Below, piece by piece: positions 1 to 41,156 of a DNA stretch of 41,156 nt. Below the pieces are notes generated by a model, which saw only the letters and a list, made by a program, of their open reading frames with translations, was not told the origin of the DNA and did not search any database. A program made the translations under genes and the position numbers. The first letter of the stretch is position 1. The number at the start of each line of letters is the position of its first letter. Source of the DNA: an uncultured Microcaldota archaeon (GTDB lineage Archaea > Micrarchaeota > Micrarchaeia > Micrarchaeales > Micrarchaeaceae); assembly GCA_903884115.1 (NCBI GenBank), contig CAISDH010000057.1, forward strand, positions 1 to 41,156, given 5' to 3'.

Positions 1-1338
1 CTCTTTTCGGCCCTTATGTTTGCAAGTGGCACTTCGGATGCACAGTCAAGCCAGTTCACGAAACTACACATAGGCAATAACTTAACAAGCGGGCTGTTCA
101 CAGTCCAGTTTCAGAATCTCGGACATCCGAACTCTGCTAACGTCAGTTCTGCATTAATGGCAATATATTACAATGGCGTAATGGTTAACTCCACTATAGT
201 CACCCCACCAAATACCAACAAGTTAAATATAAACGGACAGACTTTGTATGTTTCCGTCAACCAAACATTTAATGGCTATTCATATCAAAGGTGGGCAACT
301 GTGGCGCTGTCTGTGAATGAACCACCAACAGCAGTCACGACTACCATACCTGTCTTATTCTCAGTTTCTCCAAATCCACCCACAATAAGCAGCCACATAA
401 TCAGTATAGGCCAGACTGCAGCGTTAAATACGACAGTAAGTGGCGGTGTTACTCCGTATAGTGGACGCTATATGTTTACGATGCCAAATTCATCCACATC
501 AGTATGCGCTTCCCCATCTTCATGCATGGCATATGCATATTCTGGATGGCCCGAATTAAGCGGAGGCACACTCGGATTGATTGTCATGCCTCTAAACAGC
601 TTTGAAGTCGAATTTAAGACCACAGATCCCTACGTATCGCAATGCACTCTGATAACAAACCTCACAACTTCAGACGCCCTATTTTCTGCACCAGGCCCAT
701 GCCACGTAATCGCAGGATTGAATTCAGGAGAAAAAATATTCGGAGTGTGGACCTTCACTGCTAGCGCCGGAGATCATACGTACTTTGGTTTTCTAACAAC
801 TGATAATTACACTACTACTGAAAATGTGTCTGTTACTATAGCTCCGGCAGCAACAACGGCAGCAACCACCACCTCTACAACAACAATTCCTGCAACGACT
901 TCAATACAACTAATCCCTTCAGCACTATCCAAGGTGTACGTCGGAGGTAATCTAACAAGCGGGCCGTTCACAGTCCAACTTCAGGACCTTGGAGTGGCGA
1001 ACACAAACGGAATAAGTCCTGCAGCAATAGCAATATACTACAACGGCGTAATGACCAACTCGATTTCAGTAACGCCTCCAAGTAACACAGAATTCACAAT
1101 CAGCGGACAAAACCTGTACGTTAACGTCAGCCAAACGTACGCAGGATACTACTCGTATCAGAAGTGGGCGTTGATGGGAATTTCCTTATCTTGGCCTACC
1201 ATAACTACAACAGTCAATACAACGAGCACTACACCAACAACAATTCCAAGCAGTTCTCCCACAGGCAGCCAGAACGCCATATCACAGATTGTATCGGGAA
1301 TAGTCAGCTTCTTTAAGGGACTGTTCAGATCCATATAA
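1..1338 (+). CDS. Secreted/cell-surface repeat protein, 5' end outside window
   Basis: The frame is open from base 1. The first ~15 visible residues are hydrophobic and end in a small-residue stretch (ASGTSDAQ), which looks like the end of a signal peptide, so the true start lies upstream. Two copies of an ~85-residue beta-rich domain (window residues ~17-105 and ~310-395) share GNLTSG, FTVQ, AIYYNGVM, VTPP and LYV. A different central domain (~120-280) contains several Cys. Thr/Pro-rich linkers (TTTSTTTIP-like) and many N-x-S/T sites fit an exported, probably glycosylated surface protein. The C-terminus is a short amphipathic tail. No enzymatic motif or named family was recognised. The duplicated domain suggests an adhesive or structural role, which is inference. 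Confidence 0.75.
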   Translation, partial: LFSALMFASGTSDAQSSQFTKLHIGNNLTSGLFTVQFQNLGHPNSANVSSALMAIYYNGVMVNSTIVTPPNTNKLNINGQTLYVSVNQTFNGYSYQRWATVALSVNEPPTAVTTTIPVLFSVSPNPPTISSHIISIGQTAALNTTVSGGVTPYSGRYMFTMPNSSTSVCASPSSCMAYAYSGWPELSGGTLGLIVMPLNSFEVEFKTTDPYVSQCTLITNLTTSDALFSAPGPCHVIAGLNSGEKIFGVWTFTASAGDHTYFGFLTTDNYTTTENVSVTIAPAATTAATTTSTTTIPATTSIQLIPSALSKVYVGGNLTSGPFTVQLQDLGVANTNGISPAAIAIYYNGVMTNSISVTPPSNTEFTISGQNLYVNVSQTYAGYYSYQKWALMGISLSWPTITTTVNTTSTTPTTIPSSSPTGSQNAISQIVSGIVSFFKGLFRSI

Positions 1339-1566
1339 GCTCATTACAGTAAAAGGGAGTCAGGGACACACATAGACGTGGAGCACTAATGCCGCAATCT
1401 AAGACAGAGTCGCCAGTTCTTAGAGGTTAAAATGCGAGCGAGGAACCACAGTATTTGATAACGTTTGCTAGGGTTTATTGTGGTTCGACGTGGTAGGCCA
1501 ATTGATAGCGGAGTACAAATCTCATACCGACGACAAACAACCCCATCCGTCGACAAAAAACATACG
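1339..1566. other. Intergenic region, no gene seen
   Basis: About 230 bases between the surface-protein stop and the tRNA-Pro 3' end. No convincing coding frame, promoter or RNA fold was recognised. Two short CGACGACAAAC / CGTCGACAAA-like segments near 1531-1560 are similar to each other but too short to interpret. Confidence 0.4.
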
Positions 1567-1639
1567 TGGGGGGCCGGAGATTTGGACTCCGATCGCCAGC
1601 GCCCAAGGCTGGTAGTCTGCCAGGTTAGCGTAGCCCCCC
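1567..1639 (-). tRNA. tRNA-Pro (UGG), atypical D-arm and T-loop
   Basis: A 73-nt cloverleaf reads on the minus strand. The acceptor stem GGGGGGC/GCCCCCC pairs fully, the anticodon stem CCAGC/GCUGG closes loop CUUGGGC (anticodon UGG, Pro), and the T-stem CGGAG/CUCCG is perfect; discriminator A73. Oddities: the D-stem pairs poorly (C10 against U25, C12 against A23) although the D-loop AACCUGGCA is normal, and the T-loop reads UCC instead of the usual UUC (C at position 55). No encoded CCA. It could be a functional but divergent tRNA or a decaying copy. A TATA-like element lies ~30 bp upstream. Confidence 0.75.
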
Positions 1640-1662
1640 GATGATAACGCATCTATTGTTAG

Positions 1663-1678
1663 GAAAGCTTATTAAAAT
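1663..1678. promoter_or_regulatory. Shared bidirectional TATA element (tRNA-Pro / rfcS)
   Basis: The A/T core TTATTAAAA sits about 30 bp from the 5' end of the minus-strand tRNA-Pro and about 42 bp from the plus-strand rfcS ATG. That places the expected start sites (~25 bp from the TATA centre) correctly in both directions. No second TATA candidate is evident in the gap. Inferred from spacing only. Confidence 0.5.
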
Positions 1679-1712
1679 GCCTTTGCTAAGTACTATTGCT
1701 TTTTGTGGTTCT

Positions 1713-2675
1713 ATGCGAATGGACCTTCCGTGGACTGAAAAATATAGGCCTAAGAGTCTGAAAGAGGTCATCGGGCAGAAGCTCATAGTAGACCGGCTGA
1801 GCTCCTTTGTTGCGAAGGGGAACTTCCCTAACATGATATTTGCAGGCCCACCAGGCATTGGAAAGACGACATGCGCTGTGGCGCTGGCGAACGAGCTCTA
1901 CAAGGACAACCTTGAGGGCGCGTTCCGCGAGCTCAACGCGAGCGACGAGCGCGGCATTGACGTGATACGCGGCGCTGTCAAGGAGTTCGCAAAGACCATA
2001 TCAGTGACGCATGCGCCAATAAAGATAATATTCCTTGATGAGGCGGACGCGCTGACAGCGGATGCGCAGCACGCGCTAAGAAGAACAATGGAGATGTTCG
2101 CGGCCGAGACGAGGTTCATACTCAGCGCGAACTATGCGAGCAAGATAATCGAGCCCATACAGAGCAGGTGCGTTGTGTTCAGGTTCAAGCCGTTGGTAGA
2201 GGCGGAGATGAAGCAGTACATAACCCGCATAAAGGACGGCGAGAACCTTGAGATTGACGACAAGGCGGCGAATGCGCTGATCTACGTCAGCGACGGCGAC
2301 CTTAGGAAGCTTATAAACGTGCTGCAGAGCGCAGCAATACAGAGCAGGAAGATCACGGACTCCAGCGTGTACGACATAGCTGCAAGGGCAAGGCCTGACG
2401 AGGTGGTCGCAATGCTCAGGTGTGCGGTATCTGGGGACATGACCACTGCAAGGAGCGAACTCGACAAGCTTATGATAATGCACGGTATGAGCGCAGAAGA
2501 CATACTGATGCAGTGCTACAGGGAGGTGCAGAACATCGGCATCGACGAGCACATGAAACTGGGCATCATCAAGGAGATAGGCGAATGCAACTTCAGGGTG
2601 GTGGAGGGCGCGAACGAGCGCATACAACTGGAGGCCATGCTTGCCAGCGTCGCGCTTCTGAAGCCGGCGCACTAA
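1713..2675 (+). CDS. rfcS: Replication factor C small subunit (clamp loader)
   Basis: Loads the PCNA sliding clamp onto primed DNA, as the small AAA+ subunit with RfcL in archaea. Family hallmarks: N-terminal PWTEKYRP box, Walker A GPPGIGKTT, Walker B FLDEAD, sensor/arginine-finger SRC box (QSRCVVFRF) and a C-terminal helical collar. About 320 aa from this start, normal for RfcS. The longer frame from 1641 overlaps the promoter and lacks family similarity, so start ATG 1713 (or ATG 1719) is preferred. It is divergent from tRNA-Pro with a shared TATA, and a small unknown gene follows within ~25 bp. Confidence 0.95.
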   Translation: MRMDLPWTEKYRPKSLKEVIGQKLIVDRLSSFVAKGNFPNMIFAGPPGIGKTTCAVALANELYKDNLEGAFRELNASDERGIDVIRGAVKEFAKTISVTHAPIKIIFLDEADALTADAQHALRRTMEMFAAETRFILSANYASKIIEPIQSRCVVFRFKPLVEAEMKQYITRIKDGENLEIDDKAANALIYVSDGDLRKLINVLQSAAIQSRKITDSSVYDIAARARPDEVVAMLRCAVSGDMTTARSELDKLMIMHGMSAEDILMQCYREVQNIGIDEHMKLGIIKEIGECNFRVVEGANERIQLEAMLASVALLKPAH

Positions 2676-2698
2676 GCCAGCGATTCAACAAAAGCAAT

Positions 2699-3067
2699 GC
2701 AGATGATGACATAGCAACAATCAAGCAAATCGTAGAGAAGCTGAACGATGACCCTACAGAGGCAAACTGGAAGGCATTCGAAAGAGGGGCAAGGAAGATC
2801 GGCATAAAGTACCACCGTATATTCTGCCCGGCAGGCTCTGGCAGTAAACCTAAAAAGGCGCAGGCGTATGCGGTGCTCTACGATGCAAAGTATAGGTCGC
2901 TGTTCAGGATGCCAATGTATGACAAGTCAGGCAAAAAGCTAAGCGGGGTTGCCGAATACCTAGAAGGGCTTGCACTGAACACCAGGGTAGAGGAACAGCT
3001 GACGATCCAGCAGGACAAGGAAAGGGAGCACATGGCGCAGAAGCTGAGGTCGCTGGGCTACATGTAA
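2699..3067 (+). CDS. Conserved-looking hypothetical protein (~122 aa), start codon unclear
   Basis: The frame runs from just after the rfcS stop and looks coding: charged helical N-terminus (DDDIATIKQIVEKL), basic middle, ESCRT-free and TM-free, Gln/Glu-rich C-terminus ending LRSLGYM. I do not recognise the family. There is no in-frame ATG, GTG or TTG after the rfcS stop near the expected N-terminus. Three ATGs at 2697-2707 lie in a wrong frame that stops after five codons. One extra G after the ATG at 2697 would give a normal start (M-A-D-D-D). So a missing base in the sequence, a real frameshift or a non-standard start are all possible. Co-transcription with rfcS is likely. The end is convergent with the MEMO gene. 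Confidence 0.6.
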   Translation, partial: ADDDIATIKQIVEKLNDDPTEANWKAFERGARKIGIKYHRIFCPAGSGSKPKKAQAYAVLYDAKYRSLFRMPMYDKSGKKLSGVAEYLEGLALNTRVEEQLTIQQDKEREHMAQKLRSLGYM

Positions 3068-3081
3068 TTCCTTTGCAGCGA

Positions 3082-3909
3082 TCAGACAAATGCAACGGAT
3101 GAGTACGCCACAACGCTTGAGTAATCGCCGGTCGACTCTCCGGAATTCGAATAATTCAGCAATATGCCAGAATGTGCGCCCGTGCCCTTCGCGAAAAGCA
3201 TGGCGACGGTTATCGGCCCGAATCCGCAGATGCTGTCATCAAGAGAGTCTACAAGACCGTTGAATGCAACAGGGTCCATGCGCTTCAGCGCATCGAGAAG
3301 CTTCATGTCCTTGGCTTTCGCAACGTCCGCAGGCTCGTAATGGTCGAAGTCAGAGCTCGCAAGAACAACGACTTTCCTGCCCAGGGAGCGCGATGCCTTT
3401 AATATCGAGTCGGCAAGCAGCTCGCTGGACCCTATGGACTGGTCGCCGAGGCACACGAAGCAGAACCTCTTGCCTGCCAGCACGCGCTGAAGGAACGGCA
3501 GCTGCACCTCTATGGAGTGCTCGTCTTTGTGCGCATCCTCGTCCAGGTATATATTTTCCGATGTGCTTGCGATTGCGTTCGAGAGCTCTTTGTCGTTTGC
3601 TGCGACCCCAAGCGGAGTCTCCCAATCAGAAGCAGATACTGCAATGGGAGCGCCCTGCCCAGTGTGGTTTGGCCCTACGACAACCACGCTGTCCACTGAA
3701 TCCATGTTTCTATTGTACTGCATTGCCTTGTATGCGAATGCTGCGGTCTTTCCAGAATACGCATAGCCGGCATGCGGAGAGACATACGCCACGGCAGCCT
3801 CAACGGCTTTCTGGTCTACTTCTGCAGAACCGAGTGCGCCATCGATGAACTTGGATATTTCGCTCTTGCTGTCAGGGTAAAAACTGCCTGCGAACGCGCT
3901 CTTTCGCAT
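3082..3909 (-). CDS. MEMO1-family protein (AmmeMemoRadiSam system component B)
   Basis: A 275-aa protein of the MEMO1 fold, related to extradiol dioxygenases. Visible hallmarks: SPHAGYAYSG (His46), GPNHTGQG (His82), DEHSIEVQLPFLQ (His131), SSDFDHYE (~186-192) and a C-terminal SICGFGP Cys. These correspond to the family's His/His/Cys metal (Fe/Cu) site region. The archaeal function is not established; in many prokaryotes it is linked or fused to AMMECR1 and a radical-SAM protein. Here AMMECR1 lies 3 kb away and no partner radical SAM of that family is adjacent. It follows trxB on the same strand with a 15-bp gap, so the two are probably an operon, a redox-themed pairing. Confidence 0.9.
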   Translation of the reverse strand: MRKSAFAGSFYPDSKSEISKFIDGALGSAEVDQKAVEAAVAYVSPHAGYAYSGKTAAFAYKAMQYNRNMDSVDSVVVVGPNHTGQGAPIAVSASDWETPLGVAANDKELSNAIASTSENIYLDEDAHKDEHSIEVQLPFLQRVLAGKRFCFVCLGDQSIGSSELLADSILKASRSLGRKVVVLASSDFDHYEPADVAKAKDMKLLDALKRMDPVAFNGLVDSLDDSICGFGPITVAMLFAKGTGAHSGILLNYSNSGESTGDYSSVVAYSSVAFV

Positions 3910-3924
3910 ATCAACACTTCTACG

Positions 3925-4860
3925 TCAACCCTTGCCGTACTTCAGATCCTGCAGGGATGCCCTTGCAGCCAGCGCAGCCTTGGCCCCGCTGCCCGCGGCA
4001 GTGACTGCCTGCCTGTAAACCTTGTCAGCAGCATCTCCGGCAACGAACACTCCTGCAATCTCTGTCTTTACCTCGTCCTTGGTCATGATGTACCCCTGAT
4101 CGTCTAGCTGCAGTTTGCCCTGCAGGAAGCCGGTATTCGGAGTGTAGCCTATTGCAACGAACACGCCGTCTGTCTTGATGGCGGACGTGTCGTTTGTCTT
4201 GAGGTTCTTCACTCTCACGCTTGTAACCTTGCTGGTGCCGATCACTTCTTCTATCACACTGTTCAATACAAGCTTTATCTTGCTGTTTGACGTGACGCGC
4301 TCCTGCATTATCTTGCTCGCCCTGAACTCGTCCCTTCTGTGCACTATGGTGACGCTGCTCGCGAACTTTGAGATGAATAGCGCATCTTCCATCGCAGTGT
4401 CCCCGCCTCCGACCACTATCACGCTCTTGTTCTTGTAGAACGGCGCATCGCATGTGGCGCAGTTGCTCACGCCCTTGCCTATGAATTTCTTCTCCGATTC
4501 AAGGCCAAGCCACTTGGCAGATGCTCCAGGCGCGAGTATGACGCTGTTCGCAAGGTATGTATCAGAACCTGCCACAACCTTGAAGGGCAGGGTCTTGAAG
4601 TCAACTGCAGTGACAAGACCGTCAACGAACCTTGTGCCGAACTTCTTGGCCTGCGCCATGAAGCGCGCCATGAGCTCGGTGCCCAGCACACCATCAGGAA
4701 AGCCAGGATAATTCTCAACCGTGCTTGTCAGCGTAAGCTGGCCGCCCTGCTCTATGCCTGTTATCACCATCGGCTTGAAGTCCTCCCTGGACAAGTAGAT
4801 TGCGGCGGTGTACCCTGCTGGGCCGGATCCCACTATTATTACGTCTTCGACACTGGGCAA
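3925..4860 (-). CDS. trxB: Thioredoxin reductase, FAD/NADPH-dependent
   Basis: Transfers electrons from NADPH through FAD and a redox disulfide to thioredoxin-like proteins. N-terminal FAD motif GSGPAGYTAA (~11-20), redox-active CATC (Cys134/Cys137), NAD(P)-binding GGGDTAMEDA (~151-160), an HRR..RA signature preferring NADPH, and a C-terminal FAD motif VAGDAAD. About 311 aa, the normal low-molecular-weight type. The start is TTG at 4860, preceded by a run of T; the TATA element ~35 bp upstream predicts an ~8-nt leader. The downstream MEMO gene is probably co-transcribed. Confidence 0.93.
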   Translation of the reverse strand: MPSVEDVIIVGSGPAGYTAAIYLSREDFKPMVITGIEQGGQLTLTSTVENYPGFPDGVLGTELMARFMAQAKKFGTRFVDGLVTAVDFKTLPFKVVAGSDTYLANSVILAPGASAKWLGLESEKKFIGKGVSNCATCDAPFYKNKSVIVVGGGDTAMEDALFISKFASSVTIVHRRDEFRASKIMQERVTSNSKIKLVLNSVIEEVIGTSKVTSVRVKNLKTNDTSAIKTDGVFVAIGYTPNTGFLQGKLQLDDQGYIMTKDEVKTEIAGVFVAGDAADKVYRQAVTAAGSGAKAALAARASLQDLKYGKG

Positions 4861-4889
4861 AAAAACACTGCAGAGCTATTGACTGCGCA

Positions 4890-4901
4890 AGTAATTAAAA
4901 G
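4890..4901. promoter_or_regulatory. Shared bidirectional TATA element (trxB / MBL protein)
   Basis: The near-symmetric core TAATTAAAAG is the only TATA-like sequence in the 70-bp divergent gap. It lies ~35 bp from the trxB TTG and ~35 bp from the ATG of the MBL gene, giving leaders of roughly 8 nt both ways. Confidence 0.5.
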
Positions 4902-4930
4902 CTTCCCAGAGAATACGCGATGGCGACAGA

Positions 4931-5902
4931 ATGCTATGCGTCAATAACATGAACATAGCGCTAGACAGAAGAGAGTCAGGAAGCGACCTCGACTTCATAT
5001 CTCACGCGCACAGCGACCACACATCAGCTGTGAGAAGCTCGCAGTACATATTGGCGAGCAGCGAGACAATGCAGCTTCTTGGGCAGGAGAACAAAGCATA
5101 TGCCACGCTGAAAGTAGGAGACAATGCCCAGTTCAGCCTGCTTGATTCAGGACACATGCTCGGGGCGAAACAGCTGCGCATTGACAACACGGAGAGCGGG
5201 GAACGCACGGTGTACACAGGGGACTACAAGATGCAGGAGTCCCGGACTACAAAGCGCATAGAAATCGCCAGTGCAGACACTGTGATCGTAGATTCGACAT
5301 ATCCAGAGCCGGGCATGCTGTTCGACGACAGAAACGAGGTTGAGTCGTGCCTGCAGGACTGGACAAGGAACAAGCTCCGCTACGGCATAGTGCTGTTCAG
5401 CGCGTACGCAATGGGCAAGTCCCAAGAAATAATCGCACTACTGAACGAGATAGGCATCACGCCATTGGTGAGCAAGAGGATAAGCGCTGCGAACAGGGTG
5501 TACCGCAACTGCGGAATAAACATAGAGTACGCATCGGCATATGATGATGCCAGCGACTACGAGTCGATCACCAGGGACAATTTCGTGGGCGTAACTGATT
5601 CTCGCGATGTGGGAGGGCTGGGACGCACGCTGAGCGGCATACATGAGAAGCGCGTGTTCACCGCTGTTGCGACCGGTTTTGCCAAGAAGTTCAAGTTCGA
5701 CACCGACGCGCAGTTCGCGCTCAGCGACCATGCAGACTTCAAGCAGTGCACTGATTACATAGATGCGACGGAAGCAAAGCACGTCATGACGTACGGCCAA
5801 TGTGCGGAAATCCTTGCCGAAAACCTTCACAGGGCAGGGTATGCTGCAGCTCCCTTGCAAGCAAGCAGGAAACAGGTTAAGCAGTCTATTTTGCAGCCCT
5901 AG
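4931..5902 (+). CDS. Metallo-beta-lactamase-fold RNA/DNA processing protein (mRNA 3'-end-processing-factor-like)
   Basis: A 323-aa MBL-fold hydrolase of the archaeal 'exonuclease of the beta-lactamase fold / mRNA 3'-end processing factor' type. The metal motif HAHSDHT (~28-34) is the HxHxDH zinc signature; further ligand regions are DSGHMLGA (~73-80), YTGDYK and the C-terminal SDHADF. The length suits a single MBL domain with a short beta-CASP-like insert rather than a full KH-MBL-beta-CASP CPSF homologue. Predicted to cleave nucleic acid; the substrate is unknown. Start ATG 4931. The 3' end overlaps the convergent HD gene by 17 bp. Confidence 0.8.
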   Translation: MLCVNNMNIALDRRESGSDLDFISHAHSDHTSAVRSSQYILASSETMQLLGQENKAYATLKVGDNAQFSLLDSGHMLGAKQLRIDNTESGERTVYTGDYKMQESRTTKRIEIASADTVIVDSTYPEPGMLFDDRNEVESCLQDWTRNKLRYGIVLFSAYAMGKSQEIIALLNEIGITPLVSKRISAANRVYRNCGINIEYASAYDDASDYESITRDNFVGVTDSRDVGGLGRTLSGIHEKRVFTAVATGFAKKFKFDTDAQFALSDHADFKQCTDYIDATEAKHVMTYGQCAEILAENLHRAGYAAAPLQASRKQVKQSILQP

Positions 5903-6470
5903 ACTTGCTGCACACGCTTTTCATCAGGGAATCGAATTCGCGCTTCGTGTTCTTGTACTCGTTGTGCAGCGATTTGTTTCCCATGCTCATCTCCTGCTGC
6001 GTGTAGAGTATGACATCGTACAGGTCTGCAAGCTTGACAATCTTGCTTTCGATCGTCTTCCTTGCGTTGTATTCTTCGAACAATGAATAGATCTTGCTCG
6101 ATGTCTTCTTGTCATTCAGCTTGGCAAGCGCATAGTTCATGGTTATCTTCTCAAGCCCTTCGAGCTGCTCCCTCAGGCCCCTGCTGACCTCGCCGTAATC
6201 GTATTTAGAGTCGTGAGGAAGATCCCCGCTTATCGCCTCAGGAACGTCGTGTATCAGGGCAAGCTTTATCACCCGGCCTGAATCGTTCCGCACTCCATGG
6301 TTGTTAAGATACTCGGACAGCACCATCGATATGAATGCGACGTCGCCGATGTGCTCCATGACGGTCTGCCGTATTATGAACTTGCGGGTGCTGTACCTTG
6401 TTATTGAAGACAGCCTGCCGATCACGTACGACAGGTACCTGTTCACGTTCTTGTTGAGTTGATCCACCAT
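5886..6470 (-). CDS. HD-domain phosphohydrolase (YfbR/5'-nucleotidase-like)
   Basis: About 194 aa, with the HD metal-binding signature in order: VMEHIGDVA (first His), LALIHDVPEAISGD (HD pair) and VKLADLYDVI (final Asp). This arrangement, with the PEAI.GD sequence after HD, is typical of YfbR/HDDC2-like 5'-deoxynucleotidases that hydrolyse (d)NMPs; nucleotide salvage is the likely role. Start ATG 6470 is chosen over the GTG two codons upstream. It lies just downstream of tRNA-Ile on the same strand and ends convergently, overlapping the MBL gene. Confidence 0.8.
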   Translation of the reverse strand: MVDQLNKNVNRYLSYVIGRLSSITRYSTRKFIIRQTVMEHIGDVAFISMVLSEYLNNHGVRNDSGRVIKLALIHDVPEAISGDLPHDSKYDYGEVSRGLREQLEGLEKITMNYALAKLNDKKTSSKIYSLFEEYNARKTIESKIVKLADLYDVILYTQQEMSMGNKSLHNEYKNTKREFDSLMKSVCSKSRAAK

Positions 6471-6491
6471 GCACACTACCTGTAAGATAAA

Positions 6492-6603
6492 TGGGCCCGC
6501 GGAGATTTGAACTCCGGACCTCCCGATTATCAGTCGGGCGCTCCAACCAGGCTTTCAGCCTTGCATTTTGACTTACATCAACGTGCAAGTAAGCTACGAG
6601 CCC
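6492..6603 (-). tRNA. tRNA-Ile (GAU) with a 37-nt intron at position 13/14
   Basis: The mature tRNA is 75 nt: acceptor GGGCUCG/CGGGCCC (one G-U), anticodon stem CCCGA/UCGGG with loop CUGAUAA (GAU), T-arm CGGAG-UUCAAAU-CUCCG, A73. The D-arm is interrupted: exon 1 is 6591-6603, the intron 6554-6590, exon 2 6492-6553. The junctions form a proper bulge-helix-bulge: intron helix CUUGCA/UGCAAG, 3-nt bulge UUA, 4-bp central helix UAGC/GCUG, 3-nt bulge AAA. Cutting each bulge between its 2nd and 3rd nt restores a normal D-arm. A TATA-like TTAAAG lies ~27 bp upstream. No encoded CCA. Confidence 0.92.
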
Positions 6604-6645
6604 CAAATACAATGTGACTTTTCAGCTTTAAGAGTTTTGCTTTCT

Positions 6646-7263
6646 CTACTCCAACATAACCTCTGACACTTTTCCAAGAGGCGTGTCCTCATGGAACACC
6701 TGGGTCTGGAAACTGTAGACGTTGACATTGGGCTGCGACCAGTAGTTAGGGCTCAGGCCGGCCTTTACGCACGCCTGCTCTAGGAATGTCTTCTTGTCCC
6801 AGTGCTGCTCCACTGCTACGATAGGCAGCAGAAGCCCGCTGTACATGCCGTATTCCACTATGATGCCATCCCTTCCTACTTTTATCGAATTGAGCCTGTT
6901 GCGGCTGCCTCCCTTGATGAGTTCGGGTTTCGAGAGCAGGCTTATCTCAACAACGAGGGAGTCAAGCTCCCTTTTTGAGACGGGCACGAACCTTGGGTCT
7001 TCGAACGCTGCAGCAATTGCGGCGTCGACTATGCTCTCGTTGAGCGAAGCCACTGCATTAGGGAAGCCTATGCAGCCCCGCAGCTCCTTTGTCGGGTAGA
7101 ACTCGAGAGTCACGAATACGCCGTGCTTCTCGCTGAAATGGGCTATGCTGTCGACCACGATCTTCTTGTTGAAGCGCGGGTTTATGATGAAGAGCTCTAT
7201 GCTGCTCCTTGCTGCCTTCACAAGCTCTTCGCCCTGCTTTGCGCTGTACAGGTGCATGTTCAT
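6646..7263 (-). CDS. AMMECR1-domain protein (AmmeMemoRadiSam system component A)
   Basis: 205 aa, spanned by one AMMECR1 domain. Signature LRGCIGFP (~61-68), preceded by GVFVTLE and followed by the conserved AAFEDPRF segment, VEISLL, GxxGLLLP and C-terminal W..K..FL. The biochemical role is unknown; the family co-occurs with MEMO and a radical-SAM enzyme, and the conserved Cys suggests acyl/redox chemistry. A MEMO gene is present at 3.1-3.9 kb, so both halves of the pair are encoded near each other but in separate units. Starts at ATG 7263 (or the second ATG two codons in). The TATA-like element ~21 bp upstream implies a leaderless mRNA. Confidence 0.9.
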   Translation of the reverse strand: MNMHLYSAKQGEELVKAARSSIELFIINPRFNKKIVVDSIAHFSEKHGVFVTLEFYPTKELRGCIGFPNAVASLNESIVDAAIAAAFEDPRFVPVSKRELDSLVVEISLLSKPELIKGGSRNRLNSIKVGRDGIIVEYGMYSGLLLPIVAVEQHWDKKTFLEQACVKAGLSPNYWSQPNVNVYSFQTQVFHEDTPLGKVSEVMLE

Positions 7264-7405
7264 GACTTGTGAGGTAAAGCTTTAATAGAATACATCTAGA
7301 TGTAGGCATATGGGCAGGCAGATCAGGCTGCAGGAAGGAAGCGATTTAAAAGGCAGCACTCATAAGACTGCGTCTTCCGCACGCCGAGGCACAGAGGATA
7401 TCTTA

Positions 7406-7891
7406 ATGGAACCTTCAGCTGTTTCATCATCTGGGCGCAGGAAGCTAGTCATATTCACAGACGGAGCGGCCAGGGGGAATCCCGGGCCTAGCGCCTCGGG
7501 CTACATGGTCTTCGAGAACGGAAAGCTTGTAAAGAAATACGCATTCTATAACGGCAGCGCCACGAACAACACAGCAGAGTACAATGCGATAATCGCCGCG
7601 CTGGAATGGTGCGTCGAGAATGTCAGCGACACCCATAGCACCTGGATAACGCTGAACTCCGACAGCGAACTCGTGGTAAGGCAGATGAAAGGGGAGTACA
7701 AGACAAAGTCGGATCTGTTGAAAGCACTGCATAATAAGGCAGATGAGCTGGCAGGAGCGCTCGGGAACGTAGAGTTTGCAAATCTCAGAAGGAGCAACAA
7801 GTACATAAGCGCCGTGGACAAATCGCTTAATGCCCTTCTTGACAATTACGAAAGCGACAATCAGCGCGCGGCAGGGAAACCAAGCACATAA
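7406..7891 (+). CDS. rnhA: Ribonuclease HI
   Basis: Cleaves the RNA strand of RNA-DNA hybrids. About 161 aa: FTDGAARGNPGPS (first catalytic Asp and the GNPG loop), NNTAEYNA (catalytic Glu), LNSDSELVVRQM (second Asp) and a late AVDKSLNALL Asp. This is the compact, bacterial-like/archaeal type I fold. The frame extends back to 7310, but that part contains a TATA-like TTTAAAA near 7345 and no RNase H sequence, so ATG 7406 is preferred. The TPR-AAA gene follows 26 bp downstream on the same strand. Confidence 0.92.
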   Translation: MEPSAVSSSGRRKLVIFTDGAARGNPGPSASGYMVFENGKLVKKYAFYNGSATNNTAEYNAIIAALEWCVENVSDTHSTWITLNSDSELVVRQMKGEYKTKSDLLKALHNKADELAGALGNVEFANLRRSNKYISAVDKSLNALLDNYESDNQRAAGKPST

Positions 7892-7917
7892 ATACGTTAT
7901 GAAATAATTGTGATAGT

Positions 7918-9480
7918 ATGGCTGACAAGCTACCGGAGAAGCAGGAGCAGAAACCCCCAGCCGCAGAGCCAGGCAAAGTCAGCGAAGCGCATGAAGTGCC
8001 GATAGAGGCCAAGGAGCACTGGCGCAAGGGCAACGCGCTGTTCGAGGAGAGCAAGTTCGAAGATGCGATCAAGGAATACAACGAAGCCATGAAGATAGAC
8101 AGCAAGTATGCTGATGCTTATTTCAACAGGGCGCTGACAGAGAGGCTGACGCAGGATTATTCCGGTGCCAAGAGAGACCTCGAGGTCGTGATGGAGCTCC
8201 AGCCGAAAAGCGCAGACGCGCCGCTTCTCATCGGAGACATAGCCGAGAGCGTCAACGATTTTACAGGTGCAAAGTATTGGTATGAGAGATCACTTGCCAA
8301 CAACCCAGACTATGCCGAGGCAAAGAACAGGCTGGAGCAGATAGACCAGAAGCTGCACATAGATGTAGGCGAGGGGCCTGCAGCCGGTGCAAAGTGGGAC
8401 CCGAAGGAATCGCAGAAATATGAAGAGAAAGATGTGGTCATAGAGGAAGGACAGATCAAGAAGGTGCCTTTCTTCAAGTCGACAAGCAAGCTTGACACAT
8501 ACATAGGCCAAAAGAAGGCCAAGGCGTTTCTGCAAGACAACATCATACTTGCGATAAAGAGGCCCGACCTCTTCAAGAAATACGGCAAGAAGATGGGTGT
8601 GGGTCTCTTGTTCTACGGGCCACCAGGATCGGGAAAGACACACCTGGTAAAGGCGATAGCAGGAGAGTCCGGAGCCAATGTGATAATAGCGCAGATAAAC
8701 CAGATAGTGGACATGTACACGGGCAACACTGAGAAGAACCTGCACGCCATATTCGAGCAGGCAAGGAAGAACACGCCGTGCATAATATTCTTCGACGAGC
8801 TCGACGCCTTAGGTACGAAGCGTTCTGGCGGAGGCGGGGACGGAGGCGGCGAGAGCAACTCCATAAGGCTTGCGATAAACCAGTTCCTGACTGAGATGAG
8901 CGGCGTTGATGAGAACCCAGAAGGCATATATGTCGTGGGCGCCACAAACCAGCCATGGGACATAGATCCGGCATTGAAGAGGAGCGGAAGATTTGGAGAC
9001 ACACTATACATCAAGGCGCCAGGATACCGCGACAGGAAGCAGATGTTCGACCTTAACACCAAGAACGCGCCAAGGAAGAAAATCAACTTCGGAAGGCTTG
9101 CAAGGGCCACGATGGGATGGTCGCCTGCAGACATAACGCGCGTAGCAGACAGGGCAAAGATGCTGCCGCTTCTCCATGAGTACGCGATGAATACTTCAAG
9201 GTTGCTAACAACAGATGACGTGCTAAACGTGATAAGGGACAAGGACTACGCCGGGAGCTCCCTGGACGAGTGGTTCCAGATGGTCAAGAAGGACGTGATA
9301 AGCAAGACGGAGACGCAGATCGTTGATGGAAAGAAGCAGGAGATCGTCAAGGAGGGCAAGCTCGAGCCTGCGGAGAAGATCCTCTACAAGGCGCTGGTAA
9401 GGGACATAAAGAACAACACCAGCCCCATAACCATCTTTATGAAGAAGTTCATGCGCTGGTGGGCACTGCACGCATTCTAG
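7918..9480 (+). CDS. TPR-repeat AAA ATPase (Vps4/CDC48-like module)
   Basis: 520 aa. A disordered Pro/Glu-rich N-terminus (1-28) is followed by three TPR-like repeats (~29-130), a linker, and one AAA domain (~185-425): Walker A GPPGSGKTH (~234-242), Walker B IIFFDELDAL (~289-298), sensor 1 in GATNQPW, arginine-finger box RSGRFG (~355-360). A Gly-rich loop (~303-311) lies after Walker B. The C-terminal ~90 residues are charged and helical. A single AAA ring preceded by a peptide-binding TPR array resembles the Vps4/katanin layout (helical adaptor plus one AAA), suggesting remodelling of protein assemblies; substrates are unknown. SD-like GTGATAG precedes the ATG. Confidence 0.85.
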   Translation: MADKLPEKQEQKPPAAEPGKVSEAHEVPIEAKEHWRKGNALFEESKFEDAIKEYNEAMKIDSKYADAYFNRALTERLTQDYSGAKRDLEVVMELQPKSADAPLLIGDIAESVNDFTGAKYWYERSLANNPDYAEAKNRLEQIDQKLHIDVGEGPAAGAKWDPKESQKYEEKDVVIEEGQIKKVPFFKSTSKLDTYIGQKKAKAFLQDNIILAIKRPDLFKKYGKKMGVGLLFYGPPGSGKTHLVKAIAGESGANVIIAQINQIVDMYTGNTEKNLHAIFEQARKNTPCIIFFDELDALGTKRSGGGGDGGGESNSIRLAINQFLTEMSGVDENPEGIYVVGATNQPWDIDPALKRSGRFGDTLYIKAPGYRDRKQMFDLNTKNAPRKKINFGRLARATMGWSPADITRVADRAKMLPLLHEYAMNTSRLLTTDDVLNVIRDKDYAGSSLDEWFQMVKKDVISKTETQIVDGKKQEIVKEGKLEPAEKILYKALVRDIKNNTSPITIFMKKFMRWWALHAF

Positions 9481-9571
9481 ACTTGTTTACGGAATCACAG
9501 CGAGCAGGGAACAAAGGGCACGCCCAGACTGCACATGCAGGGTTCCGAAGACGAAGCCACACCAGCAGAGA

Positions 9572-9922
9572 TCATCTGATGGCAGTGGTGTCCGTCGTAG
9601 TCTTTATCGGAGGCGATTTCGGAAGCTCCTTGCTTTTCAATTCTTTTTCAAGAGTCGCTATGTTCTGCAATAGAACAGTGGACAGCGCTTTTGCAGTGGT
9701 CCGCGTTATCACATATTCGCCGATAGGCTTCTGCTTCATCATGTCTAGGAAGATTATTCCTATCTGGCCTTCCTTCTCTATTTCGCCCTTCGGACCCTTC
9801 GATGCCTTCAATTTTATTATGACGGCTACCTCGTCCGCAAAGTAAGGTTTTATGTTTGTTTTTGTCAGATCTATGTTTATAGATTGTCCCGTTTCCATAT
9901 GTCCAGGTTCCATATTTACCAT
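9572..9922 (-). CDS. DUF3467-like small protein
   Basis: 116 aa. The pattern (YFADEVAVIIK early, a hydrophobic IGIIFLD strand, then TTAKALSTVLLQNIATLEKEL) resembles the small DUF3467 fold, where a beta core is followed by a helix carrying an AKxLxxxLxxNIxxYE-like motif. This resemblance is from memory of the family pattern and is moderate. The C-terminus is Thr/Pro-rich and probably disordered. Function unknown. Two candidate ATGs (9922 and 9913); a TATA-like TTTAAAA ~27 bp upstream of 9922 suggests a leaderless transcript starting there. Confidence 0.6.
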   Translation of the reverse strand: MVNMEPGHMETGQSINIDLTKTNIKPYFADEVAVIIKLKASKGPKGEIEKEGQIGIIFLDMMKQKPIGEYVITRTTAKALSTVLLQNIATLEKELKSKELPKSPPIKTTTDTTAIR

Positions 9923-10009
9923 TAAGTATTCTGCACGAACATTTTAAAGCTATTGCAGCGTCTCAGATTAGCAAGAAAGGCACCGCATGAAACACGATAG
10001 GCGATAGAT

Positions 10010-11161
10010 TTGGAGAAAGGGAAGTACATAGTATTCGCAGACCATAGGTTTGCCGAGGAAGCGGACAAAGAGCTTCAGAAGCTGTTCCCTACAGCATACA
10101 AAGGAGAGAAAGCAGGGAAGAACGAGCAGTCCTTCATGGCAAGGATAGGCGGAGACAGGGACAGGACGCTCGCAGCCATAAAGGCGGAAAAGCTTTCGTT
10201 TGTGGATGCGGTAATCCCGATCGACGCGGAAATAGGGCGCACAGAGAAGGATTATGAAAAGATAATAGACGCGACAAGAGGACTTCTAGACAAGACGAGC
10301 ACGTTCAAGATAGAGGTAAAGCAAATGAATTCTAAGCTCGACGAGCGGGCAAAATCGATCGAGGTGAAAATAGGAAGCGCACTTGAAGCTGAAGGATTCC
10401 ATCCCGACCTCAAAAATCCAGAGACGATAGCGTATGTTGTTCTTCTGAAAGACAAGACAGCCGTAGGGGCCATCGGGAAGGATCAGATTGAGAACTATTA
10501 TCTGGACCGTTTCAGATCTATGCAGAAAGAAAGGGCAGGCAAAGTCAACCGTGCGGAATTCAAGCTTGGAGAGGCCATTGAATTCTTCAACGTTGACCTT
10601 TCGAAGGTCAGGCGCGCACTGGATATGGGAGCATCTCCCGGAGGCTGGACGCATTACCTTGTCACGCATGGAATAAAAGTCGTGGCGATAGACAAGGCGC
10701 TGCTGGATTATGAGAAGATATGCAAAGCAGGCAATGTCCTGGTCCTTACTGACAAAGAGGAACGATCTTCGATTGAAAGCTTATTGAAAAATTACGGAGT
10801 TAAATTTGCAGATATAGACGATGCAGACATCAAGTTCGATAGCTATGCGGCAATCCACATAAAAATGAACTCCAAATACATCAAAAAAGATCTGCTTAAT
10901 CGCATAGGAAGATTCGACCTCCTCGCAATAGATACGAACACCTCAGCATCAGACAGCGCCGAAATTGCTGACTCGCTGTCCGGAAGCCTGAATGCCAATG
11001 CCAACCTGATAATGACAATAAAGCTCTTCGGCAGCAACGTGGAGAAGCAGATCACGGCTGCGAAGTCAGGGCTTTCCAAGAGCTTCGAGACGCTGGGAAT
11101 CAAGAAGCTTCCTCACAACAGGGACGAGTTGACCTTGTACGCAAGGAAACACGGCAAATAA
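10010..11161 (+). CDS. THUMP-FtsJ (RlmM-like) RNA 2'-O-methyltransferase
   Basis: 383 aa. A THUMP-like N-terminal half (~60-155, including IAYVVLLKDKTAVGAIG) precedes a Rossmann FtsJ methyltransferase. The SAM motif DMGASPGGWTHYL is at ~205-217. The K-D-K-E catalytic tetrad of 2'-O-ribose methyltransferases is visible as the Lys in EFKLGEA (~185), Asp in AIDTNTS (~308), Lys in TIKLFG (~338) and Glu in RDELTLY (~373). THUMP plus FtsJ is the architecture of RlmM, which methylates 23S rRNA; an rRNA or tRNA target is likely. Start taken as TTG 10010. Convergent with ilvN. Confidence 0.85.
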   Translation: MEKGKYIVFADHRFAEEADKELQKLFPTAYKGEKAGKNEQSFMARIGGDRDRTLAAIKAEKLSFVDAVIPIDAEIGRTEKDYEKIIDATRGLLDKTSTFKIEVKQMNSKLDERAKSIEVKIGSALEAEGFHPDLKNPETIAYVVLLKDKTAVGAIGKDQIENYYLDRFRSMQKERAGKVNRAEFKLGEAIEFFNVDLSKVRRALDMGASPGGWTHYLVTHGIKVVAIDKALLDYEKICKAGNVLVLTDKEERSSIESLLKNYGVKFADIDDADIKFDSYAAIHIKMNSKYIKKDLLNRIGRFDLLAIDTNTSASDSAEIADSLSGSLNANANLIMTIKLFGSNVEKQITAAKSGLSKSFETLGIKKLPHNRDELTLYARKHGK

Positions 11162-11179
11162 ACGATGGACAAAAGGAAT

Positions 11180-11725
11180 TTACTCTAGCTCTTCCTTTCC
11201 TTCCGATGACTGATGCTGCTTCTTGCCTGAAGCCTCATCCGGGCCTTTCTGGATTGCAGTAAGGCCTGTGCGCGAGATGTCCTTGATCCCGTAGCCCTGC
11301 ACGAGCTTGACGAAGTCATCTATCCTGTCGGAGTCGCCTATGACTTCCACAGTTGTAGAGTCCTTAGTAACATCAACAGTTCTGGCACCATATGCCTGCA
11401 CGAAATGGGTTATGTCTGCCATTGACTTCTGATCAGGAGTCGCCACTCTTATCAGGGCAAGCTCCCGTATCACGGCAGTATTTGGCCGCAGCTCTGTGAT
11501 CTTTATCACATCCAGCAGCTTCGCCAGCTGCTTTATGAGCTGCTCCGTGATGCGTTCGTCGCCGTTGACCACTATGGTCATCTTCGACAGCCCTGGCCGC
11601 GCTATGCGCCCGACGGTCAGGCTCTCTATGTTGAACCCCCTGCGCCGGAACATGTTGGATGCCCTGAAGAGCACTCCGGGCTTGTTCTCGACTATGACGG
11701 ATATGATGTGGCTAGTGTTACTCAT
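11180..11725 (-). CDS. ilvN: Acetolactate synthase small (regulatory) subunit
   Basis: 181 aa. An N-terminal ACT domain (HIISVIVENKPGVLFRASNMF, with the NxPGV/L ligand loop typical of IlvN/IlvH) is followed by the second ferredoxin-like regulatory domain, ending in a charged Glu/Lys tail. It binds the catalytic subunit and confers branched-chain amino acid feedback. The ATG overlaps the ilvB stop by 8 bp, so the two are translationally coupled and the stoichiometry is probably fixed. Confidence 0.95.
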   Translation of the reverse strand: MSNTSHIISVIVENKPGVLFRASNMFRRRGFNIESLTVGRIARPGLSKMTIVVNGDERITEQLIKQLAKLLDVIKITELRPNTAVIRELALIRVATPDQKSMADITHFVQAYGARTVDVTKDSTTVEVIGDSDRIDDFVKLVQGYGIKDISRTGLTAIQKGPDEASGKKQHQSSEGKEELE

Positions 11726-13439
11726 GGTCTACACCTATCCTCGCACTGCTCGCAGGACCATAAAGAATGTCTTTCAGGCCCATGCCAGGAGGGACAAACG
11801 GGAAGACATCGTCCTCTGAGGAGACAGGGACGTCTATGATGGTCGGGCCGTCGCTTGCGATGCCGTCCATCAGGGCCTTCTCAAGTTCCTTGACTGAATG
11901 CACGCGCATGCCTGCTGCGCCGTAGGCCTCAGCAAGCTTCACGAAATCAGGGGTATCCTTGAATTTCACCGATGAGTACCTGCGATTGTAGAACATCCGC
12001 TGCCACTGCTCCACAAGCCCCAATGATCTGTTGTTCAGTATCACTACAGTCACAGGTATCTGCTCTTCCACGCACACGGCGAGAGAGTTTTCGGTCATGC
12101 AGAAACTGCCGTCTCCGGCAAGATCAACGACAGGCACGTCAGGCTTCGCAACTTTGGCGCCTATGGCAGCGGGGAATCCGAACCCCATAGTCCCAAGGCC
12201 CGTGGAAGTGATCCATGTCCGCGGTTCTGCCACTTTGTAATTAATCGCCGCGAACATCTGGTGCTTTCCTACTTCGGTTGCGAGGATCCCTTTCGGAGGC
12301 AGCACTTCACGTATTTTCCTTATTACAATTGCAGTGTTAAGGCCCGATGCTACCGGACTTGACTCGTTTTTCAGCTCGGCCCGGACCAAATCAAGCCTCT
12401 GAAGCCATGGCGAGCTCTTGCCTTTCTGAACAATTCGGGTCTTCAAGACCTCGTATATCTTTGCAAGCGTGATCCCTGCATCGCCAACTATTGGCAGATC
12501 CACTGCCTTGTTCTTGCCTATCTCAGACGGATCCACGTCTATGTGTATTATCTTTGCATCAGGGCAGAATTCTTTTACATTTCCAGTCGACCTGTCCGAG
12601 AATCTGACGCCCACTGCAAGAAGGCAGTCCGTTTCCAGGATGAGCTTGTTGGCCTCTGCAGTGCCATGCATGCCTATCGGTCCCAGAGACAACGGGTGGT
12701 TCTCAGGGAACGCGCCCTTGCCTATCAAGGAAGTTACAACGGGAGCCATGAGAAGCTCGGCTATCTTGCGGAACGGTTCGGCAGCGTTGCTAAGGATTAT
12801 GCCGCCTCCGCCCCATAGGACGGGCCGCTTAGCATTGGCCAGAAGGTCTGCCGCCTTCTCCACTTGAAGCGGGTGCGGAGACGTCACTGGCTTGTAGCCC
12901 TGCACAACGACGCTCTCTGGAAAAGAGATGTCCATCCTTTCCTGCTGCACGTCCTTTGGAACGTCTACGATCACCGGACCAGGCCTGCCCGTTGACGCTA
13001 TGTAGAATGCCTTCTTTATGTCTCGGGGGACCTCAGTCGCGCTCATTGGCTGGAATGTGTATTTCGTTATCGCAGAGGTTATGCCTATGATATCCACTTC
13101 CTGGAACGAGTCAGTCCCTATCAGCGACCTGGTCACCTGGCCGGTTATTGCCACAATCGGAGAAGAGTCCAGGTACGCAGTAGCTATCCCGGTCACAAGA
13201 TTAGTCGCTCCCGGTCCCGATGTGGCCATGCACACGCCGACATTGCCGCTTGCCCTTGCGTAGCCGTCCGCCATGTGCGCAGCGCACTGTTCGTGCCTGC
13301 AGAGGATGTGCCGAATGCCGCTGTTTGGCAATTCATCGTAAATAGGAAGGCTTGCGCCTCCGGGTATTCCGAATATTGTAGACACTCCTTCCTTCTTCAG
13401 AGCCTCAAGCAACGCCTTTGCGCCAGTCATCTCAGCCAT
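11718..13439 (-). CDS. ilvB: Acetolactate synthase large (catalytic) subunit
   Basis: 573 aa ThDP enzyme joining two pyruvates to acetolactate (or pyruvate plus 2-oxobutyrate), the first committed step of Val/Leu/Ile synthesis. Conserved catalytic Glu in the CRHEQCAAHMADGYAR segment (~48-63), FAD/central domain, and ThDP motif GDGSFCMTENSLAV ending in NN. Full length. ilvC, ilvD and leu genes are not in this window. A TATA-like TTTTTAAAT close to the ATG (~20-24 bp) predicts a nearly leaderless mRNA. Confidence 0.96.
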   Translation of the reverse strand: MAEMTGAKALLEALKKEGVSTIFGIPGGASLPIYDELPNSGIRHILCRHEQCAAHMADGYARASGNVGVCMATSGPGATNLVTGIATAYLDSSPIVAITGQVTRSLIGTDSFQEVDIIGITSAITKYTFQPMSATEVPRDIKKAFYIASTGRPGPVIVDVPKDVQQERMDISFPESVVVQGYKPVTSPHPLQVEKAADLLANAKRPVLWGGGGIILSNAAEPFRKIAELLMAPVVTSLIGKGAFPENHPLSLGPIGMHGTAEANKLILETDCLLAVGVRFSDRSTGNVKEFCPDAKIIHIDVDPSEIGKNKAVDLPIVGDAGITLAKIYEVLKTRIVQKGKSSPWLQRLDLVRAELKNESSPVASGLNTAIVIRKIREVLPPKGILATEVGKHQMFAAINYKVAEPRTWITSTGLGTMGFGFPAAIGAKVAKPDVPVVDLAGDGSFCMTENSLAVCVEEQIPVTVVILNNRSLGLVEQWQRMFYNRRYSSVKFKDTPDFVKLAEAYGAAGMRVHSVKELEKALMDGIASDGPTIIDVPVSSEDDVFPFVPPGMGLKDILYGPASSARIGVDHE

Positions 13440-13575
13440 GCAAGCATACCCGATTTAAAAATATTCCATATCTGCGCATATATATGGCCTTTGTACAAGT
13501 GCCCCTTTTTCAGAATGCGCCCGTTTAGCGTAACTGCTGGGTCATGGTTACTACACGAGCAGTACATACGCTTAG

Positions 13576-13902
13576 TCAGTGCTTGCTTGCGAGATACTTG
13601 TTAACAAGCTCTACCGCGCGCTCTATGCTCTTCTTTATGTCAGCGCGCGTCCTTGCGCCTGTGCATATGACCTTGCCGTTCTTGAACAGCAGCAGTGCAG
13701 CCTTCGGGTCGTGCACCTTGAATATCGCGCCTGGGAACTGCTCGGGCTCGTAGTCTATGTCATGCGATAGCTTGGCCAGGTAGTACAGGTCAAGGTCGCA
13801 GCCCAGCTCTGCCTTCGCCACAATGTTCTCCACTCTGTAAGTAGGCTTGAGCACAACGTGCTTGTGCTTAGGTAAAAATCCCTGCGTACGCTTCTTCGCC
13901 AT
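13576..13902 (-). CDS. Single-repeat TATA-box-binding protein (half-TBP)
   Basis: 108 aa. After a basic 15-residue tail comes exactly one TBP repeat (~18-103): YRVENIVAKAELG, LDLYYLAKL, DYEPEQFPGAIFKV, the LLFKNGKVICTGAR strand-turn, and a final helix IKKSIERAVELV. Normal archaeal TBP is ~180-190 aa with two such repeats. The DNA-intercalating Phe positions (in EQFPG and LLFKNG) are kept, so the half-saddle should be DNA-competent, probably as a homodimer. No second repeat exists in any frame in the flanking ~130 bp downstream or 70 bp upstream. Start ATG 13902 follows a GGTG-containing leader; the frame extends further but overlaps the promoter. Divergent from rpl21e. Confidence 0.88.
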   Translation of the reverse strand: MAKKRTQGFLPKHKHVVLKPTYRVENIVAKAELGCDLDLYYLAKLSHDIDYEPEQFPGAIFKVHDPKAALLLFKNGKVICTGARTRADIKKSIERAVELVNKYLASKH

Positions 13903-13930
13903 TAATTGCACCGTTCTATATTCTGTGCAA

Positions 13931-13940
13931 GCCTTTAAAT
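13931..13940. promoter_or_regulatory. Shared bidirectional TATA element (half-TBP / rpl21e)
   Basis: The palindromic core TTTAAA is the only TATA candidate in the 71-bp divergent gap, ~34 bp from the half-TBP ATG and ~38 bp from the L21e ATG. Confidence 0.5.
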
Positions 13941-13973
13941 AGTCTCTTCGCAACAATAATTCGCGATGATTAT

Positions 13974-14261
13974 ATGAGTAAGAAGTCTGCAGGATTCCTC
14001 AGGGGCAAGACAAGAGTCATGGCAAGGCACCGCAAGCCGTCGAAGCTGCGGGTGCGCGATCTGGTCAAGAGCTTCAGCATAGGCGACAGCGTGGTGGTGC
14101 TGCAGAACGGCGACATGGGCAATGCGCCGCACATGCGCTACCGCGGCAAGACAGGGAAGGTGATGGAGAGGCGCGGATCTGCATATGTCATAAAGCTTCA
14201 CATGCTTGATTCCTGGAAGACGCTGGTAGTTCCTGCCGTGCACCTCCAGAAGGCAGGCTGA
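13974..14261 (+). CDS. rpl21e: Large ribosomal subunit protein eL21 (L21e)
   Basis: 95-aa basic protein of the archaeal/eukaryotic 60S-type subunit. Typical N-terminus with KSAGFLRGKTR and the SH3-like core GDSVVVLQNGDMGNAPHMRYRGKTG, then GxxYVIKL. The ATG at 13966 opens only a three-codon frame, so 13974 is used. In many archaea eL21 lies directly upstream of rpoF and DUF655 on the same strand; here those two are convergent with it. A T6 run lies just after the TGA. Confidence 0.95.
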   Translation: MSKKSAGFLRGKTRVMARHRKPSKLRVRDLVKSFSIGDSVVVLQNGDMGNAPHMRYRGKTGKVMERRGSAYVIKLHMLDSWKTLVVPAVHLQKAG

Positions 14262-14297
14262 GACACTTTTTTCAGCCAGAAAGACAGCACACAGGTT

Positions 14298-14435
14298 GTG
14301 AACAGTAGCCGATGGAAAGAACGGCGCTACTCCTTTTTCCAGACATATATTTGCAAAACCGCCTACCCGTCTGAAGAGTTAGCAGCGTGGATGACTGAGA
14401 GGCTGGATGCGCTAGGTTATTCGCCAACAGAGTAG
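14298..14435 (+). CDS. Possible 45-aa ORF or remnant downstream of L21e
   Basis: A GTG-initiated frame, in phase with L21e and open all the way from the L21e TGA (14261) to TAG 14435, has protein-like composition. It includes RWKERRYSFFQTY, AYPSEELAAWM and TERLDALGY. It could be a small gene, the C-terminal remnant of a lost gene, or chance. No family was recognised; the basic-aromatic stretch faintly recalls homing-endonuclease tails, but I do not make that call. Confidence 0.3.
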   Translation: MNSSRWKERRYSFFQTYICKTAYPSEELAAWMTERLDALGYSPTE

Positions 14436-14454
14436 AATCTCCACTTTCCTAGGG

Positions 14455-15015
14455 TCAGAACTTCGGCCTGTAGGGCTTTGTGAACATGTAGAAGCGCTCG
14501 TCTCCGCGCAGCTCTGCCAGGATCCTCTCTGTTATGAGCTTTGCAGGGTCCTGCAGCAAGGCGACCCTTGCGCTTATGTCCGCGAAGCTCTCGAATTTCT
14601 TCTCTTCCCTTGCCTTGAGAATTGACTCAAGGTGCTTCTTCCCTATGCCAGGAAGCAGCTCAAGCGCGTGCTGCCTCATGTTGAGCGCGCCCGCATTGTT
14701 GAACACATCAACAAAGTGCTTCTCGTCAGCTTTCACGATCTTCATGACCATGTTAGGCAGCTCGTTCTTCGCCGTCTGCGTGAGCTCCTCGTAGTCTATC
14801 CTTGACTTTATAAGCAGAATCTTGTCGCGCTCTTCCTTGCCTATGTAGACGCGCTCCCCGAACACCATCTTGGCATCCGGCTTTGGCGTGGCCTCAAGCA
14901 TGGTGAACATCGACTCGCCCAGAAGCTGCACAACAGGCTCAGCCCTGTGCGTGAACGATTTGCCACTCTGCAAGAAGTCCAGAACGTACGCATAATCTTC
15001 TCTTCGCTCCTCCAT
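14455..15015 (-). CDS. DUF655 putative RNA-binding protein with helix-hairpin-helix
   Basis: 186 aa: DYAYVLDFLQSGKSF N-terminus, OB-like middle with VFGERVYIGKEERDKI, and a helix-hairpin-helix around LELLPGIGKKHLESIL (~118-133). It ends FTKPYRPKF. This matches the archaeal DUF655 family, conserved next to rpoF and often ksgA; a nucleic-acid-binding role is assumed from the HhH. It is 27 bp downstream of rpoF on the same strand, so an operon. Confidence 0.9.
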   Translation of the reverse strand: MEERREDYAYVLDFLQSGKSFTHRAEPVVQLLGESMFTMLEATPKPDAKMVFGERVYIGKEERDKILLIKSRIDYEELTQTAKNELPNMVMKIVKADEKHFVDVFNNAGALNMRQHALELLPGIGKKHLESILKAREEKKFESFADISARVALLQDPAKLITERILAELRGDERFYMFTKPYRPKF

Positions 15016-15042
15016 GTTGTTCCACCTAAGTCAATTCCACCC

Positions 15043-15369
15043 TTAACCCTTGGTTATGGCAAGTATCTTTGCCAGCTCTTCCTCGCTGAAAACCTTGCCC
15101 TCCTGCATGATAACCTGCTTTAGCAGCACTGTGTTCTTTGGCATGATCTCCAGAAGCTTGATGACTGACCTCTCGCTCAGTATGCCCAGCTTCTCAAGCT
15201 CGCTCTTTATCTTCTTGGGGCGCTCGCCTTCCTTCACCAGCTTGCTCGCATGCTCCAGCGCAAGCTGCTGCTCGTAGGTCAGGTCCTTGCCCTTCTTACG
15301 CTCCTCAAGTATGCGGCTCACATCATATATGCTGGCTAGCCCTGTCTGCTTGCTTTCATGCCCAATCAT
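15043..15369 (-). CDS. rpoF: DNA-directed RNA polymerase subunit F (Rpb4-like)
   Basis: 108 aa. Forms the stalk of archaeal RNA polymerase with RpoE. The HRDC-like helical pattern is intact: LTYEQQLALEHASKL, KSELEKLGILSERSVIKLLEIMP, VFSEEELAKILAI. Start ATG 15369 follows a short A/T-rich gap containing a TATA-like element. DUF655 follows in the same operon. Confidence 0.92.
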   Translation of the reverse strand: MIGHESKQTGLASIYDVSRILEERKKGKDLTYEQQLALEHASKLVKEGERPKKIKSELEKLGILSERSVIKLLEIMPKNTVLLKQVIMQEGKVFSEEELAKILAITKG

Positions 15370-15433
15370 GCATATCCTATAAACTGATAATTATTTAATG
15401 CTTTTATACCTGCCTGCTCGCATGCCAGTCTGC

Positions 15434-16693
15434 CTATCCCTGGCTTATGTACTCCAGAAGACGCTTCTGCCTGAGCAGCTCTGTCAGTATGGTGCTGTTT
15501 TTGATCCAGTCATTGGTGCCTATTTCGAACGTGCGCTTTACGAATTCGAACATGTCCTTCACGCTGTGCAGTATTGCCGGCCGCGTTTCCAGCGTCTCCC
15601 TCACGTGCTCACGCACGTTCCACACCCCTACCGGCATGAGATAGCCCTCGTGCACTTCCCGGAGTATGAGCGCCATCGCCTGCTTCTGCAGGGAAAGCAT
15701 GGCCTCTGTCACGGCGAGCCTTCCGGAATAATAACAGCCTCCGATCTCGGCATAATGCTTCCGGCCGTTGTAGTTCTCATACGATCCGAATATGCTGACA
15801 TCCTTGCCGTTCTCGTTCCACACGGTATGGGGGTACCAGGCCTCTATAGATTCGTACTGCCAGTTCCCTGGTATGAAGAATATGAGCCACCTGTTGTCAA
15901 GCGCAGTGCTTGTGTATGCGTGTATCGCGTCTATCGGATCGTAGCCCTTGACTGTCGCAAGATTCGCCTTTGACAGCGTGTCGTCCACTGCAGTGATGCT
16001 CCACCTTGTTGGCACGAACTTGCGGTCGTTCTTCATGCCGAAGAGCCCCGCGGAAAGCCCGCGCTGTATCTTCGAGACAGGCACGCCCCTGTTGTAGAGC
16101 TCCGTCATCGAGGCAGTTGCCTTCGCGTCGACGTCGCTGTACCTGCTCTCAAGCTTCTTGTCGGTCTTGACGTTGTAAAGTTCGAATGCCTTCATCTCCG
16201 CGCTGGGACCGAAAGGCTGCACCTCGTCCTGCATGGCGATCCTTGCGACCGGCTTGCTTGCAAAGGTCACCTCTGCCTCTGCGGGGCGCTCTGCAAGCGC
16301 AAGATCCCTGACAAACTCCTCGACCTTGCCCGTCTCCACGCTCTGCACCCTTGTGAGGTGCACTCCCCTTACAAGCTTGGATCTCATCTCAACGATCTGC
16401 TCTATGCTCATGTTGCGCCAGCGCTCCGGCGTGCCGAGCACGGAGGTATCCCCGAACTCCGGAGGAACAAGAGGGCCTATGAAAACTTTGGGATAGCCGA
16501 ATCTGCCGATGAATAGATCAGTGGGAGAGCTGCCCGCAAGTTCGAGCTTGTTTGTGAAAGGCTGGACCTTGAGCTTGTAGTAGTATCTCAGGAGCGCAGG
16601 GTCGCGCATGTGCCTGTATACGATGTCAGAGCGCTTCACGTGCCGCGCACTGTCTCCCTGGCCGAGCTGCTCGAGTATCGTATACCTATCCAC
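15434..16693 (-). CDS. nreA: DNA repair protein NreA
   Basis: 419 aa, NreA (DUF650/DUF651) family, implicated in archaeal DNA damage tolerance with PCNA. Visible: SSPTDLFIGRFGYPKVFIGPLVPP, the ERW..MSIEQIVEMRS region, RGLSAGLFGMKNDRKFVPTRWSITAVDD, and LTELLRQKRLLEYISQG at the C-terminus. The last contains Q-x-x-L-x-x-Y-I, a plausible PIP box for the PCNA that RfcS would load. The N-terminal Cys-rich zinc motif present in many NreA proteins is absent: the protein starts about where the conserved core begins. Confidence 0.9.
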   Translation of the reverse strand: MDRYTILEQLGQGDSARHVKRSDIVYRHMRDPALLRYYYKLKVQPFTNKLELAGSSPTDLFIGRFGYPKVFIGPLVPPEFGDTSVLGTPERWRNMSIEQIVEMRSKLVRGVHLTRVQSVETGKVEEFVRDLALAERPAEAEVTFASKPVARIAMQDEVQPFGPSAEMKAFELYNVKTDKKLESRYSDVDAKATASMTELYNRGVPVSKIQRGLSAGLFGMKNDRKFVPTRWSITAVDDTLSKANLATVKGYDPIDAIHAYTSTALDNRWLIFFIPGNWQYESIEAWYPHTVWNENGKDVSIFGSYENYNGRKHYAEIGGCYYSGRLAVTEAMLSLQKQAMALILREVHEGYLMPVGVWNVREHVRETLETRPAILHSVKDMFEFVKRTFEIGTNDWIKNSTILTELLRQKRLLEYISQG

Positions 16694-16791
16694 ACATAGA
16701 ATTGGCAGGGAGCGCTTTTATCCCTTTTCGCAAAAGAAGCGACGGAACCTACCGGCCAGCATTTGTCGCTGAAGAATCTGACTGCTGCTGG
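16694..16791. other. Short gap between nreA and the small-protein cluster
   Basis: About 100 bases. A TATA-like element for nreA lies near its start; otherwise nothing recognisable. Confidence 0.4.
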
Positions 16792-17172
16792 CTATTCTGA
16801 ATCTTTCCTCTGAAGCAGTTTGGCCCTCTCTGTTTCCAGGTTTGCGGCCTCTTCAGTCATTCCTGCATCTTTAAGAAGCTTAATTCCCTGTGCAGCGAAC
16901 TCGCTGGCTTCTTCAGTAATTCCTGCATCTGCACACGCCATGATTCCTACTTCGAACAGGGCCAGCATAGCAGCATACAGGGACGGAACTGCGCCTTCCT
17001 CGCACTTACCGCCCGAACGATCGAGTATGCGCTGCGCACCAGTACGAAGAGCCGGCAGCAGCAGGCAGTCTGGATTCTTGCTTTCGATCGTTTTCGCTAG
17101 GTCTAGCGCGGTGGTCGCCGTATCGCACAAAACCTTCGATTGCTTGCTCTGCTTTTCGCTCTGTTCTGACAT
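16792..17172 (-). CDS. Small helical protein A of the cluster (126 aa)
   Basis: No signal peptide or TM segment; almost wholly alpha-helical. Two consecutive 20-residue units near the C-terminus are near-identical in pattern: DAGITEEASEFAAQGIKLL and DAGMTEEAANLETERAKLL. The DNA encoding their starts is repeated exactly 60 bp apart (16846-16870 and 16906-16930), so the duplication is fairly recent. The (A)GD/E-EA pattern resembles short TPR/MIT-like hairpins. Function unknown. It has its own copy of the cluster promoter module, TATA 28 bp before the start, and an SD-like GTGATAAG directly before the ATG. The gene stands alone in its transcription unit. Confidence 0.8.
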   Translation of the reverse strand: MSEQSEKQSKQSKVLCDTATTALDLAKTIESKNPDCLLLPALRTGAQRILDRSGGKCEEGAVPSLYAAMLALFEVGIMACADAGITEEASEFAAQGIKLLKDAGMTEEAANLETERAKLLQRKDSE

Positions 17173-17200
17173 CTTATCACTCTACACAATCCATTCTAGG

Positions 17201-17259
17201 AGATACTTATATGCCCAGGTTTCTGGCTGTTTGTTTGCCCAGGTTTGCAGTCTTGTAAA
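17201..17259 (-). promoter_or_regulatory. Cluster promoter module, copy 1 (protein A)
   Basis: In coding orientation: TTTACAAGAC, then a GCAAAC block, CAAACAAACAGCCAGAAAC, and GCATATAAGTATCT as TATA. Best matches are copies 2 and 4. The spacing of all blocks is the same in the other copies, and the 5' end of the module is ~87 bp from the ATG. Confidence 0.85.
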
Positions 17260-17322
17260 GTCGTGCGGGTCTCTGATTTTGAATAAATAGAACAAAGAAG
17301 AAATGAGAGCGGCAGCTCATTC

Positions 17323-17472
17323 CTATAGGAGCTTATAGAACCTCCACTCTTGGTTTAGCTGATCCAGTTCACATCTGTCATATTGCTTCTGGAGCGAAAC
17401 CAGCTCGGGAGGGGTGAGCTCCCCGAACCGCTTGACGAGAATGGAGGGCATGGCATCACTGATGTTGGTCAT
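17323..17472 (-). CDS. 49-aa small protein downstream of protein B
   Basis: A frame starting ATG 17472, 18 bp after the stop of protein B on the same strand and therefore probably in its transcript. The sequence looks coding: SILVKRFGELTPPELVSLQK, then acidic/aromatic CELDQLNQEWRFYKLL. Helical, soluble. No family recognised. An imperfect GAGAGC-GGCA-GCTC hairpin near 17306-17319 just after the stop could mark the transcript end. Confidence 0.55.
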   Translation of the reverse strand: MTNISDAMPSILVKRFGELTPPELVSLQKQYDRCELDQLNQEWRFYKLL

Positions 17473-17490
17473 ATAGGGCCATTGATAATA

Positions 17491-17754
17491 CTACATAACG
17501 GGATCTGTATCTTCATATCGTCCTTCGTTGCCGTTAGGGTCGTATATCATTTCTTTCTTTGGTGCAGTTAGAAACGCGTCTATTTTCTTGAATACCTCTG
17601 CAGACTCGGCTTCAAGTTTGTTCTTGCGCAAGATGTTTCCTGTATTAATGGCTTCGTTGTGCTCGGATTCGATATTAGTCAGTATTCTCAATTCTTTTTC
17701 AATGAATTTGTCTGCGTTGTTTGGTAATTTCTGATCTTGCATTTTGCTTGGCAT
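17491..17754 (-). CDS. Small helical protein B of the cluster (87 aa)
   Basis: Charged, helical (DKFIEKELRILTNIESEHN, KNKLEAESAEVFKKIDAFL) with an acidic, possibly disordered tail ending DTDPVM. The middle has the same helix / short charged turn / helix arrangement as the neighbours, but without a clear KKGD turn. SD-like GTGATAAG directly before ATG 17754; promoter copy 2 upstream. Unknown function. Confidence 0.75.
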   Translation of the reverse strand: MPSKMQDQKLPNNADKFIEKELRILTNIESEHNEAINTGNILRKNKLEAESAEVFKKIDAFLTAPKKEMIYDPNGNEGRYEDTDPVM

Positions 17755-17783
17755 CTTATCACGATGCGTAAGACAGGTTTAGA

Positions 17784-17842
17784 AGATATTTATATGCTTG
17801 GTTTTCTGGCGATTTGTTTATGGAAGTTTGCTGTTTTGTAAA
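17784..17842 (-). promoter_or_regulatory. Cluster promoter module, copy 2 (protein B)
   Basis: Blocks in coding orientation: TTTACAAAACAGCAAACTT, AAACAAATCGCCAGAAAACC, GCATATAAATATCT (TATA). Distance to ATG 29 bp, as in copies 1, 3 and 4. Confidence 0.88.
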
Positions 17843-17851
17843 GCAAGATGC

Positions 17852-18073
17852 TCAATATCTCTTCAAAACCTGTTCTGCTCTTTCAGGATGTTCATCTTTC
17901 CTGACCGGGACGAGAGGATAAGGTTGTGCCCGTATCTGCTGCACTAGTTCTCTTATTCTATTGGCGCTTTCAGCGTCATTCTTCTTATCAGCTTTCGCTG
18001 CGCAAGATAAAAGTATCTCTAGTTTTTCTTCCAGAGACGTTTCATTTTTTGTCTTGTCTTTTGGTCTTGGCAT
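17852..18073 (-). CDS. Small helical protein C of the cluster (73 aa)
   Basis: Contains one hairpin of the cluster type: CAAKADKKNDAESANRIREL (helix, K-K-N-D turn, helix). Basic N-terminus. It has no promoter module of its own: the ATG is 20 bp downstream of protein D's stop with a strong SD (GGTGAG), so D and C form an operon. Unknown function. Confidence 0.72.
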   Translation of the reverse strand: MPRPKDKTKNETSLEEKLEILLSCAAKADKKNDAESANRIRELVQQIRAQPYPLVPVRKDEHPERAEQVLKRY

Positions 18074-18093
18074 CTCACCACACCTCTGGCCTC

Positions 18094-18588
18094 TTATTTA
18101 CGCCGTAGGAACTTCAGATCATCTTTAAGGCTCTTAGGCACTGCTTTTACCTCAAGGTCCTTCCAATACTCTGCGCTTTCAGCGTCTCCTCTCTGGCTTG
18201 CTTCGAAGGCCAGATTGTGGTAGTGCATCGCGTTTTCCACTTCGCTTTTCAGTACTTTGTATGCCTTCGTTCTGAGATAGTCTTCATTCTTCATGGCCGC
18301 GTCTGCCATAATGCGGAGGTTCATCGCCACTTTCATGAAACAGAGATTTCCTACATCGTTCACGGCTTCGTCGTTGGCGCCGCTTAATGCAGCGTTCACA
18401 ATCTTACGCGCTCGGTCCTCCAATGCTTTAAAATCGGCCGCGGTGGCTGCGTCTCCTTTCTGCTTGGCCTTTTCGGCCATAACGCTGCAGTTCAATGCCA
18501 CTTGCATGAAAGGGATAGGATCCACAACTTTGGATGTTGTTTTTTCCGCTTCTGCTTGCTTGTCAATTTTAATTGCTCCCTTGGACAT
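18094..18588 (-). CDS. Small helical protein D of the cluster (164 aa)
   Basis: Three recognisable helical-hairpin repeats: FMQVALNCSVMAEKAKQKGD (~27-46), FMKVAMNLRIMADAAMKNED (~84-103, offset 57 residues), and a shorter NLAFEASQRGDAESAEYW (~125-142). Each is a helix, an (x)KGD-type turn and a second Ala-rich helix, reminiscent of TPR/MIT/14-3-3-like stacked helices. No TM or signal peptide. Promoter copy 3 upstream, SD GTGATAAG before the ATG. First gene of the D-C operon. Unknown function. Confidence 0.8.
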   Translation of the reverse strand: MSKGAIKIDKQAEAEKTTSKVVDPIPFMQVALNCSVMAEKAKQKGDAATAADFKALEDRARKIVNAALSGANDEAVNDVGNLCFMKVAMNLRIMADAAMKNEDYLRTKAYKVLKSEVENAMHYHNLAFEASQRGDAESAEYWKDLEVKAVPKSLKDDLKFLRRK

Positions 18589-18616
18589 CTTATCACGCTA
18601 TAATATGTGGCTTAGG

Positions 18617-18675
18617 AAATATTTATACTCTTAGTTTTGCGTCAGTTTGCGTGTGGAAGTTTGTGATTTTGAAAA
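18617..18675 (-). promoter_or_regulatory. Cluster promoter module, copy 3 (protein D)
   Basis: More diverged copy: TCAAAATCACAAACTTCC, CGCAAACTGACGCAAAAC, GAGTATAAATATTT (TATA). Its distal block matches copy 6 (the DGR target) best. Confidence 0.8.
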
Positions 18676-18724
18676 TACCATAATAGGAAATGAAGAGTGA
18701 AGCCAACTCATGCAACAAGTTACT

Positions 18725-19189
18725 TTAACTTCGTAGCAGGTTCCTCTTGGCCAACATTTGAGTTACTGTTTCAGGCGATCCGATCTTTTTGGATAATGCA
18801 TCAGCACTCCGTAACTGCTCTTCTAATCCGGCCTTGGCCTCAGCAATGACCGTTTTCAGATGTATGTTATCGGGAGAGACTTTAATCTCTGCAATTTTGC
18901 CCACGAGTTGAAGCATGGCTTTTGCGCCATACTTCAAATTCTTCACCTGCTCGTTGTCCTCTGCAAGTACAGAAACGAACTGGAATATGGTTTCGGCACC
19001 TGTCTTAAGGTACGACAACTGTTTTGCCATGTCCCCTTTTTTGTAATGTTTGGTTGCATCCACGACAACGTTTAATTCATTATTTCCATTCAAACTTTTG
19101 GTAGCTGCCAAGACAGCGTATAACTCGTTCCCGTTCAAGAGAGCTTTAATCTGTTCGGTTGCGTTAGCTTCCTTTTTTGACACATGCAT
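18725..19189 (-). CDS. Small helical protein E of the cluster (154 aa)
   Basis: Begins with a charged N-terminus and short imperfect repeats LLNGNELYAVLAATK / SLNGNNELNVVVDATK. These lead into HYKKGDMAKQLSYLKTGAE, which has the cluster KKGD hairpin turn, and then further amphipathic helices. Soluble. Lies 88 bp downstream of F with no promoter module in between, so it is probably co-transcribed with F. Unknown function. Confidence 0.72.
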   Translation of the reverse strand: MHVSKKEANATEQIKALLNGNELYAVLAATKSLNGNNELNVVVDATKHYKKGDMAKQLSYLKTGAETIFQFVSVLAEDNEQVKNLKYGAKAMLQLVGKIAEIKVSPDNIHLKTVIAEAKAGLEEQLRSADALSKKIGSPETVTQMLAKRNLLRS

Positions 19190-19277
19190 AGCAAAACCCC
19201 TTCCGGTGAATATGCCATTTTACAAGATGTCTGCCTTCCGGATCTTCGAGGCGCCTTTTTAGCGCAGTTATGGCGGC

Positions 19278-19897
19278 TTAGCGCAGAACGTCTCGTATGT
19301 CTGCGCCGCCTGTCTTTTCAGTTTCCTCCATATCCATATTTGCACCATCGCCGGATTGTGGCGCATCGGAGATTTCCAATACTGCCAGCTGCTCGTGAGC
19401 ATCATTTAATGCCTTGGTTGCTTTTATCTCTTGCGCACTATCTCCCTTCTTCTGTGCCATGGCAACGACCCTGCCCACGATAATTATCTGTTCCATACGT
19501 TTAGACCTTTCAACGTCTTTTGTAGCCAAGGCCACGTCGCCAGCCGATGCCTCGCTTATCGCCTTGCACGCCAGGTCCGTTATCTCTTTCCACTTGGCTG
19601 CTTCGTCAGGATTTGTAGTTTGAACGTTAGATATGTATTTTCCAGTGCGCAATGCCACGCTCATCGCTTCGGTCATAAGCAGGAGGATATTATAATCGCT
19701 TATTGCCGTCTTGAAGTCCTGCGCTTTCACTTCAGCGATCGTCTTATTCGCTTGATCCGCTATGAGTTGTGCTTCAGACCTGTAAGCATAATTTTCTTTG
19801 TTGCCAAGCGCCCCGTTAATTGCTGCAGTTGCTTGTATATTTGGATAGGCTGCGCCCAGTACTTTTGTTATTTCGGATTTTGGAGATCTGTCTGCAT
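19278..19897 (-). CDS. Small helical protein F of the cluster, apparent frameshift near the start
   Basis: The main frame (from about 19916 down to the stop at 19278) encodes ~200 helical residues, including VVAMAQKKGDSAQEIKATKAL, the cluster hairpin. It has no good start: the first in-frame GTG (19730) lacks an SD and leaves out ~50 coding-like residues. The expected ATG (19897), with SD-like GTGATATAG and promoter copy 4 at the normal distance, is in another frame and stops after nine codons. One extra A in the AAAA run at ~19877-19880 joins them (M-Q-T-D-L-Q-K-S-E-I). So either a consensus error, a real disabling frameshift or slippage. Confidence 0.6.
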
Positions 19898-19925
19898 CTA
19901 TATCACACAGCCCTTTTCACTTTCC

Positions 19926-19984
19926 AGATACTTATATGCTTGGTTTTTTGACAATTTGTTTGCAAAATCTTGCTATTTTGTAAA
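19926..19984 (-). promoter_or_regulatory. Cluster promoter module, copy 4 (protein F)
   Basis: TTTACAAAATAGCAAGATTT, GCAAACAAATTGTCAAAAAA, GCATATAAGTATCT (TATA), 28 bp before the presumed ATG at 19897. Confidence 0.88.
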
Positions 19985-20002
19985 ACACAGGAGAAGGCGT
20001 AG

Positions 20003-20569
20003 CTATTCCCTGTGCCACAGCTCTTCGAAGTGCCTCTTGAGCGCGCTTACCTCTCGTGCGTCTCTTATCATCTCGACGTGCTCTATGTTCTTGTGCATGC
20101 CCCTGTACGTGAGGTTAGCGCTGCCCGTAATGGCGGTGCCGTTGCTGATGTAGAGCTTCTCGTGCACGAACTTGTCCTTTATGACCTTCAACTGCATGGC
20201 GGTGCTGCGCCTGGATCTTAACATGAGCGTGAATGATGCGAGCGCAAGTAAGACAATAGGCACCGCGATGTAATAGAATTTGAGATACAGCACTATCGTG
20301 GACAGAAGAGCGAAGTAGGCCGTCGCCTTTGCATGGCCTTTCATTCTCTGCAGGCTTATTGACCTTAGGAATGAGCTGTGTGCAAGCGCATCCGGGGACG
20401 TGACTATGCGCACGCGCCTGCGCCTTGAGGCGCGCAGCAGCGCCCGGGCATAGTAGTCGTCAATGTAAGGAGAGACGACCAGCAGCTCGCTTCCCCTGGA
20501 GTTCAGCATCCGGTCCACGAACTTGTAGGAGTCGCTGCCGCTGTACTGCTCCTGTTCCTGGGATAGCAT
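20003..20569 (-). CDS. Phospholipase D-like protein with internal membrane hairpin
   Basis: 188 aa. An N-terminal half-fold (KFVDRMLNSRGSELLVVSPYIDDYY) is followed by a basic stretch and two hydrophobic segments (~83-115) forming a likely membrane hairpin. A C-terminal PLD motif follows: H-E-K-L-Y (~136-140), then GSANLT. The usual Asp of HxKxxxxD is Asn here. A single HKD motif suggests dimerisation, as in Nuc-type nucleases and cardiolipin-type enzymes. Insertion of a membrane hairpin inside the PLD fold is unusual. Lipid or nucleic acid substrate unknown. 42 bp downstream of ileS on the same strand. Confidence 0.7.
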   Translation of the reverse strand: MLSQEQEQYSGSDSYKFVDRMLNSRGSELLVVSPYIDDYYARALLRASRRRRVRIVTSPDALAHSSFLRSISLQRMKGHAKATAYFALLSTIVLYLKFYYIAVPIVLLALASFTLMLRSRRSTAMQLKVIKDKFVHEKLYISNGTAITGSANLTYRGMHKNIEHVEMIRDAREVSALKRHFEELWHRE

Positions 20570-20611
20570 GCTGATTGATGAAGAAGAAAAGAGATAAAGA
20601 TTGCGCCAGCT

Positions 20612-23600
20612 TCAGTCGCCGCCCTCTATTCCTATGCTGAACACTGCTTCCATGATCTCCCAGTCCTTCTTGTGCAGACGCTTGTCGCTCGGAAGAGCGT
20701 TGGACACGCTGATCGAGTCTGCCAGCACTATCTTTGACATCTGCGCCTTGTTCTTGTTTATTATTCCGGCCATCTGAGGATCTGACGCTATGTGCACCTT
20801 TATCTTCTTGAGCCTTGCTAGCTTCAGATCCTTGCGCATCAACTGCATCCTGCGCACAAGCTCCCTGACCAGAGATTCCTCTTTGAGCTCTTCTGTCTGC
20901 GAAGTGTCAATGCTCACGGTCCCGTATTTGAATTTCGAGGCATTGCCCGCCATTGGCGTCTCGACTATGGCGAAGTGCTCGGGCTTTATCTCGAATGCAC
21001 GCGTCTTGGTGTGCAGAAGGTAGTAGCCATCCTTCAGCACTGCGCGTTCAACTTCGTCTGCACTCTGGGCTTTCAGCTCATCGGCTATGACCTTCGAATC
21101 GCCCTTGAACGCAGGGCCGAGCTTTGCAAACATCGGCACTATCTCCTTCTTGTTTGATTTGCCTTTCGTGACATTAAGCATCTTCACGTTTGCGCACTCC
21201 TGTATTAGGTTCTCCATCTCCTGTATGGTGGTCACGACGCTGTCATCGCCCACCTCTATCGTTGCGCTGAGCACAGGCATGCGCAGGCTTATGCCGCCCT
21301 TCTCCCTGCTGTTCAGTATTGCGGTTATGACCTCTTTCGCAGTCTCCACGCGCCCTTCCATCTCGTCGTTCATGAGGCGCTTGTTCGGTTTGGGCCAGTC
21401 ATTGAGGAATATGCTCTTTGAGCAGTCATAACCCTTAGCAGCGCTCATCGCTGCGAATGCGCTTGAGCTTGCAAACCTGTCCCGGAACACGCTCTCCGCC
21501 ACGAACGGCGTTACCGGCGATATGAGGACAATCGTCTTGTACAGCGCGTAATTCACTATGTCTATGGCCTTCCTGGAGCTCCTCTTGCTGCCGAACTGCA
21601 TGCGCCTCTTGGCGATCTTGAGGTACAGCCTGCTGAAGTCCTCTATGAGGAAGTTATTTATCATGACTGCTGCGCTGCTTGAGTCGTATGAGTCCATGCT
21701 CTTTGTCACTGCCTCGTTTAGTTTTTCAAGTTTGGACAACAGCCATGCGTCCTCTGGTTCGAGGCCGCTGCCAGGCATGCGCATCTTGAACTCCGGATTG
21801 TATCCAAGCATGCCCTGGTACTCTGATAGCAGGTTGGATATGTTGTGCAGTATTGTGACGGCTTTTTCAGCGTCCTTGATTTCCTTGTCGTCAAGGTTGC
21901 GGTTCAGTATCGGAGGGTGCAGGTTGCACCATAGCCTGAATGCGTCTGCAGTGGCAAACTTCAGGTACTCGTCAAGAAGCTTGTAATTGCCAAGGCTCTT
22001 GCTCATCTTCTTCCCGTCATTTCCGAACATTATACCGTGCACTACGACGTTCTTGTACGGCGCCTTGCCGTATGCCATGATGCCGCATCTCAGCAGGTAC
22101 TGGAACCATGCGCGCGTCTGCTCGATGTATTCCAGAATGAGATCGGTCGGGAACAGCTTGGGAAACTGCTCGGCGCTCAGGCTTGCCCTGAATGTGATGC
22201 CAGAGTCAAACCAGACATCAAGCACGTCCTTTACCCTGTGCATCTCTCCACCGCACTTCTTGCATCTGAACACAATGTTGTCTATGTGTGGTCTGTGCAG
22301 TTCTTCAAGCCTCGACGCAGTCTCATGGGACTCGGACTTGAGCTCTTCAACAGAACCTATCACCCTGAAATCGTTGCATTTGACGCACTCCCATACAGGC
22401 ATCGGTATTCCCCAATACCTTTGTCTTGATATGCACCAGTCAGGAGCGCTTTCGATAACTGCGGCTTCCCAGTCCTTGGCTTCGGCAGGAACCCAGTTGA
22501 CCTTCTGGTTAGCAGCCAGCATCTTCTTCTTTATCCTCTGCATGTTGAAGAACCACTGCGCTGTTGCGATGAATATCAGCTTGCTCTTGCAGCGCCAGCA
22601 GTGCGGATAGCTGTGCTTTACTGTACCCTTGCCCTGCAGCGCGCCCACGGATTCGAGATCGCGCAGCACTGCCGCATTTGCATCCAGAGGCACCTTCAGC
22701 CCTTCATATGCACCTGCATCTGCGCCGTATGTCGCATCAGGCTTAACGGGGCAGAACACCGGCAGCTTGTTCTTCTTGCCAAGCGCATAGTCCTCTATGC
22801 CGTTGCCCGGAGCTATGTGCACGAGGCCGGTACCTTCCTCCATGGATACCAGGCTTTCTGAGAAGATGATTTTGTGGTATTTTCGCAGCTCTTTCTGCTT
22901 GCCCACCTTGCCTTCCAGAGGGCTTGTGTAGTATATGTTCTCAAGCTCGCTTCCGTAGAACTCCTTGTCAACAATCGCACTCTTGCCCAGCGCATCTGCC
23001 ACCTTGTCGAGCCGGTCCTTCGCCAAGATTACGCTGATGCCGTCGAGCATCGCCCTCACATAAATCGCTTTCGGATTCGCGGCCACAGCGACATTTGAAG
23101 GTATGGTCCATGGCGTAGTCGTCCAGACCAACAGGCATGTGCGATCACCGAGCCCTATCTTTGGCTTCGAGCGCTTTGCATCCACTTCAAACGTGAAGAA
23201 CACCGAAGGGTCTTCTTCATCTGCATACTCCACTTCCATGCTGCCCTGCGACAGTGGCGTCTCGCAGTGCGGGCAATAGATCAGCGTCTTCTTGTCCTTG
23301 TAGAGGAATCCCCTATCGCTTATTGTCTTAAACAGCTGCCAGGCAGTTTCTATGTATTCATTAGTGTATGGCAGGTACGGATCACTGAAATCAAGCGAAA
23401 TGCCAAACCGTTCATAATCTGATTCCCATCTGCCCAGATGGCTCTTGACAAAATCCTTGCAGGCCTTTACGAAATGTTCAATCCCTATATTCTGCTCTAT
23501 GTCCTTCTTCGAAGTGACCTTCAGTTCCTTCTCCACCTTGTTTTCTATCGGCAGGCCGTGCACATCGTACCCTGCACGGTCAACGACGTTGAAGCCACGA

Positions 23601-23800
23601 TAGCGCTTGTACCTGACGAACGTGTCCTTCAGACCTTTCGTCCACACCTGGCCGAGATGGAGATCCCCAGTGACATAGGGCGGCCCGTCAAGGAAATAGA
23701 ACTTCTTCCCGGCCGCGTTCTTCTTACGCACCTTGTTGTTTATGTCCTCGTCTTTCCAATATCTAAGAATGCGCTCCTCGTCCTGCTGCATGCTCAACAT
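20612..23800 (-). CDS. ileS: Isoleucyl-tRNA synthetase
   Basis: About 1062 aa class Ia synthetase, charging tRNA-Ile (one of whose genes is at 6.5 kb). HIGH-equivalent PPYVTGDLHLGQ (~38-49), CP1 editing domain in the middle, zinc-type Cys pairs (CWRCKSK; CKKCGGE), KMSKS motif GKKMSKSLGN, and a C-terminal anticodon-binding domain. Archaeal/eukaryotic subtype. The frame extends ~160 codons further upstream, but that stretch overlaps the divergent gene I and its promoter and is not IleRS-like, so ATG 23800 (or 23791) is used. A TATA-like TTATAAAC lies ~40 bp upstream. Confidence 0.95.
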   Translation of the reverse strand: MLSMQQDEERILRYWKDEDINNKVRKKNAAGKKFYFLDGPPYVTGDLHLGQVWTKGLKDTFVRYKRYRGFNVVDRAGYDVHGLPIENKVEKELKVTSKKDIEQNIGIEHFVKACKDFVKSHLGRWESDYERFGISLDFSDPYLPYTNEYIETAWQLFKTISDRGFLYKDKKTLIYCPHCETPLSQGSMEVEYADEEDPSVFFTFEVDAKRSKPKIGLGDRTCLLVWTTTPWTIPSNVAVAANPKAIYVRAMLDGISVILAKDRLDKVADALGKSAIVDKEFYGSELENIYYTSPLEGKVGKQKELRKYHKIIFSESLVSMEEGTGLVHIAPGNGIEDYALGKKNKLPVFCPVKPDATYGADAGAYEGLKVPLDANAAVLRDLESVGALQGKGTVKHSYPHCWRCKSKLIFIATAQWFFNMQRIKKKMLAANQKVNWVPAEAKDWEAAVIESAPDWCISRQRYWGIPMPVWECVKCNDFRVIGSVEELKSESHETASRLEELHRPHIDNIVFRCKKCGGEMHRVKDVLDVWFDSGITFRASLSAEQFPKLFPTDLILEYIEQTRAWFQYLLRCGIMAYGKAPYKNVVVHGIMFGNDGKKMSKSLGNYKLLDEYLKFATADAFRLWCNLHPPILNRNLDDKEIKDAEKAVTILHNISNLLSEYQGMLGYNPEFKMRMPGSGLEPEDAWLLSKLEKLNEAVTKSMDSYDSSSAAVMINNFLIEDFSRLYLKIAKRRMQFGSKRSSRKAIDIVNYALYKTIVLISPVTPFVAESVFRDRFASSSAFAAMSAAKGYDCSKSIFLNDWPKPNKRLMNDEMEGRVETAKEVITAILNSREKGGISLRMPVLSATIEVGDDSVVTTIQEMENLIQECANVKMLNVTKGKSNKKEIVPMFAKLGPAFKGDSKVIADELKAQSADEVERAVLKDGYYLLHTKTRAFEIKPEHFAIVETPMAGNASKFKYGTVSIDTSQTEELKEESLVRELVRRMQLMRKDLKLARLKKIKVHIASDPQMAGIINKNKAQMSKIVLADSISVSNALPSDKRLHKKDWEIMEAVFSIGIEGGD

Positions 23801-23883
23801 AATAACCACAAGAAATCTCTTTTCAGGATTATGCTGCTTGCGTTTATAACTATTGCGCTTGTCAACGCACCGCGCGCACGCCA

Positions 23884-23942
23884 AGGACAATATCACAGAG
23901 TTACGCAAATAAATTGCCAGAAAACCGAGCATATAAGTATCT
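23884..23942 (+). promoter_or_regulatory. Cluster promoter module, copy 5 (protein I, opposite strand)
   Basis: Reads ATATCACAGAG, CGCAAATAAATTGCCAGAAA, GCATATAAGTATCT (TATA). Same architecture as copies 1-4 but on the plus strand, 4 kb away, with IleRS and PLD in between. Confidence 0.88.
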
Positions 23943-23969
23943 GGACAAAGTGAAGTGATTTGTGAGAAT

Positions 23970-24287
23970 ATGGCAGGAAAAGAAAAGAGCGCAAAAGTAA
24001 ATCCAGAAGAAAACACAGACGGGATCGTGTCGGTAGTGCGCAGTGATGCAGGTGAAAGTAGAGCCAAGGCGAATAAGGATATGGCAGAGACGATAGCGGA
24101 TCTGTTTGAGAAGATCGCCAACCATGCAGAGAAGGTGCAAGGAGATTCTGACAAGGCAGAATATTGCAGGGCCAAGGCAAAGGTGTATAGGGATTTCATA
24201 TCTGGAGAATTTGAAATCGTCGAACTTAACAGCAGGGTAGCCAGGGTGAATGCAGATTTCCGCGATTTTCTAAAGAAAGACAAGTAA
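23970..24287 (+). CDS. Small helical protein I (105 aa), outlying cluster member
   Basis: Helical, charged, soluble. Contains DLFEKIANHAEKVQGDSDKAEYCRAK split as helix / QGD turn / helix, the same type of hairpin as A-F. Start ATG 23970 follows GTGAGAAT, in the SD position of the other members; the upstream in-frame GTG (23955) lies inside the leader. Promoter copy 5 puts the TATA 27 bp before the ATG. Unknown function. Confidence 0.78.
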   Translation: MAGKEKSAKVNPEENTDGIVSVVRSDAGESRAKANKDMAETIADLFEKIANHAEKVQGDSDKAEYCRAKAKVYRDFISGEFEIVELNSRVARVNADFRDFLKKDK

Positions 24288-24313
24288 GGAGCACTACAAT
24301 TGACTGATGCATA

Positions 24314-24952
24314 TTACAGCAGGTGTGCGCGGTCGTTGTATGTGATTAGCCTGAAGTAGCCCTTGTCTATCTCGCACTCGGTGATCGCCGCATTATGCGC
24401 TCCGATGTTCTCCTTGAACTTGCGAAATAGGTGCACAACGTCAGCATCCTCGCCAAAAATCCCAACAAATAGGATCATGCGCATGAACAGGCTGTGCGTC
24501 ACCACTATCAGGGTATCAGCTTTCTTGGATCTGAGATACGCTATCGCCTTTATGGCGCGGTCTCTTCGGTCAAATTGGTTCTCCTCATCAGAGTGGTGCC
24601 ATTTCGGATCTGAGGCGTGCACCTGAATCTCTTCCACGATCTGGGCCACAGACATTGCACCGTATTTCTTGCCATGAAATTTTGATGGATTTACTACCTC
24701 GTTCAGAAGGCTAGTGTAAATAACACGTTTCCCAGTGGCCTTGGATATCGCCTGCGCGGTCTGCACTGCCCTTTTGCATTTGCTGGATATTATCATGTCA
24801 GCATTCGCGTCCTTTAACCTGTCTGCAACGCGCTTTACTTGACGAATACCCTCCTTGGAAAGAGGCTCTTCTGGTTTTTGATGTATGCGCGCCTCGTTTG
24901 CAGCTGTTGAGCCGTGCCTGACAAATATTATCTTCAAGGAATCACTAAACAT
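24314..24952 (-). CDS. Phosphoglycerate-mutase-like histidine phosphatase, paralogue 1
   Basis: About 212 aa, PGM superfamily: FVRHGSTAANEARI (catalytic RHG, ~9-21), SSKCKRAVQTAQAI (second Arg), and late VTHSLFMRM (second His). C-terminus ITYNDRAHLL. Substrate unknown; a phosphatase rather than a glycolytic mutase is likely. Start ATG 24952 is chosen because the 36 residues before it have no counterpart in paralogue 2. Tandem with paralogue 2 on the same strand. Confidence 0.82.
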   Translation of the reverse strand: MFSDSLKIIFVRHGSTAANEARIHQKPEEPLSKEGIRQVKRVADRLKDANADMIISSKCKRAVQTAQAISKATGKRVIYTSLLNEVVNPSKFHGKKYGAMSVAQIVEEIQVHASDPKWHHSDEENQFDRRDRAIKAIAYLRSKKADTLIVVTHSLFMRMILFVGIFGEDADVVHLFRKFKENIGAHNAAITECEIDKGYFRLITYNDRAHLL

Positions 24953-25078
24953 ATCATGCGAATGTCTAAAACGCTTTTCTTCTTGGCAGGTTAATCTGCG
25001 GCTCTTTTTGTTCTTGGAGCCAAATTCATTTTCATTGGATGATTTGGCGGCGACCACCATACGGCCGAAGTGAAGCGC

Positions 25079-25702
25079 CTACAGAAGGTGGGCATGGTCA
25101 TTGTATGTGACAAGCTTGAAGCTGTTCTTATCAATCTCGCACTCCGTGATTGCCGTGTTATGTAAGCCAAGATTATCCAAGAACTTGTTAAAGTTGCTTG
25201 TCACATCAGCATCCTTGCCAAATATCCCAACAAATAGGATCATGTGCATTATCTTGCCGTGCGTCACTGCGATGATGGTGTCGGCTTTTTTAGATTTGAG
25301 GTATTCTATCGCCTTCAAAGCCCGGCTTCTCAGGTCAAAGACGTTTTCCTCGTCAGAGTAGTGCCATTTCGGATCCGTGATGTGCGCATTGATTTTCTTC
25401 CGAACCATAGTCGCATGCTTTCCATTCCACTTCTTACCGTGAACTTCTGAAGGACTTAGGCATTCGTTCAGCAGGTTAGTGTAGACGATGCGCTTCCCCG
25501 TGGCCTTCGATATCGCCTGCGCAGTCTGCATGGCCCTCTTGCATTTGCTGGACACTATCAGGCCGGCTTCCGAACCCTTCAGCCGTTCCGCAACGCGCCG
25601 TGCCTGTCTGGCCCCTTTTTCAGAAAGAGGCTCTTCTATTTTTTGATGCAGGCCGGATTCGAGCGCAGCAGTTGACCCATGTCTCACAAAGATTATCTTC
25701 AA
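25079..25702 (-). CDS. Phosphoglycerate-mutase-like histidine phosphatase, paralogue 2
   Basis: 207 aa, colinear with paralogue 1 without gaps through most of its length. FVRHGSTAALESGL (~5-18), SSKCKRAMQTAQAISKATGK, GKKWNGKHATMVRKK, TDPKWHYSDEENVFD, VTHGKIMHM and C-terminal VTYNDHAHLL. The pair clearly arose by tandem duplication with divergence around the substrate cap region. Nearby gene to the 5' side is the zinc-ribbon protein. Confidence 0.84.
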   Translation of the reverse strand: MKIIFVRHGSTAALESGLHQKIEEPLSEKGARQARRVAERLKGSEAGLIVSSKCKRAMQTAQAISKATGKRIVYTNLLNECLSPSEVHGKKWNGKHATMVRKKINAHITDPKWHYSDEENVFDLRSRALKAIEYLKSKKADTIIAVTHGKIMHMILFVGIFGKDADVTSNFNKFLDNLGLHNTAITECEIDKNSFKLVTYNDHAHLL

Positions 25703-25727
25703 TTAGTCACCGCCCTTCCGTATAGAA

Positions 25728-25949
25728 TCAGGCAGCTTTCTTCTCTGTTGCCGAATCCAAGACTTTCTTGTTCTTGTATGCGGACCTCTTCTTCATGCTG
25801 CTCCAGCAGTCCTTGCATATGGCCAGCCTTGTGGTCTTCTGCGGCCTCTGCGAGCTCTTGGTGCAGCTTACGCATATCTTCCTGCCGCAGTAGTTGCAGG
25901 TTTCGTACTTGAATACCTCATTCTTGCAGCGTTCACACGAAATGGTCAT
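25728..25949 (-). CDS. Small zinc-ribbon protein (73 aa)
   Basis: Four CxxC pairs: CERC (~5-8), CNYC (~18-21), CVSC (~26-29) and CKDC (~45-48), enough for two zinc sites in a treble-clef/B-box-like layout, with a basic C-terminal tail. Fits nucleic-acid or protein interaction, no specific family claimed. SD GGTGA before ATG 25949. Confidence 0.72.
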   Translation of the reverse strand: MTISCERCKNEVFKYETCNYCGRKICVSCTKSSQRPQKTTRLAICKDCWSSMKKRSAYKNKKVLDSATEKKAA

Positions 25950-26002
25950 ATGTTCACCATATGTTTTATAGATTTAAAACGGTATCAGCATTCTGTACAG
26001 TG

Positions 26003-27301
26003 ATGTCAGGCAATGATATTATGCGAGTGCATATAAAAACCTATGGCTGCACGCTCAACCAGGCAGACAGCGCGATCATCGCCTCTGTCCTTCAGGACAA
26101 GGGCATACTGCTGGCGCGGTGCCAGGCCGATGCGGATGTCGCGATAATCAACACGTGCACTGTGAAGAGGCAGACATCGCAAAGGATACTCTACGCACTC
26201 AACAACCTCAGCAAAGCAAAAAAGAAGCTGCTTGTGACAGGCTGCATGGCAGGCGCGAACAAGGATCTGATAGAGAAGTACGCGCCCAATGCGAGCATCG
26301 TTACGACAAGCAACATACCGCACATGGCAGAAGCGGCGAAGAGCGCGTTCGCAGGCACCAGAGTCGTGCTCGATTCCTATTCCAAGCTGGACAGGCTGGC
26401 ATTCTTCAAGCCAGGCAAGGGCGTCATAGCGAAGGTCATGATAAGCGAGGGCTGCAGCAGCAACTGCAGCTTCTGCGAGACAAAGTTTGCCAGAGGGCCC
26501 CTGAACAGCTTCTCAGAGCAGAGCATACTTGACGCGATAAAGTGCAGCGCAGGCAATGGGGCAAAGGAGATACAGCTCACCTCGCAGGATGTCGGCGCGT
26601 ACGGCGCAGACACCAAGACCAATATCGCGATGCTCATGCGCAAGATCTCCGCGATAAAAGGGGATTTCAAGGTGCGCGTTGGCATGGTCAACCCCGTGCA
26701 CATGCACAAGTATTTCGATGAGTTCGTGGATGCGCTCGGGAGCGACAGGTTCTACAAGTTCGTGCACCTTCCGGTACAGTCGGGAAGCGACAGCGTTCTA
26801 GAGTCCATGAAAAGGGCTTACAGCGTTGAGGAGTTCGAGCATTATGTCAAAGAGCTGAGGGCTGCGATACCCGGAATAACGATTGAGACTGACATGATAG
26901 TGGGCTTTCCCACAGAGACAGAAAGCGACTTCGGACAGAGCCTAGAGTTCATGAACAGGGTAAGGCCGGACGTAACGAACATATCCAAGTTCAGCGCAAG
27001 GCCGCACACTGCAGCTTCGCAGATGCAGCAGCATGCCAACGAACTGATAAGCGAACGGAGCTTGCTGATGTCGCGCACGGTGCGCGCGGTGCAGCACGGC
27101 ATAAACGACAGGGCCATAGGCAAGAGCTTCGACACGCTTCTGACTGAGAGGACGCCCAAGTCATTCAACGGCAGGAACCCGTCATACAGGGAGATAGTTA
27201 TAAGAAATGAAGATGCGCATTCAGACATGGCCCTTGGCTCTCGCCATGATGTGAGAATAACAGGGGCATCTGCAAACGTGCTTTACGGCACCACACTATA
27301 G
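26003..27301 (+). CDS. tRNA (N6-threonylcarbamoyl-A37) methylthiotransferase, MtaB/CDKAL1-type
   Basis: About 432 aa radical-SAM enzyme adding the 2-methylthio group to t6A37 in ANN-decoding tRNAs. N-terminal UPF0004 cluster Cys in TYGCTLNQAD, INTCTVK and TGCMAG; radical-SAM CxxxCxxC in EGCSSNCSFCETK; C-terminal TRAM-like segment. Archaeal e-MtaB subtype from overall pattern. TATA ATTTAAAAC ~27 bp before ATG 26003 suggests a leaderless start there; ATG 26021 (M-R-V-H-I) is the alternative. gatD follows 9 bp downstream. Confidence 0.9.
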   Translation: MSGNDIMRVHIKTYGCTLNQADSAIIASVLQDKGILLARCQADADVAIINTCTVKRQTSQRILYALNNLSKAKKKLLVTGCMAGANKDLIEKYAPNASIVTTSNIPHMAEAAKSAFAGTRVVLDSYSKLDRLAFFKPGKGVIAKVMISEGCSSNCSFCETKFARGPLNSFSEQSILDAIKCSAGNGAKEIQLTSQDVGAYGADTKTNIAMLMRKISAIKGDFKVRVGMVNPVHMHKYFDEFVDALGSDRFYKFVHLPVQSGSDSVLESMKRAYSVEEFEHYVKELRAAIPGITIETDMIVGFPTETESDFGQSLEFMNRVRPDVTNISKFSARPHTAASQMQQHANELISERSLLMSRTVRAVQHGINDRAIGKSFDTLLTERTPKSFNGRNPSYREIVIRNEDAHSDMALGSRHDVRITGASANVLYGTTL

Positions 27302-27310
27302 AGGCTTGGC

Positions 27311-28654
27311 ATGTACTCAGAAGAGCTCCAGGAACTGTTCAAGCGCAAGAGAATAAGCATAGGCGACAGCATAGGCGTCAAAGCGGAAGGAGTCGATATC
27401 ACTGGCGAGCTCATGCCAAGGACGGACGTAGGCGACGCGGACACGCTCGTGATAAAGCTGAGCAGCGGATACAACATAGGCATCAGCAAGAGGAACATAA
27501 AGGACGTGCGGCTCGTCTCCCCTGCGGCGGAGAAAGCGGCAATCACGCTGGCGCCTGTCAAGAAGAATTCGAAGCTGCCTACAATATCAATCCTGCACAC
27601 AGGAGGAACGATAGCAAGCAAGGTGGACTACCGTACAGGAGGGGTCACCGCAAGGTTCACGCCCCAGGAGATCCTTGAGATGTTCCCCGAACTCAGGGAG
27701 ATGTCAAACATAGAATCGAGGCTTATACGCAACATGTGGTCCGAGGACATGCGGTTCGCGCACTACAACCTAATGGCCGACGAGGTCGAGAAGGAGATCA
27801 AGAAAGGCGTTGACGGCATAATAATAACGCACGGCACAGACACGATGCACTACAGCGCAGCTGCGCTGGCGTTCATGCTCGAGGACCTGCCGGTGCCCGT
27901 CATTCTTGTGGGAGCACAGCGAAGCTCGGACCGCGGCAGCACTGACGCTGCAGGCAACCTGATAAACGCGACCTATTTCATCGCCAACTCCGACTTCGCG
28001 GGCGTCGCGATATGCATGCACGAGACTTCTAACGACAGCAGCTGCCTGATACTGCCCGCAACGAAGACCAGGAAGATGCACACCTCAAGAAGGGACGCTT
28101 TCAGGCCGATAAACACGACGGCCATCGCAAGAGTCAGCTACGATAAGAAGAACGTATCGTTCATAGCAAAAGGATACGGCAAGAGAAGCGCAGCGAAGCT
28201 CAAGCTGACGCATTTCAACGAGAAGCTGAAGGTCGGCCTTATGAAGACGCACACAAACATGTACGCTTCGGAGGTTGCAGCATACGGTGATTTTGACGGG
28301 CTTGTCATAGAGGGCTTCGCGCTCGGGCAGGCGCCGATAAACAAGGTAGACGAGTTCACAGAAGAGCATCCGAGGATACTTGCCGCGATAAAGGAGCTCT
28401 GCAAGAAGATGCCTGTTGTCATGGCGTCGCAGTGCATATACGGCAGGCTGCAGATGAACGTCTACTCCACTGCAAGGGACCTTCAGGCCGCGGGAGTTGT
28501 CGGGAACCTTGACGACATGACCCCCGAGACCACTTTCATCAAGCTCGCGTGGCTTCTCAGCAACTACAAGAAAGAGGAGGTCGCGAAGCTGATGACCAAG
28601 AACCTGAGAGGCGAGATAACTGCAAGGAGCGATTACGGCGCTTTCCTGATATAA
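27311..28654 (+). CDS. gatD: Glutamyl-tRNA(Gln) amidotransferase subunit D
   Basis: 447 aa. Asparaginase-type subunit releasing ammonia from Gln/Asn for the GatDE reaction. Short SH3-like N-terminal domain, then asparaginase motifs HTGGTIAS (~98-105) and HGTDTMHYSAAAL, and GAQRSSDRGSTDA. Archaea-specific; implies Gln-tRNA is made by the indirect route. Probable operon: mtaB-like, gatD, small membrane protein, gatE. Confidence 0.95.
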   Translation: MYSEELQELFKRKRISIGDSIGVKAEGVDITGELMPRTDVGDADTLVIKLSSGYNIGISKRNIKDVRLVSPAAEKAAITLAPVKKNSKLPTISILHTGGTIASKVDYRTGGVTARFTPQEILEMFPELREMSNIESRLIRNMWSEDMRFAHYNLMADEVEKEIKKGVDGIIITHGTDTMHYSAAALAFMLEDLPVPVILVGAQRSSDRGSTDAAGNLINATYFIANSDFAGVAICMHETSNDSSCLILPATKTRKMHTSRRDAFRPINTTAIARVSYDKKNVSFIAKGYGKRSAAKLKLTHFNEKLKVGLMKTHTNMYASEVAAYGDFDGLVIEGFALGQAPINKVDEFTEEHPRILAAIKELCKKMPVVMASQCIYGRLQMNVYSTARDLQAAGVVGNLDDMTPETTFIKLAWLLSNYKKEEVAKLMTKNLRGEITARSDYGAFLI

Positions 28655-28663
28655 GCGATCATC

Positions 28664-29014
28664 ATGGATTACAAGAGTATTGCCGGTGTGTGCCTTCTGG
28701 CGGCGGGCATTGTCATACTGCTAGTTGCACTTGGCCTTGGCTATGGCCTTTACACCGCAGCAATCAGCGCGGGCTCTGCCCAAGCGACGCAGGGATCCGC
28801 CAACATCACGCTGTCGAATGGCACTTCGCCATCAATGGCAACCATAGTCGGCGCAGTCGTATCGACGATGGCCTCACAGCTTCCGGTTGCGAAGTATATG
28901 AGTTATGCCATAGCTGCGATATTCCTCGCGCTGTTTGCCAGCATAGGCTATAAGATATCGGAGCTCGGGATACACATGCTCGCTCCTGGTCGTGGTAAGG
29001 ATGACAAACGATGA
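28664..29014 (+). CDS. Small membrane protein between gatD and gatE (116 aa)
   Basis: Two hydrophobic helices (~7-32 and ~80-100) flank a Ser/Thr/Asn-rich loop with N-x-S/T sites; C-terminus basic. Topology with the loop outside is likely by the positive-inside rule. It overlaps the start of gatE by 14 bp and follows gatD by 9 bp, so it is co-expressed with them, though nothing suggests a role in GatDE. No family recognised. Confidence 0.78.
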   Translation: MDYKSIAGVCLLAAGIVILLVALGLGYGLYTAAISAGSAQATQGSANITLSNGTSPSMATIVGAVVSTMASQLPVAKYMSYAIAAIFLALFASIGYKISELGIHMLAPGRGKDDKR

Positions 29015-30851
29015 TAATTACTACAAGAAGATAGGCTTCATGTGCGGCCTTGAGATACACCAGCGCATCGATACAGACGAGAAGCTGTTCTGCTCGTGCA
29101 CCACGAAGCACGAGGAGAAGGATGCTGGAGCCACCGTGGTGCGCAGGCAGCGCGCAGTTGCAGGCGAGGTGGGAGGCATAGACGTCTCAGCGAAGTTCGA
29201 GGAGCTGAGGCAGCGCAGCTTCCTGTACAACGTCTTCGCCGATGAGACGTGCCTTGTGGACATAGACGAGGAACCGCCGCACCAGCTCAACAGCGACGCC
29301 CTGCTTGTAACGCTGTCTCTCGCACACGCGCTGAACATGCGCATAGTGGACGAGCTCCAGACAATGCGCAAGAATGTCATAGACGGCAGCGACCCAAGCG
29401 CATTCCAGAGGAGCGCGATGGTCGCGATTGACGGCACCATCAAGGTTAACGGCACGGAGATAGCGGTGCCGACGCTGTTTGTGGAAGAGGAATCAAGCGG
29501 CATAGCGGCAACAGGCCAGAGTGCGGTCACGTACGACACGAACAGGCTCGGCATACCCCTGATAGAGGTGGACACGGCGCCGACGATACCAAACCCTGCG
29601 ATGGCAAAGGCAGTGGCGCTCTATTTGGGAACGCTGCTTCGTCTTACAGGGAAGGCGCAGCGCGGCATAGGCTCCATACGCCAGGACACCAACCTCTCGA
29701 TAAGAGACGGGGCCCGCGTCGAGATCAAGGGCATGCAGGAGCTCGACTCAATGGACAAGTTCATAGAGAACGAGGTGCTGCGCCAGCAGAAGCTCCTGGA
29801 AATCAAGGCGTTGCTGTTAAAGTCAAAGGCACGGCTTGGCAGCGCAATGGACGTGACGCACATATTTGCAGACACCAGCGCCAAGGTGGTGAGGGATCAG
29901 TTGGACAAGGACGGCACTGTCATGGCGGTAGCGCTCCACAGCTTCAAGGGCATGCTCGGATTCGAGATAAACCCGGACATGAGACTGGGAACGGAGATAA
30001 GCGATTATGCAAAGATGGCAGGCGTGCACGGGATCATACACAGCGACGAGAACATGGACAAGTACGGCTTCACAAAGGAGGAGATAAACGCACTCAAGTA
30101 CAAGCTCAAGCTCGCCGAGGGCGACGCATTCATAATGATAGCAGGCGAAAGAGCAAGCGTGTCAGAGGCAATGGAGCTTGCAAGCCAGCGCGCAAGCTAT
30201 GCCATGCAGGGCATTCCGAAGGAGACAAGGACAGTGCGCGACAGCGTGCAGTGCACCACAAGATTCATGAGGCCGCTGCCGACAGGCTCAAGGATGTACC
30301 CAGAGACAGACGTGCGGCCCGTTGCCATCACAAGCGAGATGCTGGCGCTGTCCAAGAAGATGGCCCCAGACCTCGACAAGGAGATGGAGCGCATGCACGC
30401 GCTGCTGAAGAACACTGCTCTGGAGGAGCAGTTGATACTGTCGCCAAAGCTTCCGCTCTTCCGCGAGATCGTGGCGACGAGCCACGCAGAGCCGGATTTC
30501 GTGGCGCACACCCTGTTGCAGAAGTTCACAGAGCTGCGCAGGCAGGGCGTTGCGATAGACACTATCAGGAAGGTGCGGCTCATCGAGCTTTTTGACGCTT
30601 ATGCGAAGGGCAGCGTGACCAAGCAGGCAGTAGGGGAGCTCCTTGTGGCGCTGGCGAAGCAGGACAATCCGGTTTCAAAGCTGGCCGAAGAGCTTTCGCT
30701 GAACAAGATAACGGGCAGCGAGCTGAAGGCACTGGTCGAACACGCAAGGAAGGAGCTGAAGGGCGCGCCCAGCAAGGACGCGCTGCGCGAGCGCATAATG
30801 GCCAGGGACAGGCTTCGCATAGACGGAAACGAGCTGAACGCACTGCTATAG
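29001..30851 (+). CDS. gatE: Glutamyl-tRNA(Gln) amidotransferase subunit E
   Basis: About 616 aa kinase/tRNA-binding subunit that activates Glu-tRNA(Gln) for transamidation using GatD's ammonia. N-terminal GLEIHQRIDTDEKLFCSC, then PLIEVDTAP, GSIRQDTN; a GAD-like insert and C-terminal YqeY-like helical region. ATG 29001 is preferred to the GTG 28992. Confidence 0.95.
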   Translation: MTNDDNYYKKIGFMCGLEIHQRIDTDEKLFCSCTTKHEEKDAGATVVRRQRAVAGEVGGIDVSAKFEELRQRSFLYNVFADETCLVDIDEEPPHQLNSDALLVTLSLAHALNMRIVDELQTMRKNVIDGSDPSAFQRSAMVAIDGTIKVNGTEIAVPTLFVEEESSGIAATGQSAVTYDTNRLGIPLIEVDTAPTIPNPAMAKAVALYLGTLLRLTGKAQRGIGSIRQDTNLSIRDGARVEIKGMQELDSMDKFIENEVLRQQKLLEIKALLLKSKARLGSAMDVTHIFADTSAKVVRDQLDKDGTVMAVALHSFKGMLGFEINPDMRLGTEISDYAKMAGVHGIIHSDENMDKYGFTKEEINALKYKLKLAEGDAFIMIAGERASVSEAMELASQRASYAMQGIPKETRTVRDSVQCTTRFMRPLPTGSRMYPETDVRPVAITSEMLALSKKMAPDLDKEMERMHALLKNTALEEQLILSPKLPLFREIVATSHAEPDFVAHTLLQKFTELRRQGVAIDTIRKVRLIELFDAYAKGSVTKQAVGELLVALAKQDNPVSKLAEELSLNKITGSELKALVEHARKELKGAPSKDALRERIMARDRLRIDGNELNALL

Positions 30852-30963
30852 CGACGGAAGGCAGCCGGCCTGCAAAGCAGCAAATCCTCATATTTCTAAG
30901 ACAATCTTAGATAGTTCCGCAAAAGGCATAAATATCTTGGAAGCCATAACTCTAAGGGGTGAA

Positions 30964-31212
30964 ATGGTGGTGGAAGAAAATAGGGTACATGAACGTCTAA
31001 AGAACAAAGCAGCAGACATAATGCAGGAAAGCAATCTCTCTGAGATGCTGGGGCTGATGGGTGCCGAAGAGGATGATGAGGCAGCCAGCGCAGCAATGAA
31101 GGACGTGATGGCGGAGCACATGAGCGAGTGCGCAATGGACGCCATGAGAGAGGCAAAGAAGCGCAGGATGAGAGTCGGGGCGGCAGCAATAATAATAGCG
31201 GCGGATGGGTAG
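30964..31212 (+). CDS. Hypothetical 82-aa protein, helical
   Basis: Charged helices with many Met/Ala/Glu (NKAADIMQESNLSEMLGLMG, MAEHMSECAMDAMREAK) and a hydrophobic end AAAIIIAADG. SD GGTGA before ATG 30964; TATA GCATAAATATC ~35 bp upstream. The TTG nine codons earlier is between TATA and SD and is not used. No family recognised. Confidence 0.6.
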   Translation: MVVEENRVHERLKNKAADIMQESNLSEMLGLMGAEEDDEAASAAMKDVMAEHMSECAMDAMREAKKRRMRVGAAAIIIAADG

Positions 31213-31305
31213 ATCGCGCCGCTACCCCTTTTTCATTGCGGCTTTGTCAAAGGCGCTGTCGGGACAGTATAACTGCTATTAAGTACAGGGCATGCTTGCA
31301 AGCGC

Positions 31306-31314
31306 AACGTATAA
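31306..31314 (+). promoter_or_regulatory. TATA box of tRNA-Gly
   Basis: GTATAAAAC, ~30 bp before the first base of the mature tRNA. Confidence 0.6.
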
Positions 31315-31341
31315 AACTTCTAATCCTATATTATCTGCACT

Positions 31342-31449
31342 GCGATCGTAGTCTAGCCTGGTAGGACTTGGCCCCTCCATTGGAAACTTTTAGAAAAAGT
31401 TTCATCAAAAGGAAAGGCCAAGACCCGGGTTCAAATCCCGGCGGTCGCA
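31342..31449 (+). tRNA. tRNA-Gly (UCC) with 35-nt intron at 37/38
   Basis: Acceptor GCGAUCG/CGGUCGC (one G-U), D-stem GUCU/GGAC, T-arm CCGGG-UUCAAAU-CCCGG, A73. Anticodon stem UGGCC/GGCCA. With the intron at 31380-31414 removed the loop is CCUCCAA, anticodon UCC, intron at the canonical site 37/38. The intron contains a GAAAC/GUUUC-type hairpin. The central BHB helix is weak (three pairs plus a C-A), so it is a relaxed motif. Position 33 would be C rather than the near-universal U. Other readings (CCC, or Trp CCA) fit the stems less well. Confidence 0.8.
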
Positions 31450-31490
31450 AATAATACTTCAAGCCACATACATAGGAAAGATATAGTTAC
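31450..31490. other. Spacer between tRNA-Gly and the retroelement
   Basis: 40 bases, A/T-rich, immediately following the tRNA 3' end; no gene. Confidence 0.5.
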
Positions 31491-32605
31491 CTAAGAGGAG
31501 AGGCGTTTGTCAGCAAGACCAGATGATTCCGATAGTAAATCATCGAACTCCTTTGTGAGCCTCCTTCTAAAATTATACGTATTGGCAAATTCCGCGTAGG
31601 CGAACCAACCTTCAAAACTTCTGCTAGCATCCTCTCTTTTCACATCGCCATTGCTGCATTGTTGCCTGAACTTCTCAAGACGTTTGATGATTCTTCTTGC
31701 ATTGCTTCTTTTGAGAAGTCTATAATAATAGAAGACTCTGAAACCGAGCAATGTTATGCCCTTTTCTAAATGTATGATTCTTGTTTTGTCGGGATGAAGC
31801 TCTATCTTCAGGGCACCGCTGAGAAATTCATCTATCGCCACTTTCAATTTCTCAAGTGTTTTTCTGTCTCTGTGCAAGATTACAAAGTCGTCCACATACC
31901 GGACATAGTATTTTGCCCTTAGCTGATGCTTAATGAATTGGTCTAACTCATTAAGGTAGACATTTGCAAAGAACTGAGAGGTAAGGTTCCCTATGGGCAT
32001 GCCTTTCCCGGCGATTTCAGTCTTATGGTTCTTCAATATTATTTTTATCAACCACAAGGCACTCTTGTCCTTTATTCTGCGTTCTATTATCTCTAACAGC
32101 GTTTTATGGTCTACAGTGTCAAAATAGTGCCGAACATCTGCTTTAAGGGCATAGCCGTAACTAAACTCCTTATGGAAAAGTTTACGCTGCCCCCCCCCAC
32201 GCAAAACGGTGTTTTGTACCTGATCTTTCTTAAAAACTGCTCGAATCTCTTTATTGCAAGGTGCGTGCCTTTTCCTTTCTGGTTTGCAAAGGAATCGTAG
32301 ATAAAGGTCTTTGAAAGAATCGGTTCTATGATGTTGCATAACGCATGATGCACAATTCTATCTCTGAAATGCGATGCGCTAATCTTCCTAGTCTTAGGAT
32401 CTCTAATAACGAAAGTGGTCAACGGACTTGGCGAGTAAGTAAACGTTTCTAGGTCATGTTTCAATCTTTTTAGATTATTATCCAGATCGGATTCGAACTC
32501 GATAACACAATCCTTTAGCGTTTTTCCCTTTCTTGCCTTTCTCCAAGCAAGGTAAAGGTTTTCATCAGAGCATAGAGTAGAATAGAGGTTGTTATAAGTC
32601 TTCAT
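31491..32605 (-). CDS. DGR reverse transcriptase, frame broken in a G9 run
   Basis: The mutagenic reverse transcriptase of a diversity-generating retroelement. Two overlapping frames, 32605 to ~32190 and ~32200 to 31491, together give a complete RT (~370 aa): N-terminal palm/fingers (VIRDPKTRKISASHFRDRIV), motif A ADVRHYFDTVDH, DGR-type motif B PIGNLTSQFFANVYLNELD (the SQ version typical of DGRs, not the QG-SP of group II introns), catalytic YVDD in YYVRYVDDFVIL, and thumb. Frames switch at a G9 run (coding strand; C9 at 32190-32198); G10 would make one ORF. No Avd accessory gene is seen. More A/T-rich than surrounding genes. Confidence 0.9.
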
Positions 32606-32641
32606 GAGATCAGCCTACACGAACCTAGGATGTAAGCAAGA

Positions 32642-32743
32642 ACCATTGGGGCAGCGTTCTGAGGGTCGTTGTTCGCGTTGAGGTTGAAACGCCTCTCGTT
32701 GATACGGGCGTTGTTGTCCGTGTGCACGTTCAGCGACAACGGC
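32642..32743 (-). repeat. DGR template repeat (TR)
   Basis: 102 bp, 37 bp upstream of the RT ATG. In coding orientation it is loaded with AAC codons (e.g. NLNANNDPQNAAP when translated in phase), as expected for an adenine-mutagenised template. Gap-free alignment to 33195-33296: 16 differences, 15 at template A (12 A to G, 3 A to T) and 1 G to C; the template has 28 A. The GC-rich end (GCTGCCCC) would be the IMH-like side. Confidence 0.95.
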
Positions 32744-32980
32744 AGAATGTTAACCCATCTACTATAATGCCATTTCTGGCGACACCACAGCTTTACTTTT
32801 TCAGCATGAACTTACTCAGTATCGCTGTTGAATTTCATGTCTAGCATGCCCGTTTGGTTACTAGCACTGTAGACGAGTGTGTGGTTCCTAGGTGCTTACA
32901 TCCATGAACAAGGGGTTAGCTGTCCATGGCCTTAGTGGCAATGGTTATCCACCTTGACCTAGGCAGAATTGATAAGAAGT
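32744..32980. other. Spacer between target gene and template repeat
   Basis: About 240 bases with no convincing ORF on either strand. By analogy with other DGRs it is the 5' part of the TR-containing RNA or target 3' UTR. No Avd-like gene. Confidence 0.45.
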
Positions 32981-33616
32981 TCACTCTTTTATTCTTAACG
33001 CCGCCACTAACATCCTTGTCTTAAGGAGATTATCCGAGCCGAATACCTCTGCAACCTTAGATAGTTCTTGCTCAGAATCTCTACAAAGTGCCATTAGTTG
33101 TTCTGAAGTAATCCCAGTTAGTTTAACGCCTTCGTCCGCTTCAGATACCTCAATTTTCGGCATGGCCACTTCGTGGCCGACTCTAACCCCAACCACCACC
33201 GGGGCAGCGTCCTGAGGGTCGCCGTCCGCGTCGAGGTAGAAACGCCCCTCGTCGACACGGGCGTTGCTGTGCGTGCGCACGAACAGCGACAACGGCTCAT
33301 TACCTGAATAAGCACGAACTGTTTTTTCTATGTCTCCCTTTCCTTCTGTGAGCTTGCCTTCATTGTCAAAAGTATAGTATCCTGATTCTTCTAGACCTTT
33401 TCCGGCTAAATAGAACCAGTTTCCCTTCAATTGCTCCTTTAGCTCCGGGTTTCCGTCTATAAGCACTAGAGCTTCCTGCTTTTCCATTGGTTCTAGTTTA
33501 TGTTGCTGCAAAAGTTCTATAGATTTGGCATGATTCGCCTCGATCTCGGCAATGAATACTCCAGTATTGTTTACTTCCTTAAACTGCGCTTCAGTCCTTA
33601 ATATAGTTTTAGGCAT
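32981..33616 (-). CDS. DGR target protein with C-type-lectin-like variable domain (211 aa)
   Basis: Start ATG 33616, directly preceded by GTGATAAA and by promoter copy 6. N-terminal ~60 residues helical and charged; then a likely CLec-type fold (~65-147) with NWFYLAGKG, SGYYTFDNEG, and the variable repeat at ~109-142 ending VVVGVRVG. Unusually, ~63 further residues follow the variable repeat (IEVSEADEGVKL..., helical C-terminus). No signal peptide or TM segment: probably cytoplasmic. Variable residues relative to the template include N to F, H to R, N to Y, N to D (several), R to G and N to G. Function unknown; ligand binding by the variable surface is inferred from the DGR family. Confidence 0.85.
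   Translation of the reverse strand: MPKTILRTEAQFKEVNNTGVFIAEIEANHAKSIELLQQHKLEPMEKQEALVLIDGNPELKEQLKGNWFYLAGKGLEESGYYTFDNEGKLTEGKGDIEKTVRAYSGNEPLSLFVRTHSNARVDEGRFYLDADGDPQDAAPVVVGVRVGHEVAMPKIEVSEADEGVKLTGITSEQLMALCRDSEQELSKVAEVFGSDNLLKTRMLVAALRIKE
33195..33296 (-). repeat. DGR variable repeat (VR)
   Basis: Variable copy of the template inside the target gene (residues ~108-141). See the template for the alignment. The upstream boundary is sharp at GCCGTTGTCGCTG; beyond the GC-rich end the two diverge. Confidence 0.95.
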
Positions 33617-33654
33617 TTTATCACAGTATTTATTACTATTATCTCTGTTTATCC

Positions 33655-33713
33655 AGATACTTATACTTTTTCTTTTGTTGCAGTTTGTTTGCGAAATCTT
33701 GTGATTTTGAAGT
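33655..33713 (-). promoter_or_regulatory. Cluster promoter module, copy 6 (DGR target)
   Basis: CAAAATCACAAGATTTCGC, AAACAAACTGCAACAAAA, then AGTATAAGTATCT (TATA), 38 bp before the ATG. The same three blocks in the same spacing as copies 1-5; the distal block is closest to copies 3 and 4. Confidence 0.85.
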
Positions 33714-33815
33714 AGGGTTTGCTCATCAAAAACTAAGTGGTGCATATTTCGAACACTACCGGAAAACAGATAACAAATTTAATAATTAGCATTACTTTAT
33801 TAAGCAAGGGAGTAT

Positions 33816-33941
33816 ATGTCCAAAGAAAAAGGGCATATAACCTACGTGCCTAATGCTCGGCGGTCGCACATTATGTTTTTGAATACATATCACGCAGCTA
33901 CACTGCCTTCAGACACTCGAAGCCTAAGTTGCTATTTATAA
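33816..33941 (+). CDS. Possible 41-aa ORF spanning the tRNA-like repeat
   Basis: ATG 33816 to TAA 33941, basic, includes KEKGHITYVPNARRSHI. The partial repeat of the tRNA-Gly 3' end lies inside it. May be a small protein or a gene fragment left by an insertion; no family recognised. Confidence 0.25.
   Translation: MSKEKGHITYVPNARRSHIMFLNTYHAATLPSDTRSLSCYL
33858..33868 (+). repeat. 11-bp repeat of tRNA-Gly 3' end (possible att site)
   Basis: CGGCGGTCGCA is identical to the last 11 bases of tRNA-Gly (31439-31449) and in the same orientation. The two copies bracket the entire DGR (31450-33857). tRNA 3' ends are common integration sites; no integrase gene lies between, so this would be a relic. 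Confidence 0.45.
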
Positions 33942-33963
33942 GTAATTATCCCACATATCTGCG

Positions 33964-35409
33964 ATGAAAATAGACAAAGAAATGACGATGTTCGCCATCG
34001 CGTCGTTCATGTTCCTGATTGATGTGTTCAATTTTGTTTACGACTTCGTATCCAGAGTGTCTACGGCCCTGAACATACTCATCTGCGCGGCATACGTAAC
34101 CTACGCGATAACCTATTTTGCAAATGAAAAGAGCCTGGCACAAAAAAGCAGGTGCTTTTCCGCATTGTTCGTGCTATTGGCTGCGTTGGTTATTTTGACT
34201 TCCGCTTTTGACATTTCGCAGTTTAATGCGCAGAAAATTCTTCACATCGTCACTCCGATCTATTTCTGCGCGGTGGGATTGCTGACGTCCATCCCTGCGA
34301 TCCTGCCCCTTGTCCTATTGGTGTTTCTGGCAAGAAGCCTGTATGTACATAAGGTTGCAAAAAAGTACAAGAAAGGAATAAGGGCACTTTCGTATGTAGT
34401 ATATTTTGCGGCCATCGCGTTTTTGATAATCTGTTCCTTGTTGGTATTCAAACCCAACCCTATGCACTTTGACGATGAGGGATTCATCACCCTGAATGCG
34501 GCAAATGTTTTTGCCAAGGGCCAGAACCCGTACACTGCGAACTTCAGCAGCATTCTCGGGAGTAATTTATCAAAAACTGTTCAAGGCGTCACATTCACTA
34601 CGAACAATACGATTGTCGGGTTCCTGAGCTACCCTGCATTGTCGTTCCTTGTCTTTGCGCCGTTTGCGCTCATCAGCAATGCAGACGCATATCACTTCAC
34701 ATATGGAGGGTTATACGTCCTCTTCCCGCTTTTCGTTTTTATCCTGGTGATGACAATATCATATGTACTGAAAGAGGAGTACATCAAGAAACCGCCTGTA
34801 ATGGTGATCGTTTCCTTGCTGTTCTTGCTCTCGTTCTTCGCATCAGTCGAAAATTTCCTCATGTTCGCCCTTATGATGTTAGCACTGTACAAGATAGAGA
34901 GCAAGTACCTATGGGTCGTCTTGGGCGTTCTTGCATCCTTGCAAGAGGAAGTCTGGATTGTCGTCCTGCTCTTCCTGATTTATGCGGTAAGGAACTACGG
35001 AATGAAGAGAGGGATGTATGAGGCTTTAGGCACGGCGCTTGTTTTCATTCTGATAAACGGCTATTTCATAATGCTAAGCCCTTCGTCGTTTGCGAGAGGC
35101 ATCCTCAGCACCGTGAGCGGGGCACTGACCACAGGCCCATATCCTGTATTTGGATACTCGATCATGAGCGCATTTCCATCGTTGAGCGAAAGCATGGTAT
35201 TTTTTGCGGCATTGATTGCAGTACTGATAATGGCATACTGCCTGAATGTGAAGAAGCTAATACCGTTATTCGGGCTCCTGCCTCTGATGTTCCTGTTCCA
35301 TGGAACCCTGATATATTACGTGTTCTTCGTCTCTGCCTTGGTAGTGTCGATGTACATCGATGAGCCCGTCATGGCGTTCCACGATCGTGAAATGCCCGTT
35401 TGTACATAA
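33964..35409 (+). CDS. Polytopic membrane protein, GT-C glycosyltransferase-like
   Basis: 481 aa with about 11-12 hydrophobic helices. After the fourth to fifth helix a soluble loop carries FDDEGFITLNAANVF (~172-186), matching the acidic DD/DE motif in the first extracytoplasmic loop of GT-C glycosyltransferases (which use lipid-linked sugars), followed by NPYTANF. Family-level similarity is inferred from topology plus motif. A surface glycosylation role would fit the Asn-rich surface protein at the window start. Start ATG 33964. Confidence 0.65.
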   Translation: MKIDKEMTMFAIASFMFLIDVFNFVYDFVSRVSTALNILICAAYVTYAITYFANEKSLAQKSRCFSALFVLLAALVILTSAFDISQFNAQKILHIVTPIYFCAVGLLTSIPAILPLVLLVFLARSLYVHKVAKKYKKGIRALSYVVYFAAIAFLIICSLLVFKPNPMHFDDEGFITLNAANVFAKGQNPYTANFSSILGSNLSKTVQGVTFTTNNTIVGFLSYPALSFLVFAPFALISNADAYHFTYGGLYVLFPLFVFILVMTISYVLKEEYIKKPPVMVIVSLLFLLSFFASVENFLMFALMMLALYKIESKYLWVVLGVLASLQEEVWIVVLLFLIYAVRNYGMKRGMYEALGTALVFILINGYFIMLSPSSFARGILSTVSGALTTGPYPVFGYSIMSAFPSLSESMVFFAALIAVLIMAYCLNVKKLIPLFGLLPLMFLFHGTLIYYVFFVSALVVSMYIDEPVMAFHDREMPVCT

Positions 35410-35471
35410 AGCTTAAATATCTGGATATTTCTTTCCTTTACCAGCACTTGCAGGTTTAGCAAGGTTTTGCC

Positions 35472-35579
35472 ATGGGCTACGCAAAGCAAACCGTACTGCA
35501 CTATATCTTGAACGCATTGCGAATAGCCATGGGCAACGGCATTATAGCCCTTGCCCAAAACGCACAGAACACTAAATAA
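35472..35579 (+). CDS. Possible 35-aa protein
   Basis: ATG 35472 to TAA 35579. Mildly hydrophobic (HYILNALRIAMGNGIIALAQ), so a single-helix membrane peptide is conceivable. TATA-like GCTTAAATATC ~60 bp upstream. Weak support. Confidence 0.3.
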   Translation: MGYAKQTVLHYILNALRIAMGNGIIALAQNAQNTK

Positions 35580-35627
35580 ATTTTCAGTTTTTTGGTGGTT
35601 TTGTGCGCGATACTAAAAAGGTAGCTA

Positions 35628-35689
35628 GGGGAATATCCAGGACTTGTGCTTTAAAGACAGCCATGGGAATGTTCGGGACTTGTGCTTTA
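35628..35689 (+). repeat. Tandem 25-bp direct repeats upstream of the three-gene operon
   Basis: Copies at 35628-35652 and 35665-35689 share GGGAAT(A/G)TCC/TC and GGACTTGTGCTTTA, spaced 37 bp centre to centre. The sequence ACTAAGGTAG after the second copy has a degenerate counterpart (ACTAAAAAGGTAG) just before the first, so a third partial unit exists. Position 15 bp before the ATG suggests an operator or leader element. Confidence 0.7.
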
Positions 35690-35703
35690 CTAAGGTAGAG
35701 TCT

Positions 35704-36987
35704 ATGCAAACAACAACACAAAGAAGAGTGGAGACGGATAGGACACTGCAGGTATCTGAGAGGGATATCCTGGACACCGTGAGGAACTTCGAACTGCCAT
35801 GCGCATCGAAGAAAGCACAGGAGAAAGTCAATGAAGTGAAGAAGATCCTCCACGAGCAGGGGATACCCATACTGACCAACGAAATTAAGAGATTCGTGTT
35901 GTGCTCTGACGGCAACGGCATTTGTGAAATGCCACAAATAGAACTGGTTAGAAAATTAGGAGAGTTCAGCGCACAGGTCTACGAGCAGAAAAGCAATGGC
36001 AGGACTCTGGAATTGGAAGAGGTGCGGAGCCAGGCAGAGCAATTAAGCCAGGAAATAAAAGCTGCGATAGAGCGCACGGCAGTGATGCTCGGTGGCTGGT
36101 GGAGCGGATCCAAATGGAAGGAAATTGAGCACAAGGTGGTAGACACGCTGGACAACGTGAACAAACCGTTGGCTTTCTACCTGTACCTGTCAAAAAGCGG
36201 CACACGGTCGAGTTGCGAGAACGTTCCGGATCTTGGCGAGATCCTGTTCATGGGCAGGTTAAGGCCGCTGGACGTCGAAGTGATAACATACGATGAGCAC
36301 GCAAGCGCAGGCGGAATAACCTACAATGACAACAGCAGCTATGTCACAAGATATCGCGAAATTGCAGAAGGAATGGGGCTGAGGCTGGAGATCAGGAGAC
36401 CGGCATTAGACCTGGAGAAGTTTGCTGAAAAGTATGTAGAAATGCTGGAAGAAGAAGGAAAAGGAGAGGCAGACAGGAACGTCGCAACAAACAGGATCAT
36501 CAAGATCATGCGAAGGTGCGAAGGCACAGGCGTGGAAGAGGACGCAGTATACGATCTGAATGCGAGATATAATGCGATGATCGATTCCAGGATCCGCGAC
36601 GACACGCTGCATCATGTTTCCGTGACAGCGAAGCCAGACAAACTCAAGATAGGCTGGCCCTACGGACTCCTGCCTCTGCACGGGGTTCCCGTGATATATG
36701 ATGACAGCCTCAAGAAAACGGGTCTTGCGGTAGCGATAATACCGGAGTCAGAAGTCCGGGAAGGGTTCGGAGAAGTGCACAACACGCACACCACATACAT
36801 AATAAAGAACGAACGTGGCGAGCTTGTCGCCTATGCGGTCACCAGAAAAGAGAACGAGCTGACCGAACAACAGTTCTATGATGAGATACCGGCGTTCCTA
36901 GCAAGGAGGGCGAAGAGCGAAACATACATAAAGACGTTTGGAGACCTATTAAGGACAAAGTTGGCATCGCAAGAAGATGCAAACTAG
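35704..36987 (+). CDS. Hypothetical protein, first gene of three-gene operon (427 aa)
   Basis: Soluble, no TM. N-terminal ~150 residues helical; a mixed alpha/beta part includes SSCENVPDLGEILFMGRLRPLDVEV and DEHASAGGITYNDNSSYVTRY (~198-218); the C-terminal part has LKIGWPYGLLPLHGVPVIYDDS (read as two pieces) and TTYIIKNERGELVAYAV. I do not recognise the family. It is followed 12 bp later by the ROK gene and then 1 bp later by the isocyanide-synthase-like gene, so the three are clearly one unit. Start ATG 35704; upstream in-frame TTG overlaps the repeats. Confidence 0.75.
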   Translation: MQTTTQRRVETDRTLQVSERDILDTVRNFELPCASKKAQEKVNEVKKILHEQGIPILTNEIKRFVLCSDGNGICEMPQIELVRKLGEFSAQVYEQKSNGRTLELEEVRSQAEQLSQEIKAAIERTAVMLGGWWSGSKWKEIEHKVVDTLDNVNKPLAFYLYLSKSGTRSSCENVPDLGEILFMGRLRPLDVEVITYDEHASAGGITYNDNSSYVTRYREIAEGMGLRLEIRRPALDLEKFAEKYVEMLEEEGKGEADRNVATNRIIKIMRRCEGTGVEEDAVYDLNARYNAMIDSRIRDDTLHHVSVTAKPDKLKIGWPYGLLPLHGVPVIYDDSLKKTGLAVAIIPESEVREGFGEVHNTHTTYIIKNERGELVAYAVTRKENELTEQQFYDEIPAFLARRAKSETYIKTFGDLLRTKLASQEDAN

Positions 36988-36999
36988 GCACAATGCGAT

Positions 37000-37914
37000 A
37001 TGATGCACAGGAATGACCTTTACATGGGCATAGACATAGGCAAGACCAAGATAGCAGCTGCAGTAGTGGACACAGGCGGCACGGTTGTAGAAAAGCAGAC
37101 CGTTCGGACAAAGTACGCAGAAGGTTTTGATGAAATATTGAAGCAGTGCAGCGAGGTATCAGGGCGCTTTATCCGCAGCCACAAGATAAAGGCAGTAGGG
37201 ATAGGCACGTTCGGGATTGTGGATTCGAATACGGGAGTGCTACTAAAGAGCAGCGCATCCCAAAATGCGCCAAATTTAAACATCAGGAAGATATTTGAAG
37301 AGAAGTTCGGACTCAGGACCTATGTGTGCAATGATGTGTGCGCCGGCGCACTTGGAGAGCACATCTTCGGCGCAGGAAAGGGCACGAATAGTTCGGTATC
37401 GATAATGATAGGCACAGGCGTCGGCACTGGAATCATAATAAACAACAAGATATTGGCAGGCGAACACTTCCTCGCAGGCCAGGCAGGCTGGGCAGGCATA
37501 CTCGAGAAGAGCATGACATGGGAAGACTTTTTCAGCGGAAGCGGCATAGAAAAACGCGCTCTGAAATATATCAGGAAAAGTATTTCAGCGAAAGAAGTGT
37601 TTGAACTTGCATATGCTGGGAACAAACTGGCAGAAGGCATAATAGAGGATGCCGTCAAATACGCAGGATCCTATATCGCATTCATACAGCACCTTGTCGA
37701 CCCTGAGATAATAATCATGGGCGGCAGCGTTGCAATAAACCAACCGAGGTTTGCCAGTGACATCAGGAGAAGCGCCATGGAACTGCATGATGTGGATGAT
37801 TTTGGAGTCAGAGATGCCCTTAGGGTTGTCGATGCGAAGCTGGGCAACGACATGGGAGTTATCGGAGCCGCAAGCCTGGCCATCCAGGATGCACAAGCGC
37901 ATTTGAGGAGATAG
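37000..37914 (+). CDS. ROK-family sugar kinase or regulator-like ATPase
   Basis: 304 aa ASKHA fold. Phosphate-1 loop MGIDIGKTKIAAAVVD (~9-24), GIGTFGIVDSNTG, catalytic-Asp region VCNDVCAGALGEHIFGAG (Asp ~109), phosphate-2 MIGTGVGTGIII, adenosine motif MGGSVAINQ. No N-terminal HTH, so a kinase and not a NagC/XylR repressor. The ROK zinc motif (GH..CxCGxxGC) is missing: the region reads LAGQAGWAGIL, so it is a zinc-lacking variant. Phosphorylates a sugar or sugar-like metabolite; substrate unknown. Confidence 0.85.
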   Translation: MMHRNDLYMGIDIGKTKIAAAVVDTGGTVVEKQTVRTKYAEGFDEILKQCSEVSGRFIRSHKIKAVGIGTFGIVDSNTGVLLKSSASQNAPNLNIRKIFEEKFGLRTYVCNDVCAGALGEHIFGAGKGTNSSVSIMIGTGVGTGIIINNKILAGEHFLAGQAGWAGILEKSMTWEDFFSGSGIEKRALKYIRKSISAKEVFELAYAGNKLAEGIIEDAVKYAGSYIAFIQHLVDPEIIIMGGSVAINQPRFASDIRRSAMELHDVDDFGVRDALRVVDAKLGNDMGVIGAASLAIQDAQAHLRR

Positions 37915-37915
37915 A

Positions 37916-38959
37916 ATGGAGAAAAGACTTAATCCTGAATTCATGCCATTCAGGTTCAGGCTTGACCCGAAGATGGCAGGGTTCAAGACGGTTTTCGGAA
38001 AGCAGAAGGTCACCAGGAGGGAAGCGAAGGACCTGATAGACAATGACGCTGAATCGATTTTCAGCGACAGCTACGAAAGCCTTGAGGCGCTGTACAGCAA
38101 ATGCAAGTTCATCACGTTTGAAGGCAGCATCAAGGAATACGCAGAACGCCTCGAGCAAAGAGACAAGATCAATTTCATGTTCCTTGCATATCTGGGAAAG
38201 TCGCAGAACGACCTAAGATCAAACATAAGAAAGCCAGACCTTTCAGTCCTTGCGCTGCTAAACAGGTTAAGCGTATTCGCAAATAAGGTCGGCGACGTGA
38301 CTGGAAAGGAAGTAAGTATTACCATAGCGACAGAGAACTCATACTATGACAAGAACATATTACTGATAAAGAAGTCCATTGCAAGCCAGACAATGGAAAA
38401 GGCAAAGGCGCTGATGAACGAATTCGGCATAAGGAACATAGCGCTTGAGCCCGTTGAGAGCTTCCTTCAAGGCGAAGATTTCCAGAGGGAATTCGACAAG
38501 GAAGTTCAAGAGAATTCCCCGATGGAGAAAAGCATACTGAATGCAGAGAAGCATTCCGACCTAAAAGGCATAACATACTATCTCGTGCCAACAAGATCAT
38601 TCGGTTCCGCCGTAAAGGCATACACAAGCCCGAGCGGAAAAAGGGCAGCCCTGGAAAAGGCAGGCGAGTCTATGGTGAGATACCTGGCGTTCATGGGGGC
38701 CAGGGAAAAGATGGACTTCTGGGACTACAATAAGCGGTTCGTGAGAAGCACGCTCAGCTTCAAGCCGGGCGTCACGACGTTCCAATACTCTGTGGGAAGG
38801 ATGCCTCCGTTCCACGGAGTTGCGACGGTGAGAAACGGCAGGATAAGTACGGAATACTATTACGACCTGGCATGCGCAACAAGCGCAAAGAGGCTGGAGC
38901 CGAGAACATTCTACTACAACAACGAGCCCTTCTACATCGATCCCGGAATTGACCTGTGA
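37916..38959 (+). CDS. Distant isocyanide-synthase (DIT1/PvcA)-like protein
   Basis: 347 aa, starts 1 bp after the ROK stop. The order of motifs follows the DIT1_PvcA family, which makes isonitriles from amino acids: FMFLAYLGKSQND (compare FPxKSxN), KPDLSVLALLNRLS (compare lPDxGExlaLxxL), ITIATENSYYD (compare IxSDGxxFxD), FVRSTLSFKP (compare IRLSIHP), and PPFHGVATVRNG (compare TPWHxVxV). Individual residues are often replaced, so the match is remote and my call is tentative. It could be a divergent enzyme using a different substrate, tied to the ROK kinase. Confidence 0.4.
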   Translation: MEKRLNPEFMPFRFRLDPKMAGFKTVFGKQKVTRREAKDLIDNDAESIFSDSYESLEALYSKCKFITFEGSIKEYAERLEQRDKINFMFLAYLGKSQNDLRSNIRKPDLSVLALLNRLSVFANKVGDVTGKEVSITIATENSYYDKNILLIKKSIASQTMEKAKALMNEFGIRNIALEPVESFLQGEDFQREFDKEVQENSPMEKSILNAEKHSDLKGITYYLVPTRSFGSAVKAYTSPSGKRAALEKAGESMVRYLAFMGAREKMDFWDYNKRFVRSTLSFKPGVTTFQYSVGRMPPFHGVATVRNGRISTEYYYDLACATSAKRLEPRTFYYNNEPFYIDPGIDL

Positions 38960-39032
38960 GCAGAAGCACAGGCAGTAGTGGCATCAGCGACTAGCCCTTC
39001 AGCCCATAGATAGAAGGGATGCCCCATGTTCT

Positions 39033-40556
39033 CTATCTCAAGAGCTGCTTTACCTGATCTTCCGCAGCGGTTTTGTAGTCGCCGTCCTTTGCAGTGTATA
39101 TGGCCCTTCCCACTATCGCGTTCCAATTATTCTTGCCCAGTGCTTCCGAGACTTTTTCATAGTCACCGCCTTGGGTGGCCATACCTGGAACGTACCATAT
39201 TGGATTCACGCCTTCGGCTTCAACAACGTCACGCACGGCCTTTATTATATCAGGCTTGGTTCCCGGGACAACAAAGTTGCTCACGCCAGACCTTGCAGCC
39301 AATCGGTATATCTCGAATGCGGCGTCGTTCAGGATAAAGCCGCCCTCGCTCACAAGGTATGCGGGGTGGGTCATTATTCCGCCTACAATGACCTTAAGGT
39401 CATTGTCAAAAGCGCGGTATATCCATGCTCTTTCTGTTTCCGGTCCAGATTGCGGGAACAGTATTACAGATTCAACACCGGAACTCTTGACTGTCCGCAT
39501 GAACGTGTTAGCAGTATCTGGCACGTCGGTACCTGCCTTCTGGTGGTCGTAGATTATCGGCTTTGCCGTATATTGCCTTGCAACCTCTACAATCTTGGGC
39601 AGACCGTATGTCAGCGCAAGCGAGAAGCCGACCTTATAGCCGCCTATGCCTTCCACTTCTGCTGTGCCTTTGACAAGATTCTCAAAATCATTGATGTCTG
39701 TCACATCGCATGCAGGTATCACACTCCTGTCTTCAAGCACTATCCTGCCGTCTTTTTCCAAGCCTTCGGCCATAACTGCGTCTCTCGCCTCCTTTGTCCC
39801 ATAGACTCTGAGGTACGTCGCCATCCTCTGGACGCCATGTTGTTCGTAATCTGACTTCGCACCCAAGTAACTGCGTATCTCAGTAGCACTCAACGAAGGA
39901 TATACAGGTATGCCTGTAGTCTTGGTGAACTCCTCTGCTGCGCTCTTGCCGTCTATTCCAACTTCCTGCCTGTCTGCAGCAATCACAAGCGCGATTATCT
40001 GCGGATTCTCCAGGAGCGCGTTGAGGTCCTTTACTGCCGTGTACTTGGTGTCTGCGGTGGTGAGCACGTCGTCAAGCATTATTATTTTGCTCCCGTCAGC
40101 AGGCACCTTACCCACAATCATGCTCTTTGCATAGTCTGCCTTTGAAAGGCCCGTGGCCTCGCCGTATGTCTTCTCCACCTTCCTCGTGAAGAACCAGTTG
40201 GCATCTATGCCGAAGTCCTGCGCCAGTGAAGTAGAAACGGTCGGCGCCAAGGCAACTCCTTTTTCAGGTATGCCATAAATTGCAATTTTATTTTCTGCAG
40301 CGTCAGTGAACTCGTCTGCATGTGCAGCGACTATGCGTGCAATCGTACTCGCGTATGCCTTTGCAAGCGTTGCAGTAACAGAACCGGAATTGACATCCCC
40401 GATGTTCAGGAAATACGGAGACTCTCTCTTGCTCTTTAAGTTATAATCGCCCTCTGTCTTCAGTGCTTTCGATTCGACAAGCCCTTCTATAACCGCAATC
40501 TTATGCTCCTCAAGCATAGAGGAACTATTCGCTTTGGCGCTTGCACTTTTTGGCAT
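39033..40556 (-). CDS. Fused orotate phosphoribosyltransferase / OMP decarboxylase (UMP synthase-like)
   Basis: 507 aa. N-terminal PRTase (~20-215) with PRPP loop IIMLDDVLTTADT; C-terminal OMP decarboxylase TIM barrel (~240-507) with the catalytic segment IIYDHQKAGTDVPDT. Together they make UMP from orotate. Fusion in OPRT-then-ODC order is familiar from eukaryotic UMPS; most archaea have separate pyrE and pyrF. Start ATG 40556, with GATAAA just upstream and TATA TTATAAATATT ~45 bp before it. The start-proximal GGCATTTTATCAT resembles that of the DGR target, but the upstream promoter module is absent. Confidence 0.9.
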   Translation of the reverse strand: MPKSASAKANSSSMLEEHKIAVIEGLVESKALKTEGDYNLKSKRESPYFLNIGDVNSGSVTATLAKAYASTIARIVAAHADEFTDAAENKIAIYGIPEKGVALAPTVSTSLAQDFGIDANWFFTRKVEKTYGEATGLSKADYAKSMIVGKVPADGSKIIMLDDVLTTADTKYTAVKDLNALLENPQIIALVIAADRQEVGIDGKSAAEEFTKTTGIPVYPSLSATEIRSYLGAKSDYEQHGVQRMATYLRVYGTKEARDAVMAEGLEKDGRIVLEDRSVIPACDVTDINDFENLVKGTAEVEGIGGYKVGFSLALTYGLPKIVEVARQYTAKPIIYDHQKAGTDVPDTANTFMRTVKSSGVESVILFPQSGPETERAWIYRAFDNDLKVIVGGIMTHPAYLVSEGGFILNDAAFEIYRLAARSGVSNFVVPGTKPDIIKAVRDVVEAEGVNPIWYVPGMATQGGDYEKVSEALGKNNWNAIVGRAIYTAKDGDYKTAAEDQVKQLLR

Positions 40557-40713
40557 TTTATCATCCCCTGGCGATAGCTCTATTCCAATAATATTTATAA
40601 CTTTTGAAATTCGTAGTATCATTACGGTTCCGTTGATAGCTATTTCACATTCGTAAAAAATACGCAAGATATTTAAGGCTTATATAGAATAACATACAGG
40701 ATAAGGTGTTTGC

Positions 40714-41010
40714 TTGAAGATTTCCGACCTCTACAGCATGGACGTATACAGTGACGCCGGGCAGTATCTCGGCGAAGTGCGCGACGCGATAGTCGACCTC
40801 GAGAAGGGAGAGGTCATAAGGATCCTCATGGAGGAATGGCGCACGGCAGACAGAGAGGAGGTAAAGAGGATGCTGCAGCAGAAGAGCGTGCTGTTCAAGA
40901 ACGTGAAGAACGTCGGAGATGTCGTGCTAGTTTCTGCAACAGCGCTTAACCAGCGCACCCCTGAGAGCGCAGCGAGCCAGGAGGTAACAGAGCTTTCGGC
41001 AAGACGGTGA
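40714..41010 (+). CDS. PRC-barrel domain protein (98 aa)
   Basis: ISDLYSMDVYSDAGQYLGEVRDAIVDLEKGEV is the typical PRC-barrel start, followed by KNVKNVGDVVLV. PRC-barrels in archaea bind RNA or ribosomal/cell-division partners (RimM- and CdpB-like); no specific role claimed. Start TTG 40714 with SD AAGGTG. Confidence 0.8.
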   Translation: MKISDLYSMDVYSDAGQYLGEVRDAIVDLEKGEVIRILMEEWRTADREEVKRMLQQKSVLFKNVKNVGDVVLVSATALNQRTPESAASQEVTELSARR

Positions 41011-41062
41011 ATGCAATTCAGAGTGCTGCTTGTATTCGTGAATGACAAAGTAAGGTATGACT

Positions 41063-41156
41063 ATGGGAAAGTTTCCTATCGCTGACGCCGCATTGTCCAA
41101 GATCTGGATATGTAAGAGATGCAAAGCAAGGAACCGGGCAGGCGCAGAGATGTGCA
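41063..41156 (+). CDS. rpl40e: Ribosomal protein eL40, 3' end outside window
   Basis: First 31 codons: FPIADAALSKIWICKRCKARNRAGAEMC, matching archaeal eL40 (short N-terminus, then a CxxC-x-N-x-CxxC zinc ribbon). Truncated by the window end after the third Cys. Confidence 0.8.
   Translation, partial: MGKFPIADAALSKIWICKRCKARNRAGAEMC

Follow-up and report, generated by a model that had tools for sequence, protein, structure and literature searches.

A diversity-generating retroelement (DGR) whose reverse transcriptase (RT) is probably phase-variable, turned on and off by slippage in a tract of nine G residues (G9), lies in the window, a 41,156-nucleotide stretch of DNA from an archaeon of the phylum Micrarchaeota (also listed as Microcaldota; genome of 1.02 Mb in 57 contigs). 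The DGR itself belongs to a known kind and the proposed switch tract is the new feature. The original prediction had described a complete, adenine-specific DGR in a DPANN archaeon, with target, template and RT following each other on the minus strand. Our results fully support the adenine-specific element, which is of a kind already known, and the order of the genes holds. "Complete" does not describe the DNA as sequenced, where the reading frame of the RT is broken at the poly-G tract. This frame break, overlooked by the prediction, is the most interesting feature of the locus, because comparison with relatives indicates that a simple-sequence switch has recurred there, rather than decay. It also seems likely that DPANN archaea have repeatedly gained hypermutable tracts in their RT genes, which would constitute a stochastic, heritable switch on a targeted hypermutator, place one system of variation under the control of another and split populations into diversifying and frozen cells. 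The sites concerned would be one loop of the protein in Micrarchaeota (loop 1) and a second, perhaps also a third, in Woesearchaeota/Nanoarchaeota-type lineages (loops 2 and 3).

The retroelement, its target gene and its template RNA

On the minus strand the target gene is followed by an RT-16 RNA, the template repeat (TR) and the RT gene (32605-31491) (Table 1). TR and variable repeat (VR) align without gaps over 102 bp with 16 differences (12 A to G, three A to T and one G to C); the tally of the prediction, 15 of 16 differences at template A, was exact. The changes hit 15 of the 28 TR adenines as compared to one of the 74 non-A positions, and the best ungapped match of the template scores 76.5, the runner-up 13.5. 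The proposed check on VR alleles in relatives bore out the same bias, as the repeats of other Micrarchaeota loci with a locatable TR/VR pair differ almost solely at template A (pooled over loci with a detectable pair, mismatches at 388 of 653 A and at 12 of 1431 non-A positions).

Table 1. Features of the DGR locus, with positions in the window
Feature	Position	Strand	Remarks
Intron-containing tRNA-Arg(CCG)	31341..31450	+	Adjoins the 3' end of the RT gene
RT, second frame	31491..32339	-	Catalytic part beyond the tract, comprising thumb and palm (the latter with GNLTSQ and YVDD); ORF of 282 aa as listed
RT, first frame	32111..32605	-	136 N-terminal codons before the G tract; frame lost after it, up to a stop
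G9 tract (C9 on the + strand)	32190..32198	-	Proposed phase-variation switch
Template repeat (TR)	32642..32743	-	102-bp core; repeat as reported 32637-32743
RT-16 RNA (RF03019)	32745..32908	-	164 nt directly upstream of TR
DGR target gene	32981..33616	-	211 aa from ATG 33616; ORF reaches 33745, promoter within the extension
Variable repeat (VR)	33195..33296	-	Inside the target gene
Promoter motif GCAAACAAACTGC...TATAAGTAT	33657..33692	-	40 nt before ATG 33616

The RT-16 RNA was recognized by its match to RF03019 (68.8 bits with a gathering score of 50, E 9.8e-9); the evidence is this covariance model match, since the fold by itself is not significant (z -1.4). RT RNA motifs were reportedly described by Weinberg et al. 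in 2017. An RT-16 RNA was found in all 18 further DPANN DGR loci scanned, and we infer that it forms the 5' part of the template RNA. Some RT-16 RNAs have no RT within about 4 kb (L047, L056, L073, L080, L082, L083 and L084). Two others (L061 and L066) also lack a nearby RT, yet have TR/VR pairs with adenine bias, which an RT encoded at another genomic site may serve.

The VR of a DGR usually sits at the C-terminus of the target in a C-type lectin fold, an arrangement that is typical and not defining. Here the VR is internal and 71 target codons follow it; in other Micrarchaeota targets 44 to 182 residues follow, with one exception (6 residues, L055). In the DPANN DGRs of PMC8144416 the VRs are C-terminal, which is explained there by cis-acting elements outside the gene, and internal VRs would therefore need such elements within the coding sequence. 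The target had no significant match in Pfam, PHROGs or PDB sequences. Its AlphaFold2 model is weak, with a pLDDT of 59, and Foldseek returned mostly C-type lectin domains, none of them significant (best E 0.06).

Upstream of the target lies a 36-bp promoter motif (GCAAACAAAYTGYNNNAAAANNNNNNNTATAAGTAT), which has 22 matches in the genome at three mismatches or fewer, as compared to none for a reversed control pattern. Further sites are found in the window at 19928-19963 (-), 17203-17238 (-) and 23905-23940 (+), and the genome has 18 others. The motif is usually located 26-40 nt upstream of an ATG, and its distance of 40 nt here supports the target start at 33616. The genes that bear it mostly encode small, lineage-specific and mutually dissimilar proteins, and from the shared sequence they look like a regulon that includes the DGR target. 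On contig 6, at about 40,730-41,320 (-) (L309), there is an intact paralogue of the target without a VR segment, preceded by a promoter of this kind.

The last 11 nt of the tRNA-Arg(CCG) gene are repeated at 33858-33868 (-), so that the cassette is bracketed. This is possibly an old integration duplication, of unproven meaning, and neither an integrase nor an empty site was found for such an integration. Integration at a tRNA site as a general property of DGRs was rejected, as a tRNA lies within 700 bp in only a few cases among 158 DGR loci. A viral origin was rejected as well, since IMG/VR holds just distant RTs (35-41% identity) and no relatives of the target.

Simple-sequence tracts in the reverse transcriptases of two phyla

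The RT is encoded by two overlapping open reading frames in different frames, and the homology crosses from one to the other exactly at the G9 run, which is the sole G or C homopolymer of at least eight bases in the 1.02-Mb genome. With nine G the product is 164 aa long and lacks the catalytic motifs, while G10 joins both frames into 371 aa and G7 into 370 aa. The tract is the sole lesion of the gene. The RT matches RVT_1 at 1.1e-18 and has the SQ-type motif B and the YVDD that the prediction had read from it (GNLTSQ, YVDD), and in an RT tree it falls into one clade (support 100) with RTs of Micrarchaeota for which TR/VR pairs are found. PADLOC models of defence RTs (DRT) score below the general RT model, as with any RT, and a role as a defence RT was ruled out by the TR/VR pair.

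The RT-16 RNA had matches in 38 of the 301 genomes searched within the phylum, and we compared the surroundings of the loci. Five Micrarchaeota loci had first entered via an RT search and the rest via the RT-16 RNA; because the loci were mostly found by the RNA, there was no selection on the RT frame. A simple-sequence tract is present in the same loop in 22 of the 30 RTs that have both halves, as G8 to G11, one C9 or (AG)5-12. The tract-bearing RTs are out of frame in 19 of 22 cases, whereas the eight without a tract are all in frame (Fisher p 2.8e-5). Loop 1 connects the KRFExF helix to the GYALKAD strand; in the predicted model of an in-frame relative (L078) it has a pLDDT below 50, between helix and palm, and the tract thus appears to be placed in a disordered loop. 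Across Micrarchaeota, tracts occur at 0.73 per kb within the RT and at 0.027 per kb outside, a difference of about 27-fold.

The frame offsets 0, +1 and +2 are all seen among the RTs, and the in-frame share of the tract-bearing genes (3 of 22) is somewhat below one third (p 0.07). Some RTs are in frame despite full tracts (L078 with G10, L046 with (AG)10 and L272 with G12), and close relatives are found in opposite states, as L063 (G8, OFF) and L078 (G10, ON), or L074 (OFF) and L046 (ON). In L050 the corresponding stretch is interrupted by other bases and the RT is in frame. The Micrarchaeota tract is ancestral or often regained, and the 22 cases are therefore not 22 independent events. In L045 the tract with its flank occurs as G9 and as G11 on either side of an NN gap, and the contig of L052 terminates inside the tract. 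These patterns would be expected if the assemblers had met several tract lengths, and are only suggestive; the two copies in L045 may also stem from a real duplication or from faulty scaffolding.

For a Woesearchaeota/Nanoarchaeota control set we searched, with the RT-16 RNA, 279 genomes from the phylum to which a Woesearchaeota locus belongs; 80 had matches, and 60 loci were taken. Loop 1 is without a tract of the Micrarchaeota kind in this phylum. Seven RTs are instead out of frame at loop 2, just before GKGMPLGNLTSQ, and every one of these breaks is at a tract (G11, (GA)9, G12, G9, (CT)11, G10 and G9); in three further control RTs the loop-2 tract is in frame. L113, L155 and L274 have tracts, (AG)7 or G9, in yet another loop, close to RT residue 313, and all three are in frame. 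The notion that the tract is restricted to Micrarchaeota was abandoned once the control set had revealed the second site. Frame breaks without a tract were seen in two control RTs and in three RTs of an E-value-ranked set, one of them apparently a duplicate, giving about four distinct genes, one of which is broken at a tandem duplication, and this shows that ordinary decay occurs too. In L137 (about 4060-4100) the RT loses its frame where AAGCTAGAAAAGGAAAAAC occurs twice in a short tandem duplication, which may be a further form of slippage.

In the RT tree the 27 Micrarchaeota sequences form one clade (100) and the loop-2 tracts fall in a separate group. Over all RTs, the tree requires no fewer than 14 changes in the site of the tract and 17 in its motif, so that tracts are gained, lost and altered in sequence.

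Out-of-frame genes and the explanations of the tract

In 23 of the 26 out-of-frame genes of both phyla, altering the tract by a single repeat unit brings back an open reading frame of 312-470 aa. The exceptions are L070 and L290, which carry further lesions, and L064, which is unjudgeable as its extrapolated start hits a stop. In four pairs of relatives on which dN/dS was computed, the half downstream of the tract gave 0.04 and 0.08 (OFF/OFF pairs) and 0.08 and 0.11 (ON/OFF pairs). To judge from these sequences, both halves of the RT appear to be intact and under purifying selection, which is strong in the half downstream of the tract. The VRs point in the same direction. At OFF loci TR and VR differ at 243 of 385 A and 8 of 897 other positions, and at ON loci, a group that takes in three loci (L052, L067 and L075) whose contigs end before or at the tract, at 145 of 268 A and 4 of 534 other positions; the score that picked the segments penalises non-A differences alike in both groups. 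The VRs have thus undergone recent rewriting though the RT is off in the assembled genomes, and those of OFF loci are as fresh as those of ON loci.

These data are most simply read as slippage during replication, by which a single population would contain both ON and OFF cells. The RT would copy a template RNA consisting of the RT-16 structure and the TR, placing random bases opposite A, and the cDNA would replace the VR of the predicted C-type-lectin-like protein. Replication slippage would alter the G9 tract by one repeat unit, so that each cell makes either the full-length RT (ON, with G10 or G7) or the 164-aa product (OFF, with G9), and a lineage would by turns retain a target variant that has proved successful and produce further variants. 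Slippage in vivo, ON and OFF subpopulations and a benefit to the cell are what we infer from the comparison of relatives.

The main rival is programmed slippage, in which the RNA polymerase or the ribosome slips and yields a constant small share of full-length RT, that is, control of dose and not a genetic switch. Such a mechanism would account for VRs that stay fresh despite an out-of-frame RT, and the 19 out-of-frame genes among 22 are a mild excess over two thirds. The shift it requires is not conserved, however, as all three offsets occur, and the full tracts of L078, L046 and L272 need no shift at all. Moreover, the place of the G runs can be taken by (AG)n and (CT)n tracts, and to our knowledge dinucleotide repeats are not classic slippage signals. 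We therefore regard programmed slippage as unlikely, even if it is the alternative with the best claim. That the true gene is in frame and the break an error of sequencing or assembly is less likely still, and we give it only a slim chance. Homopolymers are error-prone and single-base errors would look identical, but the tract is real, recurs at one site throughout the phylum and is far sparser outside the RT; dinucleotide tracts are also out of frame, and wrong lengths would be required in 19 of 22 genes. A long tract in this position stays a hypermutable site even if its length were wrong.

A dying RT pseudogene in an extinct DGR would equally be out of frame, and true remnants do exist among the relatives, as L012 and L013 are truncated and L070 has a second lesion. 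L013 is a decayed DGR: at 6416-7419 (-) in genome G048 a target homologue (62% identity) is directly followed by a C-terminal RT fragment. The window RT, in contrast, has no lesion besides the tract, its TR and VR differ at just one of the 74 non-A positions, and the low dN/dS downstream of the tract in the four pairs of relatives speaks against decay, which makes extinction of this DGR highly improbable. Neither a dN/dS close to 1 nor a surplus of non-A differences between TR and VR, as decay would produce, was seen.

Relation to known systems and implications

The DGRs known from DPANN archaea (Paul et al. 2015, PMC4372165; Roux et al. 2021, PMC8144416) share with the one described here a DGR-type RT, a TR/VR pair with adenine-specific changes and a small target without recognisable domains beyond the VR region, for which a C-type lectin fold is suggested. 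The window DGR differs from them by the RT-16 RNA that precedes the template, by its RT, which is phase-broken at a simple-sequence tract, and, as compared to PMC8144416, by the internal position of the VR. Frameshift, phase variation and homopolymer are all absent from the text of PMC8144416, which infers a steady and broad DGR activity, and frameshift, pseudogene and homopolymer from that of PMC4372165.

The poly-G contingency loci of Campylobacter, Neisseria and Campylobacter phages (PMC4965091, PMC5084427, PMC11868660) likewise have intragenic G or C tracts of about 7-12 that set the frame to on or off. They mainly concern surface or restriction-modification genes, whereas the gene here is archaeal and the engine of a second variation system. 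The review PMC11868660 names archaea just as a future direction, and neither retroelement nor reverse transcriptase occurs in its text. Searches of open-licence papers did not bring up any DGR whose RT is described as phase-variable.

The DGR of Bordetella phage BPP-1 has the same logic of TR, VR and RT and the same adenine-specific mutagenesis as the window DGR. The latter is without the accessory Avd gene, and its structured RNA is placed upstream of the TR, whereas that of BPP-1 is in a spacer downstream of the TR. We know of no switch tract in BPP-1.

The convergent tracts in two phyla are what makes the proposed DGR switch notable. Gene annotation may miss RT reading frames broken by a tract or call them pseudogenes, so that counts of these DGRs may be too low. 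With the RT-16 RNA, DGRs can be searched for regardless of the frame of the RT. If the proposed switch is true, it would be the first phase-variable mutator of this kind, as far as we found, and would clearly exemplify contingency loci of the simple-sequence type among DPANN archaea. Slippage in the RT gene would be a simple and testable answer to how DGRs are controlled in two archaeal phyla, as cells could freeze a useful variant of the target and later resume diversification.
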